A stretch of DNA of 64,000 nucleotides from an uncultured Polaribacter sp. (GCA_947497755.1 CANMHT010000001.1:682001-746000), one strand, 5' to 3'; counted from the stretch's first letter, positions 1 through 64,000 are shown. Program-made: numbers and translations. The notes: generated by a model from the sequence alone, not told the origin.

Positions 1-107
1 CGTTTTGTTTACAATATATCTTATAGGATTCTTACTCGATTTACATAATTACAGAAAAGGTATCACTATTTAATTCCCAAATTAATCTCCCAATAATATC
101 AATTATC

Positions 108-3100
108 ATGCTTCAAAAAATTAGTATTAAAAAAGAAAAAAAGAACTCATTTAGGTCAAGAAGAACAAGTCTTTTATTAAGATTACTATTATTTTTGGTA
201 TCAGCGACTGTTCATAGTCAAGCAACTTTTACTTCAGGTGCTACAGCTACACAATTAGCTACTCAAATTACTGGGCCAGGAATTACCATTAATAATCCAC
301 AAATCATCTCTGGTGTAGGAACTCAATTAGGAGTTTTTTCTAACGGAATTGCTGGAGCTAACTTACAACTAAATACAGGTATTATCTTAACAACAAGCAC
401 CGTAGCAGAGTCATTTACAACAAATAGTAGTGGAGGAATCTCTTTAGGTCCTGGTACTTTTTATAATGACCCAGATCTTACAGGTATTGTAAGTTCTGCT
501 AATAGAGATGTTGTAGTTTTTCAATTCGAGGCCGTTTTAGACCCTTTGGCAACAGTGCTAACTATTGATTATCAGTTTATGTCTGATGAATACAATGAAT
601 ATGTATGTTCAAATATTAATGATGTATTTGGATATTTTGTTTCAGGACCTGGGATTTCTGGAACTCAAAACATTGCTTTAGTGCCAGGTACACCAAATCC
701 TGTAACAATTGCATCCATCAATAATGGAACAGTTGGTAGTCTTGGAAATATAGCCAATTGTATTGATTTAGGACAGTCGGCTTTATTTACAGACAATACT
801 GGTGGAGCAATTACTGTGGAATATGATGGTGTTACGAATAAATTACGTGCTACAGCAAAAGGCTTAACTCCTGGAGCAACTTATACGGTAAAATTGGCCA
901 TTGCAGATTCATCTGATGGAAGTTATGATTCAGCAGTACTAGTAAATTTAATAAGTGGTTTGGTTGATGATGATGGAGATGGTATCACTAATGATGTAGA
1001 TTTAGATGATGATAATGATGGTATTTATGATGTGATTGAAGATGCCAATACTGATAGTGATAATAATCCTTTAACAAATCCTACTGATACTGATGGTGAT
1101 GGAATTCCGAATTACTTAGATTTAGATTCTGATGGAGATGGAATTCCAGACAATATCGAAGCACAGACAACAAGCGGTTATATAGCACCTGGAGTATTTA
1201 CAGATGTAAATTCTGATGGAGTAAACGATGTCTATGCAGGAGGTTTGGCACCAGTAAATACAGATGGAACTGATTTAGATGATTATTTAGATACAGATGC
1301 AGATAATGACGGGACAAATGATCAGACAGAAGCCACGATTTCTTTTGTGGGAAATGTTGGAAATAATGGACTAGATAATGGATTAGAAGCAATTGATGAT
1401 TATGCTGATGTAAACGGAATATTAAATAATCCAGCAACACTTCCTGATGCAGATGGAGATGTTGGTTCTGGAGGAGATGTAGATTATAGAGATGCCATAA
1501 CACTTGGAGATAATGATGGAGACGGAATTAATGATGATGCCGATTTAGATGATGACAATGATGGGATTTTGGACTCTGTAGAATCTACTTGTGATTCACC
1601 AACCATTCAATTTGTAAATACACCAGATGCCTATTGGACATTAGATAACAATACCAATGACACAAGTGGAAACGCTCATAACGAAAACGGAAGTGCTAGT
1701 TTAACTTATAGTACAACGGCAATTCAAGGTTCTCATTCAGTAAACTTCAATGGAACTTCTCATACGATAAGATATAGTCAAGATGGAGGTTTTATGGAGC
1801 AAGCATATAGCAATATCAGTTTTTCTGCTTGGATAATGCCAAGTTCTTTATCAGGTAACCGAATTATTTATGAAGAAGGAGGAGGTACAAATGGAGCTAC
1901 TTTATGGTTAAATAATAACATTTTAACATATTCTGTACGTAATGGAGGTGGCGGTAGTCAAGTAAATGTTACTCACCAAACTCCATTAGTTGTAGATGGT
2001 ATTTGGCATCACGTAGCAGCTGTTTTTAGCAATGGAAATATTACAGTGTACTTAGATGGGATTCCGTCTAGTACAGTTCCAACAGGTTATGGTACTATTT
2101 CTGCTCATGGAAGTGACGGTGGTTTGGGAGGAGCATTTGGAGGAACACCATCTTCAGGAACTACTGGTTTTTATGCCGGTTTAATGGATGCTGTTAGATA
2201 TTCAAATACAACTGCTTGGCCTGCTGCAAGTATCTTAACTGAAGGTACAAAAGTTTGTGCTGGCTTAAATTTAGATATGGATGGAGATGGCTTAAACAAT
2301 CATTTAGATTTAGATTCAGACGGCGATGGAATTCCAGACAATATAGAAGCACAAACAACCAATGGTTATATTGTTCCAAATGGAGTTTATAATATTGTTG
2401 GTATTGATACAGCATATCCAAATGGACTTATTCCTGTAAATACTGACGGAACAGATACCGTAGATTATTTAGATGTAGATTCTGATAATGAAGGAGCTAA
2501 TGATACAGTTGAGGCAAGCATAACATTAACAGGTAGTGTTAATCCAAATGGGTTAGATGCTGCTGTAGCAACAACATCTTCTTATACAGATGTAAATGGG
2601 ACAATTAATGATCCTACTTTATTGCCAGATTCTGATTCTGATTTGGCAACAACTGGTGATGTAGACTTTAGAGATGCTATTGTAAATATTTCTGTTGGAA
2701 CAGGAAACTCTTTATGGTTACGAGGAGATATTGGTGTTATTGGAGGAGCAATGGTGACACAATGGGTGGATCAAAGTGATTTTAATGGAGATGGTGATTT
2801 TTCAAATGATGCAAACTTTACAGCACCTGGAGGTCAAGAACCCAATGCGGTAACTACTTTGTTAAATTTTAATCCAACATTAACTTTTACACCTGCTAAT
2901 GGAGATGTGTTAACTTTTACAGGAAATATAAATCCAAGAACCATGTATGTTGTTTATAATAATACATCAACAACTAGTTGGACAAGTGTATTTACAAATA
3001 ATGATGGAAACGGAATAGGGCATGGACATGTTAACGATACTCAGATATACCACAGTGGATTTACGCCTGCAAGTGTAAGAAATGGAAATGAGTATATCAA

Positions 3101-5735
3101 TGGATTATCAGTAAATTTTTTAAGTCAAGCAAGACCCGATAATTTTCAATTACAAACCAGAATATTTACTAGTAATTTATCTAATGCAAGTCATATTTAT
3201 TATGTAGGAAGGGATCGTAATTTTTTAGATCGTGTTATTGAAGGAAGTATTGCAGAAATTATCACTTTTACAGAGGCTCATTCTGATGCAGATAGACAAC
3301 GAATTGAAAGTTACTTAGGATTAAAATATGGATTTACTTTAAACGCTACAGATAATTCAGCTAGTATTACAGAAGGAGATTATGTTGCTTCTGATGGATT
3401 GACTAAATATTGGGATTATACAGCCAATTCATCTTATCATAATGATGTGGCAGGAATTGGACAAGACAATACTCAAGTATTAACTCAAAAGCAATCAAAA
3501 TCGGTAAACACTAATGCTTTAATTACTATTGGATTAGGAAATATTGCAACAGATAATGCTTCAAATACCAATACGTTTTCTTCAGATAAGAGTTTCTTGA
3601 TTTGGGGAAATGATAATGCTGTATTAGGAGCAACAAGTACATCTGGGGTTTTATGTGCTACAGATTTACGATTGGATAGAAATTGGAAAATTGTAGAGAC
3701 TGGTACAGTAGAAGAGGTTCAAATAGCCATTCCAAAAACTACTATTGACGCTCATTTAACCAATATAGCTAGATCTAAAGTTATGATTGTAGCAGATGAT
3801 ATTTCCTATACAACAAATGTAGAGTTTGTAGTTTTAACAGAAGCAGTTATTAATGGAGAAATACAATATACAGGGAATTACAATTTTGATGGCACTAAGT
3901 TTTTCACCTTTGCAGAAGTTGGAGGGATTACTTGGAGTGGGACAACGAGCTCATGGAATGGTGGGCAAGGAGTTGGAGGAGCACCAAGTACTAATGCGTT
4001 AGATAATGGAGAATTATTAACTATTGACGCAGAAGGAACAACAAATCATGCAACATTACCAGAAAATGCACAAGTAGGTTGTGTTTGGGTAACTGCAGGT
4101 TCTAAATTAATGGTGCCTTCTGGACAGTTTTTAGAAATAGCAGATCAATTATTTTTAGAAGGAGAAATACGTTTAATTGGTTCAGCACAATTAATACAAA
4201 CTCATACAGGTGTAAGTCAAGTAACAGGTTTAGGAAAAATTTATGTAGATCAGCAAGGAACAGCAGCTACTACATATAGATATAATTATTGGACTTCTCC
4301 AGTAAGTAATATTGGAGCATCAAATTTTACTGTGGATGCAGTAATGAAAGATGGTACAACACCAACTTCAGAAACATCTACGGCAACAGATATTAATTTT
4401 GTCTCTGGATACGATGGAGCAATAACAAACCCAATTACTATTTCTAATCATTGGATTTATGGATTTACCAATGCGCTTTCTGGAACAGGATGGATACAAC
4501 AAAAAGAAACGGGTACTTTTGATATTACTGATGGATTTACATTTAAAGGGCCAGGAGCAGTTCAAAATTATACTTTTGTTGGAACGCCAAATGATGGAAC
4601 ATATACATCAACAATTAGTGCTGGTTATTTAAGCTTACTAGGAAATCCGTATCCTTCAGCAATAGATTCACAACAGTTTTTTAGTGATAATATAGGAGTT
4701 GTAGAGACATTATATTTTTGGGAACATAAAGGAGATTCTAATACACATAATACAGGTGATTATATTGGAGGTTATGGATTGTTAAATGCATCTATGAGTG
4801 TTGCAGGAGTAGCTCCATTTAATGATGATACTGGAGGTCAAGGAAGCTTTACTTATACTGCTCCTGGTAGATATATACCAATTGGACAAGGCTTTTTTGT
4901 CTCTGCTGATGGCTCAGGAAATGTAACGTTTAACAACAGTCAGCGAGTATTTCAATTAGAAAATGAAAATGGAGGTTCTGATTCTTTTTTCTTTAAAAAT
5001 CAATCTAAAACAAATGTTTTATCAGTACCAAATACCAATGAGAATAGTTTACCAATTTTAAAATTAGGTTTTGATTTCATTAATAATGATGGAAAAAAAT
5101 TACATCGTCAGATAGGAATATCTTTTAAATCTGGAAATAAATTTTCTAAAGACGCTGGTTATGACAGTCCTATTTTTGATGTCAATACTACTGATGCCTA
5201 TTTTAGTTTTAATGATGCTAGACAAGATTTTATTATTGCTGGAATAGGAGAAATAACAGATGATCTAGAGTTCCCAATAGCCATTAAAATAGGAAACACT
5301 AATGAAATTACTTTAAGAGTTGATGAAATCTATAATATAGATAGAGATGTTTTTTTAGAAGATAAAGTAACCAATCAACTTTATAATTTAAAGAACTCAA
5401 TACCATTATCAATACCAATAGGAACTTATAAAGATCGATTTTATATCAAATTTGGTAAAAGTGCATTAAGCATTGATGATAATCCTTTAGTGAAAGGAAC
5501 AAAAATCTATATGAATCAACAATCAAAAGAATTAATAATTGAGAATACTACTGGTGATTTGCTTTTAGAAAAAGTTTTAATACATAATGTTTTAGGTCAA
5601 AAAGTAAAACAAGTTTCATTAAAAGAAAATTTAAAAGAGCATCGAATTTCGATAAAAGAGTTAATCTCAAACCTCTATATAATTAGTATTTATTCTAACA
5701 AAGGAAAAATTACAAAGAAGGTTTTTAGAGAATGA
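108..5735 (+). CDS. Large secreted protein: choice-of-anchor L-like N-terminus, Asp-rich thrombospondin type-3-like repeats, LamG/concanavalin-like region, T9SS type A C-terminal sorting domain
   Basis: 1875-aa ORF; hydrophobic N-terminal signal; repeated [19 protein letters not shown] motifs; C-terminal ...[21 protein letters not shown]...[29 protein letters not shown] typical of T9SS tails. Confidence 0.9.
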
Positions 5736-5842
5736 TTTTGTGTAAAAGAACACTAAACCTTAAATCAAATTAAAAGGAAGTGATGTAAGCATAAATAATA
5801 GTAAAAAACCCCCCACTAACTAAAGAACATAAAAATAGAAAA

Positions 5843-6376
5843 ATGAAAAGAGATGAAACAATTAAAAAAAGATGGAATAAAAATTACATTTTAATACTAA
5901 TGTTATTTTTATTAGGAACTTTTAGTTATGGACAAAATTGGAATGATAGAACTGATGGAAAAGAATATTTAGCCATTAGTACTTCAATGGATGTCAATGC
6001 AAATTTGCAAGGAACTTCAAAGAATATTGCTTTGGAAATAGAAAAACTATTTAAAAGGATATATGTTAGAGCAGAATTTAGGCACGTAAATAATACTAAA
6101 AGTGCTTACGGTGATGTTTCAGTAGCATCTGGAGTGCATTTTTCATTTTTCGATATGAATGAAAGTTTTTATGTAGGTGTGAGAGAAGGTGCAATATTTA
6201 GAAATAAAAAAGTATTTAATACTGTAGGAGGAGAAATGGGAATTAGTTTGCGGTTAAACAAAATGCTAGTCGTTGGAGTTAGAACAACACTAGATTACCG
6301 AACAGATTTAAAAATATGGAATTTGCCAAGTAAGTTTGTAAATAGTAACTATATAAAAGTAGGTTATGTTTTCTAA
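5843..6376 (+). CDS. Hypothetical exported protein, possibly small outer-membrane beta-barrel
   Basis: 177-aa ORF with signal peptide (ILILMLFLLGTFSYGQ), alternating amphipathic C-terminal strands ending in aromatic F. Confidence 0.6.
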   Translation: MKRDETIKKRWNKNYILILMLFLLGTFSYGQNWNDRTDGKEYLAISTSMDVNANLQGTSKNIALEIEKLFKRIYVRAEFRHVNNTKSAYGDVSVASGVHFSFFDMNESFYVGVREGAIFRNKKVFNTVGGEMGISLRLNKMLVVGVRTTLDYRTDLKIWNLPSKFVNSNYIKVGYVF

Positions 6377-6481
6377 ATTATAAATTCCTGTTTAAGAAGT
6401 GAGAAAAGAATTTTAACAGATACAATAAAGTCATTATGATTTTTATTGTAGTGTCTTATTTTTTATTAATAGTTCTATATG

Positions 6482-6561
6482 AAAAAACCCAAAACTTTAT
6501 GTTTTGGGTTTTTGTTTGTAGCGAGGAGCAGATTTGAACTGCCGACCTCAGGGTTATGAAT
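6482..6561. repeat. 80-bp direct repeat copy 1 (terminator plus 3' half of tRNA-Met); partner at 12729-12808
   Basis: Aligned by eye to 12729-12808 with constant offset 6247; one mismatch, in the terminator loop (ctttaT vs ctttaG). Confidence 0.97.
6519..6561 (-). pseudogene. Truncated tRNA-Met fragment (anticodon loop to 3' end only)
   Basis: Identical to 12766-12808 of the intact tRNA, then diverges (ttatttctat); no 5' half. Confidence 0.92.
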
Positions 6562-6700
6562 TATTTCTATTTAGATTATTGAGAAATGAAGAACTCTCTA
6601 ATTAATTTATTACTGAGTATTATGGTAAATTTAATTTATACATAATTGAATGTTTAATACATTTAAAAATCTATTATATTTGAAAGAAAATCAATTAACT

Positions 6701-7699
6701 ATGAAAAAAAATATACTCTTTATTTTTTTATTTTTCACTTTTTTATCTTTTTCACAGAATACATATACTGTAGATAATAGAACAGGATCAATTGCAGATT
6801 ATACAGATCTACAAACCGCTATTGATAAAGTTCCAGTTGAAAGTATTTTGATAGTACATGGAAGTACTACCAGTTATGGAAGCATAAACATTTCAAAAAA
6901 AATAATAATTAAAGGAACTGGGTATTTTTTAGATGAAAACTCAAAAACTCAAAGTAACGTTAACAGTTCTAAATTAGGAGGAGTATATTTTAGAGCAGGG
7001 GCATCTGGGGCGATTATTACTGGACTGGATATAGAACCAGTAATTATTTATGATGAGGTTTCAAATGTATCTATTTTAAGAAATCGAATAAAGTATATAA
7101 AAGATGAAAACGAGAAAGGAACAAATATTTTAGTTTCAAATAATTTTATATATAGTTCATTTAAAACAAATCCAAATAGTTCAGCTACATCGACAGGAAT
7201 TTTACTTTCAGATAGTAAAATAACAGGTAATATAATAATTTCTAGAGTTACTGGGCGAAGATTAGAATTAACAAATAATATTCTTTCTGGAAATGTAATT
7301 CATGGGAATTACATGTATAATTCTATTATTAAAAATAATGTATATAAAACAGGGCTTTATGATAGTAGTGCTTCGTTTTCAAACACTATAAAAAATAATA
7401 TTATAAAAAGCACAGTTGACCAAACAGGTTCTGATGGGAATATTTACAAATCCTCAATTGATAATTTATTTATTAATAGTACAGATTCTAGATACACTTC
7501 TGATGGTAGATATATTTTAAAAAATGGTTCAATTGCTATTGGTGCTGGAGAAAACGGTGTAGATGTTGGCCCTTTTGGAGGAGGTTATAAACTCTCAGGA
7601 ATACCTGATATTCCAAATATTTATGAGTTTATTGTACCAACTACAGGGTATACAAATGATGGTATTCAGGTAAAAGTTAAAATAAAAAGTAACAACTAA
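6701..7699 (+). CDS. Secreted parallel beta-helix (pectate-lyase-like fold) protein
   Basis: Internal Met at 6701 gives a clean signal peptide MKKNILFIFLFFTFLSFSQ (ORF track start is 6650); repeated short Asn/Ile-rich rungs (NNILSGNVIHGNYMYNSIIKNNVY). Confidence 0.65.
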   Translation: MKKNILFIFLFFTFLSFSQNTYTVDNRTGSIADYTDLQTAIDKVPVESILIVHGSTTSYGSINISKKIIIKGTGYFLDENSKTQSNVNSSKLGGVYFRAGASGAIITGLDIEPVIIYDEVSNVSILRNRIKYIKDENEKGTNILVSNNFIYSSFKTNPNSSATSTGILLSDSKITGNIIISRVTGRRLELTNNILSGNVIHGNYMYNSIIKNNVYKTGLYDSSASFSNTIKNNIIKSTVDQTGSDGNIYKSSIDNLFINSTDSRYTSDGRYILKNGSIAIGAGENGVDVGPFGGGYKLSGIPDIPNIYEFIVPTTGYTNDGIQVKVKIKSNN

Positions 7700-7707
7700 A
7701 AAAGGTT

Positions 7708-10700
7708 ATGAAAAAAGTATTTTTTCTACTAGCCTTTTTTATAGGAGGCTTTATTTATGGACAAAATATAACCAAAGTTGAGTATTTTTTTGATACTGAC
7801 CCTGGTTATGATAATGGTACTTCAATTAGTTTTACCCCAAGTTCTGAATTAGACTTAAATATCAATATTCCCGTCAATAATTTATCACTTGGGGTACATA
7901 CTTTATATATAAGAGCAAAAGATAAAAACAATATTTGGAGCTTATATGATAAGCGTAGTTTTTATGTGGCTAAAGGTAGTAGCACAATCCCTAACATTAC
8001 ACAAATAGAATACTTCTTTGATGATGATCCAGGTTATGGAAAAGGGAAACAGTTAACGTTTACTGAAAACACAGAGATTGATAAAGATTTTGTTATTCCT
8101 TTAGTTGGTTTAACATCTGGTAACCATACTCTTTATATTAGAGCTAAAGATACTTATGGAAAATGGAGTTTATATAGTCAAGGTAATGTGACTGTTACCG
8201 ATTGGAACTGTAATTATGCTGATGTAAACTCAACCCATTGGTGGTATAACGCAGTACAAGATTTATGCGGAAAAAGAGTAATAGATAATAATGGTTTAGC
8301 AAGACCAGATGAATTTATCAATAGAGCTGAATTGGCTAAAGTGTCGTATAAGAGTATTGATTTGCAAAATAATTCATTAGCAGATAATTTTCCAACACCA
8401 TATATCGATTTACAAGATGAAAATATATGGTATTTCAAATTTGCAAAAAACTTATCTTATTTAGAGTTTGGTGATGGAGTTGCTCCTTTTCAAAAAGATT
8501 TTGCCAATTTTAGGCCATCAGGAAAAATAACAAGAGCTCATGTTTTAAAAGTTCTTTTAGAAACTTGGAATATTGATGAAAAAGACAATTCAGGAAACAA
8601 TCCTTATAGTGATGTAAATACAAGTCATGAAGCTTATGATTATATTATTAAAGCCAAGGATTTAGGTATTATTGAAAGTGGTAGTAATTTCAGACCTAAT
8701 GATAATGCGTTAAGAGCTGAAGTGTTCGTTATGCTTCATCGTATATTAACAGTAAATCCACAAACTAAGCCTACTGTAACTATAGATAGTTTTTTAAGAG
8801 TTGGTAACTATACCCCGCAAAATTTAAATAACTTTTCTTCTATTCACAGTGGTAATTTTAACCATTATACAGAAACCAGTTTTGGTATTTCAAGTGTTGG
8901 TATTCCTTTAACCTTTAGTCATACCTATAACAGTTATTTATCAGATATGCCTAAGGAACTTTCCTATCTTCAACCTTTAGGAAAGATGTGGACACATTCT
9001 TTTAACAGTTATATACAAGAAATTAAAGCTGATGAGGCTTTTCCTGAATATTTTAGAATTGCTTTAACCCTTCCAAATGGTGGTTTTCAGTTTTATAAAA
9101 AGCAAGACCAAAATTATGTGCCTGAAACAGAAGGTATTTATGACGAGTTAGAAAAAACGGGAGCAAATGAATTTACACTCACTACTAAAGGGCAAATTGT
9201 TTATACTTTCTTAAAAGCAAATGCTGACTCTCGTTTTTATGCTCTTAAATCTATAAAAGATAGAAATGATAATACGCTTACGATTACTTATGAAGAGGGA
9301 GTAACAGAAATTGAAGAAGATGGAGTAAAGGAAAAACTTATCAGAGTTAAAGAAGTAACGGGAACAGCAGGCAGAACATTAATATTTTCTTACTACACAC
9401 AATCTGATTTATTAAAACAAGTAACAGATCCTTTAGGTAGAAATGTTTATTTTACTTATGATGCTTTTGGTTATTTACAATCATATCTTAATCCAAAAGG
9501 GAATCTAACAGTTTATAATTATGGCTTAGCTCAAGAAAGAGATTTATTGAAAACCATCAGATTACCGAAAGGAAATGTGATTACTAGTAGTTATGAAAAC
9601 AAGAAGTTAAAAAGTATTGAAACTAGTGGAGTTGACCCTAAGAAATACACTTATGTTTATGATGACGCTAAAGGATATATAGACGAAATAATTTCTCCAA
9701 CTGGTAAAAAAACAGAAATTGATTTCAACAAATATGGAAATTTAACGAATCTAAAAGAAGGTACTACCAAAGTTGAAATTAAATATGAAAATACTAATCA
9801 TATAAATTATCCAACAGAGGTAACTTACAACACTCAAAAGACTTCTGTTACCTATGATGATAAAGGTAATATTCTTCAAAGAATGTTACCAGAAGGTGTT
9901 ACACAAACCTATCAATATAATGCACGTAATGATATTGAACAATTTACAGACCCAAAAGGGAATCTATATGAATATGGTTATGACTCAAAAGGGAACTTAA
10001 CAAGTGTAAAAACACCTAGAGCAATTACTAATTTTACTGTAAATGATAAAGGATTAGTTACTCAAGTAACAAATCCAGAAAATATTACTGTTAGTTTTAC
10101 GTATGACGCTTATGGAAATGTTGTGCAGACTACTGCACCAGAAGAAATTACTACCAGTGCAACCTTTGATATTGCCAGTCGATTATTGACTAGTACCAAT
10201 CCTAAAGGAAATACTATTTCGTATACTTATGATGCGAATGACAATTTATTAAGCGAACTATTTGGTGGTCAAACTACGGCTTATGAGTTTGATGCAAATG
10301 ATAACCTAACCAAGATTATCAATGCTAAAAACAAAGCTACTACACTTACTTATGATACCAATGATGATACTCTAACTTCTGTACATTTTGGTACAGCTAC
10401 TGATGAATATACGTATTATGATGATGGTTCTATTAAGACCTATACAAATCCAAAGGGTACTGTATTTACTTATACCTATGATGATCAAAACAGATTAGAA
10501 AAAGTTACAGATGGAGGAAAGACAATAAATTACACTTATGATAGTAAAGATAGAACTCATACTGTAACAAATGAAAATGGTACAATTACTTATGGTTATG
10601 ATGATTTAGACCGTGTTACTTCTACAGAATATGGTGGGAAAACTGTAGGTTATAGTTATGACAAGAATAGCAATGTAAAAAGTATTACCTATCCAGATGG

Positions 10701-12126
10701 GAAACAAGTAACGTATTCTTACTATTCTGATAATCTCCTAAAGACAGTCACAGACTGGAACGGTCATTTGACCGAATATACATATAGAAATGATGGCTTA
10801 TTGAATTCTACAGCTTATCCAAATGGTACAAAATGTACTTATTTATATGACGGAGCAGGAAGAATGGTAGCGAAGACTTGGAAAAAGTCTGATGATAGCA
10901 TTATTAACGCTTACAGTTTTCATTTGGATAAGATGGGTAATCATACCCAAGAGATAAAGACTGAGCCTTTTGGTGTAATTCCTTTAAATATAGAAACACA
11001 AAACTACAGTTATACAGATGCCAACCGTTTAGAATCTGTTAATAATACAGCTTTTGATTTTGATAAAAATGGAAACAACACTGTAAAAGGAAACACACAA
11101 TACAGTTACGATATTTACGATAGACTAATTGGAATTTCTAAAACAGGTTATACAGCTCAATACAAGTATGATGCGCTAGGTAACCGCCGAGAAAAAACGG
11201 TAAACGGTGCTACGCAACGTTTTGTATTAGATATTTTAGGACTGAGTAATGTACTTGCAGAAACCGATGAACATGGAAATTACCAAAACTATTATGTTTA
11301 TGGTTTAGGGTTAATATCTCGTACAGATAATAATGATAATACGCATTATTATCACGATGATTTTAGAGGTAGTACCATTGCTATGACCAATGATAGTGAA
11401 ACTATTACTCATAAATACGCTTATGACGATTTTGGAAAAGTAACCCAAATAGAAGAAGCTAATTTTAACCCATATAGATATGTAGGGAAGTACGGAATCC
11501 AATATGAGGATGAAGACCTTTACTTTATGCGAGCAAGGTATTATAATCCTGATGTTGGTCGCTTTTTAACAGAAGATCCTATATGGGCTACTAATCTTTA
11601 TCCTTATGCAGGGAATAATCCTGTGATGAATGTTGATGTTAGTGGAGCTAAAAGTGTAGAGTTGAATTTCGGTTACAATCTTATCTTGTTTTACTCGGTA
11701 ATACTTGAAAATATTAAAATATCATGTGACTTAAATTATTGCTCTATATATCACACTAATGGTAGTGGTTTTTCAACCGTAAAACATAATATTAAATCAT
11801 TTATTAACACAGGAATTAGTTCTTGTACTAGAGAGCAAAATAATGGAGCAGATTTTGAATTAAATGCTGATTTAGAACTTTCTAAAGACTTAAGGTTTCC
11901 GGATATTCTTGTAAGTTATTCTTCAGTAAATAATTGTTATTTTGCAGGCTTTGAGTACTCATTAGAAATAGATTCTTCAAAAACTTCGATTGATTTTATA
12001 ACTTCTGAAACTAAAGAAGTTGATGTAATAAGGACTCCTCCCAAATTTTTTAGTGATATATTACGAGAATGGATATATATAGAGACAAAATTTGATGTTT
12101 TTAATCTTAATAATTTCAAAAATTAG
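7708..12126 (+). CDS. SLH-domain-containing YD/RHS-repeat protein with RHS core motif and variable C-terminal domain
   Basis: Signal peptide; two N-terminal ~70-aa repeats (ITKVEYFFDTDPGY / ITQIEYFFDDDPGY); SLH-like motifs; many YDxxGN repeats; RHS core YYNPDVGRFLTEDPIWATNLYPYAGNNPVMNVDVSGA, then ~157 unrelated residues. Confidence 0.9.
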   Translation: MKKVFFLLAFFIGGFIYGQNITKVEYFFDTDPGYDNGTSISFTPSSELDLNINIPVNNLSLGVHTLYIRAKDKNNIWSLYDKRSFYVAKGSSTIPNITQIEYFFDDDPGYGKGKQLTFTENTEIDKDFVIPLVGLTSGNHTLYIRAKDTYGKWSLYSQGNVTVTDWNCNYADVNSTHWWYNAVQDLCGKRVIDNNGLARPDEFINRAELAKVSYKSIDLQNNSLADNFPTPYIDLQDENIWYFKFAKNLSYLEFGDGVAPFQKDFANFRPSGKITRAHVLKVLLETWNIDEKDNSGNNPYSDVNTSHEAYDYIIKAKDLGIIESGSNFRPNDNALRAEVFVMLHRILTVNPQTKPTVTIDSFLRVGNYTPQNLNNFSSIHSGNFNHYTETSFGISSVGIPLTFSHTYNSYLSDMPKELSYLQPLGKMWTHSFNSYIQEIKADEAFPEYFRIALTLPNGGFQFYKKQDQNYVPETEGIYDELEKTGANEFTLTTKGQIVYTFLKANADSRFYALKSIKDRNDNTLTITYEEGVTEIEEDGVKEKLIRVKEVTGTAGRTLIFSYYTQSDLLKQVTDPLGRNVYFTYDAFGYLQSYLNPKGNLTVYNYGLAQERDLLKTIRLPKGNVITSSYENKKLKSIETSGVDPKKYTYVYDDAKGYIDEIISPTGKKTEIDFNKYGNLTNLKEGTTKVEIKYENTNHINYPTEVTYNTQKTSVTYDDKGNILQRMLPEGVTQTYQYNARNDIEQFTDPKGNLYEYGYDSKGNLTSVKTPRAITNFTVNDKGLVTQVTNPENITVSFTYDAYGNVVQTTAPEEITTSATFDIASRLLTSTNPKGNTISYTYDANDNLLSELFGGQTTAYEFDANDNLTKIINAKNKATTLTYDTNDDTLTSVHFGTATDEYTYYDDGSIKTYTNPKGTVFTYTYDDQNRLEKVTDGGKTINYTYDSKDRTHTVTNENGTITYGYDDLDRVTSTEYGGKTVGYSYDKNSNVKSITYPDGKQVTYSYYSDNLLKTVTDWNGHLTEYTYRNDGLLNSTAYPNGTKCTYLYDGAGRMVAKTWKKSDDSIINAYSFHLDKMGNHTQEIKTEPFGVIPLNIETQNYSYTDANRLESVNNTAFDFDKNGNNTVKGNTQYSYDIYDRLIGISKTGYTAQYKYDALGNRREKTVNGATQRFVLDILGLSNVLAETDEHGNYQNYYVYGLGLISRTDNNDNTHYYHDDFRGSTIAMTNDSETITHKYAYDDFGKVTQIEEANFNPYRYVGKYGIQYEDEDLYFMRARYYNPDVGRFLTEDPIWATNLYPYAGNNPVMNVDVSGAKSVELNFGYNLILFYSVILENIKISCDLNYCSIYHTNGSGFSTVKHNIKSFINTGISSCTREQNNGADFELNADLELSKDLRFPDILVSYSSVNNCYFAGFEYSLEIDSSKTSIDFITSETKEVDVIRTPPKFFSDILREWIYIETKFDVFNLNNFKN

Positions 12127-12130
12127 AAAA

Positions 12131-12595
12131 ATGATAAGCTATAAAAAAAACAAAATTATAAAAACAGTAGTGATAGCGTTATTATTCTTTAATTGCCTAA
12201 GTGTATTTTCTCAAAAATCACACTCCAAAAAATACGACAACTTTAACCGTCTTATAGAGTCTTCAGATGGTATAAATACTATAGTATATACTTATGATGA
12301 GCTAGGGAATAGAACCCAAGAAAGTGTTACAGTTACCTTATCGGTTTCTGAAGAGCAAATTGTAGGGTTAAAACTATACCCGAACCCTACGCCTAAAAAG
12401 ATTACGATTACTGCCAAAAACACCATTAATAAAGTATTAGTCTATGATAATTTAGGAAGACGTACTCTTATCAAAGAAATAAAAAACGCTAAAAATTCTA
12501 TAGAAATAGATATTTCTAAATTCAGTGTAGGCATTTACCATTTTGTAGTGTATTCTGAAGGGAAAAAGCAATCTTTAAAAGTTTTTAAAAAATAA
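12131..12595 (+). CDS. Short YD-repeat remnant protein with T9SS type A sorting domain
   Basis: Met at 12131 gives a signal peptide (ORF track start 12092 overlaps upstream gene); YDNFNRLIESSDGINTIVYTYDELGNRTQES then LKLYPNPTPKKITITAKN...VGIYHFVVYSEGKKQSLKVFKK. Confidence 0.8.
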   Translation: MISYKKNKIIKTVVIALLFFNCLSVFSQKSHSKKYDNFNRLIESSDGINTIVYTYDELGNRTQESVTVTLSVSEEQIVGLKLYPNPTPKKITITAKNTINKVLVYDNLGRRTLIKEIKNAKNSIEIDISKFSVGIYHFVVYSEGKKQSLKVFKK

Positions 12596-12728
12596 GATAG
12601 ATGTATTTGCTCTTATTTTTTTAACTAAACATGTTGTATTTTGTCGTTTAAAATGATGTAATAATTGGTAAGTGTTTGATTGTTAAAAAGATTCAATACT
12701 AGTTGACATTATATATTGTAATTAAAAC

Positions 12729-12808
12729 AAAAAACCCAAAACTTTAGGTTTTGGGTTTTTGTTTGTAGCGAGGAGCAGATTTGAACTGCCGACCTCAGGG
12801 TTATGAAT
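12729..12808. repeat. 80-bp direct repeat copy 2 (terminator plus 3' half of tRNA-Met)
   Basis: Matches 6482-6561 with one mismatch. Confidence 0.97.
12733..12760 (-). terminator. Rho-independent-like terminator of tRNA-Met (copy also near 6486-6513)
   Basis: AACCCAAAAC-TTTAG-GTTTTGGGTT hairpin flanked by A- and T-rich tracts. Confidence 0.7.
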
Positions 12809-12839
12809 CCTGCGCTCTAACCAACTGAGCTACCTCGCC
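12766..12839 (-). tRNA. tRNA-Met (CAT)
   Basis: Reverse complement GGCGAGGTAGCTCAGTTGGTTAGAGCGCAGGATTCATAACCCTGAGGTCGGCAGTTCAAATCTGCTCCTCGCTA folds as a cloverleaf; anticodon CAT; CCA not encoded. Confidence 0.95.
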
Positions 12840-12949
12840 TTCGGTTATGCGGCTGCAAATATAAGATAATTTTGCATTGAAACAAGCTAAGATTTTAATT
12901 TTTTTTAAATAGAATATTTAACTATATTGGCTATCTAACAATCGAGAAA

Positions 12950-13333
12950 ATGTCAAAAATCAAATTTGAATTAGAATTTCCAATACATGCTTCACCGAGT
13001 ATGTTGTATACTTATTTTGCAACTCCCGCAGGATTAGAGGAATGGTTTGCAGATAAAGTAAATTCAAGAGGAAAAAACGTTACTTTTATTTGGGATGGAG
13101 TAGAAGAAAAAGCAACTATTCTAGCCAATAAAAACGATGAAAAAATTAAATATAAATGGGATGAAAGTCAAGGTGACGAAAGTTATTTTGAATTTAGAGT
13201 AGAAGTAGATGCACTTACAAAAGATGTTTCTTTAATCGTAACCGACTTTGCTGATGATGAAGATGAGGTAGAAGAATCAAAAATGTTGTGGGAAAATCAA
13301 ATTGATGAATTAAAACACACCATTGGTGCATAA
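12950..13333 (+). CDS. START-like domain (AHSA1/SRPBCC-type) protein
   Basis: 127 aa, FPIHASPSMLYTYFATPAGLEEWFADKV...FIWDG pattern. Confidence 0.8.
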   Translation: MSKIKFELEFPIHASPSMLYTYFATPAGLEEWFADKVNSRGKNVTFIWDGVEEKATILANKNDEKIKYKWDESQGDESYFEFRVEVDALTKDVSLIVTDFADDEDEVEESKMLWENQIDELKHTIGA

Positions 13334-13362
13334 AAAAGATTATTATTTTATAATAGAATATG

Positions 13363-13389
13363 ACCTTATAAGAAATTATAAGGTTTTTT
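13363..13389 (+). terminator. Rho-independent terminator
   Basis: ACCTTATAA-GAAA-TTATAAGGT followed by TTTTT. Confidence 0.8.
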
Positions 13390-13432
13390 ATTTTTATAGA
13401 AGTATCACAAGGTTTATTTATAACTTTTCACT

Positions 13433-13440
13433 TAATTTTG
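13433..13440 (+). promoter_or_regulatory. Candidate Bacteroidota -7 element TAnnTTTG (TAATTTTG) upstream of 13466 CDS
   Basis: Exact TAnnTTTG 26 bp before ATG; no clear -33 TTG. Confidence 0.4.
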
Positions 13441-13465
13441 CCCTTCAATAATTTAGATTTTAAAC

Positions 13466-14299
13466 ATGTTAAATTTTAACGGTAAACTTATAGAGCAATC
13501 TGCATTTTCACTTTCAGCTGCTAATAGAGCATTTAAATATGGAGATGCTATTTTTGAAACATTAAAAATTAAGAATTCTTCTATTGTTTTTTGGGAAGAT
13601 CATTATTTTAGATTGATGGCATCTATGCGTATGTTACGTATGGAAATACCAATGGAATTTACATTAGAATTTTTAGAAGAAGAAATTTTAAAAACAGTAC
13701 AAGCATCAGCATTTAAAGATCAAGCTAGAGTACGTTTGTCTGTATTTAGAAAAGATGGCGGAAAGTATACGCCATTAACAAATGAAGTAGATTATTTAGT
13801 AGAGGTTTCAGAAAACACAAGCTCAGTAAAAGAATCTTATAGAATAGACTTGTTTAAAGATTTTTATAATTACTCGGGCTTATTATCTACCATAAAGACT
13901 TCTAATAGAATGTTAAATACTTTGGCAAGTATTTACAAAGAAGAAAATGAGTTTGACAATTGTATATTGTTAAACGAGAAAAAAGGAATTGTAGAAGCTA
14001 TTAATGCAAACATATTTATTGTTAAAGGAAATGAAGTAAAAACACCATCTTTAGAAGAAGGATGTATCAAAGGTATTATTAGAAAGAAAGTAATAGAATT
14101 GTTACAAAAAAACGAAGATTATACAATTGTAGAAACAGGCATCTCTCCTTTTGAAATGCAAAAAGCAGATGAGGTATTTTTAACTAATGCAATTATTGGA
14201 ATTCAACCAGTGACTCATTACCGAAAAAAAGAGTTTGCGACAAAGGTAGGAGAGAAGCTACAAGCAAGTCTAAACTTTTTAGAAATTACAGCAAAATAG
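13466..14299 (+). CDS. Aminotransferase class IV (PabC/IlvE/Dat fold)
   Basis: 277 aa; NRAFKYGDAIFETLK, NCILLNEKKGIVEAINANIFIVKG, DEVFLTNAIIGIQPV motifs. Confidence 0.85.
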   Translation: MLNFNGKLIEQSAFSLSAANRAFKYGDAIFETLKIKNSSIVFWEDHYFRLMASMRMLRMEIPMEFTLEFLEEEILKTVQASAFKDQARVRLSVFRKDGGKYTPLTNEVDYLVEVSENTSSVKESYRIDLFKDFYNYSGLLSTIKTSNRMLNTLASIYKEENEFDNCILLNEKKGIVEAINANIFIVKGNEVKTPSLEEGCIKGIIRKKVIELLQKNEDYTIVETGISPFEMQKADEVFLTNAIIGIQPVTHYRKKEFATKVGEKLQASLNFLEITAK

Positions 14300-14374
14300 T
14301 AAATTGTCGTTTTATAAAGAGGTAAAAAGAATATAGAAACCGTAGCAGAAATATTGTTGCGGTTTTTTTATTAA

Positions 14375-14935
14375 TTAGTTGAGTTGAATATCATTTGGAG
14401 CATTTGCCCAGATTTTATATTTCCCTCCTTTTTGTAAAAGTTTGTTTTTCCAAATTGTGGTATTATCTGTAGCAAAAATATTGGCATAATCATTTTCAGA
14501 AACAAACCAAGAGTCAGTTTTTAATTCATTGTTTAACTGATTACTCGCCCAACCAGAATAGCCTAAAAAGAAACGAATATCTTCTCTTTTAAGTTGTTGA
14601 CTATTTAAAAGCTCTTTTAGAGAGTCAAAATTTCCGCCCCAATAAATCCCATTATTTACTTCAATACTATCGGGAATTAAATGTGGAATTTTATGTACAA
14701 AATATAAGTTATCCTGTTCAACAGGACCGCCTTGATATACCGTAAAGGAACAGTCAATTTCTGGAATTAAATCATTAACAGTATATCCAAGAGGTTTATT
14801 AAGAATAAATCCAATAGAGTTCTTTTGAGTATGTTCAGTTAATAGTATAATAGATCGGTTAAAAGAATCATCATTTAGAATAGATGGTTCTGCTATTAAA
14901 AGTCTTCCTTTTTGTGGTTGTAATCTATTACCCAT
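14375..14935 (-). CDS. YqgE/AlgH family protein
   Basis: 186 aa; GRLLIAEPSILNDDSFNRSIILLTEH, GFILNKPLGYTVNDL, FFLGYSGWASNQL motifs. Confidence 0.9.
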   Translation of the reverse strand: MGNRLQPQKGRLLIAEPSILNDDSFNRSIILLTEHTQKNSIGFILNKPLGYTVNDLIPEIDCSFTVYQGGPVEQDNLYFVHKIPHLIPDSIEVNNGIYWGGNFDSLKELLNSQQLKREDIRFFLGYSGWASNQLNNELKTDSWFVSENDYANIFATDNTTIWKNKLLQKGGKYKIWANAPNDIQLN

Positions 14936-14964
14936 GTTTAAATATAAGTACTTTTTATCAATAA

Positions 14965-14997
14965 AAAAACTCTCTTACTAAGTGTAAGAGAGTTTTT
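14965..14997 (-). terminator. Terminator downstream of HU gene
   Basis: AAAAACTCTCTTAC-TAAGT-GTAAGAGAGTTTTT. Confidence 0.8.
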
Positions 14998-15016
14998 AAA
15001 TACAATTTATGTATTC

Positions 15017-15289
15017 TTAGTTTACTGAATCACTTAATCCAGCACCTGCTTTAAACTTAACAACGTTTTTAGCAGCAATTTGGATAGTTTTTCCAGTTTG
15101 TGGGTTTCTTCCTGTTCTTGCAGCTCTATTAGATACTGACCAAGTTCCCCATCCTACTAAAGATACTCTACCACCACCTTTTAAAGTGTTAGTAACATTA
15201 GAAGTTAAAGAATCTAAGGCAGCCTTTGCAGCAGCTTTTGAAATTCCTGCATCAGCAGCCATTGCATCGATTAAATCTGATTTGTTCAT
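15017..15289 (-). CDS. HU family DNA-binding protein
   Basis: 90 aa; [28 protein letters not shown]...[37 protein letters not shown]. Confidence 0.95.
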
Positions 15290-15344
15290 GATTTGTAAAT
15301 TTTAAAAATTAATTGATCTAATATTTTTGCTTAACTAAGCTTAA

Positions 15345-15374
15345 CAAATATAGCAGGAATAAGGGTTTGTGCAA
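15345..15374 (-). promoter_or_regulatory. Candidate Bacteroidota promoter TTG-N20-TATATTTG for the HU gene
   Basis: Minus-strand TATATTTG at 15345-15352 with TTG at 15372-15374, about 19-20 nt spacing; about 55 nt upstream of ATG. Confidence 0.55.
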
Positions 15375-15480
15375 GATTTGACCTTAAAAAAGCCTACTTT
15401 TGTTAATAAATGATGTAAAATTGTTAATAACCAACAAGAAAAAATGCTGAAAATCACCAAAACCACGTCAATAAAGGTGT

Positions 15481-16425
15481 CTAGACCATTTTAGCGTCTG
15501 AAGAAAATTGAAAGCCGTTTAGTAAACTTTGCACTTCCATTTTCTTTTTACCAGAGAGTTTTATTTCTTTTATAATAATGTATCCATTTCTAGCAGCAAC
15601 TTTTAAACTCTTCTTAGTAAAGATGATTTTTCCTATATCATCAGAATGTGAAATAAGTTCTTTTGAAGCTCCATATATTTTAGCATTAATTTCTATACCA
15701 TCATTATACATATTTGTCCAAGCAGCTGGGTATGGATTTAAACCTCTAATTTTATTATAAATATTTTCAACAGTGTCATTCCAGTCGATTTTACAATTAT
15801 GAGGGAAAAGCTTATAGGCGGTTTTTTCTTCTTTTTCTGGTTGTTTGTAGGTGACTACTTTATCGCTTTTTATCAATTCAACGGTATCAACTACTAGCTT
15901 AGCTCCAAGATGCATTAATGTATCATGAAGTTCTCCAACGGTTTCATCATCGTTAATTTTAACTTCTTTTTGCAAAATGATTTCTCCTGTATCAATTTTA
16001 TCATCGATAAAAAATGTAGTAACTCCAGTTTTTTCTTCTCCATTAATTATAGCCCAATTGATTGGAGCAGCACCTCTATATTCAGGCAATAATGAAGCGT
16101 GTAAATTAAAGGTACCATATTTTGGCATGTTCCAAACAACTTTAGGAAGCATTCTAAAAGCAACAACAATTTGTAAATTGGCATGTAAAGCAGCTAATTC
16201 ATCTATAAAATTTTGACTTTTAAGATTTGTTGGTTGTAAAATGTGCAATCCTTCAGATAATGCATATTTTTTTACAGCAGATTGATTTAGTTTTCTTCCT
16301 CTACCTGCAGGTTTGTCAGGAGCAGTAATAACTCCAACAATGTTATAGTTATTTGCAACTAAATGTTGTAAAATACAAACGGCAAAATCTGGAGTACCCA
16401 TAAAAACGATGCGTAAGTCTCTCAT
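15481..16425 (-). CDS. fmt: Methionyl-tRNA formyltransferase
   Basis: 314 aa; RIVFMGTPDFAV, GVITAPDKPAGRGRKL, NLHASLLPEYRGAAPINWAIINGE. Confidence 0.95.
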   Translation of the reverse strand: MRDLRIVFMGTPDFAVCILQHLVANNYNIVGVITAPDKPAGRGRKLNQSAVKKYALSEGLHILQPTNLKSQNFIDELAALHANLQIVVAFRMLPKVVWNMPKYGTFNLHASLLPEYRGAAPINWAIINGEEKTGVTTFFIDDKIDTGEIILQKEVKINDDETVGELHDTLMHLGAKLVVDTVELIKSDKVVTYKQPEKEEKTAYKLFPHNCKIDWNDTVENIYNKIRGLNPYPAAWTNMYNDGIEINAKIYGASKELISHSDDIGKIIFTKKSLKVAARNGYIIIKEIKLSGKKKMEVQSLLNGFQFSSDAKMV

Positions 16426-18311
16426 GAATTGATATAGTATTGATTATAATTATTGATTGCTATTTTTTCTTCAGCTAACAGCTGCTGCAAATTTACTAAA
16501 ACGTTTTTCTCACTAGAATTAATATTGGAACATATTTCTTGAGAGCTAGCAAATTCTTTCTTATTTAAATAAGAAGTGATCTCTTTAGAAATATTTGTAT
16601 AACGCTCTTTAGCATTTAAACAAACATCGCACATACCACAATCGCTATTGGCAGCTTCATTAAAATAGATTAAAATTTGCCTGCTTCTACAAACTTGATC
16701 ATTATTTGTTAATTGTAATAAGTCTTGAGATTTTTGAATCTTTTGCTGAATGTAGGCTGTAATATTTTTAGAAATACGATTGATCGTTTTATCATCTTCT
16801 CTTGGCAATAAAAAGAAGAGCTCTCCATTTTTTGTTGCTTTTTTATAGCTAACAATGTTTTCTGAATCTAACTGACTTAATACTTCTACTACTTTAGAAG
16901 ATAGTATCCCTAATTTTTGAGCAATCCAAAACTCATTAATATTTGTTTCTTGTTCAAAAATACCTCCATAACTTCTTAATAAAAGCTGAATCAATTTACT
17001 GGTAATATTTTCTGCTTTAGCGTACAATAACACTTGTCTACTAGTAGCAGTAAACTGTAATGTAGATTTTTTGTTATAGTTATTTGAGACTTCAACAATT
17101 CCGTTGTTGTGTAGCAAACGTAAAGTACTGTCTACTTTTGCTGGAGTATATTTGTATGCATTGCTAAATTCTAGTAGGTTAAATTCAAAACCAGTCTCTA
17201 CTAATTCACCTAAAGCAATTCGGTATTTTTGAAATAATGATTTATAAATGCTTTTTATTTCGTGTATACTAGGAAAAGCTTGTTTAAATTTTTCTTCAAA
17301 GATTCTGATATCATTACTATTATATAATACAGCAGAAAACGCTTTTTCACCATCACGACCTGCTCTTCCAGCTTCTTGGATATAGTTTTCGATACTATTA
17401 GGTAAATCAAGATGCACAACAACTCTTACGTTACTTTTATCGATTCCCATACCAAAAGCATTTGTAGCTACCATAATTGGAGTTTGTTCAGAGATCCATT
17501 GATCAAAAGCTATTTGTTTATTTGTTGCAGGTAATCCTCCATGATAGTAACTTGCATTAAATCCTTGAGCGTTTAAAAAGTTAGCAATCTCTTTTGTCTT
17601 ATTTCTGCTAGAAACATAAATAATAATGGGAGATTTGGTTTTTGTACAAATTTGTAATAAACGTTGTAGCTTGTCTTCAATATTAAAAAATTGATAAGCT
17701 AAATTCTCTCTATAAAAAGATTTTTTAAAGATTGTTGGGCTTTCTAATTCTAAAGAACTAGAAATATCATCAATTACCTTTTTGGTAGCTGTTGCTGTTA
17801 AAGCAATAATAGGAACACTAGGTTTTAATGTTTTTAGAACTTTAATATTTCTATACGAAGGTCTAAAATCATGTCCCCATTCAGAAATACAATGTGCTTC
17901 ATCAATAGCAATTAAGTTTACATTTAATTGTTTGATTTTCTCTTGAATAAATACAGATTGCAATCGTTCTGGAGAAAGATACAAGAATTTGTAGTTTCCA
18001 AATCGGATATTATCAAACAAGGTAATCAATTCATCTTGGTCAATTCCAGATGTTAAAGCCATAGCTTTGATGCCTTTTTCATTCAAAGAATCTACCTGAT
18101 CTTGCATTAAAGCTATCAAAGGTGACACCACAATACAAACTCCATCGCTAAGTAAAGCAGGTACTTGAAAACAAATAGATTTACCACCACCAGTTGGTAA
18201 AAGGGCAATAACTTGTTTTTTATTAGTTACGGCCTCAATAATGTTGTCTTGTGGTGATCTAAAGGAATCATAGTTCCAATATTGCTTTAATATTTGTAAT
18301 GCGTTTGTCAT
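16422..18311 (-). CDS. recQ: ATP-dependent DNA helicase RecQ family
   Basis: 629 aa; LPTGGGKSICFQVPAL, DEAHCISEWGHDFRPSY, QEAGRAGRDG; Cys-rich zinc motif CRSRQ..CGMCDVC. Confidence 0.93.
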   Translation of the reverse strand: MTNALQILKQYWNYDSFRSPQDNIIEAVTNKKQVIALLPTGGGKSICFQVPALLSDGVCIVVSPLIALMQDQVDSLNEKGIKAMALTSGIDQDELITLFDNIRFGNYKFLYLSPERLQSVFIQEKIKQLNVNLIAIDEAHCISEWGHDFRPSYRNIKVLKTLKPSVPIIALTATATKKVIDDISSSLELESPTIFKKSFYRENLAYQFFNIEDKLQRLLQICTKTKSPIIIYVSSRNKTKEIANFLNAQGFNASYYHGGLPATNKQIAFDQWISEQTPIMVATNAFGMGIDKSNVRVVVHLDLPNSIENYIQEAGRAGRDGEKAFSAVLYNSNDIRIFEEKFKQAFPSIHEIKSIYKSLFQKYRIALGELVETGFEFNLLEFSNAYKYTPAKVDSTLRLLHNNGIVEVSNNYNKKSTLQFTATSRQVLLYAKAENITSKLIQLLLRSYGGIFEQETNINEFWIAQKLGILSSKVVEVLSQLDSENIVSYKKATKNGELFFLLPREDDKTINRISKNITAYIQQKIQKSQDLLQLTNNDQVCRSRQILIYFNEAANSDCGMCDVCLNAKERYTNISKEITSYLNKKEFASSQEICSNINSSEKNVLVNLQQLLAEEKIAINNYNQYYINS

Positions 18312-18850
18312 GTATCGCTTTTAAGCGAATCTAAAATAAAATTTGTTCGTTCTTCTACTGTGCCAAAAGGAACAGTAATAATATCATAGCCAATTTCTTG
18401 GTAAGTCTTTATCAAGTGTTCATTTATTTCTAGAGCAATTTCAAAACTTTCGTAACGTTCATTATCACTTACATAGATTTCCTTCCATGGAGGCATCATA
18501 AACACTTTGTCGTATTTATATTGATTACTTTTTTCAATAAAATAATCAGGATATTCAGTTTTAGAGTAATTCATATATGCATGTACATCTGGAATTCCTC
18601 TATCAAAAAAGATAGTACTTTCCTTACTATCTTGTGCTTCTATATATTGTTTCTCTCTTCCTTCTAATAATAAATTACTAAACAATAATGGATCAGTTAA
18701 AAACAATTGCTCAATTCCTTTTTTTTGAGCCATTAATGTTACTTCTCTAGAAATTTCTGGTTTACAATGATAACCTCTAGAAATTAATTCGTTTAATACA
18801 GTGGATTTTCCAGTTCCTGGTCCACCAATAATTACTATTTTTTGTTGCAT
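18308..18850 (-). CDS. AAA/P-loop ATPase (NadR-like ATP-binding protein)
   Basis: 180 aa; Walker A IGGPGTGKST; FFDRGIPDVHAYM. Confidence 0.8.
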   Translation of the reverse strand: MQQKIVIIGGPGTGKSTVLNELISRGYHCKPEISREVTLMAQKKGIEQLFLTDPLLFSNLLLEGREKQYIEAQDSKESTIFFDRGIPDVHAYMNYSKTEYPDYFIEKSNQYKYDKVFMMPPWKEIYVSDNERYESFEIALEINEHLIKTYQEIGYDIITVPFGTVEERTNFILDSLKSDT

Positions 18851-18894
18851 TGAGCAAAAATAACGGATTCTAAGAATAAAATTAATAAATAGTG

Positions 18895-18902
18895 TAATTT
18901 TG
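18895..18902 (+). promoter_or_regulatory. Candidate TAnnTTTG -7 element (TAATTTTG) upstream of 18932 CDS
   Basis: Exact motif 30 bp before ATG; no clear -33 element. Confidence 0.35.
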
Positions 18903-18931
18903 TGCCAAAATAAAAAGTAAAATAAGTTAGC

Positions 18932-19213
18932 ATGAGTGATAAGGAGGCTTTTTATGTAAAGCTAAAAGATAGTTTAGAGAACACGACTAAATTTCCTGCA
19001 GAATATTTGTATAAATTTATCGTTCCAGCTATTGGAAACAAAGTAGCAGAAGTAGAAGAATTGTTTAAAGGAAAGTCGGCAAAATTTGCTACGAAAGCTT
19101 CAAAAACAGGAAAATATATTAGTATTTCTATCAAGGTAAAACTAGCTTCTTCTGATGAAGTTATTACATATTATAGAAAAGCAGAGAAAATTGAAGGTAT
19201 AATCTCTTTATAA
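18932..19213 (+). CDS. DUF493 (YbeD-like) family protein
   Basis: 93 aa; FPAEYLYKFIVPA...VSIKVKLASSDEVITYYRKAEKIEGI pattern. Confidence 0.75.
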   Translation: MSDKEAFYVKLKDSLENTTKFPAEYLYKFIVPAIGNKVAEVEELFKGKSAKFATKASKTGKYISISIKVKLASSDEVITYYRKAEKIEGIISL

Positions 19214-19222
19214 AAATTTCAT

Positions 19223-20842
19223 ATGAAAAGAAATTGGTTTTTAGGTACTGTATTAACTTTTAGTAGTATACTATTAGTGGCTCAGAAAGATACTGATGTA
19301 CTTTTTAAAATAGGAAAAGAGCCAGTAACGGTTCTTGAGTTTAAAAATGTATATCAGAAAAATTTATCATTGGTTGTAGATGATAACCAAAAGGATGTTC
19401 AGAATTATTTAGATTTGTATGTCAATTTTAAATTAAAATTGAATGAGGCAAAACGATTGCAGTTAGATACGACCAGAAGTTATAAAAGAGAAATTGAAAC
19501 GTATAAAAACCAATTAATAGCTCCTTATTTACAAGACAGTACTTTTTTAGCTAAGCTTATAAAAGATGCGTATTATAGAACAAAATACCAAGTAAATGCA
19601 AGTCATGTTTTGGTAAAAGTACCCAATGGAATTTTACCTAAAGATACCATACAGTATTATAATAAAATTGTAAAAGCTAGAAATGAGGTACTGAACGGAA
19701 AACCTTTTGAAAAAGTAGCTTTAGAATACTCAGACGATCAATCGGCAAAAAGTAATTTAGGAAACTTAGGATATTTTACGGCATTTAAAATGGTGTACCC
19801 GTTCGAAAATGCAGTGTATACTACTAAAGTAGGAGAAGTATCTCAACCGTTTAAAACAAGATTTGGATATCATTTTGTAAAGGTAAACGATTTAAAATTG
19901 TCAGAAGGAGAAATAAAAGTAGCTCATATTTTAATTACAGATAAATCTGCCAAAGGAAAACAGAAGATAGATAGTGTTTATACAGCATTAAAAAATGGAG
20001 CAGATTTTAATGCCTTAGTATTGAAATATTCTAATGACAAAAGTACGGTGTCTAATAATGGTGTTTTGCCAAAATTTGGAATAGGAAGAATGTTGAAGTC
20101 TTTTGAAGACAAGGCTTTTGAGTTGAAAACTAAAAATGAATTAACTCAACCTTTTCCAACTAGATTTGGTTGGCACATTGTGAAGTTGTTAGATAAATAC
20201 CCAGTAAAATCTTTTGAAGAATTAAAAGAAGGATTGACAGAAAAAGTTAGAGCAAGTGGTGGAGCTAGAATGTCTGATTTGGTGGTATTAAATAGATTGA
20301 AGAAAAAGTATAAACTAGAAGTGGTTTCATCGGCTAGAACAATATTTAACAATAAAAACGTTAGGGCAGAAAAAAGAGAAACGCTAACTCAAGTTTTATT
20401 AAAGGTAAATGAGAAGGAAATTAAGCAGTCTGCCTTTTTTGATTTTATTAGAAACCGAAGACACAAACCTGTAGATGTATTGTTTGAAGAGTTTAAAGAC
20501 CAAGAAGTATTGAACTATTTTAAAGAAAACTTAAGCAAGACAAATGTGAAATTTGCGAATACCTTAAGAGGGTATGAAGAAGGTTTGATAGTGTTTGATT
20601 TTATGCAAAAATATGTTTGGGAAAAGTCGAGTAATGATTCTTTGGGATTAAAATCGTATTTTGAAAAGCATAAATCGAAGTATAACTTTAAAAAAGTTTC
20701 TGAAAATAAAGGTTTGGTAATGAACGATTATCAAGAATATTTAGAGAAAGAACTTTTAGCTAGCTTAAAGAAAAAATATAAAGTAAGAATTAGAAAAAAG
20801 ACAGTAAAGAAATTAGTAGCATTTTATAATAAGGATGATTAA
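19223..20842 (+). CDS. Peptidylprolyl isomerase (PpiC/parvulin type), two rotamase domains
   Basis: 539 aa; two copies of parvulin pattern (VNASHVLVKVPNG...PFKTRFGYHFVKV; VAHILITDKSAKG...PFPTRFGWHIVKL). Confidence 0.88.
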   Translation: MKRNWFLGTVLTFSSILLVAQKDTDVLFKIGKEPVTVLEFKNVYQKNLSLVVDDNQKDVQNYLDLYVNFKLKLNEAKRLQLDTTRSYKREIETYKNQLIAPYLQDSTFLAKLIKDAYYRTKYQVNASHVLVKVPNGILPKDTIQYYNKIVKARNEVLNGKPFEKVALEYSDDQSAKSNLGNLGYFTAFKMVYPFENAVYTTKVGEVSQPFKTRFGYHFVKVNDLKLSEGEIKVAHILITDKSAKGKQKIDSVYTALKNGADFNALVLKYSNDKSTVSNNGVLPKFGIGRMLKSFEDKAFELKTKNELTQPFPTRFGWHIVKLLDKYPVKSFEELKEGLTEKVRASGGARMSDLVVLNRLKKKYKLEVVSSARTIFNNKNVRAEKRETLTQVLLKVNEKEIKQSAFFDFIRNRRHKPVDVLFEEFKDQEVLNYFKENLSKTNVKFANTLRGYEEGLIVFDFMQKYVWEKSSNDSLGLKSYFEKHKSKYNFKKVSENKGLVMNDYQEYLEKELLASLKKKYKVRIRKKTVKKLVAFYNKDD

Positions 20843-21695
20843 AAAAGCAGTATTTATTGGGGTTGTTTTGACTTTCAGTTCATGTCAATATTTTGATTTT
20901 GAAAAGAAGGCTAATACCAATGAAAAACCTATTGCCAAAGTATATAATTCCTTTTTATATAAAAAAGATATTGCAAGATTACTTCCTAAAAACCTTAGTA
21001 ATAAAGATAGTGTGCTATTAGTAAAAAACTTGATCAATAGCTGGGCAACTCAAGAAATTTTAAGAAAACGAGCAGAAGAAAACCTTACTAAAGAAGAGAA
21101 TGAGAGTTATTTAAAATTAGTACAAGATTATAAAAATAGCTTACTAATTAATGGTTATAAAGAACGATTGGTAAAACAGCAATTAGATACCGTTATTTCT
21201 GAAGAAGAAGTTGCTAAATATTACGAGTTAAATCGCAGAAATTTTAGACTGAATGAAGAACTAATTAAGATAAAGTACTTGCATTTTGGTAAAGATTTAT
21301 TAGAGCAAAAAAAGATAATAAAGCAATTTAAATCAAATAGATATAAAGATCTGATCGCTTTAGAAAATGAGGAGTTAAGCTTTAAAGCAATGAACTTAAA
21401 TGACTCGACTTGGATTAAAGTAGAAGATGTTTTGTTAAAAATTCCAAAATTTAAAGAGTTTCAGAAAGAAATTTTGTTAAAAAAAACAAAATTCATACAA
21501 AAAGAAGATTCTTTAGGGTTATATTTGGTGGCTGTAAAAAATGTTTTAAAAAGGAACGATATTGCGCCTAAGAACTATATCACTCCAACCATAAAACAGA
21601 TGATTTTACACAAAAGAAAACTAGAACTAATTAGAGATATAGAAAAAACGTTAATTAACGATGCAATACAAAACAATAATTTTGAAGAATATTAA
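20835..21695 (+). CDS. Lipoprotein related to peptidylprolyl-isomerase/SurA N-terminal proteins
   Basis: 286 aa; lipobox-like LTFSSCQ; chromosomal context between two parvulin genes; overlaps neighbours. Confidence 0.6.
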   Translation: MIKKAVFIGVVLTFSSCQYFDFEKKANTNEKPIAKVYNSFLYKKDIARLLPKNLSNKDSVLLVKNLINSWATQEILRKRAEENLTKEENESYLKLVQDYKNSLLINGYKERLVKQQLDTVISEEEVAKYYELNRRNFRLNEELIKIKYLHFGKDLLEQKKIIKQFKSNRYKDLIALENEELSFKAMNLNDSTWIKVEDVLLKIPKFKEFQKEILLKKTKFIQKEDSLGLYLVAVKNVLKRNDIAPKNYITPTIKQMILHKRKLELIRDIEKTLINDAIQNNNFEEY

Positions 21696-23040
21696 AAGAA
21701 CACCTTTATTAATTTTCCTTTTGTCGTTGTTTATAACAACTATGAATGGGCAAATGAATAAAATTGATGGAGTAGAAGTAGTTATTGGTAAAAACGTAGT
21801 GTTAAATTCAGATATAGCTAAGTTTAAACTAGACATTGAGCAAAGAAGTGAAGGAAAGATTAAAATTTCTGATTGTGAAATGTTAGAGCAATTAATGTTG
21901 CAAAAATTATTATCGCATCATGCTGTTGTTGATAGTGTTATTGTTTCTGATGCTGAAGTAACAGCTAATGTAAATAGAAACATCGCCTATTTTACACAGC
22001 AATATGGAGATATAAATAAAGTAATTAAAACTTACGGATTTAACGATGAAGTAGATTTAAGAAAAGAGTTATTCAAAGTAGAAAAAGAGAACCTTTTAGT
22101 TAGAAAAGAACAAGAAAAGATTAACGAAAAGATAGATATTACTCCAGAAGAGGTTAGGGTTTTCTATAATGGGTTAAAAGAAAAGAACGAATTACCAGAG
22201 TTTCAGGCTGAGATAGAGATGGCACAAATTGTTTTATATGCTCAACCTACAAAAGAAGAAAACGATCGAATTTTAAAGAAATTAAGTGACCTTAAAAAAG
22301 AAATTGAAGAAGGAGCAAGTTTTAGAATGAAAGCTATTTTAAATTCTGACGATCCTTCTGTAGCAAATAATGGAGGTAATTTAGGAGCTATTTCTAAAGA
22401 GACACAATTTATTAAAGAGTTTAAAGAAGTAGCATTTTCATTAGATGTAGGGCAAGTTTCTGATCCTTTTAAAACAGATTTCGGATATCATATTATCCAA
22501 TTACACGCCATTAAAGGAAAGCAAAGAGTAGTTTCTCATATCTTAATGCAGCCAGAAATTTTAAGTTCTAAATTAGCAGAAGTTAAAACAAAGATAGAAG
22601 AGATTAGAAAAGATATTCTTTTTGAGAAAATTACTTTTGAAGAAGCGGTAAAGAGATATTCTGAAGATAAGAATACAAGAAATAACAATGGGTTAATTGT
22701 AAATCCTTTTACTAACGAAACACGTTTTGATTTAACAAGAATGGACCCTACGTTGTATGCAAGAGTAATCAACACCAAAAAAGGAGAAATTACTGAGCCT
22801 TTTTACGAAGAAACTAGAGAAGGAGAAAAGATGTATAAAATCATCTTTATGAAAGATAGAACAACTACTCACAAAGCTGATTTAGTAAAAGATTATGTAA
22901 AGATTCAAAAGCTAGCTTTACAAAAGAAAAAAGAAGAGAACATTACTAAATGGGCAAAAGAAAAAATTAACGATACTTATATTAAAATTAGTGATAGATA
23001 TAAATGTAAGTTCGAGAAAAATTGGAATAAAGAAAACTAG
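21661..23040 (+). CDS. SurA-like peptidylprolyl isomerase
   Basis: 459 aa; signal peptide; IDGVEVVIGKNVVLNSDI; two parvulin domains (GGNLGAISKE...DPFKTDFGYHIIQLH). Confidence 0.9.
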   Translation: MQYKTIILKNIKRTPLLIFLLSLFITTMNGQMNKIDGVEVVIGKNVVLNSDIAKFKLDIEQRSEGKIKISDCEMLEQLMLQKLLSHHAVVDSVIVSDAEVTANVNRNIAYFTQQYGDINKVIKTYGFNDEVDLRKELFKVEKENLLVRKEQEKINEKIDITPEEVRVFYNGLKEKNELPEFQAEIEMAQIVLYAQPTKEENDRILKKLSDLKKEIEEGASFRMKAILNSDDPSVANNGGNLGAISKETQFIKEFKEVAFSLDVGQVSDPFKTDFGYHIIQLHAIKGKQRVVSHILMQPEILSSKLAEVKTKIEEIRKDILFEKITFEEAVKRYSEDKNTRNNNGLIVNPFTNETRFDLTRMDPTLYARVINTKKGEITEPFYEETREGEKMYKIIFMKDRTTTHKADLVKDYVKIQKLALQKKKEENITKWAKEKINDTYIKISDRYKCKFEKNWNKEN

Positions 23041-23047
23041 TTAAAGA

Positions 23048-24001
23048 ATGTCTGATGTTGCTGCCATTGAAAAGTTAGTAGTAAAAACTACAACACTTAA
23101 AAAAGAAATTTCTAAAGTTATTGTTGGTCAAAAAGAAGCAGTGAACTTTGTGTTGCTATCTGTTTTTTGTGGAGGACATTCACTTTTAATTGGAGTTCCT
23201 GGATTGGCAAAAACCTTATTAGTTCATACTGTTTCTGATGCTTTAGGGTTAAACTTTAAGCGAATTCAGTTTACTCCAGATTTAATGCCTTCTGATATTT
23301 TAGGAAGTGAAATTTTAGATGAAAATAGAAAGTTTACTTTTATCAAAGGACCTATTTTTAGCAACATCATTTTAGCAGATGAGATTAACAGAACGCCTCC
23401 AAAAACTCAAGCAGCTTTACTTGAGGCAATGCAAGAACGTTCTGTAACTGTAGCTGGACATCAATACAGTCTAGATTTACCGTTTTATGTGTTAGCGACA
23501 CAAAATCCAATTGAACAAGAAGGGACTTACCCTTTGCCAGAAGCACAGTTAGATCGATTTATGTTTTCGATTAATTTAGAATATCCTTCATTTGAAGAAG
23601 AAGTAGAAGTGGTAAAAAACACAACATCTACTCAAAGCGAAAAGGTAAATTCTATTTTTTCTTCGGAAGAGATTTTAGAAATTCAACAATTAATTCGAAA
23701 AATACCTGTTGCAGATAATGTAGTTGAGTATGCTGTTGGATTAGTGGCTAAAACGAGACCAAATGGAGCTAATGCTACAGATTTTGTAAAAAACTACGTA
23801 GCTTGGGGTGCAGGACCAAGAGCTTCTCAAAATTTAATTTTAGCAGCCAAAGCTCATGCAGCAATTAACGGAAAGTTTTCTCCAGATATAGAAGATGTAA
23901 AAGCCGTTTCTGTACCTATATTATCGCACAGAGTTGTTAAGAATTATAAAGCTGATGCAGAAGGAATATCTATACAACAAATTATAACTTCTTTATTATA
24001 A
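23048..24001 (+). CDS. MoxR family AAA ATPase
   Basis: 317 aa; GVPGLAKTLLVHTVSDAL, LADEINRTPPKTQAALLEAMQE, ATQNPIEQEGTYPLPEAQLDRF. Confidence 0.95.
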   Translation: MSDVAAIEKLVVKTTTLKKEISKVIVGQKEAVNFVLLSVFCGGHSLLIGVPGLAKTLLVHTVSDALGLNFKRIQFTPDLMPSDILGSEILDENRKFTFIKGPIFSNIILADEINRTPPKTQAALLEAMQERSVTVAGHQYSLDLPFYVLATQNPIEQEGTYPLPEAQLDRFMFSINLEYPSFEEEVEVVKNTTSTQSEKVNSIFSSEEILEIQQLIRKIPVADNVVEYAVGLVAKTRPNGANATDFVKNYVAWGAGPRASQNLILAAKAHAAINGKFSPDIEDVKAVSVPILSHRVVKNYKADAEGISIQQIITSLL

Positions 24002-24087
24002 TGAAACCTAAAAAACTATACACCATTGCAGCCATTGTTTTTGTGGCTTCTTTCTTAATAGCAAGATGGTTATTTTCGTTGCTTTAG
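24001..24087 (+). CDS. Putative 28-aa single-span membrane peptide MKPKKLYTIAAIVFVASFLIARWLFSLL
   Basis: Starts at TAATG overlapping moxR stop; Lys-rich N-terminus and hydrophobic span; below ORF-track size cutoff. Confidence 0.45.
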   Translation: MKPKKLYTIAAIVFVASFLIARWLFSLL

Positions 24088-25421
24088 TTGCTTTCTATAG
24101 CTTTAATTTCTTCTTGATATAAGTCTACTTTTCCTTGTAAAAGAACTGCAATTACTGTTACATCTTTGTCTTGTACTTTTTCTGGAAGATCGATATATAG
24201 CATACCGGGAACATGACTCCAATATTGTTTACCAACTACTTTGTGAGAAAGCTTAGTACCATTACCAACTACCCAAATACGGTTTACTTTATTTTTTAAC
24301 CCTTTTATTAATAAAGGTCCGTTAGGTTTGTTGTCTACATACAAATACAATATTGTTTTGTCTTTAGAGAGAGAAGTATATCCGTTAAAGTGTTGTTTGG
24401 GAATACCTGCTCTTGTACCGTAAATGGCTTCTTTATGTTTATTGGTCCATCTACCTAAGCCTTTTAAAATAGCAACTTGTTCTTTGGGTATTGTACCGTC
24501 TGCTTTAGGAGCAATATCTAATAATAAATCACCACCCATACTTATACAATCTACTAAAATTCGGATGATTTGATTGACCGTTTTATAGTTTTTATCAGTG
24601 GGTTGATAGCCCCAAGAGTTGTTCATGGTCATACACAGTTCCCAAAACTTGCTAGATGGTTTTCTAATAGGTAGACCTTGCTCTGGTGTGGCATAATCTC
24701 CATAGCCTTGTAATCTGGAATTTATGATTGTATTCGGTGTTTTATCTAATAAAAGGGCTCGAATTTCTTTGGCTTTCCACTTTTCTGCAGATTGCTCCCA
24801 ATCGCCATCAAACCAGTACAAATCAGGGTTGTATTTGGTGAGCTCTTTCAATTGGCCAAAATTGTATTTGGTAAACTTTTTCCAACGTTTAGTATCTTCT
24901 TTATAACGTTTTTCTTTTCTAGTAAAAAAAGGATAATCAGGATGAGACCAATCCAACAAAGAATAATACAGACCTAGCTTTAAGCCTTCTTTTTTTACAG
25001 CTTTTACAAATGGACTAATCAAATCTTTTTTAGCTGGTGTCTTTTTTACAGTATTTAAAGTGCCAAATTTAGAGTTCCAAAGGGCAACACCATCATGATG
25101 TTTGGTGGTAATTACGGTATACTTAGCTCCTGACTCCTTAATTAATTTAGCCCAAGAAGTTGGATTGTATTTTTTAGCAGTAAATCCATTCAATTGTTTC
25201 ATATAATCGTTATATGAAATGTAATTATTGTAAAAAGACCAAGACTCATCAATACCATTAACAGCATAGATTCCCCAATGAATAAAAATACCTAATTTGG
25301 CATCTTTAAACCAAGCTAAACGTTTTTCTTTAGGGATTTCTGTTTGTTGAGCATTAACATTAAAAACATTCAAGAATAAAAAAGTAGTAGCTAAGATGAA
25401 TGGTATTTTAATGTTTTTCAT
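24084..25421 (-). CDS. GH29 alpha-L-fucosidase family protein, secreted
   Basis: 445 aa; signal peptide; LGIFIHWGIYAVNG, YTVITTKHHDGVALWNSKFG, DLYWFDGDWE, GGDLLLDIAPKADGTIP. Confidence 0.92.
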   Translation of the reverse strand: MKNIKIPFILATTFLFLNVFNVNAQQTEIPKEKRLAWFKDAKLGIFIHWGIYAVNGIDESWSFYNNYISYNDYMKQLNGFTAKKYNPTSWAKLIKESGAKYTVITTKHHDGVALWNSKFGTLNTVKKTPAKKDLISPFVKAVKKEGLKLGLYYSLLDWSHPDYPFFTRKEKRYKEDTKRWKKFTKYNFGQLKELTKYNPDLYWFDGDWEQSAEKWKAKEIRALLLDKTPNTIINSRLQGYGDYATPEQGLPIRKPSSKFWELCMTMNNSWGYQPTDKNYKTVNQIIRILVDCISMGGDLLLDIAPKADGTIPKEQVAILKGLGRWTNKHKEAIYGTRAGIPKQHFNGYTSLSKDKTILYLYVDNKPNGPLLIKGLKNKVNRIWVVGNGTKLSHKVVGKQYWSHVPGMLYIDLPEKVQDKDVTVIAVLLQGKVDLYQEEIKAIESN

Positions 25422-25435
25422 GTGTAAGTTTTTAG

Positions 25436-25978
25436 TTATTCAATATACTCAAAAAAGCTAAATACATTTCCGCCATATCTTTTTGAGTAGCTATAATTAG
25501 AATGTGAAGACAGATCTGTATGTTTAGAATGTTCAATAATTAACAATCCATCTTCATGTAAAAGAGTTTTATCAAAAACGAGCGTAGCAATTTTTAAAAA
25601 TTGTTCTTCGTCAAAATCATAAGGAGGATCAGCAAAAATAATATCTGCTTTTAGCGATGTTTTTTCTAAAAACTTGTATACATCACTTTTGTATGTATTA
25701 ATGTCTAAATCTAACTGTTTTGCTGTATTATGAACAAACCTAACACAACCAAAATGTTTGTCTATGCTATAAACACTTTTAACTCCTCGAGAAGCAAATT
25801 CATAACTAATGTTTCCTGTACCACAAAACAAATCAATTACTTCTAAATTTTCGAAATAATAATGATTGTTGATAATGTTAAATAAAGATTCTTTGGCCAT
25901 ATCTGTTGTTGGCCTTACTGGTAAGTTTTTTGGAGCTGAAATCCTTTTTCCTTTATGTTTTCCAGAAATAATTCGCAT
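25436..25978 (-). CDS. rsmD: RsmD family 16S rRNA (guanine-N2)-methyltransferase
   Basis: 180 aa; MRIISGKHKGKRI, RPTTDMAKESLFNI, DLFCGTGNISYEFASRG, FADPPYDF. Confidence 0.95.
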   Translation of the reverse strand: MRIISGKHKGKRISAPKNLPVRPTTDMAKESLFNIINNHYYFENLEVIDLFCGTGNISYEFASRGVKSVYSIDKHFGCVRFVHNTAKQLDLDINTYKSDVYKFLEKTSLKADIIFADPPYDFDEEQFLKIATLVFDKTLLHEDGLLIIEHSKHTDLSSHSNYSYSKRYGGNVFSFFEYIE

Positions 25979-26821
25979 TTAAGGCAAGCTTATAAAGTTA
26001 GCATGATTAGAAAAGTCTTCCTCTTGATTAAAGACAGTATTTTCTGTTTGTAAAAAATGAACATTTCTCACATATTGATAAGTGATATGGTACAATTCAG
26101 ATGCTTCTTCAATATCGCCTATAAAAGTAAGTATAAAATCTTCTGGATTTAATTCCAGTTGTTCAGCAGAAAACAAGATGTAATAGATAAAGTCTTCTTT
26201 GGTATGAAAAGTAAATGTATTGTAAAATAATAGCTTAGAATTTTCGATAACCACTATGTCAAATGTATTGTTAGTAACATTAACAAAACATTGCTTACTT
26301 GTATTATTTTTACTGTGTAAAATTAACTTATCAATCAAAACTGTTGCGTGGTGTTTGTATTCAAATTCACCAAACTTTTGAAAGAAAAAATTATTGATAT
26401 TTACATACGGAATGTAGACATTTTTTATGTCTAATTGAGACAAGCTATCAAAAGCAATAAAATCGTTAGCTAGTGTTTTTATATTGTAATCTAAATAACT
26501 ATTCAATTCATCTTCGTTAAATAGAGGAGAAGGCACCAAAGTAGATAAGTTATTTTGGTGAATAATAGTTACTTTTTCAAACTCTTGGTTAAGAATAGCA
26601 TTTTCGCTAACCAGCTTTTCAATTTCATTTAGTAAAGCTTCTGGGGTAGCTATAATTTCATCAAAAGAGTATACAGTAAAGTGTTGTACTTCTTTGGTGA
26701 TTAAGTTTGAAATACAAAAAGAAAATCCACCCAAACTAAATTGGATGGATAATGCTTTTCTAAAAGTATCTTTAATGATATTATTTATCGTCTTTTTTTG
26801 CAAGATTATCTTCTTTATCAT
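25979..26821 (-). CDS. DUF3822 family protein
   Basis: 280 aa; position directly upstream of rsmD and LSIQFSLGGFSFCI N-terminus typical of this Bacteroidota family. Confidence 0.7.
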   Translation of the reverse strand: MIKKIILQKKTINNIIKDTFRKALSIQFSLGGFSFCISNLITKEVQHFTVYSFDEIIATPEALLNEIEKLVSENAILNQEFEKVTIIHQNNLSTLVPSPLFNEDELNSYLDYNIKTLANDFIAFDSLSQLDIKNVYIPYVNINNFFFQKFGEFEYKHHATVLIDKLILHSKNNTSKQCFVNVTNNTFDIVVIENSKLLFYNTFTFHTKEDFIYYILFSAEQLELNPEDFILTFIGDIEEASELYHITYQYVRNVHFLQTENTVFNQEEDFSNHANFISLP

Positions 26822-27524
26822 ATGAAGGAGGCCAGTTTCCTCCAGTTGTTACTTCGTTTAAAGATCCTACAGAAACCAATTCTCCTTTAATTTCATCTGA
26901 AGTATTTGCTTCTAATTCTTGTTTTACTAAAGAAGGATCCATTCCTTTTAAGATTGCACTTTTAGGAACACTAGCAAAGAATACATCTACTTGTAATCCA
27001 GCTACTTTTTCTACAGAACCTAATTCAATCTTAAATTCTAAGTTGGTTCCTGGAACCATAGCCATGTTTTTGTAATCTCTTCCTTTAAAACGAGATAATA
27101 CAGGTTCATAACCAATAGTGTCAGTTACTCTTTTTTCAACATCAACCATAAGAGGTTGCCATTTAGTACCTTTATTTACTTTTTCTACTACAGTAGTTGT
27201 ATTTGTTAATGCTAATTGAGCAGTATCAATAAACTGAACTAAACCGCTAATGCTATTAGAATATTTACCAGTAACTTCTTTGTGAGCAATTTGCCCATCT
27301 CTAATCATTTTTAATTTATCAATTACTTTTTCATAAACAACCCTTTTATTTTTATCGAAGTTGATTGGCTTCATCACTCCATCGTAAATTTTCCATGTTA
27401 AAAACACAGCTAAAACTAATAATAGGATAGAAATTAAAGGTCTTAATTTTAATGGTAAATATTTTACAATTAAAAATGCAAGAATACCGGTAACAATTAC
27501 AGCGGCAATAATAGTAATTAACAT
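26781..27524 (-). CDS. Membrane-anchored hypothetical protein
   Basis: 247 aa; two N-terminal hydrophobic segments then soluble domain; overlaps DUF3822 gene. Confidence 0.7.
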   Translation of the reverse strand: MLITIIAAVIVTGILAFLIVKYLPLKLRPLISILLLVLAVFLTWKIYDGVMKPINFDKNKRVVYEKVIDKLKMIRDGQIAHKEVTGKYSNSISGLVQFIDTAQLALTNTTTVVEKVNKGTKWQPLMVDVEKRVTDTIGYEPVLSRFKGRDYKNMAMVPGTNLEFKIELGSVEKVAGLQVDVFFASVPKSAILKGMDPSLVKQELEANTSDEIKGELVSVGSLNEVTTGGNWPPSYDKEDNLAKKDDK

Positions 27525-27604
27525 TAGTATAGTTTTTTAAATGATTATTCGCAAATCTACAATTTTTTTTTAATCATAAAAATTTTTCAGCATAAATCAA
27601 TTCT

Positions 27605-27612
27605 TATCTTTG
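27605..27612 (+). promoter_or_regulatory. Candidate TAnnTTTG -7 element (TATCTTTG) upstream of RecD-like helicase
   Basis: Exact motif 14 bp before ATG; no clear -33 TTG. Confidence 0.45.
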
Positions 27613-27626
27613 ACTTTTGATTTTTT

Positions 27627-29051
27627 ATGATAGAAACAACTACAGATTTTTATAAAGAACTTCTCCAAAAGTTTCCTTTTGAGCCAACTACAAAACAACA
27701 AAAATTATTAGATGAGTTGGCTAGTTTTACTTTTAGCAACAATAATCGTGCCCTATTTTTACTAAAAGGATATGCTGGTACAGGAAAAACAACTACTATT
27801 AGTACTGTGGTTAACTCTTTATGGAAAGCAGGAAAAAAAGCAGTTTTATTGGCACCAACTGGTAGAGCAGCTAAGGTAATTTCTGGATATTCTAAACGAC
27901 AAGCGTTAACGATTCATAAAAAAATCTATTTTCCAAAGAAACAAAAGAATGGTTCTGTAGATTTTGTAATGCAACCTAATAAGCATACCAATACAATTTT
28001 TATTATTGATGAAGCTTCAATGATTCCAGATAAACCAAGCAATGCAAAACTATTTGAAAAAGGTTCTTTATTAGACGACCTAATTTCGTATGTATATTCT
28101 GGAAAAAACTGTAAAATTATTTTCATTGGAGATACAGCACAGTTACCTCCAGTGAAATTGATTGTAAGTCCTGCTTTAGAAGTTACTACTTTAGAGTTAG
28201 ATTATCACAAGGATGTAACAGAACTAGAATTGGATGAAGTGATGCGTCAGCATGAAAATTCGGGTATTTTAGCCAATGCTACTGATTTAAGAGTGTTAAT
28301 AGACAACCATGGAACAAATTTTCAATTTGATTTAGAATATCCAGATATTATTCGATTAATTGATGGTTACGACATTCAAGATGCTATTACAACTGCTTAT
28401 GATAATGAAGGAGTAGAAGATACAGCTTTTATTGTACGTTCCAATAAAAGAGCGAACCAATATAACGAACAAATTAGAACTAGAATTAGAGGTCAAGAGA
28501 ATGAGATTTCTACAGGAGACTTTGTTATGGTAGTAAAGAACAATTACTATTGGTTAAAAGATAGTTCTGAAGCAGGTTTTATAGCTAATGGAGATATTTG
28601 TGAAGTAATGCGAATCAATTCAATTAAAGAATTGTATGGTTTCCGTTTTGCAGAAGTCGAAGTTAGAATGATTGATTACCCAAATCAAAAACCTTTTGAA
28701 ACAGTATTGTTATTAGATACTTTAACAAGTGAAAGTCCATCTTTAACTTATGAAGAATCGAATCAATTATATCAAGCGGTAAGAGAAGATTTTGCTCATG
28801 AAAAATCGAAATACAAGCAATTATTAGCTGTTAAAAACAACAAATATTTTAATGCGTTGCAAGTAAAGTTTTCTTATGCGATGACTTGTCATAAATCTCA
28901 AGGAGGTCAATGGAAAACAGTTTTTATAGAACAACCTTATTTGCCAGATGGTGTAAGTACAGAATATTTACGTTGGTTATATACTGCAGTTACAAGAGCT
29001 CAAGAAAAACTCTACTTAATAGGTTTTAAAGATGAATACTTTATCAATTAA
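27627..29051 (+). CDS. RecD-like ATP-dependent DNA helicase (SF1)
   Basis: 474 aa; LLKGYAGTGKTTTISTVV, LAPTGRAAKVIS, FIIDEASMI, FSYAMTCHKSQGGQW, LYTAVTRAQEKLYLIGF. Confidence 0.92.
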   Translation: MIETTTDFYKELLQKFPFEPTTKQQKLLDELASFTFSNNNRALFLLKGYAGTGKTTTISTVVNSLWKAGKKAVLLAPTGRAAKVISGYSKRQALTIHKKIYFPKKQKNGSVDFVMQPNKHTNTIFIIDEASMIPDKPSNAKLFEKGSLLDDLISYVYSGKNCKIIFIGDTAQLPPVKLIVSPALEVTTLELDYHKDVTELELDEVMRQHENSGILANATDLRVLIDNHGTNFQFDLEYPDIIRLIDGYDIQDAITTAYDNEGVEDTAFIVRSNKRANQYNEQIRTRIRGQENEISTGDFVMVVKNNYYWLKDSSEAGFIANGDICEVMRINSIKELYGFRFAEVEVRMIDYPNQKPFETVLLLDTLTSESPSLTYEESNQLYQAVREDFAHEKSKYKQLLAVKNNKYFNALQVKFSYAMTCHKSQGGQWKTVFIEQPYLPDGVSTEYLRWLYTAVTRAQEKLYLIGFKDEYFIN

Positions 29052-29988
29052 AATAGTAGCCAATATAAATTCCACCATAGGAGTTGCTTTTTGTAGCTCG
29101 ATGACTTCTTAACTTTTTAGTATGAAAATGGAAAGTGTATCCATATAAAAACCTTTTGTGGTAGTATTTGTATCCTAACTCTAAAGAAAAAACAATGGGC
29201 TTTACTTTAAAAGTAACAGGACTCGAAGTGTTTAAAAAACTACCTTGAATTGTAGCATCGTAAAGCACAAAATTAAGCATTGGCTTGATAAAGAAAAACG
29301 ATTCTGGAGCGCTAGTACTTGAACTATTGTTTAAATTAGAATGAAAGGCAACTGAATTACTCAATGCTTGTAATTTTTTTATTCCAATTCTGGTATAAAT
29401 TCCTGTAGAAAAATTGGTAAAAACACTACCAGCGTTCAATTCATTATAGTTACTAAAATCTAAATGAGACGAATTTTCTTTAGAAAAATGTTTGATAAAA
29501 GTAGCATTCAGGTTTGCAGCAAAGGCATTTTTAATCTGATGCTCCCAGCCAGTGGCTTTAGGATAATTATAAATCTGATGAATAAAATTTTGTAAGCCTG
29601 CACCTTTTGCACCAGGACCAATTATACCCAATTGAAGTTTTGTTATTAATATGTTTTGAGAACTAAAGTGTCTTTGTTGCCCGTAAGAAGCATAAAGGTA
29701 TGCAGCAAAAGGTCTGTCATGAGTACTAGCAAAAGATAATGTTGCTTTAAAAGGAGTAAACATCATATGACCAATTTGAAAATGATGAATCTTTTTTAGT
29801 AACTGCTCATTTTTAGTAGTAGAAATGCTTCTATAATTTAAAAACAATCCATTTGTATAATAACGATCTCTAGATACAGATGTGTATAAGTCATTGTCAG
29901 ACAGTAAACTAAATTCTTTTGAAAAACTGTTTTGCGAAAGCCCAACAAATGAAATGCAAAAGAAGAATAGAAAGTATAAAAATCTCAT
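29044..29988 (-). CDS. LpxR-like (DUF2219) outer-membrane lipid A deacylase family protein
   Basis: 314 aa; signal peptide; LLSDNDLYTSVSRDRYYTNGLFLNYRS; HDRPFAAYLY; GPGAKGAGLQNFIHQ...ATGWEHQI. Confidence 0.85.
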   Translation of the reverse strand: MRFLYFLFFFCISFVGLSQNSFSKEFSLLSDNDLYTSVSRDRYYTNGLFLNYRSISTTKNEQLLKKIHHFQIGHMMFTPFKATLSFASTHDRPFAAYLYASYGQQRHFSSQNILITKLQLGIIGPGAKGAGLQNFIHQIYNYPKATGWEHQIKNAFAANLNATFIKHFSKENSSHLDFSNYNELNAGSVFTNFSTGIYTRIGIKKLQALSNSVAFHSNLNNSSSTSAPESFFFIKPMLNFVLYDATIQGSFLNTSSPVTFKVKPIVFSLELGYKYYHKRFLYGYTFHFHTKKLRSHRATKSNSYGGIYIGYYFN

Positions 29989-30089
29989 ATTGGCAAATAT
30001 AAAGTTTGTCGCTGAATATCATGTTTTTTTAACATTAAATCCCGTGAATTATTCGTAACTTTAAGTTTCCTAAATGCGATATTTTTAAT

Positions 30090-30944
30090 ATGAAAAATGA
30101 CCAACTTTCTTTCCAAGAACTGGAAGAAATTTCTAACAAAGAGCAACTCTTACAAATTTTAAAAGACAAGAAAACACCTTATCAAAAAATTGAAGCAACC
30201 TTAGATTATGAAAAAGAACTAAGAGACTTACAAATTGAATTGGTAAAATTACAACGGTGGATAGCCCAAGAAAATAAGCGTGTGGCTGTTATTTTTGAAG
30301 GAAGAGATGCCGCTGGAAAAGGAGGAAATATAAGACGTTTTATGGAGCATCTAAATCCAAGAACAACTAGATTAGTAGCCTTAAACAAACCAACAAATGT
30401 AGAGAAAGGACAGTGGTATTTTCAACGTTATATTAGAGAGTTACCTAATCCAGGTGAGATCGTATTTTTTGATAGAAGTTGGTATAATAGAGCAGTAGTA
30501 GAGCCTGTGATGGGGTTTTGCGAAGAAAGTCAGTATAAAGATTTTTTAGTACAAGTTCCTGAGTTTGAACATATGTTGTATGAAGATGGTTTGATTATTA
30601 TAAAATTTTGGTTGTCAATTTCTAAAGACGAACAATTAAGACGATTTGAAGCAAGACAGCAAACACCATTAAAAAGATGGAAATTTAGTCCAGTAGATCA
30701 GAAAGGTCAAGAATTGTGGGATTCTTATACATATTATAAAGAAGAAATGTTTAGTAAAACCCATACAACTTATAGTCCTTGGATGATTGTAAAAACCAAT
30801 AATAAGAAAGTAGCAAGATTAGAATGTATTAGACATGTTTTGTCTCAGTTTGATTATGAAGGAAAAAAATCTGCCGCTACTACCTTATTACCAGATCCAA
30901 ATATTGTAATGAGATATTTCAGATCAGCACATCAAATAGATTAA
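30090..30944 (+). CDS. PPK2 family polyphosphate kinase
   Basis: 284 aa; VIFEGRDAAGKGGNIRRFMEHLNPR, FFDRSWYNRAVVEPVMGFC. Confidence 0.93.
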   Translation: MKNDQLSFQELEEISNKEQLLQILKDKKTPYQKIEATLDYEKELRDLQIELVKLQRWIAQENKRVAVIFEGRDAAGKGGNIRRFMEHLNPRTTRLVALNKPTNVEKGQWYFQRYIRELPNPGEIVFFDRSWYNRAVVEPVMGFCEESQYKDFLVQVPEFEHMLYEDGLIIIKFWLSISKDEQLRRFEARQQTPLKRWKFSPVDQKGQELWDSYTYYKEEMFSKTHTTYSPWMIVKTNNKKVARLECIRHVLSQFDYEGKKSAATTLLPDPNIVMRYFRSAHQID

Positions 30945-30946
30945 TT

Positions 30947-31732
30947 ATGGAAAATATCAATATACCTCTAATAGAGAAAAAATTAAATACTAAAAAAGGA
31001 CTTTTAGCTTTATTATCTAAAGAACCGATTAGTCCAGAAAGAGCTGTTAGATATGTAGATTATGAAAAGAAACTTGAGAAATTACAAGTAGAATTAATTA
31101 AACTGCAAACATGGGCAATTAATAATGACGAACGTATTATCGTTATTTTTGAAGGAAGAGATGCTGCAGGAAAAGGAGGAGCGATACGTAGAATAACAGA
31201 ACGAATCAATCCACGTCATATGAGAATTGTAGCCTTAAATAAACCTACGGAAGATGAGCAAACACAATGGTATTTTCAGCGTTATGTAAGGCAATTACCA
31301 AAAGCTGGAGAAATGGTTTTCTTTGACAGAAGCTGGTACAATAGAGCAGTAGTAGAACCCGTAAATGGTTTTTGTACTCAAGAAGAGTATAATATATTTA
31401 TGAATCAAGTAAATGATTTTGAGCGTATGATTACTGAATCTGGAATTTATTTGGTGAAAATTTATATGTCTATTTCTAAAAAAGAACAAGAAAAAAGATT
31501 TGCCGACATTAAAAATAATCCTCTAAAACAATGGAAAATGACTCCTGTTGATGAAAAAGCACAAGAGTTGTGGGATGATTATACAACTTATAAAAAGGCC
31601 ATGTTTTCTAAAACCAATACAGAAGGCGCTCCTTGGAAAGTGATACGTGCTAATAGAAAAACAGATGCAAGAATTAATGCAATTAATTATATTTTAAAAC
31701 GAATTCCGTACGATAAAGATATTGAAGTATAA
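30947..31732 (+). CDS. PPK2 family polyphosphate kinase (tandem paralogue)
   Basis: 261 aa; VIFEGRDAAGKGGAIRRITERINPR, FFDRSWYNRAVVEPVNGFC; 2-nt gap after first copy. Confidence 0.93.
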   Translation: MENINIPLIEKKLNTKKGLLALLSKEPISPERAVRYVDYEKKLEKLQVELIKLQTWAINNDERIIVIFEGRDAAGKGGAIRRITERINPRHMRIVALNKPTEDEQTQWYFQRYVRQLPKAGEMVFFDRSWYNRAVVEPVNGFCTQEEYNIFMNQVNDFERMITESGIYLVKIYMSISKKEQEKRFADIKNNPLKQWKMTPVDEKAQELWDDYTTYKKAMFSKTNTEGAPWKVIRANRKTDARINAINYILKRIPYDKDIEV

Positions 31733-31778
31733 TTTTTAAGGGTGATTTAAAAACGATCTTCAAGAGTTCTTTTTTGAA

Positions 31779-31809
31779 TTTGTAGTAAAAGGGTTTAATT
31801 GTATTTTTG
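31779..31809 (+). promoter_or_regulatory. Candidate Bacteroidota promoter TTTG-N19-TATTTTTG for Smr gene
   Basis: TTTG 31779-31782, TATTTTTG 31802-31809, 31 nt before ATG. Confidence 0.6.
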
Positions 31810-31840
31810 CACAAATTATTTTTTAGCAAATATAACTTAG

Positions 31841-32389
31841 ATGAAGTTTCAAATTGGCGATGCTGTAGCAGTGTTAGATGATGTAGTGAAAGGTACAATT
31901 ACCAAGATTGTATCTGATACAGTTTTTATTGTTGATGATACTGAAATGGAATTCTCATATCATACTTCAGAATTAGTAAAATTAGATGGGAATGAACAGC
32001 AATTAACTCGATTTAATAAAGCGAATAATCATCTTTTGCAAAGTAAAGCCGCAGAAAAGAAAGTAACTAAAACTACCGTTTTTAAAAAGGCAAAAAATGA
32101 AGTGGTTTTTGAAGTAGATTTACACATCAATCAACTTGTGAAATCTACCATTAACATGGATAATTATGACATGTTAAACCTACAAATTAGCACGGCGAAG
32201 CAAAAACTAGAATACGCTATTCAAAAAAGAATTACTAAAGTAGTTTTTATTCATGGAGTAGGAGAAGGAGTCTTGAAGACAGAATTACAATATTTGCTAC
32301 AAAAATACCCTGTAAAATATTACGATGCTTCCTACCAAAAATACGGTTTAGGAGCTACCGAAGTTTATATTTTTCAAAACCCTCAATAA
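31841..32389 (+). CDS. Smr/MutS2 C-terminal domain protein
   Basis: 182 aa; FEVDLHINQL...KVVFIHGVGEGVLKTELQYLL. Confidence 0.88.
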   Translation: MKFQIGDAVAVLDDVVKGTITKIVSDTVFIVDDTEMEFSYHTSELVKLDGNEQQLTRFNKANNHLLQSKAAEKKVTKTTVFKKAKNEVVFEVDLHINQLVKSTINMDNYDMLNLQISTAKQKLEYAIQKRITKVVFIHGVGEGVLKTELQYLLQKYPVKYYDASYQKYGLGATEVYIFQNPQ

Positions 32390-32393
32390 TACC

Positions 32394-32401
32394 TACTTTT
32401 G
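32394..32401 (+). promoter_or_regulatory. TAnnTTTG element (TACTTTTG) abutting cysteine desulfurase start codon
   Basis: Exact motif ending 4 nt before ATG at 32406; no clear -33 element. Confidence 0.35.
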
Positions 32402-32405
32402 CCCA

Positions 32406-33542
32406 ATGAAATTGATTTATTTAGACAATGCAGCTACTACAGCAATAGATAAAGAAGTTATTGATGTATTGCATCAATCGATGTTAGATAATAACGGAAA
32501 TCCATCATCTACACATCAATTTGGTAGAAAAGCAAAAGCTTCTGTTGAAACTGCAAGAAAACATATAGCAAAACATTTTAATGTGTCTGCAAGCGAAATT
32601 ATTTTTACAGCTGGCGGTACAGAAGCAGATAATTTGATTTTACAAAATGCTGTTACTAATTTGGGAGTAGAAGTAATTATTACTTCTAAAATAGAGCATC
32701 ATGCAGTGTTGCATACTTGTGAATTCTTACATAAAACGTATCAAACATTAATTTTATATGTTGATGTTGATACAAACGGAGATGTCGATTTAAAGCACTT
32801 AGAGTCACTTTTAGAAACTAATAAAGACAAAAAATGTTTGGTTAGTTTAATGCATGTAAATAATGAGATAGGAAATTTATTACCAATAAAAGAGGTTAGT
32901 GAACTATGTCAATCTTATAAAGCACTTTTTCATTCAGATACTGTGCAAACAATTGGGCATTATGCCTTAGATTTACAAGAAGTTCCTGTAGATTTTATAA
33001 CTGCAAGTGCACATAAATTTCATGGACCAAAAGGTGTTGGTTTTGCCTATTTTAAAAAAGGATTTGGAATTCAGCCTTTATTACATGGAGGAGATCAAGA
33101 AAAAGGAGCAAGATCTAGTACAGAAAATGTACATAGTATTTTAGGAATGGAAAAAGCATTAGATATTGCTATTTCAAATTTAGAAGAGGATACAACTTAC
33201 TTAACAGAATTAAAAGCTTATTTTATTGCTGAATTACAAAAAGCTTTTCCTGAAGTAGCCTTTAATGGACGTTCAAAAAACCTAGCAAAAAGCAGTTATA
33301 CAATTTTAAATGTAAGATTTGCTAATGCGAATAGCATGTTGCTTTTTAGTTTGGATTTAAATGGAATTGCAGTATCTGGAGGAAGTGCTTGTCAAAGTGG
33401 AAGTAGTAAAGGTTCTCATGTATTAGAAGCGATATTACCACCTGAAGAAGCTGAAAAAACATCTGTAAGGTTTTCTTTTAGTAAAAATACAACCAAAGAA
33501 GAACTAGAATATACTATAGATAAATTAAAAGAGCTGCTTTAA
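32406..33542 (+). CDS. Cysteine desulfurase (NifS/IscS family)
   Basis: 378 aa; YLDNAATTAID, FTAGGTEADNLIL, ASAHKFHGPKGVGF, SGGSACQSGSSKGSHVLEAI. Confidence 0.92.
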   Translation: MKLIYLDNAATTAIDKEVIDVLHQSMLDNNGNPSSTHQFGRKAKASVETARKHIAKHFNVSASEIIFTAGGTEADNLILQNAVTNLGVEVIITSKIEHHAVLHTCEFLHKTYQTLILYVDVDTNGDVDLKHLESLLETNKDKKCLVSLMHVNNEIGNLLPIKEVSELCQSYKALFHSDTVQTIGHYALDLQEVPVDFITASAHKFHGPKGVGFAYFKKGFGIQPLLHGGDQEKGARSSTENVHSILGMEKALDIAISNLEEDTTYLTELKAYFIAELQKAFPEVAFNGRSKNLAKSSYTILNVRFANANSMLLFSLDLNGIAVSGGSACQSGSSKGSHVLEAILPPEEAEKTSVRFSFSKNTTKEELEYTIDKLKELL

Positions 33543-33555
33543 AGCAGCTCTTTTA
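33530..33555. terminator. Bidirectional terminator overlapping desulfurase stop codon
   Basis: Perfect 20-bp palindrome GAGCTGCTTTAAAGCAGCTC (33531-33550) flanked by A and T tracts between convergent genes. Confidence 0.8.
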
Positions 33556-33569
33556 ATTTTTAACTTTGT

Positions 33570-36350
33570 TTAGTTTTTAATAAACTTTAACAAGTTGTTT
33601 TTACCATCAATCTTTAGAAGGTATAACCCTCTTTTTAGATCGCTTACATCTAAGTTTTTACCAGCAATTAAATTGCCTTTAAAAGCTTTTACTTTTCTTC
33701 CTAAAGTATCAAATATGATTACTTGTTTAGCATCAACAGTTAAATGTAAATTATTGTCAGTTGGATTTGGGTAAACAGTTGTTAGTTTAGTTATGTTGTT
33801 AATATCATCAGTAGAAAGTGTTGCTTGACTACTACCATAGATTCGATATTCACCTGGAGCTAATGAAATCATAGCATGTGTATCTGTTACATTTATTGAG
33901 CTATTATTATCTAACAAATTATACCAAGTTCCTGTTTGTTGAAATTGAGGATTGATATTTTGAGTAGTCACTCCAAAATTACCAATAATAGTCACATATT
34001 TTAAATCAGAAGGACTGTTGTTATCTGTTAAATTGATTCTTTTTAACCCACTAGAATTGCCAACATCCATCACAAAAGTTGAGGTTTTAAATACTTGATA
34101 CTTATGTTTTAATTGTATAAGCTTAGACCAAGTATCATATACCTTTTTTCTGTCAGTATTGCTAAAATAATCCCAACGTATAGGTTTGTTGCCTGTTCTT
34201 CCATTAAAGTTAATGCTAACATCATAGCCTAATTCACCAAATTGCCAAATCATTTTTGGACCGGGAACTGTAAAGAAAAAGGCTGCAGAAAGGTTAAGTC
34301 TATCTAAAGCAGTAGCTAAATTCCTTACATTGTATCCTCCAGAACTTTTTCCGTTTTGTAAGGCATCGTAGGCTAATCTTTCTTCATCATGACTTTCCAT
34401 ATAACTTACATTCATCGGAGCAGACCAACCTCTATTTTTATAAGAAATCCAAGAAAAATCAGACCCGCTATTTTCTCCTTTTATCGCATTTCTATAATTG
34501 TGGTTGTGATTTCCCCAGACCATAATTCCTTTTCCTTCATTCAATCGGTAATTTATCCATTGAGATTCTTCTGTATTACCACCTAAATGTTCAAAAATCA
34601 CATAAAAATTAGGGTCAATTTCCCATTGATAATCTGCATATTCTTTTAATACATCTACACGATCTTGTTGGTAGTTATTAGTACAACTTTCATTATTGGT
34701 ACAGTTTTGTGTAAAACCTTTGGTTAAATCCCATCTAAAACCATCAATTTTGTATTCTTCTATCCAATATTGAGCAATTCTTTTTACATAATCTTTGGTA
34801 GCTTGTTTGCTGTGATTAAAGTCGTTAAAAACACTATAAGAGTGTGTTGCTGTTTGATTAAAAAATGGACTATCTGGACTTGCTTGCCCTACATAACCAC
34901 CGTTATCAGTATTCCACATTCTATAATATGGGTTTTGCCCACTAGCGTGGTTAAAAGCTACATCAATTATTACAGCGATTCCTCTAGCATGACATTCATC
35001 AATTAAAGATTTAAAAGAGTTTCTATTTCCATAATACTTATCTAATGCCATATGAAATGAAGGATTGTAGCCCCAAGATTCATTACCGTCAAATTCCATT
35101 ACTGGTAAAAATTCTATGGCATTTACACCTAAATTTTGAAGATAATCTAAACGAGCTTTCACAGCATCAAAACTATGTAAGTCATCAAAGTCTCTAATTA
35201 ATAACTCATAAATAACTAAATCTTCTTTTGCAGGTTTTTTAAAATTGGTGGTTTTCCAAGTATATGGTGTATCTCCAGTTCTTAATAAGGTTACTGCATG
35301 ATTCGTTTTTCCAGTAGGATAAGCTGGTAAATTAGGATAAGTTGTTGCATTGATATACTGATCGTTATGCTCAGTTAAAATAACAGTAGAATAGGGGTCA
35401 GCCACTCTAGTTTTTCTTTCTATGAGATATTGATATGAATAATCAGTTTGTGGAGTTAAGCCAGAAACTTCTATCCAAAAACGATCTTTAGCACTGTCTT
35501 TTTTTAATAAGTAATTGGCATCATCGATATTCCAATTATTAAAACTACCAATTAGATGCACAAACTTTTTTCCTGGCGCATAAAAAACTAGGGTTGCTTT
35601 TGTGTTATCAGTTGGGTTTAAATTGATTCCGTCTTTCATACCTGCAGGAACAGCTGCTTCTGTTGTTGTTGGAACTATAAAAGCTTTAAACTCTTTAGAA
35701 ATGGTATGTCCATTACTCGTTGCTTCTAGTACAAAATCTATATTTTCATTAACAGTTGGACTATGAGTATATGTAGTGGTATTACTTGCAGTATGGATAG
35801 TTGTTCCGTTAGCTTTTAGGGCAAAATCTGCATTTGCAGAAGAGCTTGCAGAAATAGTAATTGTTTCCCCTGTATTTAGTATTGTTGATGTAGTAGTTGG
35901 AGAGTTCAAAGTTAACTGAAAACTACCAACATTAAAAAAGAAATCATTACAACCATTGTCTTTAAACTCTTGACTACCATTTTCATTTCTAAAAACCAAT
36001 CCCATTTTGGTAATTGAATTGACTTGAGCATCGGTTAGATTGTAATAGGTTTTTGGATTGATTTCTATGGTCCAAATACCATCGTTATCAGCATCACTCA
36101 TTAAACCAACACCATCATCTTGTCCCCAATTTCCTTGTACATAGGTCCAAGGATTTGCATCAGTTCCTACACCAGAATGCATGTATACTTTTGTTGGGTT
36201 AGAAAATTTGTTACAATTAGTATCTGAACTATTGGTATCTACTGAAATTGTAATGGTTTGATTTGCTGAAAAAGGAGTAGGACTAATAGTAACCTGACTA
36301 TAGACTTGTAAAGAGATACAAAGAAAAAGAAAAAGAGTAATTTTTTTCAT
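33570..36350 (-). CDS. Secreted GH13 alpha-amylase family protein with N-terminal starch-binding-like modules and T9SS C-terminal sorting domain
   Basis: 926 aa; signal peptide; AVIIDVAFNHASG, DGFRWDLTKGF, YVIFEHLGG, SYMESHDEER; tail LTTVYPNPTDNNLHLTVDA...LYLLKIDGKNNLLKFIKN. Confidence 0.93.
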   Translation of the reverse strand: MKKITLFLFLCISLQVYSQVTISPTPFSANQTITISVDTNSSDTNCNKFSNPTKVYMHSGVGTDANPWTYVQGNWGQDDGVGLMSDADNDGIWTIEINPKTYYNLTDAQVNSITKMGLVFRNENGSQEFKDNGCNDFFFNVGSFQLTLNSPTTTSTILNTGETITISASSSANADFALKANGTTIHTASNTTTYTHSPTVNENIDFVLEATSNGHTISKEFKAFIVPTTTEAAVPAGMKDGINLNPTDNTKATLVFYAPGKKFVHLIGSFNNWNIDDANYLLKKDSAKDRFWIEVSGLTPQTDYSYQYLIERKTRVADPYSTVILTEHNDQYINATTYPNLPAYPTGKTNHAVTLLRTGDTPYTWKTTNFKKPAKEDLVIYELLIRDFDDLHSFDAVKARLDYLQNLGVNAIEFLPVMEFDGNESWGYNPSFHMALDKYYGNRNSFKSLIDECHARGIAVIIDVAFNHASGQNPYYRMWNTDNGGYVGQASPDSPFFNQTATHSYSVFNDFNHSKQATKDYVKRIAQYWIEEYKIDGFRWDLTKGFTQNCTNNESCTNNYQQDRVDVLKEYADYQWEIDPNFYVIFEHLGGNTEESQWINYRLNEGKGIMVWGNHNHNYRNAIKGENSGSDFSWISYKNRGWSAPMNVSYMESHDEERLAYDALQNGKSSGGYNVRNLATALDRLNLSAAFFFTVPGPKMIWQFGELGYDVSINFNGRTGNKPIRWDYFSNTDRKKVYDTWSKLIQLKHKYQVFKTSTFVMDVGNSSGLKRINLTDNNSPSDLKYVTIIGNFGVTTQNINPQFQQTGTWYNLLDNNSSINVTDTHAMISLAPGEYRIYGSSQATLSTDDINNITKLTTVYPNPTDNNLHLTVDAKQVIIFDTLGRKVKAFKGNLIAGKNLDVSDLKRGLYLLKIDGKNNLLKFIKN

Positions 36351-36364
36351 GTGTTAAAGATAAA

Positions 36365-36394
36365 AAAAGGCTACCCTTATATAAGAATAGCCTT
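36365..36394 (-). terminator. Hairpin between SusF-like gene and T9SS amylase gene
   Basis: AAAGGCTA...TAGCCTTT arms with inner CTTATATAAG; T-run on minus strand. Confidence 0.6.
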
Positions 36395-36411
36395 TAGTGT
36401 TTAATGAAATA

Positions 36412-38091
36412 TTATTGAACAGTAACTGTTCCTTTATTATAATCTACGGTGATTTTATATGTACCATCTCCAGGAGATTTTACATTTTGCTCATCATCTC
36501 TTACAATCATTCCAGGGTATTTTTTACTTTCTCCCCAATCATTGCTCCATGATCCTTGCATTGGTAAGAATTTAAATTCATCTGAAGCTGTTAGTGTTTG
36601 AGTAATTTCAAATACTCCTTCTGATAATTTTGTAAATGCTGGTGCAGTAGCATTGTTCCAGCTATTCGGAGAACCTACTAAATGTAAAGCATCTGGTACT
36701 GTAACTAAAGAATATGAAAGCGTATTAAAGTCTACAGTTACCATATACGTTCCTGCATCTGTTACTTTAATATTTTGCTCATCATCTTGTACAATATTTC
36801 CAGAAGAGGTTTTGTCTTCTCCCCAGTCTCCATCCCAAGAGCCAGAAGTTGGTAACATTTTAAATTCTTGTCCAGCTGTGAATGTCTGAATTCTTGTAAA
36901 TACTCCATTTCCAGTGGTATTAAACTGTTGTGAAGCATCTGCATTATTCCATCCATTATGAGCACCAACCATAAATAGCGTATTAATTTTAGCTAATTTA
37001 TAACTTAAGGTATTGTAATCAATAATTACTACATAAGTACCAGCATCAGTTACTTTAATATTTTGCTCATCATCTTGTACAATTTTACCAGGATTCACTT
37101 TGTCTTCTCCCCAGTCACCAGTCCAAGAACCAGAAGTTGGTATCATTTTAAACTCTGCATTGGCACTAAATGTTTGTACTTTTACAAATACTCCTTTTCC
37201 GTTGTTAAAAAACTGTTGCGAAGCATCTGCATTGTTCCAACCATTATGAGAACCTACCATAAATAAGTTATCAGGAATAGCTGCTTTAAATGCAGCTAAT
37301 GAAATGGTAATCTTTTCTGAAGTTCTGAATAAATCTCCAGCTGTAGTTTTAGCGATAGCTTTAATTCTAAAATCAAAATTAGTAGCAACTTCTGCAACTC
37401 CACCAGCCGCAATTACAGCATCATTTAAAGCATCATGTGTAATATTAAAAGATGTTGTATTAGAATTTCCAATAGTGCTAATTGTTGCAAAATTTGTTCC
37501 TCCTAAAGCCATTTGTACTTCATAGTTGATACTAACACTACTATTACTAGCAGCTTCAGGATCATTCCAAGTAATAGTTAAAGCAGTATCATCTGGAGTG
37601 CTACTAGAAAGTGCTTTTGTAAATGAATTATCTGGACTTGTAATTTGTGGAACCTTTACAGCAAATTTTGATATTTGAAGTAAGATGGCATTAGAAGTTG
37701 TACTTCCAGTATTTAATCGAATATAAACTGCTGTTTCTGTAAAAGATTTAATATTTGCATCTGTTAAAACAGTATTTAATTCTGCAACAGTCATAGAAAA
37801 ACTATTCTTATCTGTAGATCCTAAATAAATAGGATTTGCAAATGTATTTTCTAATGAAAGCTCTACATTATAAGTAGCAGCTGAGTTAATTTCATCTGTC
37901 CATGTAATAGTAAATGCAGGATTATTAGGTAATGCAAAGTTTAAAAATACATTGCTAATTCCTGGTAGATTTAATACAAACTTAGGTTCTGGACTAGTAA
38001 TTGTCAAACTGTCTTCTACTTTACAAGCGCTAAAAATTAGCGTAGTAGCAAGTAGTAAAAGACCTATTTTTTTAGTAATAAATTTCATCAT
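36412..38091 (-). CDS. SusE/SusF-like starch-binding outer-membrane lipoprotein with three tandem C-terminal modules
   Basis: 559 aa; lipobox LIFSACK; three copies of (M/L)VG(S/A)xNxWNNA...GDWGEDK...VQDDEQNIKVTDAGTY. Confidence 0.9.
   Translation of the reverse strand: MMKFITKKIGLLLLATTLIFSACKVEDSLTITSPEPKFVLNLPGISNVFLNFALPNNPAFTITWTDEINSAATYNVELSLENTFANPIYLGSTDKNSFSMTVAELNTVLTDANIKSFTETAVYIRLNTGSTTSNAILLQISKFAVKVPQITSPDNSFTKALSSSTPDDTALTITWNDPEAASNSSVSINYEVQMALGGTNFATISTIGNSNTTSFNITHDALNDAVIAAGGVAEVATNFDFRIKAIAKTTAGDLFRTSEKITISLAAFKAAIPDNLFMVGSHNGWNNADASQQFFNNGKGVFVKVQTFSANAEFKMIPTSGSWTGDWGEDKVNPGKIVQDDEQNIKVTDAGTYVVIIDYNTLSYKLAKINTLFMVGAHNGWNNADASQQFNTTGNGVFTRIQTFTAGQEFKMLPTSGSWDGDWGEDKTSSGNIVQDDEQNIKVTDAGTYMVTVDFNTLSYSLVTVPDALHLVGSPNSWNNATAPAFTKLSEGVFEITQTLTASDEFKFLPMQGSWSNDWGESKKYPGMIVRDDEQNVKSPGDGTYKITVDYNKGTVTVQ
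36430..37280 (-). repeat. Three tandem ~95-aa starch-binding-like modules within SusF-like gene
   Basis: Near-identical blocks such as WNNADASQQF and VQDDEQNIKVTDAGTY, period about 285 bp; boundaries approximate. Confidence 0.85.
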
Positions 38092-38097
38092 TTTCTA

Positions 38098-39204
38098 TTA
38101 TAAGTTTAATGGAATTAAAATATAGTGTCCAGTTAAGTCATTAAACCAAACATCATAATCATCTTCTACTACTACAGGAATATTTCCTCCGTTTTCTGTT
38201 GCTGTTCCAGAAAAGCTAGTGGTGCTTCCAAATGTAGTGTTCGTATTTGTAATAAAGGTTACATCTCCAGGTGTTAAATGGATATTGTTGATATACCAAA
38301 TATGCTTATCATGAGCTAACTGATTGATTGCCGTAGGTGTATTTCCTCCTGCAGTAGCAGAACCTTGAATAGACATTCCTGTATATACAGTAGCACCTGT
38401 TTCAGTATAAGGTTTAAAGTCAAAAGTTTTTGCTCCAAAATCTATAGTAAATTGATAATAACCAGCAGTAATTCCTGCACCTCCAGCATCAGGGAATCTT
38501 TCAGGGTCAGTTCCTCCTCCTGGATTTACTCCAATTGTTTTGCTGTCATCTGTTCCCCATTGAGGTTGCCATAATCCTTTTGTTTCTAATACTTTAAAAT
38601 GTCCGTTACCGAAATAACCTGTATAATAGAATTTTTTACTATTGCTAGGATCTCTATATAAAGCAGGATTGTTGTCATTATTATTCCATCCTGGAGCAGT
38701 TGAATCTCCAACTAAATAATAATCATTAAATACATAATTAAAGTAAGGATATACTCTAAACTGAATGGTATTAGAAGTACTCTTAATTTTGTTTTGAGCA
38801 CCTAAAGAAGATACAATTCTAACATAAACTGTAGCCCAATTAAAAGGATTTAATCCCGCATTTCCTGCAGCAGTATTTAATTCGCTTGTAGAAAAAGTTA
38901 CATTGTTGATTCCAGTTGTATTTGATGCTACAACAGGATTTGTAAATGTATCGTCTGAAGAGAATTCAATTGCATAATTCACTGCAACTTGTTGTCCGTA
39001 TTCTGCTTCTTTCCATGTTAATGTTAAAGCAGGGTTATTGGTGTTGTTAGCATCTAATTTAATATCAGTAATACTAACATCTGATAATACCGGTGCTACC
39101 GGTGTACTTACTTCAAATAGCTCTGAAGAATCATCACAGCCAACAAATATTAGCAATATAACTGCTAAGAATGAAGCAAATGATGTTTTATATATTGTTT
39201 TCAT
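38098..39204 (-). CDS. SusE-like outer-membrane starch-binding lipoprotein
   Basis: 368 aa; lipobox LIFVGCDD; SusE N-terminal Fn3-like region. Confidence 0.88.
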   Translation of the reverse strand: MKTIYKTSFASFLAVILLIFVGCDDSSELFEVSTPVAPVLSDVSITDIKLDANNTNNPALTLTWKEAEYGQQVAVNYAIEFSSDDTFTNPVVASNTTGINNVTFSTSELNTAAGNAGLNPFNWATVYVRIVSSLGAQNKIKSTSNTIQFRVYPYFNYVFNDYYLVGDSTAPGWNNNDNNPALYRDPSNSKKFYYTGYFGNGHFKVLETKGLWQPQWGTDDSKTIGVNPGGGTDPERFPDAGGAGITAGYYQFTIDFGAKTFDFKPYTETGATVYTGMSIQGSATAGGNTPTAINQLAHDKHIWYINNIHLTPGDVTFITNTNTTFGSTTSFSGTATENGGNIPVVVEDDYDVWFNDLTGHYILIPLNL

Positions 39205-39227
39205 AATGTAATTCTTAAGTTATAATA

Positions 39228-40838
39228 TTAATATCCAGTGTTTTGTTTAAGCTTAGGACTGGTTGCTAAACTAGCAGATGGAATAGGGTATAGCTTCATG
39301 TGAGCTGGTAAAGCAATTCCATTACTACCATTTCCTTTCCACGACCAGTTATAAGAACCTCCAGTAAACTTATTATATCTAATTAAGTCCTGTCTTCTGT
39401 GTGCTTCCCAGTGCAATTCTCTTGCGCGCTCGTCTAAGATAAAATCTAAGGTTAATTCAGCATTAGAAATAGCATTGGCATTATTAGCTCTTGTTCTTAA
39501 AGAATTAATATATCCACGAGCTTTATCAATAGTAGCTCCAGTTCCTCCTCTTACATGTGCTTCTGCATACATAAGGTATACATCTGCTAATCTAAATAAA
39601 GGGAAATCGGTATCTACAAAAGTTTGATCTACTCCAAAACCACCAGTAGATTTTGCATTAGAATACTTTTCAATAATGTATCCAGAATCTTTATCAGAAA
39701 TATCAGTAATATCAATATTTCTATTTGCAGAAATAATGGTATTTCTAGTATCGTTAGAGAATGAACCATCTGCAAATAAATTTGCAAATTGCTTTCTAAC
39801 TCTTAGAGCTCCACCCCAACCACCGGCACCAACACCTAAAGCAGTTCCGTTTTGTTCTAAGCTTCCAACTTGACCATTAATCATCACCGTTGTAGGTCCG
39901 TAGTTCTGTGTATATAAACCATCAGAAATAATTGGGAAAATGATTTCGTTTTTAGCAGAGTTTACATCATTATCTGCCATAAAATTGTGTAAATAATTTG
40001 TAGCTAAAGTATATCCACCACCAATTATCTTATCACAGTACTCAATAGTTTCAGAATACTTTTCTTGACCGATATACACTTCTGCATTTAAATAAATCTT
40101 AGCTAGAATCATCCAAGCAACCGCTTTATCGGCTCTACCGTGCTCATTTTGCATTGGACCTGGTAAATCGGCTTCAATGGCTTTTAATTCAGTTTCTATA
40201 TAGTCGAATAATTTTGCTCTATCTGCTACTTCAGGAACAGCATTGATTGGGTCATCTTCTGTTAAAAAGTTAGACTGACCAAAAAGATCCATCATATAAT
40301 AGTAAGATAATGCTCTTAATAATCTCGCTTCAGCTCTATATTTTACAATTTCAGTTCTTGTAGCAGCAGAAACATTTCTACTGTCTAATTTTGCTGTTGT
40401 TGTTTCTCTTAAAAAGTTATTGGCAAAAGCTACAGTAACCATTGTTCTACCAAACATTCCTAAAATAATAGGATTTTGAGCAGTCCATAGGTTTCTTTGA
40501 ATTTCTCTTGTTCCAGGATCGTTTTCATAAGACCAAATCATTTGATCTGCAGACAAGGTTTGTAGGTATAATAAAACCCTACCAAACTGACTTGTTCCTG
40601 CGTCTAATCCTTGAATGTTAGAAGAACCTGCACCATCAACTCCTGTCAATGCTAAGTTGGCATAAATTCCAGCCAATGCTTCTTTATAAGCAGTTTCTTT
40701 TTTGAAAAAATCCTCTCCCAATAAAGTTTGATCATCATTAGGAACAATGTTAAGGTCTCCAGTACATGAAGTACTTACAATTGAAAAAATAAATACGAGT
40801 GTAAATATTTTAAATCTGTTTAAATTTATTTTCTTCAT
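39228..40838 (-). CDS. RagB/SusD family nutrient-binding lipoprotein
   Basis: Start adjusted from 40871 to MKKINLNRFKIFTLVFIFSIVSTSCTGD; ALSYYYMMDLFG, PLFRLADVYLMYAEAHVRG, LDFILDERARELHWEAHRRQDLIRYNKF. Confidence 0.93.
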   Translation of the reverse strand: MKKINLNRFKIFTLVFIFSIVSTSCTGDLNIVPNDDQTLLGEDFFKKETAYKEALAGIYANLALTGVDGAGSSNIQGLDAGTSQFGRVLLYLQTLSADQMIWSYENDPGTREIQRNLWTAQNPIILGMFGRTMVTVAFANNFLRETTTAKLDSRNVSAATRTEIVKYRAEARLLRALSYYYMMDLFGQSNFLTEDDPINAVPEVADRAKLFDYIETELKAIEADLPGPMQNEHGRADKAVAWMILAKIYLNAEVYIGQEKYSETIEYCDKIIGGGYTLATNYLHNFMADNDVNSAKNEIIFPIISDGLYTQNYGPTTVMINGQVGSLEQNGTALGVGAGGWGGALRVRKQFANLFADGSFSNDTRNTIISANRNIDITDISDKDSGYIIEKYSNAKSTGGFGVDQTFVDTDFPLFRLADVYLMYAEAHVRGGTGATIDKARGYINSLRTRANNANAISNAELTLDFILDERARELHWEAHRRQDLIRYNKFTGGSYNWSWKGNGSNGIALPAHMKLYPIPSASLATSPKLKQNTGY

Positions 40839-40848
40839 GGGTAGATTT

Positions 40849-43773
40849 TTAGAATTTAATATTAGCTCCAAATAAAATGGTTCTTGCTCTAGGATAAATT
40901 AAATTATCGATACCATTAAACACTTCTGGATCTAAACCAGAATAGTTAGTCCAAGTAAATACATTTTGAACTCCAGACCATAAACGAACACTACTATTAG
41001 GGAAATCTTTAAATGGTCTATCAATAGTATAACCTAAAGTAATATTATCCATTTTTAAGAACGATGCATTTTCGATATAAATATCAGAAATAATTACATC
41101 AGAAGTATTTTGGAATCCAGTACTCCCAACACTTGTTGGAATGTTTCCTAATACAGAATTATCTTGTAGTAATGCATATTGTGATCTAGATGAATTTACA
41201 TTGTTGTAATTGTAATTACCAATGTTTGCTCTTAAGTTAAATGATAAATCGAATTTTTTATAGCTAAAGTTACTTTGGAATCCTAAGATTACATCTGGAT
41301 TAGGACTTCCTTTTAAGTAACGATCATCATCATTTATTACATTGTCTCCATTTGTATCTACATAAGCACCTTCAATTGGTTTTCCAGCTGAATCGTATAA
41401 TTGTTTAAATACATAATATGAATTAGGTGCATATCCTTCTCTAAAAAGTTGAATATAGTTTCCAGTTCCACCAGCGATACCACCAGTTGTAACATCTTGT
41501 CCTAAGGCTAATTCTTTAATTTTTCTATCTAAGAAAGTAGCATTAAAATTAAAGTCCCAATTAAAATCATCTGTATTGATAGCATCAACATTTGCAGAAA
41601 ATTCTAAACCTTTAATCTCTAATTCTCCAATATTTTGGATAATTCTGTTGGTAAAGTTACTTCCGTCTGCTACGGCTGCTTCAAATAATAAATCGGTAGA
41701 GTTCTTTTTAAATACACCTAAAGTACCAGAAATTTTATTATCAAATAAACCATAATCTACACCAACTTCTAGCGTAGTAGTTTCTTCCCATTTTAGATTA
41801 GGGTTGATTTCTGAAGGAATTGTTGATTTAATTGGAACACCACCAAATAAGTATTGTGAGTTCTGATTACCAAAACGATATCTTTCTAAAAAGATGTCTC
41901 TTTGTGTCACATCTTGCTGTCCAGTAACACCAAAACTAGCTCTTAATTTTAAGTTAGAAATAATGTTAGAATCTTGTAAGAAATCTTCATTACTCATATT
42001 CCATGCTATAGCAGCTCCTGGGAAATTACCCCATCTATTTGCTTCATTAAATCTAGAACTACCATCTCTTCTAAAGTTTAACGTTAAAAGATATTTATCT
42101 AAGAATGAAAAGTTAGCTCTTGTAAAGAATCCAATTAATACGACATCTGGATCTGCGAAAGTGGTAGAAAAATTATTTGGGTTTTTTCTGTTTCCTGTAT
42201 TGCTACCAGAGTTTTCAAATTTTTGATACGAATAACCTGCAGTTACATCTGTTTTGAAATTTTCAAACTTTTTTGTGTAATTTAAGTATCCGTCAAGTAA
42301 TGTGTTTTTTCTGTTTTGTGCTCCTTCAGAATTGTTACCTACAAATATTGCATTAGATGGATGAGGAACATTTTCTGGAGTTACATTTGTAGTCGTTGCT
42401 TCAATTTTATCATATCCTAAGTTAACAACGGCTTTTAATTCTGGTAAGAAATGAAATTTATAATCGAATTTTAAATTTCCATATTGTCTAAAAACAAAAC
42501 CAGTAATGTTATTTTGTAATAAGGCTGCAACAGGGTTTTGAGTTCCGTTTGCAGGTTCACCATTTACTAAATGTTGGTAAAAACCTCCAAAAGGAGAAGA
42601 AGCATCGTACACTGGTTGTGTAGGATCGTAGCGTAAAGCAGCTCCTAATTGTCCTTTATCAGCAAATCTACTAATTTCAAAAGCTCTGTTATAGTTTAAG
42701 TTTACTTTTAAATGATCATCAAAAAATGTAGGACTCATTGCTAAAGAGAAGTTCCTTCTATTAAATTTTGATGTCAATAAAGACCCTTCAATTTCAGAAA
42801 AGTTTACTGTAAGTCTTGTAGGAATACGCTCAAAAAGAGCTCCTCTTGCAGTTAAGTTATGTTGACTAGATAAGGTGTTTCTTAATACTTCATCTTGCCA
42901 ATCAGTATTTGCATTTCCTAATAAGTTTGTGTTTAAAGTAACACCATTTACTGGTTGTGAATTTACTAAACTTCTAAACTGATCTGCATTAAATACATTA
43001 ATTCTATCATTTACACTACCTAAACTATATTGTACATCATAGTTTAAGCTATATTGAGTTCTTCCTTTTTTAGTTGTAATAATAATAACACCATTCGAAG
43101 CTCTTGATCCGTAGATAGCTGTAGAAGAAGCATCCTTCAATACAGAAAAAGATTCGATATCATTTGGATTGATATTAGCAAGAATACCTCTAGAACCACT
43201 AGTACTATTATTATCAATTGGCAATCCATCAATAATAATTAAAGGATCGTTAGAGGCATTAATAGAAGAACCTCCTCTAATTCTAATTGCAGAACCAGAA
43301 CCTGGAGCCCCACCAGTAGTAATACTAACTCCAGCAACTCTACCACTTAATAGGTTTTCTGGAGTAACAATATTTCCTTTTGTAAAATCTTTTGCAGTAA
43401 TTGCTTCTACAGAACCTGTAGCATCTTTTACTGTTGTAGTACCATAACCAATGATAACTACTTCATCTAGTTTTGCTGTTTCTTCTTCTAATTCAACTGT
43501 TAAATTAAAGTTAGAAGCTAGCGTCACTTCTTTGTTTTGATAACCTAAAAAACTAAAGACTAATACATCACCTGTTTTAACGTTAGTTAGTTGAAAGTTA
43601 CCATCAAAATCTGTAGAGGTACCTTTGCTTGTACCTTTCACTACAATACTAACTCCAGGTAGTCCACTACCTGTAGTTTTCTCTTTAACAACACCTTTTA
43701 CCGTTTGTTGTGCAAACATTGTAAACGATGTACATAAAAGAATACCAATTAATAATAATTTAATTTTTTTCAT
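40849..43773 (-). CDS. SusC/RagA family TonB-dependent transporter
   Basis: 974 aa; carboxypeptidase-regulatory-like N-terminal domain; LDEVVIIGYGTTTVKDATGSV; SVLKDASSTAIYGSRASNGVIIITTKKG. Confidence 0.96.
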   Translation of the reverse strand: MKKIKLLLIGILLCTSFTMFAQQTVKGVVKEKTTGSGLPGVSIVVKGTSKGTSTDFDGNFQLTNVKTGDVLVFSFLGYQNKEVTLASNFNLTVELEEETAKLDEVVIIGYGTTTVKDATGSVEAITAKDFTKGNIVTPENLLSGRVAGVSITTGGAPGSGSAIRIRGGSSINASNDPLIIIDGLPIDNNSTSGSRGILANINPNDIESFSVLKDASSTAIYGSRASNGVIIITTKKGRTQYSLNYDVQYSLGSVNDRINVFNADQFRSLVNSQPVNGVTLNTNLLGNANTDWQDEVLRNTLSSQHNLTARGALFERIPTRLTVNFSEIEGSLLTSKFNRRNFSLAMSPTFFDDHLKVNLNYNRAFEISRFADKGQLGAALRYDPTQPVYDASSPFGGFYQHLVNGEPANGTQNPVAALLQNNITGFVFRQYGNLKFDYKFHFLPELKAVVNLGYDKIEATTTNVTPENVPHPSNAIFVGNNSEGAQNRKNTLLDGYLNYTKKFENFKTDVTAGYSYQKFENSGSNTGNRKNPNNFSTTFADPDVVLIGFFTRANFSFLDKYLLTLNFRRDGSSRFNEANRWGNFPGAAIAWNMSNEDFLQDSNIISNLKLRASFGVTGQQDVTQRDIFLERYRFGNQNSQYLFGGVPIKSTIPSEINPNLKWEETTTLEVGVDYGLFDNKISGTLGVFKKNSTDLLFEAAVADGSNFTNRIIQNIGELEIKGLEFSANVDAINTDDFNWDFNFNATFLDRKIKELALGQDVTTGGIAGGTGNYIQLFREGYAPNSYYVFKQLYDSAGKPIEGAYVDTNGDNVINDDDRYLKGSPNPDVILGFQSNFSYKKFDLSFNLRANIGNYNYNNVNSSRSQYALLQDNSVLGNIPTSVGSTGFQNTSDVIISDIYIENASFLKMDNITLGYTIDRPFKDFPNSSVRLWSGVQNVFTWTNYSGLDPEVFNGIDNLIYPRARTILFGANIKF

Positions 43774-43884
43774 GTATATTTTTGTTAAATAAATAACCGT
43801 AAATTTGATGTTCGATTAACAATAAATTTACATTCCACTTGGTGAATATAGAAACTAATTCAATAGATTCTAAATTTCGAAACT

Positions 43885-43902
43885 CACGAAAACGGTTTCG
43901 TG
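43885..43902. promoter_or_regulatory. Putative LacI-family operator CACGAAAACGGTTTCGTG
   Basis: 7-bp perfect inverted arms (CACGAAA/TTTCGTG) around ACGG in the divergent susC-lacI intergenic region. Confidence 0.6.
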
Positions 43903-43954
43903 TTGACAACTTTTTTAAAAAAGATTCAAAAAAACAAAAAAAGAGGTCTTAAAA

Positions 43955-43970
43955 TTTACAATTTTGTAAA
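43955..43970. promoter_or_regulatory. Inverted repeat TTTACAA-TT-TTGTAAA immediately upstream of lacI-type gene
   Basis: 7-bp perfect arms, 2 bp before ATG; AT-rich so chance is possible. Confidence 0.3.
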
Positions 43971-43972
43971 AT

Positions 43973-44986
43973 ATGAAGCAAAAAATTACCATAAAGACAA
44001 TTGCTAAAGAGTTAGGTGTTTCCACTTCAACAGTTTCTAAGGCTTTAAAAGATAGTCATGAAATTAGTGTTGAGACCAAAGAAAAAATAAAAGCCTTTGC
44101 TGATTATTATCAATACAAACCAAATAATCTTGCTTTGCAATTGCGTAACCAACGTACCAATGTAATTGGTGTAATGCTTCCTAAAATTGTACATCATTTT
44201 TTCTCCACAGTAATCAAAGGAATCGAAGAAGGAGCAAGAGAAAAAGGATATCGTATTATGGTATGTTTTTCTAATGAATCTTATGAGCATGAAGTAGAAA
44301 ATTTAAAAGTATTGTCTAATGGTAGTGTAGATGGATTAATTGTATCTATATCTAATGAAACACTAGAAAATAAGAGTTTTAATCATTTTCATGATTTGAT
44401 TAATGAGGACATTCCTCTAGTAATGTTTGATCGTGTACAAGATGAAATCCTTTGTGACAAAGTGATTGTAGATGATATTGGTGCGGGTTATAAAGCTACT
44501 AAACATTTGATACAAACAGGATGTCAAAATATAGCTATTTTAACTACTCCAAAGCATGTAATTGTTGGAGAACATAGAAAACAAGGCTATGAAAAGGCTT
44601 TAAAAGAAAATGGACTTAAGGTCAATTATAAATTGATAAAAGAGCTTGATGAAAGCAAAGATATTGATGCTCAAATTGCTTCTGTATTTGAAGAGTCAAT
44701 AGATGCTGTTTTTGCTGTTAACGAAATTTATGCAGCCAAAGCTATTAAAATAGCTAAAGAAAAAGGAATCAAGATTCCAGAAGAATTATCGGTAGTTGGT
44801 TTTACCGACGGACTCATTTCTGAGTATTCTTCGCCTTCTATAACAGCCATTGTACAGCACGGTAATATTATGGGAAAACAGGCTGTTGAAATGCTCATTG
44901 AACGTATCGAAAATGAAAATCAAAAGTTGCCACCAAGAGTAAAAGTGATTTCTAGTAATTTACATTTAAGAGAGTCGAGTAGATAA
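43973..44986 (+). CDS. LacI family transcriptional regulator
   Basis: 337 aa; ITIKTIAKELGVSTSTVSKALKDSHEIS HTH; VIGVMLPKIVHHFFSTVIKGIEEGAREKGY. Confidence 0.96.
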   Translation: MKQKITIKTIAKELGVSTSTVSKALKDSHEISVETKEKIKAFADYYQYKPNNLALQLRNQRTNVIGVMLPKIVHHFFSTVIKGIEEGAREKGYRIMVCFSNESYEHEVENLKVLSNGSVDGLIVSISNETLENKSFNHFHDLINEDIPLVMFDRVQDEILCDKVIVDDIGAGYKATKHLIQTGCQNIAILTTPKHVIVGEHRKQGYEKALKENGLKVNYKLIKELDESKDIDAQIASVFEESIDAVFAVNEIYAAKAIKIAKEKGIKIPEELSVVGFTDGLISEYSSPSITAIVQHGNIMGKQAVEMLIERIENENQKLPPRVKVISSNLHLRESSR

Positions 44987-45077
44987 TTTTTTAGTTCTTC
45001 AATTAAAAAAAAATTATATCTTTACCGCAATTATTAACAGATTTATCAATAAATTTTCATTCCACACACGTAAAATT

Positions 45078-45097
45078 GATAAGTCTAAACGCTTATC
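45078..45097. promoter_or_regulatory. Inverted repeat GATAAG-N8-CTTATC upstream of MFS transporter gene
   Basis: 6-bp perfect arms in the lacI-MFS intergenic region. Confidence 0.3.
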
Positions 45098-45123
45098 GTA
45101 GTATTAACTAAATAATTACGATA

Positions 45124-46497
45124 ATGAACAAGCGTAAGTTAAGTTTCTGGCAAATCTGGAACATGAGTTTTGGGTTTCTAGGAATACAGTTCGGGTTCGC
45201 CTTACAAGGTGGATTTATGTCAAGAATTTTTCAAACACTAGGAGCAGGTAAAGAAGATATTCCTTTTTTATGGGTTGCTGCACCTTTAACAGGATTGCTA
45301 GTACAACCAATCATAGGTTATCTAAGTGATAGAACTTGGAGTACAAAATGGGGTAGAAGAAGACCATATTTTTTAATAGGTGCTGTTTTAAGTTCTCTAG
45401 CTTTATTTTTTATGCCTTATTCTTCTGCTTTATGGATGGCAGCAGGATTCTTATGGATTTTAGATGCTTCTATTAATATTTCTATGGAGCCTTTTAGAGC
45501 CTTGGTAGCAGATAAATTACCAGAATCTCAAAGATCTTATGGATTTGTAGTACAAACACTCATTATTGGTATTGGAACATGGATTGCAAGTAATTTACCA
45601 TGGATGGTTTCTGAATTAGGAGTTAGTAACTCAGCAGCGTCTGGTGTAATACCTATGTCTGTAAAAGTAGCTTTTAGTATTGGAGCTTTTGTGTTTTTAG
45701 CAAGTATTTTATATACCGTTTTTACTACAGAAGAATATCCTCCAGAAGATATGGAAGAGTTTGAAAAAGAAAGGGCAAAAAAGAACAATTTCATTCCAGA
45801 TATTCTTAATAATATTGGAAGCATGCCATTAACAATGAAAAAATTAGGAGTTATACAATTCTTTTCTTGGTTTGCTTTTTTTACTATGTGGAGTATGGCA
45901 AATCCAGCTTTAACAGAACATGTTTATAAAACTCCGGCGCCTGTAAAATCAGAATATAATATGTCTGATGTAGCACAAGCAGAAGCTTTTAATACAGCAA
46001 ATACAAAATTTCAAGAATCATCTAACCTTGTAGGTTCTGCAATGGGAGTTTATGGATTGTCTTCAATGGCATTTGCTTTACTATTAACATTTTATACTTC
46101 AAAAAGAAGAATCAATAGAAAGTTGGTTCATATGTTTTCCTTAATTCTTGGTGGGTTAGGTTTCTTATATATGAATATCACTTCGCCAGAAAACTTAAAA
46201 TATAGTTTTGTTCTTATCGGTTTTGCATGGGGTAGTATTTTATCTATGCCATATGCAATGTTATCCAGTTCTGTAGATCCTAAAAAAATGGGAGTAATAA
46301 TGGGAATCTTCAATATGTTTATTGTGATTCCACAAATTATTGCTGCTTTAGGAGGTATCAATTTTATCTCAAGTTTATTAGGAGAAGAAGCAATTAATGC
46401 CATGACAGTAGCTGGAATAAGTTTAATTATTGCTGGAGTTTGTAACCTATTAATTACAAATAAAAATGCAATTACATACCAAGCAGAAGAACTATAG
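45124..46497 (+). CDS. MFS transporter (SLC45/GPH-like sugar transporter, probable maltose/maltodextrin uptake)
   Basis: 457 aa; multiple TM segments; WLAAPLTGLLVQPIIGYLSDRTWSTKWGRRRPYFLIGA-like motif. Confidence 0.9.
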   Translation: MNKRKLSFWQIWNMSFGFLGIQFGFALQGGFMSRIFQTLGAGKEDIPFLWVAAPLTGLLVQPIIGYLSDRTWSTKWGRRRPYFLIGAVLSSLALFFMPYSSALWMAAGFLWILDASINISMEPFRALVADKLPESQRSYGFVVQTLIIGIGTWIASNLPWMVSELGVSNSAASGVIPMSVKVAFSIGAFVFLASILYTVFTTEEYPPEDMEEFEKERAKKNNFIPDILNNIGSMPLTMKKLGVIQFFSWFAFFTMWSMANPALTEHVYKTPAPVKSEYNMSDVAQAEAFNTANTKFQESSNLVGSAMGVYGLSSMAFALLLTFYTSKRRINRKLVHMFSLILGGLGFLYMNITSPENLKYSFVLIGFAWGSILSMPYAMLSSSVDPKKMGVIMGIFNMFIVIPQIIAALGGINFISSLLGEEAINAMTVAGISLIIAGVCNLLITNKNAITYQAEEL

Positions 46498-46499
46498 AA

Positions 46500-47156
46500 A
46501 TGAGTAAAAAAGGATTCATATTTGACCTTGATGGGGTGATTGTTGATACCGCTAAGTATCACTTTTTAGCCTGGAAAAAATTAGCAAATGAGATTGGAAT
46601 AGATTTTTCAATTGAACAAAATGAACAATTAAAAGGAGTAAGCAGAGTAAAATCTTTAGAGAAGATTTTGGCTTGGGGAAACAAAGAGGTTTCACAAGAT
46701 AAGTTTATGGAATTAATGGCAAAGAAGAATACAGATTATTTAGACTTTATTGCTTCAATGAAAGAAGATGAAATTCTTCCTGATGTTCCAAAAGTTTTAA
46801 ACCATTTAATTGATAAAAATCAAGCAATAGCTTTAGGTTCTGCAAGTAAAAATGCTAGAAACATATTACGAAAAGTAAACTTAATTGAGCAATTTGAAGT
46901 AATTGTTGATGGTAATGATGTTACCAAAGCAAAACCAGATCCTGAAGTGTTTTTAAATGCTGCAAATTCTTTAAAAATAAAAGCAAAAGATTGTATTGTT
47001 TTTGAAGATTCTGTTGCTGGGGTTCAAGCAGCAAACAAAGCAAATATGGTGTCTATTGGTATTGGAGAAAAAGACGTATTGCACGAAGCAAGCTATGTTT
47101 TTAAAGATTTTACAGAAATATCAGTAGCATTTATTGAAAAATTAATAAACGAATAA
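46500..47156 (+). CDS. pgmB: Beta-phosphoglucomutase (HAD family)
   Basis: 218 aa; FDLDGVIVDTAKYHFLAWKKLA, LGSASKNARNIL, KPDPEVFLNAA, VFEDSVAGVQAA. Confidence 0.93.
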   Translation: MSKKGFIFDLDGVIVDTAKYHFLAWKKLANEIGIDFSIEQNEQLKGVSRVKSLEKILAWGNKEVSQDKFMELMAKKNTDYLDFIASMKEDEILPDVPKVLNHLIDKNQAIALGSASKNARNILRKVNLIEQFEVIVDGNDVTKAKPDPEVFLNAANSLKIKAKDCIVFEDSVAGVQAANKANMVSIGIGEKDVLHEASYVFKDFTEISVAFIEKLINE

Positions 47157-47188
47157 AAACTCGAAAGAGTCTAAAAATATAATCAACA

Positions 47189-49495
47189 ATGAATTTAGAT
47201 TATATAATACCAAATGAGTGGAGTATTATAGAAGAAGGTTTCGACGCTTCTAAAATAACATCTTCAGAAAGTCTTTTTAGTATTGGTAATGGTGCCATGG
47301 GGCAACGTGCTAATTTTGAAGAAGATTATTCAGCAGCTACTTTTCAAGGTAGTTATATTGCTGGTGTATATTATCCAGATAAAACAAGAGTAGGATGGTG
47401 GAAAAATGGCTATCCAGAATATTTTGCCAAAGTGTTAAATGCTCCAAGTTGGATAGGAATTCATGTTACAATTAATAATGAAGTATTTGATTTAAACACA
47501 TGTACTGAAGTAAATGAGTTTCGAAGAGAATTGAATATGAAAAAAGGTTGGTTATCTAGAAGTTTTGTAGCCACCTTAAAAAATGGTGTAACAATAAAAG
47601 TAGTTTCTAAACGATTCTTAAGTTTAGATATTGAAGAATTAGGAGCGATAGAATATTCAATTACACCAATAAACACTGAAGCATCTATTAGTTATCAACC
47701 ATATATAGATGCTGGTATTACGAATGAAGACAGCAATTGGGATGACCAATTTTGGAGCACTACAGAGGTGTTGCATCAAGAAGAAAAGGCATTTATAAAA
47801 TCTCATACAATGAAAACTAATTTTCACGTATGTACTTTTATGGAGTCGCATTTTACAATTGGTAACAAATCGGTAAATCTTACGCCAAAGGTTATTTCAT
47901 CAGAAAATAAAATCGGAATTGAGTATACTGCAAATATTCAAAAAAATGAACCTTTTACTATTTATAAATACGGAGGTTATATTGTAGATAGAAATCAGCC
48001 AAAAGAAGAACTAGTTACTAAAGCTAAAAAGGTTTTAGATACAGCAAGTAAACAAGGTTTTTCTGTTTTATTAGAAAAACATCAAGAAGCTTGGGCTAAC
48101 ATATGGGAAATGGCAGATATTAGTATTGAAGGTGATGTAAAAGCTCAACAAGGAATCCGATTTAATATTTTCCATTTAAATCAAACATATTTGGGTACTG
48201 ATGCGAAACTTAATATAGGTCCAAAAGGTTTTACAGGAGAAAAATATGGAGGAAGTACTTATTGGGATACAGAAGCTTATTGTATTCCGTTTTACATGGC
48301 TACTAAAGACCAAAAAGTAGCACGAACTTTATTAGAATATAGGTACGAACATTTAGAAAAAGCTATTGAAAATGCGGCAAAGTTAGGATTTAAAAATGGA
48401 GCTGCTTTATATCCAATGGTTACGATGAATGGTGAAGAGTGTCATAACGAATGGGAAATTACTTTTGAAGAGATTCATAGAAATGGAGCCATCGCTTTTG
48501 CTATATACAACTATTACAGATATACCAACGATTACTCATATATTCCAGAAAAAGGCTTAGAAGTTTTAATTGGAATTGCTCGTTTTTGGCAACAAAGAGC
48601 AACCTATTCTACTGCTAAAAAGAAATATGTAATTCTAGGAGTAACTGGACCAAATGAATATGAGAATAACATCAATAACAATTGGTATACAAATTATATT
48701 GCGCAATGGTGTATCAATTTTGCATTAGAAAATATTGATAAAGTAAAAGCAGAGTATCATAATGATTACCTTAGAATAAAAGATAAAGCACAGTTTAGCT
48801 CAGAAGAATTGTCTCAATGGAAAGAAGTGGCAGAGAACATGTTTTTTCCTTTTTCAGAAGAGCATCAAGTATTTTTACAACAAGATGGTTTTTTAGATAA
48901 AGAATTGGTTACAGTAAGCGATTTAGATGCTTCTCAACGTCCTATAAACCAACATTGGTCTTGGGATCGAATTTTAAGATCTCCTTATATAAAACAAGCC
49001 GATGTGCTACAAGGATTCTATTTCTTTGAAAGTGATTTTACTACTTCTCAGTTGAAAAAGCATTATGATTTTTATGAGCCTTTTACGGTTCATGAAAGTT
49101 CATTATCTCCTTGTGTACATAGTATTATTGCTGCAAAACTGGATAAAATGGATAAGGCTTATGAGTTTTATCTAAGAACTTCTCGATTAGATTTAGATGA
49201 TTATAATCATGAAGTACATGAAGGATTACACATTACTTCTATGGCAGGAACATGGATGAGTATTGTTGAAGGATTTGGAGGAATGCGAATTAAAAACAAT
49301 ACATTAAGCTTTGAGCCAAAAATTCCGACTCAATGGAAATCCTATTCATTTAAAATTAATTTTAGAGAGCAAATAGTTAAGGTTACGGTAAGTAAAGAAA
49401 AGGTTAATATTGAATTAGATGGCACAAAAGAACTAAAGATTTTAGTGAATGATAAAGAAACACTGATTACCCCTAATAGTTTTATTGTAGTGTAA
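47189..49495 (+). CDS. GH65 family glycoside phosphorylase (maltose phosphorylase-like)
   Basis: 768 aa; YGGSTYWDTEAYCIPFYMATKD, MVTMNGEECHNEWEITFEEIHRNGAIAFAIYNY, GPNEYENNINNNWYTN; adjacent to pgmB. Confidence 0.93.
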   Translation: MNLDYIIPNEWSIIEEGFDASKITSSESLFSIGNGAMGQRANFEEDYSAATFQGSYIAGVYYPDKTRVGWWKNGYPEYFAKVLNAPSWIGIHVTINNEVFDLNTCTEVNEFRRELNMKKGWLSRSFVATLKNGVTIKVVSKRFLSLDIEELGAIEYSITPINTEASISYQPYIDAGITNEDSNWDDQFWSTTEVLHQEEKAFIKSHTMKTNFHVCTFMESHFTIGNKSVNLTPKVISSENKIGIEYTANIQKNEPFTIYKYGGYIVDRNQPKEELVTKAKKVLDTASKQGFSVLLEKHQEAWANIWEMADISIEGDVKAQQGIRFNIFHLNQTYLGTDAKLNIGPKGFTGEKYGGSTYWDTEAYCIPFYMATKDQKVARTLLEYRYEHLEKAIENAAKLGFKNGAALYPMVTMNGEECHNEWEITFEEIHRNGAIAFAIYNYYRYTNDYSYIPEKGLEVLIGIARFWQQRATYSTAKKKYVILGVTGPNEYENNINNNWYTNYIAQWCINFALENIDKVKAEYHNDYLRIKDKAQFSSEELSQWKEVAENMFFPFSEEHQVFLQQDGFLDKELVTVSDLDASQRPINQHWSWDRILRSPYIKQADVLQGFYFFESDFTTSQLKKHYDFYEPFTVHESSLSPCVHSIIAAKLDKMDKAYEFYLRTSRLDLDDYNHEVHEGLHITSMAGTWMSIVEGFGGMRIKNNTLSFEPKIPTQWKSYSFKINFREQIVKVTVSKEKVNIELDGTKELKILVNDKETLITPNSFIVV

Positions 49496-49500
49496 TTATA

Positions 49501-49532
49501 AAAGCCTCACAAGCTTTGTGGGGCTTTTTCTT
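49501..49532 (+). terminator. Hairpin terminator after GH65 gene
   Basis: AAAGCCTCACA-AGCTT-TGTGGGGCTTTTT. Confidence 0.7.
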
Positions 49533-49565
49533 AAATCTTAGATATAAATATAAAATTAGCATGTA

Positions 49566-51515
49566 ATGAGAATTTTTAAATTGATAATCGTTTTAACCCT
49601 TTTTATTTCTTGTAAAAAGAACCAAGAGAAAAATGTTGTTACTCAATCAAAACAAAATGTTTCAAATACCTATCTTGAGCGAGTAGAACCTCCAAATTGG
49701 TTTATTGGTTTTAAAAATTCACGATTGCAGTTATTGGTAAAAGAAAACGGAATTGGAGCAGCAACTCCAATTATTTCTTATCCAGGAGTTCGTATAACAA
49801 AAGTACATAAAGCTAAAAGCAATAATTATTTATTTATTGATGTAGAAATTGATGCAAATACTCAGCCAGGTACATTTGATATTGTTTTTACTCAAAAAAA
49901 TCAACCAGAAAAAAGACATACTTACGAACTGAAAGCAAGAAAAACATCTGCAACTAATTTTAAAGGTTTTGACAGTTCTGATGCAATTTATTTAATTACT
50001 CCTGATCGTTTTGCGAATGCAGATGCTACCAATGATATCAATACCAAGTTAAAAGAGCAAATCATAGATAGAAGCCATGGCTATAAAAGGCATGGTGGAG
50101 ATATCAAAGGAATTACAAATCATTTAGATTATATAAAAGATTTAGGTTTTACAGCTATTTGGCCAACTCCAGTATTAATTAATGATATGCCAGAAGGTTC
50201 ATATCATGGATACGCAATGACAGATTTCTATAAGGTTGATCCTCGTTTTGGTAGCTTAGAAGAGTATAAAAATCTTTCTAAAGAATTAGCGAAGAGAGGA
50301 ATGAAATTGATAATGGATCAAGTAGCTAATCATTGTGGTTTAGAACACTGGTGGATGAAAGATCTTCCTTTTAAAGATTGGATAAACTACCAAGCTTACT
50401 ACGAAAAAAACAAAGAAAATTGGTCTTGGAAAACAGTAAAAAACTCAAGTCATAGAAGAACTACCAATCAAGATTTATATGCGGCCAATATTGATAGAAA
50501 AGAAAATAATGAGGGTTGGTTTGTTGCAGCAATGCCAGATTTAAACCAACGCAACCCTTTTATGGCAAACTATATTATTCAGAATAGTATTTGGTGGATA
50601 GAAACCTTAGAATTAGGAGGAATAAGGCAAGATACTTATCCATATCCAGATAAAACGTTTATGGCAAATTGGGTTAATGCAATCATGAAAGAATATCCTA
50701 ATTTTTCTATTGTAGGAGAAGAATGGAGTTACAATCCTTTGTTGATTGGTTATTGGCAAAAAGGAGCAAAAAATAAAGACGCTTATCAATCTAATTTAAA
50801 ATCTACCATGGATTTTGCCATGCAACAACATGTAGTAGATGCGTTAAATGAAAAAGAAAGTTGGGACAAAGGTTTGGTGAAAATTTACGAAGGATTGGCA
50901 AATGATTTCCATTATGCTAGTCCAAAAGATATTATGATATTTCCAGACAATCATGATAAAAGCAGAATCTATACTCAGTTAAAAGAGAATGCTGTCCATA
51001 CCAAAATGGCGTTGTCTATGTATGCGGTTTTACCTAGAATATTTCAAATGTATTATGGAACAGAAATTTTAATGGATGATACTGATAATCCAGGAGATCA
51101 TGGTTTAATTAGAACCGATTTTCCAGGTGGATGGGAAGGAGATGCCGTAAATGCATTTACAGGAAAAGGATTGACTAAAGCACAAAAAGACATGCAAGTT
51201 TTTATAAAGACTTTACTCAATTACCGAAAAAATAGTATGGCAATTCAAAAAGGAAAAACCATTCATTTTGCTCCTAAGAATGGCGTATATTTTTTATTTA
51301 GAGTTTTTGAAGAAGAAACGGTTGTCCATATTTTAAATAAAAACGAAGAAGCCATTCTTATTGATTTAAATCGTTTTGAAGAGATGAAATTGACTGGTAA
51401 AGCATTGAAAAATATCTTTACCAATGAACTTATCAATTGGAATGAGTCAATGAAGTTAAAAAGCAAAGGGAGTTTAATATTAACTACAAAATATGATCGT
51501 GAAAAAAAGAATTAG
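49566..51515 (+). CDS. GH13 lipoprotein (cyclomaltodextrinase/neopullulanase-like)
   Basis: 649 aa; lipobox LFISCKK; DAIYLITPDRFANAD, MKLIMDQVANHCG, GGIRQDTYPYPD, SIVGEEW, FPDNHDKSR. Confidence 0.92.
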   Translation: MRIFKLIIVLTLFISCKKNQEKNVVTQSKQNVSNTYLERVEPPNWFIGFKNSRLQLLVKENGIGAATPIISYPGVRITKVHKAKSNNYLFIDVEIDANTQPGTFDIVFTQKNQPEKRHTYELKARKTSATNFKGFDSSDAIYLITPDRFANADATNDINTKLKEQIIDRSHGYKRHGGDIKGITNHLDYIKDLGFTAIWPTPVLINDMPEGSYHGYAMTDFYKVDPRFGSLEEYKNLSKELAKRGMKLIMDQVANHCGLEHWWMKDLPFKDWINYQAYYEKNKENWSWKTVKNSSHRRTTNQDLYAANIDRKENNEGWFVAAMPDLNQRNPFMANYIIQNSIWWIETLELGGIRQDTYPYPDKTFMANWVNAIMKEYPNFSIVGEEWSYNPLLIGYWQKGAKNKDAYQSNLKSTMDFAMQQHVVDALNEKESWDKGLVKIYEGLANDFHYASPKDIMIFPDNHDKSRIYTQLKENAVHTKMALSMYAVLPRIFQMYYGTEILMDDTDNPGDHGLIRTDFPGGWEGDAVNAFTGKGLTKAQKDMQVFIKTLLNYRKNSMAIQKGKTIHFAPKNGVYFLFRVFEEETVVHILNKNEEAILIDLNRFEEMKLTGKALKNIFTNELINWNESMKLKSKGSLILTTKYDREKKN

Positions 51516-54500
51516 TGTATTATTTTTATTCTTAACATTTCATTTAACAGCACAAGTAACAATTGTAGTTGATGAATTACCAACGGAAACTCCTAAAAAC
51601 GTTCCAATATTCATATCAGGAAATTTTGAAGGTTGGTCTGGTGGTAAAAAAGAATACCAATTAGAACAAAAAGGCGCATCTTATATGATAAGCCTGCCTA
51701 ATCTTTCTAAAACAATCCTATTTAAATTTACTCAAGGTTCTTGGAAAACAGTAGAATGTGCACAAGACGGGACAAGTATTGATAATAGAAGTTATAAGTT
51801 TAATAAAGCCAATGACACCTTAAGAGTTAAGATCGCTGGTTGGGACCATTTAGCAAGTACAGGAAAAAAATCAACAGCTACTAAAAATGTAAAACTTGTA
51901 TCTGAAACATTTGAAATACCACAGTTACAGAGAAAGCGTAAGGTTCAAATATATTTGCCGCCAGGTTATAATAAGTCAAAAGAAGCGTATCCTGTAATTT
52001 ATATGCACGATGGGCAAAATCTTTTTGATAATGAAACTTCTTTTTCTGGTGAATGGGGAGTAGATGAAACTCTGAATAAATTGTATGAAGAACACAATTT
52101 AAAATTGATTGTTGTTGCTATTGACAATGGTGGTTCAAAACGTTTGGACGAATATTCTCCATGGAAAAACAGCAAATATGGAGGAGGAGAAGGAAATGCT
52201 TATTTGTCATTTATTACCCAAACCTTAAAACCATATATCGATACCAATTATAAAACGTTAAAGGATAAAAAAAATACAGCAATAATAGGTAGCTCAATGG
52301 GAGGATTAATTTCTCATTATGCTGCATTAAAATATCCTACAGTTTTTGGAAAAATAGGAGTGTATTCTCCAGCTTTTTGGTTTGCTCCACAAATTTTTGA
52401 TTACTCTAAAAGCAAGGCAAATTTAAAAGATACTAAAATGTATTTTCTAGCAGGAGGAAAAGAAGGTAGTAATACGACTCGTAATGAAATTAGCCAAACG
52501 GTTAAAGATATGCATACAATGGAGCATGTTTTAAAAGAGCATGGTTTTGTATCAAACAATATTAAAAGTAAGGTTGTTCCTAAAGGAAAACATAACGAAG
52601 AATTATGGAGAAATAATTTTGAAGAAACAATTCAATGGCTGTTTAAAAGCTACTTAAAACCGAGAAAGTTTATCAAGGCTATTAATGCAAATAATCAATT
52701 AAAAATAAAAGTTTCTGACGGAACATATTCGATACAGTTTTATGATGCTGCAATTGTAGAAACTTCATTTCTTCCTTCAGATCAAGAAGATCAACAAAGA
52801 AAACCATCGCATGCAGTAGTATTAGATAAAGCTTACAACAAAATAAATTTTACAGAAAATGATGAAGAAATACTTTTTAAGACCAACGAATTATCTGTTA
52901 AAATAACAAAGCAACCGTTTGCTATTTCTTATTGGTATAAAGGAAAAGAATTGATCTCAGAAAAAAATGGTTATCAAAGAAATGATGATTTTGAAACTCT
53001 TCAATTTGAGCTAAATTCAACCGAAGTATTATATGGTAGTGGAGCAAGAGCTTTGGGAATGAATAGAAGAGGAAATCGTTTACGTTTGTATAATAGAGCA
53101 CATTATGGTTATGAAGAAAAATCTAGTTTAATGAATTTTACCATGCCATTGGTACTTTCTTCAAAACAATATGCAATTCATTTTGACAATGCGCCAATCG
53201 GATATTTAGATTTAGATAGTAAGAAAAATAATACATTAACTTACGAAACTATTTCAGGAAGAAAAACCTATCAGGTAATCGCTGGTAATTCTTGGTTAGA
53301 TTTATTAGATAATTATACGCATTTAACGGGTAAACAACCGATGTTGCCACGTTGGGCATTAGGTAATTTTTCTAGTCGTTTTGGTTACCATTCACAACGA
53401 GAAACGGCATATACGATCCAAAAGTTTAAAGAAGAACAAATCCCTGTTGATGCAGTTATTTTAGACTTGTTTTGGTTTGGAAAAGACGTACAGGGAACAA
53501 TGGGGAATTTAGAAGTTTATAAAGATTCTTTCCCTGATATGAAAAAAATGGTTAGCGACTTTAAAAAGCAAGGCGTAAAAACAATTTTAATTACTGAGCC
53601 ATTTGTATTATCGACCTCAAAAAAATGGAAAGAAGCTGTTCAAAAAGACATTCTAGCTAAAGATTCTGTTGGTAAGCCAGCACAGTTTGATTTTTATTTT
53701 GGAAATACAGGAATTATAGATATTCATAAACCAACAGGAAAAAGTTGGTTTTGGAATATTTATAAAGAGATTAAAAATTTAGGAGTTGCAGGTTTTTGGG
53801 GGGATCTAGGTGAACCAGAAATGCATCCTTCTTGGGTACAACATGCAACAGGTTCTGCCAATGAAATTCATAATATTTACGGACATGATTGGGCTGGTTT
53901 AATTTACAAAGGTTATCAAAAAGAATATGCAAATGAACGTCCATTTATTTTGATGAGAGCTGGATATTCTGGTTCTCAGAGATTTGGAATGGTTCCTTGG
54001 TCTGGAGATGTTAATAGATCTTGGGGAGGTTTGCAAAGTCAACCAGAGATTTCATTACAAATGGGTATTCAAGGGATGGCTTATATGCATTCAGATTTAG
54101 GAGGTTTTGCTGGAGCAAACTTAAACGACGAATTGTATGTTAGATGGTTGCAATATGGTGTATTTCAACCAATTTTTAGACCTCATGCACAAGAAGAAGT
54201 TCCTAGTGAGCCCGTATTTCGTTCAGATAAAGCAAAACGTTTGGCAAAAACAGCTATTGAGTTAAGATATGGTTTATTGCCCTATAATTATCAGTTGGTT
54301 TTTGAAAACAATCAATCTGCTAAACCATTAATGCGCCCATTGTTTTTTGAGGATGCTACTTTAAAAACAATAGCAACTTCGTATTTATGGGGGAATGATT
54401 TTTTAATTAGTCCAGTTTTATCTTCTAAAATCAAAAAGCAACAAGTACATTTTCCAAATAACACGGTTTGGTTCGATTTTTATTCTGATAAAAGAATTGC

Positions 54501-54975
54501 AAATACTTCTCTTGTAGAAGTTAATCTTATAGAAGAATCAATTCCAACTTTTGTAAGAGCGGGAGCATTCATTCCGTTAGCAAAACCAATACAAACTACA
54601 GATAATTACAACTTCAATACATTAGATATTCATTATTATCATGATGAAACAGTAAAAACGAGTAAACGTCATTTCTATAATGATGATGGACTTACTGCGA
54701 ATGCTTACGAGAAAGGAATGTATGAATTGTTAAGTATCGAAAGTAAATACAAAAACAACCAATTGGTATTACACTTTAGTAATGAAATTGGAAAACAATT
54801 TTTTCCTAGAAAAAAGAAATACATGATTGTTATTCACAATATTTTGAATGCACCTAAACAAGTTTTTATAGGAAAAAAGAAGGTAAAAATTCAATGGAAT
54901 GCTGTTGCTAAAACATTAAAAATACCATTTAAATGGAATACCAAAAAAGCGAAAAACATCACTATAAAATTATAA
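51493..54975 (+). CDS. Trimodular protein: CBM20/48-like N-terminus, esterase-D-like alpha/beta hydrolase, GH31 alpha-glucosidase
   Basis: 1160 aa; IFISGNFEGWSGGKKEY; VQIYLPPGYNKS...VIYMHDGQNLFD...IIGSSMGGLISHYAAL; ILDLFWFGKDVQG...GFWGDLGEPEMHP...GDVNRSWGGLQSQP. Confidence 0.9.
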   Translation: MIVKKRISVLFLFLTFHLTAQVTIVVDELPTETPKNVPIFISGNFEGWSGGKKEYQLEQKGASYMISLPNLSKTILFKFTQGSWKTVECAQDGTSIDNRSYKFNKANDTLRVKIAGWDHLASTGKKSTATKNVKLVSETFEIPQLQRKRKVQIYLPPGYNKSKEAYPVIYMHDGQNLFDNETSFSGEWGVDETLNKLYEEHNLKLIVVAIDNGGSKRLDEYSPWKNSKYGGGEGNAYLSFITQTLKPYIDTNYKTLKDKKNTAIIGSSMGGLISHYAALKYPTVFGKIGVYSPAFWFAPQIFDYSKSKANLKDTKMYFLAGGKEGSNTTRNEISQTVKDMHTMEHVLKEHGFVSNNIKSKVVPKGKHNEELWRNNFEETIQWLFKSYLKPRKFIKAINANNQLKIKVSDGTYSIQFYDAAIVETSFLPSDQEDQQRKPSHAVVLDKAYNKINFTENDEEILFKTNELSVKITKQPFAISYWYKGKELISEKNGYQRNDDFETLQFELNSTEVLYGSGARALGMNRRGNRLRLYNRAHYGYEEKSSLMNFTMPLVLSSKQYAIHFDNAPIGYLDLDSKKNNTLTYETISGRKTYQVIAGNSWLDLLDNYTHLTGKQPMLPRWALGNFSSRFGYHSQRETAYTIQKFKEEQIPVDAVILDLFWFGKDVQGTMGNLEVYKDSFPDMKKMVSDFKKQGVKTILITEPFVLSTSKKWKEAVQKDILAKDSVGKPAQFDFYFGNTGIIDIHKPTGKSWFWNIYKEIKNLGVAGFWGDLGEPEMHPSWVQHATGSANEIHNIYGHDWAGLIYKGYQKEYANERPFILMRAGYSGSQRFGMVPWSGDVNRSWGGLQSQPEISLQMGIQGMAYMHSDLGGFAGANLNDELYVRWLQYGVFQPIFRPHAQEEVPSEPVFRSDKAKRLAKTAIELRYGLLPYNYQLVFENNQSAKPLMRPLFFEDATLKTIATSYLWGNDFLISPVLSSKIKKQQVHFPNNTVWFDFYSDKRIANTSLVEVNLIEESIPTFVRAGAFIPLAKPIQTTDNYNFNTLDIHYYHDETVKTSKRHFYNDDGLTANAYEKGMYELLSIESKYKNNQLVLHFSNEIGKQFFPRKKKYMIVIHNILNAPKQVFIGKKKVKIQWNAVAKTLKIPFKWNTKKAKNITIKL

Positions 54976-54977
54976 GA

Positions 54978-56630
54978 ATGAAAAAAGTTATCGTGGCTTT
55001 TATTGCCGTATTAAGTATTGTAAGTTGTAAAGAGTCTAAGAAGGTTGCGATTAAATCATCTGTGCCTTTTGTATGGAATAATGCTACTGTGTATTTTTTA
55101 TTGACTGATCGTTTTAATAATGGAGATACTACTAATGATATTCAGTTTGAAAGAACTCAAAAAACAGGAAAACTTAGAGGTTTTGAAGGCGGAGATATCA
55201 AAGGAATTACTCAAAAGATAAAAGAGGGATACTTTGATAAGCTTGGGGTAAATGCTATTTGGATGACTCCCATCGTAGAACAAATTCATGGAGGTACAGA
55301 TGAAGGTACTGGATTAACGTATGGTTTTCATGGATATTGGACTAAAGATTGGACAAAAATTGATCCAAATTATGGAACCAAAAAAGATTTAAAAGAGTTG
55401 GTTGCTACAGCGCATAAACATGGGATTAGAATTTTATTAGATGCCGTGATTAATCATACAGGTCCAGTAACAAAAAAAGATCCTGTTTGGCCAAGTGAGT
55501 GGGTTAGAACAAGTCCACAATGCACCTATAATTCTTATAAAAATACCATTACTTGTACGTTGGTTAAAAACTTACCAGATATAAAGACAGAGAGTAATGA
55601 AGCTGTTGAATTGCCAAAGCAATTAATTGAAAAATGGAAATCTGAAGGTAGATATGAAGAAGAAAAAGCTGAGTTAGATGCATTTTTTAAGAGAACGGGA
55701 TACCCTAGAGCACCTAGATTTTACATTATCAAATGGCTAACAGATTATATTACAGAATTCGGAATTGATGGTTATAGAGTGGATACTGTAAAGCATACCG
55801 AAGAAAATGTATGGCAAGAGTTTAGAACAGAGTGTGATTATGCTTTTACACAGTGGAAAGCCAACAATCCTGATTTAGTTATGGATGCAAATGATTTCTA
55901 TTTAACTGGAGAAGTTTATGGCTATGGAATCAGTGGAGGTAAGTATTATAATTTTGGTGACAAAGCAGTAAACTATTTTGATAAATCATTTAACAGTTTA
56001 ATCAATTTTGAATTTAAATGGAATGCCAAGCAATTGTCTAACGAAGATATGCATACTAAGTACGATAGTATTTTAAAACATAATTTAAAAGATTATGGTG
56101 TTTTAAACTATTTAAGTTCACATGATGACGGACAGCCTTTTGACCCAGCAAGAAAGCAGATAAAAGAAACAGCTAATCGTTTATTATTAGGTTTGGGAGC
56201 TTCTCAAATTTATTATGGAGATGAATCTGCTCGTTCTTTAATTATTGAAGGAACAGTTGGAGATGCAACTTTACGATCATTTATGAATTGGAATGAGATT
56301 ACTAATGATAAAGAGACAAAAGATGTACTTTCTTATTGGCAAAAATTAGGACAGTTTAGAAAGAATCATCCAGCAGTTGGAGCAGGAAAACATCAAATCT
56401 TATCTAAAGAGCCTTATGTGTTTTCTAGAACTTTTATACAAGAAGATTATCAAGATAAAGTAGTAATTGGTTTAGACTTAAAAGCAAATGAAGTTTCTGT
56501 AGGATCAGTATTTAAAGAAGGCGAAACTATAAGAGATGCTTACTCAAATACACTTTTAAAAGTTAAAAATGGAAAAGTAAAAGTACTAAGTAATCAGTCA
56601 ATTTTATTATTAGAAAAACATAACAATTAA
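54978..56630 (+). CDS. GH13 alpha-amylase family lipoprotein
   Basis: Start adjusted from 54933 to MKKVIVAFIAVLSIVSCKES; TVYFLLTDRFNNGD, ILLDAVINHTGP, DGYRVDTVKHTE, YLSSHDDGQP. Confidence 0.92.
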   Translation: MKKVIVAFIAVLSIVSCKESKKVAIKSSVPFVWNNATVYFLLTDRFNNGDTTNDIQFERTQKTGKLRGFEGGDIKGITQKIKEGYFDKLGVNAIWMTPIVEQIHGGTDEGTGLTYGFHGYWTKDWTKIDPNYGTKKDLKELVATAHKHGIRILLDAVINHTGPVTKKDPVWPSEWVRTSPQCTYNSYKNTITCTLVKNLPDIKTESNEAVELPKQLIEKWKSEGRYEEEKAELDAFFKRTGYPRAPRFYIIKWLTDYITEFGIDGYRVDTVKHTEENVWQEFRTECDYAFTQWKANNPDLVMDANDFYLTGEVYGYGISGGKYYNFGDKAVNYFDKSFNSLINFEFKWNAKQLSNEDMHTKYDSILKHNLKDYGVLNYLSSHDDGQPFDPARKQIKETANRLLLGLGASQIYYGDESARSLIIEGTVGDATLRSFMNWNEITNDKETKDVLSYWQKLGQFRKNHPAVGAGKHQILSKEPYVFSRTFIQEDYQDKVVIGLDLKANEVSVGSVFKEGETIRDAYSNTLLKVKNGKVKVLSNQSILLLEKHNN

Positions 56631-56638
56631 ATCAAAAT

Positions 56639-58756
56639 ATGAAAAAAATCTCCCTTTTGTTGATGAGTATTTTGGCATTTTATTCATGTCAGAAAGAAGA
56701 AGTTAAAACGATATCCTCTCCAAATAATAATTTAAAAGTAGAAGTTGGATTAGGGCAAAACAAAGCTCCGTTTTATATTGTAAAGAAAGAAAATGAAGTA
56801 GTAGTTGATACCTCTTATTTAGGATTTGAGTTTAAAAATGCTCCTGCATTAAAAAACAATTTACGTATAGTAAGCGTAGAAACAGCATCTTTTGATAATG
56901 TTTGGGAAATGCCTTGGGGAGAACAAGAAAAAGTAATTAATAACTATAATGAGTTAAGAGTAAACTTACAAGAAACTGCAACACCTAATCGTAAATTCTC
57001 TGTTGTCTTTAAAGTGTATGATGATGGTTTAGGTTTCCGTTATGAGTTTCCAAAGCAAGAAAATCTTAAAGAAGTATTTATTACAGAAGAGCAAACAGCA
57101 TTTAATTTGACAGAAGATTATAAAACCTTTTGGATTCCAGGAGATTGGGATATTTATGAGCATTTGTATAATACCACACCTTTATCAAAAATTGATGCTT
57201 TATCGAAAAGAAACCATAGTAATTTAGCGCAAACAAGTATTCCGAATAATGCTGTAAATACTCCTGTGACTATGGTCGGAAAAAATGGCTTGCATTTAAG
57301 TTTTCATGAAGCTGCTTTAGTAGATTATTCTGGAATGACTTTAGGAGTTGATACTAACAACTTTAATCTAAAAAGTATATTAGTAGGCTCAGATAATAAA
57401 GATTATAAGGTACATAGAACTTTGCCATTTCATACACCTTGGAGAACGATTCAAGTTACCGATAATGCCCCAGATTTGATAAGTTCTAATTTGATAGTAA
57501 ACTTAAATGAACCGAATAAATTAGGAGATGTTTCTTGGTTTAAACCTATGAAATATACAGGAGTTTGGTGGGAAATGCATTTAGGAAGATCTTCTTGGGA
57601 TTATGGTATGACAAAAGACAAGAATGGAAATTGGGTTGATACAGGAAAAGCTCATGGAAGACATGGAGCTACTACTGCTAATGTGAAAAAATTTATTGAT
57701 TTTTCTGCCAAAAATAATATCAATGGAGTATTAGTTGAAGGATGGAATACAGGATGGGAGCATTGGATTGGTTTTGAAGATAGAGAAGGCGTATTTGATT
57801 TTGTTACTCCATATCCAGATTATGATATGGAAGAAGTAATTAAATATGGTAAAGAAAAAGGAGTGTCGATTATTATGCATCATGAAACATCTTCTGGAAC
57901 AGAAACCTATACAAAACAGCAAGATAAAGCCTTTGCTTTAATGAAAAAATACGGAATGCATTCTGTGAAAACAGGTTATGTTGGTAAAATTTTACCTAAA
58001 GGAGAATTTCATCACGGGCAATACATGGTAAACCATTATAATAATACTGTAGAGAAGGCTGCAAAATATCAAGTTGCTATAAATGCGCATGAGCCAATTA
58101 AACCTACTGGATTAAGAAGAACATATCCAAATACCATTTCTAGAGAAGGATTAAGAGGACAGGAATTTAATGCTTGGTCTTCAGATGGAGGAAATCCGCC
58201 AGAACATTTACCTATTGTTGCTTTTACAAGAATGTTGGCTGGTCCAATAGATTATACGCCTGGTATTTTTAATATCAAGTTTAATGAATACAAAAAGAAC
58301 AATCAAGTAAATACTACACTTGCTCAGCAATTGGCTTTGTATGTGGTAATTTATAGTCCAGTACAAATGGCTGCAGATTTGGTTGAGCATTACGAAGCAA
58401 ATCTAAAAGCACTGCAATTTATTAAAGAAGTAGGAGTAGACTGGAAACAAACCAAAGTATTGAATGGAGAAGTAGGAGATTATGTTACTATTGCTAGAGA
58501 AGAAAGAGGAACGGGAAATTGGTTTTTAGGAGCTATAACAGACGAAAATAGAAGAGACTTAGAGATCAATTTTTCTTTTTTAGAAGAAGGAGAAAGTTAT
58601 ACAGCAACAATCTATAAAGATGGAAAAAATGCTCATTGGGATAAGAACCCGTTAGATTTAGAAATAACAACATTAAAAGTAACTAATAAAACAACCATGA
58701 ACCTACACTTAGCTGCTGGAGGTGGAGTAGCAATAAGTATTTTAAAGAATAAATAA
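56639..58756 (+). CDS. GH97 alpha-glucosidase (SusB-like) lipoprotein
   Basis: 705 aa; lipobox FYSCQK; KYTGVWWEMHLGRSSWDYG, GVLVEGWNTGWEHW, AINAHEPIKPTGLRRTYPNTISREGLRGQEFNAW. Confidence 0.94.
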   Translation: MKKISLLLMSILAFYSCQKEEVKTISSPNNNLKVEVGLGQNKAPFYIVKKENEVVVDTSYLGFEFKNAPALKNNLRIVSVETASFDNVWEMPWGEQEKVINNYNELRVNLQETATPNRKFSVVFKVYDDGLGFRYEFPKQENLKEVFITEEQTAFNLTEDYKTFWIPGDWDIYEHLYNTTPLSKIDALSKRNHSNLAQTSIPNNAVNTPVTMVGKNGLHLSFHEAALVDYSGMTLGVDTNNFNLKSILVGSDNKDYKVHRTLPFHTPWRTIQVTDNAPDLISSNLIVNLNEPNKLGDVSWFKPMKYTGVWWEMHLGRSSWDYGMTKDKNGNWVDTGKAHGRHGATTANVKKFIDFSAKNNINGVLVEGWNTGWEHWIGFEDREGVFDFVTPYPDYDMEEVIKYGKEKGVSIIMHHETSSGTETYTKQQDKAFALMKKYGMHSVKTGYVGKILPKGEFHHGQYMVNHYNNTVEKAAKYQVAINAHEPIKPTGLRRTYPNTISREGLRGQEFNAWSSDGGNPPEHLPIVAFTRMLAGPIDYTPGIFNIKFNEYKKNNQVNTTLAQQLALYVVIYSPVQMAADLVEHYEANLKALQFIKEVGVDWKQTKVLNGEVGDYVTIAREERGTGNWFLGAITDENRRDLEINFSFLEEGESYTATIYKDGKNAHWDKNPLDLEITTLKVTNKTTMNLHLAAGGGVAISILKNK

Positions 58757-60166
58757 ATGATGAGAAAAATTTTAAGCGTATTTTTTATAGCAGCAATAAT
58801 GTTTGCTTGTAAGACAGAAAAAAAAGAACAACCAATATTAAAAGAAATTGCTCCCGTTTCTGATCAGATGATGGAAACAGCTGTGATTTATGAAGCAAAC
58901 ATTAGACAATATTCTAAAGAAGGTACTTTTGAGCAGTTTACGAAAGACATTCCGCAATTAAAAGAACTAGGAATTAAAGTAATTTGGTTAATGCCAATTT
59001 TTCCTATTTCTGAAACCAAAAGAAAAGCAACAGGAGGAGCTAATAGTAAGTTTGCTTCTGATTTCCCAAAAGAAGAACAAAGTAAGTATTTAGGAAGTTA
59101 TTATGCAGTTTCTGATTTTACAAAAATAAACCCAGAGTTTGGAACAATAAAAGACTTTAGAAAATTGGTAGAAACAGCTCATGAAAATGATATGTATGTT
59201 ATTTTAGATTGGGTGCCAAATCATACAGGTTGGGATCATACTTGGTTAAAAACGAATCCAGAATATTATACACAGAATGAAAAAGGTGAAGTTATTCATC
59301 CTAAGAATACAGATTGGACAGATGTTGCCGATTTGAATTATGATAACAAAGAATTGCGTAAAGCAATGGTAAACGATATGTTGTATTGGATAACTAAAGA
59401 AGGTGTAGATGGTTTTCGATGTGATGTAGCTGGCTCTGTACCAACTGATTTTTGGCAAGAAGCGATTCCAAAATTAAGAGCTAAAAAGGATCTTTTTATG
59501 TTAGCAGAAGCTTGGGAACCAGCTTTATTAGAAGATGGTTTATTTGATATGGCTTATGGTTGGGATAGACATCATACAATGAACCATATGGCAAAAGGAG
59601 AAAAAGCAGCAGTTTCTTGGGAGCAAAATTTTGCAAAGGATACAGCGCGTTATGTAGCAGACGATATACTAATGACCTTTGTAACCAATCATGATGAAAA
59701 CTCTTGGAATGGGACAATTAAAGAGCGTTTAGGAGATAGCTGGGAGGCAATGACCGCTTTAAGTTATTTAGCACCAGGAATGCCGTTGATTTATTCTGGA
59801 CAAGAATATGGATTAAGCCATCGATTAAAGTTTTTTGAGAAAGATGAGATTCCGCATACCAAAGGAAAAGAGTGGGAGTTATTAAAAAAACTAGCAGAAT
59901 TAAAAAGAACAAATATTGCTTTGCATGGGGGAAAAAAAGCAGCTTCATATAAAACATTATCCTTAGGAAATGATAATGTAGTAGGATTTAAAAGAGTTAA
60001 AGAAGGAAGTGAAGTTGTTTTTATCGCTAATTTTTCTAAAGAAGCGTCAACTATTAGTACTGTTTTAAAAGGAGAATATCTAGATTATCTAACAGGAAGA
60101 AAGATAGATATTAGTACGATTAAAAGCTTGAAATCTAATGAATATAAGATTTTGATAAAAAGTTAA
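58757..60166 (+). CDS. GH13 alpha-amylase family lipoprotein
   Basis: 469 aa; lipobox IMFACKT; MYVILDWVPNHTGWDH, DGFRCDVAGSVP, LMLAEAWE-like, FVTNHDENSW. Confidence 0.93.
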   Translation: MMRKILSVFFIAAIMFACKTEKKEQPILKEIAPVSDQMMETAVIYEANIRQYSKEGTFEQFTKDIPQLKELGIKVIWLMPIFPISETKRKATGGANSKFASDFPKEEQSKYLGSYYAVSDFTKINPEFGTIKDFRKLVETAHENDMYVILDWVPNHTGWDHTWLKTNPEYYTQNEKGEVIHPKNTDWTDVADLNYDNKELRKAMVNDMLYWITKEGVDGFRCDVAGSVPTDFWQEAIPKLRAKKDLFMLAEAWEPALLEDGLFDMAYGWDRHHTMNHMAKGEKAAVSWEQNFAKDTARYVADDILMTFVTNHDENSWNGTIKERLGDSWEAMTALSYLAPGMPLIYSGQEYGLSHRLKFFEKDEIPHTKGKEWELLKKLAELKRTNIALHGGKKAASYKTLSLGNDNVVGFKRVKEGSEVVFIANFSKEASTISTVLKGEYLDYLTGRKIDISTIKSLKSNEYKILIKS

Positions 60167-60182
60167 ACGAATTGTATTCCAT

Positions 60183-60216
60183 AAAAAAAGCGCTACAAAA
60201 ATGTAGCGCTTTTTTT
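60183..60216. terminator. Bidirectional terminator between convergent GH13 and T9SS protein genes
   Basis: AAAAAAAGCGCTACA-AAAA-TGTAGCGCTTTTTTT. Confidence 0.9.
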
Positions 60217-60237
60217 ATGAGTTAATTTACTTAAACG

Positions 60238-63200
60238 TTATTTAATAATTAGTTTCTTAGAAAGATTTCCTTTGTCAGAAGAAATTCTAATGATATATAC
60301 TGATGAAGGTAAATCATTTGTTTGTAATCTAGTTTCAAACGTTGTTTCTAAGTTTTTCCATTCATTAACTTTTTGACCTAATAAATTATACAATGCTACT
60401 TTTTTAATTTGCTGATTGTTATTGTTTTTGATAACAATTTCATTATTAGAACTATCAGTATAAACTAGTAGTTTGTTTAAAATATCTTCATCATCTACAC
60501 CTAAAGCAGAACCTCCAAAAATTAACACAAATCTATCTGCATAAGTTCCTTTTGGTAAGTTTAACTCTTTAGGATTGTCCATATTAAATATCTGACCAGT
60601 TAGTAAATCTACAAGATAAATTGTGTAACCATCCATGTTCTCTTTTTCATCAATCATTAAAGTTACAGGTTTATCAGAATCAATTACGATTCCTAAAGGA
60701 ATTTGTAACTGAGCATCTATTTTACCTACACCAGCAATTACTAAGTTTGATGATATTTGAGGGAAATTCCAATAAATATCAGTTGGTTGCAAATCAAATG
60801 TATTACTGTCAAAACCACTTTCATAATTAAATGTATTTCCTTCTTTAAAGTTGATACCTAATTGCCTGTGAATTTCGGCATTTGAAGTATTTGTATAATC
60901 AAAACCTAACTTAAAATTCGGAATAGCATTGGTTGTCTTTCCTTTAAAGAAAACATTGTCAGAACTATAAACTCTTTGAGAATTATCGAAAGTAAAAGTA
61001 CCTCCTTTATTTGCTGGTGCAGAAAGGAAGAATCCTTGACCAACAGCAATATATCTTGGAGGAGAGGTATAAGTTGCATCTCCTAAACCAGCTGTACCAT
61101 TAGTTACAGAATTAGCGGCAACACCCATGGCTTCGTTACGTTGAGAATATCCTCCAATATAACCATATTTACCATGACCTTCTACAACACCAGATGTTGT
61201 AGTTTCACCAGTATGTTCCCAGAAATATAATGTACCATCAATAACAGCACTATTATCTTGAATAAACTTTTGGGTATCTATAACACTTGGATAAGGATTA
61301 CCAACTAAAGAAGAAGTTCCAGGAGAAACAGTTTTTGTATATGTTCCATCATTTGGAGTACCAACAAAAGTATAATTTTGAGGAGCTCTACCTGTACTTT
61401 TCATAATAAACCCTTCTGCTACATTAATAGCGCCAGTTTCTCTTTTTTGAACCCAATCATTTCTAGTTGATCCATTAAAATAAGAGAATATCCAATAATT
61501 AGCAATTGTAATTGGATCTGTTGGAGCTCCATTATAAGAATTGGCAACAAAATTAATCTCTTTTGGAACAGAGTTTTCTGAAGTTGGAGTGGTACCATCT
61601 TTCATAACAGCAGCAACACTATAAGTTGTACTTCCTAAAGAAGGAACAACTGGAGATGTCCAATAATGATATCTATATACATTTGGAACGTTTGCTTTTT
61701 GATCTCTGTATATCTTACCATTACCTTGCACATTAGATAAACCAGTATGAGTTTGTACTAGTTGTGCATCTCCAATTAATCGAATTTCACCTTCAAGTAA
61801 GAAGTCTTCATCAAATTCAAGATAATGTCCATCATTGATAACCAATTTAGTATTTGGTTTTACCCAAACACATTCTACATTAGCATCATTAATTACAGAA
61901 GTATTGTTTAATGATGTTTCTGCATCAATAACTAGTACTTTATCTATATCTGCAGCAATAGTACTCGGTGCTTCACTAGCTCCAGCTCCTCCTCTCCAAG
62001 CTGCAGAGTCACCATTCCAGAAGATTCCATTAATTTCTGCATAGGTAAAATATTTTGTGCCATTAAAGTCATAATTAGCTACTAAATGATTTTGTCCGTT
62101 AATATTTACAGAGTTTAATGGTAAATGTTTTACGTTTGTTGTAAAAGTAGCATCATCGGCAACTTTTAAAACTTTAATAGTATTTGGTGTGTTTAATACT
62201 GAATTGATATTAAATGAACCAACGGTTGCTTCTGTTATTGCCACTTGAACAGTACCTACAGAACCAGTCTCTACAATTTTCCAAACTCTATCTAATTGAA
62301 TTTCTGGAGCACATAATAATGTCTTTGTAGTTGAATTGGTTAAGGCAGCATTATTATTACCCCAAACTAAGAAAGATTTATTAGTATCAATAGAACTACT
62401 ATTTGAAGCATTATTAGCTGCAATATTTCCTAATCCAATAGTTACTACAGCATCACTGTTTATTGACTTTGATTGCTTTTGAGTAAGTAGCATATTATCA
62501 TCTCTACCAATACCAGCAACATCATTATGATACGTACTATTAGCAGATTCATCCCAAACAACAGTTGTTAAATCTTCAAGTACATAATCTCCTTCAGCAA
62601 TAGCAGCATCATTATCGGTCATATCTAAAGTAATACCATATTTTAATGCTAAATATGATTGTATTTGTTGTTGTCTTGCGCTAGATGGTACAGAAGTATA
62701 TACCATAATTTCTGCAATTTGACCATTCATAAATGTACTACCGTTTAAACTTCCAATAAAAGCATCACCATTATCACCACCAAAGGTCCCAGTATTGTTA
62801 TTAGTAGCAAGTTCTAGTCCATCTCTATAAATGGTAGTTCTATTTCCAGATGGTGTTGCATTATTATTGTCATATCCAGCATTCCAAATGTTAAAAGTAC
62901 CATTAGAACTTCCATAAGTTGAAGTAAGAGTATTTCCGCCAGTACCAGGGTTGAAAGATAAATTACTTCCATCTGGAGCTACTAAAGAAATTACATTAGA
63001 ACCATCAACATTATGAGTAAATAAGTTGGCATCTGTTGAACCAGAAGTTCTTGTACCAACTCCATATACCCAAAGAGAAGCGTATGCATTGTTAGCTGTA
63101 TTACCAAAAATACCATTGCTAATTTGATAATCTTGATTTGTTCCATTTAATACTACAGTTGGATTAAAGTTTAATCCATTAGAATTGATTGTAGGAGAGT

Positions 63201-64000
63201 TATTTCCTGTAGCATTTTGAGCAGTTCCTGCTTGGTCTAACCAAGTAGTAGGACTTAAGCCAATATCTCCTCTTAACCAAAGGATATGACCTGCTGCAAT
63301 AGCTGCAGTTCTATCATCATCAGTATCTCTATAGTCTACATCGTTATAATCATCAGCACCATTTCCATTATCTACATAAGGAACGTTTACATCAGAATCT
63401 TGATCTGGTAAATCTGTTATAGGATTATCATCTTCATCATTTACGTCAAATCCATCATTTACATCACTCCCTTCAAAACTATTATCTAAACCATCATTAT
63501 CAGAATCGATACCACTTGCTGTGTTTGACTTACCATTTTCTAGAATATCGTTAATTCCGTCTCCATCAGAATCATCGTCTAAATAATCTGGTATTGCATC
63601 AGCATTATTTCCAATAGTTGTATCTGTGTTTACAGGAGTTAATCCACCTAAATATGCAGAGTTTACTCCGTTATTTGTTAGATAAGTTGCTGCAGAATCA
63701 TTATTTGGAGCGATATAACCAGTAGTAGTTTGTGCTTCAATATTATCTGGAATACCATCATTATCAGAATCAATATCAAAAGCATCAATTATTCCGTCAT
63801 TATCAGAATCTCCAGTACCTTCAACAGTATCTAAAATACCATCGTTATCATCATCTAAGTCAATAGAATCTATAACACCATCGTTATCATTATCTAAAAC
63901 AACATCGATATCTCTATAATCTACATCTCCAGTAGAGTTACCGTCATTATCTGCATCTAATAAATCATTTATTGGATCATTTATCTCATCGTTAACATCA
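60238..64000 (-). CDS. Large secreted protein with thrombospondin type-3-like repeats and T9SS sorting domain, 5'-truncated by window edge; paralogue of 108-5735
   Basis: ORF track gives 60238-62730, but frame was walked codon by codon from 62731 to 64000 with no stop; upstream part encodes [19 protein letters not shown]-type repeats; C-terminus [16 protein letters not shown]...[21 protein letters not shown]. Confidence 0.92.

What the first reader, a model, noticed from the sequence alone, without database searches (positions are those of the whole stretch)
6482..12839. RHS cassette bounded by duplicated tRNA-Met 3' half: candidate integrative element without its own integrase
An intact tRNA-Met(CAT) lies at 12766-12839 (minus). 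An 80-bp segment from its anticodon loop through the 3' end and terminator (12729-12808) is repeated at 6482-6561 with one mismatch. The tRNA portion is identical, so recombination between the copies would excise about 6247 bp and restore a complete tRNA. This geometry (intact tRNA at one end, 3' fragment at the other, break in the anticodon loop) is classic for tyrosine-recombinase integration into tRNA genes. The cargo is only a beta-helix protein, an RHS protein and a mini-YD/T9SS protein, with no recombinase ORF. It may be a degenerate island, a satellite mobilised in trans, or a swap-in RHS cassette.
Basis: partly seen in the sequence, partly recalled or inferred. Interest (0 to 1): 0.85.

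Follow-up and report, generated by a model that had tools for sequence, protein, structure and literature searches.

The report
Integrase-less toxin island at tRNA-Met
A 6.2-kb block carrying a large antibacterial-toxin-type (RHS) gene sits in a transfer-RNA gene of a marine Polaribacter exactly where many integrase-carrying mobile islands sit in related species, but it has no integrase of its own, so it looks like a stripped-down mobile island that could only move again with help from another element.

Summary
An 80-bp segment (3' half of a single-copy tRNA-Met plus its terminator) is repeated 6247 bp away with one mismatch. Removing the intervening DNA in silico restores a complete tRNA-Met. 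Comparison with 168 genomes of the same genus (Polaribacter) shows that this tRNA is an integration hotspot. At least 17 genomes have a duplicated 3' half on one contig. In 11 of 13 fragment junctions read, the window's included, identity with the tRNA begins at the same base (tRNA position 32, edge of the anticodon loop). Ten of the 12 fragment-bounded islands first read carry a tyrosine integrase. The two without one, the window's and an independent one in G015, both carry RHS toxin-type genes. An RHS gene is cargo of an integrase-bearing island in G079. A ~62-kb carbohydrate-use island at the same tRNA, with a shared wrecked integrase, is 96.6% identical between two species whose flanks are 83% identical, so islands without a working integrase do spread at this site. 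Best reading: a CIME-like (cis-mobilizable) RHS island, inserted by a tyrosine recombinase and lacking one now. It is a new member of a known kind. Integrase loss, present mobility and toxin activity are inferred.

The parts
12765..12839 (-). intact single-copy tRNA-Met(CAT); its 3' half belongs to the element side of the attL-like junction
12729..12808 (-). attL-like copy: tRNA positions 32-75 plus the intrinsic terminator
   Evidence: terminator hairpin 12730-12760
6482..6561 (-). attR-like copy: displaced tRNA 3' half (identical over the tRNA part) plus terminator (1 mismatch in its loop)
6650..7699 (+). 349-aa secreted protein, possible beta-helix; a homologous pair precedes the related RHS gene in G167
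7708..12126 (+). 1472-aa RHS/YD-repeat protein with Rhs-associated core (residues 1239-1313)
   Evidence: Pfam PF05593 162 bits, TIGR03696 58.8 bits
11659..12126 (+). variable C-terminal tip of the RHS protein (about residues 1318-1472), presumed toxin domain of unknown type
   Evidence: identity to the G167 homologue falls from 74% to 34%, then 0-18%, at this point
12131..12595 (+). 154-aa secreted mini protein: one YD repeat plus a T9SS sorting tail
   Evidence: TIGR04183 36.3 bits, TIGR01643 18.9 bits
12950..13333 (+). START_2 gene: conserved chromosomal anchor next to tRNA-Met, not part of the island
5843..6376 (+). left neighbour outside the fragment (177 aa, own-genome paralogues only); part of the ~59-kb variable stretch up to tRNA-Gly

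Best explanation
It is an integrative island that a tyrosine recombinase inserted into the anticodon loop of the only tRNA-Met gene of this type; the island brought its own copy of the tRNA 3' half and terminator, so the tRNA stayed whole and the old 3' half was pushed 6.2 kb away. Its cargo is a polymorphic-toxin-type RHS operon. The integrase is missing now, either deleted or removed with a neighbouring element, leaving a CIME-like unit: two att sites around cargo, able to move only if a related integrase acts on its ends or if an integrase-bearing element inserts next to it and takes it along. Shown: the att geometry, the shared break point, the absence of an integrase, recent acquisition, and spread of another integrase-defective island at this site. 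Inferred: that an integrase was once inside, that the ends still work, and that the RHS tip is a toxin.
For: Two-copy 80-bp repeat, tRNA restored on in-silico excision. Identity of fragment and tRNA starts at tRNA position 32 in 11 of 13 Polaribacter junctions, this one included. Tyrosine integrases lie within 8-138 bp of the same tRNA 3' end in 15 of 73 surveyed genomes, PF00589 confirmed for five of them and for many by family search. Ten of 12 fully read fragment-bounded islands carry an integrase; the two without are the two RHS islands G000 and G015. G079 carries a 2218-aa RHS gene inside a 30-kb island with integrase at the same tRNA. Uninterrupted arrangement in G020 and others. RHS pair in 2 of 168 genomes. 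The G107/G120 island shows integrase decay (same ~80-95 aa remnant in both) and spread between species (96.6% island against 82.8% flank). CIME definition from PMC7563491.
Against: No integrase remnant is detectable in the 6.2-kb block, so loss is not demonstrated. The inner flank of the fragment resembles no integrase-bearing island's flank beyond chance (best 18/37, G120), so the enzyme involved cannot be named. Base composition does not set the block apart (26-33% GC inside, similar outside). No genome with the same left flank and an empty site was found. The terminator is 35/36 identical in both copies, whereas most integrase-bearing islands bring a different terminator, so the donor must have been very close, or conversion occurred.
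Confidence: 0.68

Rival explanations
1. A dedicated non-autonomous cassette (satellite-like): RHS cassettes evolved att ends to be integrated and excised in trans by integrases of other tRNA-Met elements and never had their own.
For: Two independent integrase-less RHS islands at this tRNA (G000, G015), genes in the same orientation, no integrase remnant in either; integrases for this attB are common in the genus; the att core starts at the same base as theirs.
Against: The two RHS cassettes are not related to each other beyond being RHS (separate phmmer hits only); the G015 fragment is decayed (3 mismatches, different terminator); inner flanks match no known island type; none of the host's own integrases is close to the common tRNA-Met integrases.
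Confidence: 0.18
2. No recombinase was involved: the tRNA 3' half was duplicated by ordinary duplication or homologous recombination, and RHS genes happened to land between the copies.
For: Tandem tRNA-Met duplications exist in the order (G024); short tRNA homology can guide homologous recombination.
Against: The break falls at tRNA position 32, the same base as in ten other junctions, all of them beside integrase-bearing islands; the other edge falls at the end of the terminator; the RHS operon is absent from all but one other genome.
Confidence: 0.08
3. Assembly artefact: two unrelated places joined at an 80-bp repeat.
For: Draft genome of 52 contigs; in the sister genome G011 the assembly breaks exactly in the anticodon of this tRNA.
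Against: The two copies differ by one base and lie well inside a 750-kb contig; START_2-tRNA-Met order matches relatives, and tRNA-Gly lies 58 kb further on in the expected order and orientation.
Confidence: 0.03

Closest known systems
CIMEs (cis-mobilizable elements; streptococcal ICE/IME derivatives, PMC7563491)
   Same: att sites at both ends, cargo only, no recombination or transfer gene; known alone at a tRNA 3' end or in tandem arrays; classical ones are 1.2-13 kb
   Different: host is Bacteroidota, cargo is an RHS locus, no parent ICE/IME identified, accretion-mobilisation not shown
integrase-bearing tRNA-Met islands of Polaribacter (G001, G048, G079, G100, G145 and others, this study)
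   Same: same tRNA, same break base, 3' half plus terminator carried by the element; G079 even carries RHS cargo
   Different: they carry a 450-465-aa tyrosine integrase next to the tRNA; terminators and inner flanks differ from the window's
Dehalococcoides ssrA genomic islands (PMC3146451)
   Same: tandem islands bounded by repeats of an RNA-gene 3' end; many, but not all, with the integration module
   Different: serine recombinase, tmRNA target, respiratory cargo
RHS polymorphic toxins (PMC3482391)
   Same: YD repeats, Rhs-associated core, conserved body with a C-terminal tip that differs completely between homologues
   Different: no toxin family assigned to the tip, no clear immunity gene; the next gene carries a T9SS tail

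Membership tests
tRNA-targeted integrative element | intact tRNA at one end and a direct repeat of its 3' end at the other | tested here: met
tRNA-targeted integrative element | site-specific break point shared with other insertions at that tRNA | tested here: met
   tRNA position 32 in 11 of 13 junctions
tRNA-targeted integrative element | own integrase gene (autonomous forms) | tested here: not met
   none in the window; PF00589 matches only on other contigs
CIME | retains attL and attR | tested here: met
   sequence level only; activity untested
CIME | no recombination, conjugation or mobilisation genes | tested here: met
   three cargo ORFs only, none matching an integrase, relaxase or coupling-protein family
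CIME | derived from an ICE or IME by deletion | tested here: inconclusive
   no remnant in this island; decay shown for the G107/G120 island at the same tRNA
CIME | moves by accretion with an integrase-bearing element | not testable with these tools
   needs strains or reads; tandem arrays at this tRNA exist in G057, G093, G120
RHS polymorphic toxin | YD/RHS repeats and Rhs-associated core | tested here: met
RHS polymorphic toxin | variable C-terminal tip after a conserved core | tested here: met
   one homologue, G167
RHS polymorphic toxin | toxic tip and cognate immunity protein | not testable with these tools
   no family match; the next ORF is a T9SS-tailed protein, not an obvious immunity gene

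The most novel reading that the evidence does not exclude
At the tRNA-Met site of Polaribacter, integrase-less att-bounded islands (RHS toxins in G000 and G015, a ~62-kb carbohydrate-use locus in G107/G120) form a standing population of cargo units that spread between species by borrowing the integrases of resident islands.
Probability: 0.25. Interest if true: 0.6.

Novelty: new member of a known kind. Interest (0 to 1): 0.42.

Why it matters
It ties RHS toxin-type loci and carbohydrate-use loci of marine flavobacteria to a definable integration site, and gives a case in which an island with a wrecked integrase appears to have moved between species. That makes the borrowing of integrases by cargo-only islands in Bacteroidota directly testable with a short att assay.

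Tried and rejected
Compositional evidence of foreign origin: none, GC 26-33% as in the surroundings. Close match of the host's integrases to the tRNA-Met integrases: none; only a distant grouping of the C12 integrase with G130's. Integrase remnant inside the block: nothing better than E 0.29. The RHS protein in viral contigs: no relative. The mini protein in phage records: no match. Flanking repeats around the related G167 locus: none bounding it. Matching the fragment's inner flank to an integrase-bearing island type: not beyond chance. A solved relative of the 349-aa protein by sequence: none. The local RHS survey missed the G079 RHS gene, which the TIGR03696 search found, so absence of RHS in other surveyed loci is not strict.

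Full report
What is there. The window holds a single tRNA-Met(CAT) at 12765-12839 on the minus strand. The segment from tRNA position 32 through the terminator (12729-12808) recurs at 6482-6561 with one mismatch, in the terminator loop. These are the only full-length copies in the genome. Joining the flanks removes 6247 bp and yields a complete tRNA-Met. Between the copies lie a 349-aa secreted protein, a 1472-aa RHS protein and a 154-aa YD/T9SS mini protein, all transcribed towards the tRNA. No known tyrosine integrase matches anywhere in the window.

Organism.

Ancestral state. In relatives the START_2 gene next to the tRNA is a fixed anchor. In 12 of 73 surveyed genomes tRNA-Met is followed by tRNA-Gly within 1 kb, for example 160 bp in the relative G020. 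In the window's genome the gene block behind tRNA-Gly lies about 59 kb from tRNA-Met. So the stretch between the two tRNAs is a hotspot, and the RHS block is its tRNA-proximal layer.

The hotspot. A pattern for the tRNA 3' half finds it duplicated on one contig, same strand, in at least 17 of 168 Polaribacter genomes, at distances of 6 to 117 kb, with up to five copies. The junctions of 12 such genomes were read. In 11 of 13 fragments identity with the tRNA begins at position 32; the exceptions are G130 (33) and the decayed G015 (36). Tyrosine integrases sit within 8-138 bp beyond the tRNA 3' end in 15 surveyed genomes, and at the far end of the island in G130. Most integrase-bearing islands bring their own terminator; in the window's genome both terminators are 35/36 identical, which points to a donor very close to the host or to conversion.

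The exceptions. Of the 12 fragment-bounded islands first read, two lack an integrase: the window's and that of G015. Both carry RHS genes. In G015 these are a 1315-aa RHS protein (TIGR03696 50 bits, DUF6443), a displaced second tip of 215 aa that shares the pre-tip region but not the end, and small ORFs that could be immunity genes. With 12 islands this association is suggestive only (1 in 66 under random assignment). In G079 a 2218-aa RHS gene is cargo of a 30-kb island with an integrase next to the same tRNA, so RHS cargo on an integrase-bearing island at this site exists. Further genomes with longer islands were looked at later: G045 carries integrases, while G107 and one segment of G120 carry only a remnant, so integrase-less islands at this site are not confined to RHS cargo.

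Acquisition. The 349-aa protein and the RHS N-terminal region occur together, at full strength, only in the window's genome and in G167 among 168 genomes. In G167 the homologous operon (53% identity in the RHS N-terminal region) is not near a tRNA. The two RHS proteins agree up to about residue 1318 and then differ entirely, the mark of polymorphic toxins (PMC3482391, from general knowledge of that family; its text was not read here). The fragment has no substitution in 44 tRNA-derived bases, while the sister genome G011 is only 84% identical over the anchor region, so the insertion is recent.

Movement without an own integrase. In G107 and G120 a ~62-kb island with a SusC/TonB-type receptor, a SusD protein, an alkaline phosphatase and other carbohydrate genes lies between tRNA-Met copies. 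It is 96.6% identical between the two genomes, against 82.8% in the neighbouring core flank. Its only recombinase trace is the same fragment of about 80-95 residues at the far end in both. It therefore appears to have spread after its integrase was wrecked. In both genomes the next block begins with a degenerate integrase of the common family, as expected if neighbours lend the enzyme. Transformation followed by homologous recombination is an alternative.

Interpretation. A CIME is an element that keeps its att sites but has lost all recombination and transfer genes and moves only by accretion with an ICE or IME (PMC7563491). The window's island fits the anatomy. Two defining points are open: descent from an integrase-bearing parent, and activity of the ends. 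It is therefore called CIME-like. The main rival is a cassette that always relied on foreign integrases.

Limits. The genome is a draft of 52 contigs. The sister genome G011 breaks exactly at the anticodon of this tRNA, which suggests structural variation there but gives no empty site. RHS detection in the survey was incomplete, as the missed G079 gene shows. No experiment on excision exists.

Noticed in passing
L233-L236 (G107) and L229-L232 (G120): A ~62-kb island (alkaline phosphatase, SusC/SusD-type proteins, xylose-isomerase-like protein) bounded by tRNA-Met 3' copies, integrase reduced to a remnant, 96.6% identical between two species with 83% identical flanks.
   Followed up: partly
L048, L125-L126, L128-L139 (G001, G057, G145, G100, G052, G087, G048, G079): A Polaribacter family of tRNA-Met islands with a four-gene core: integrase, ~321 aa unknown, 344 aa DnaB/AAA-like ATPase, ~288 aa Zn-ribbon + DUF6371 protein; cargo seen by eye includes Cas9 loci, defence-like genes, cation efflux, RHS.
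   Followed up: partly
G000 contig C10 (36.9-38.2, 97.9-99.3, 115.2-117.0 kb); also G130:C17 and G057:C2: Adjacent pairs of tyrosine recombinases lie among RHS genes in three genomes, resembling multi-recombinase (RIT-type) elements inside RHS arrays.
   Followed up: no
window 108-6376; L167 2555-8236; L168 2359-8311: A large surface protein (1711-1875 aa; LamG and T9SS tail in the window copy) is followed by a ~170-aa outer-membrane-like protein; four copies of the small protein in this genome and none in 38 relatives.
   Followed up: partly
tRNA-Met 3' half across the genus (loci): The T-arm and acceptor part of tRNA-Met exists in a few alleles (GGCAG, ACGGG, ACGAG, GGGGG) scattered among species, perhaps footprints of past island insertions that replace the 3' half.
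   Followed up: no
G011 contigs C95 and C31 (L006, L163): The sister genome's assembly breaks within the anticodon of this tRNA-Met, as if two arrangements coexist there.
   Followed up: partly
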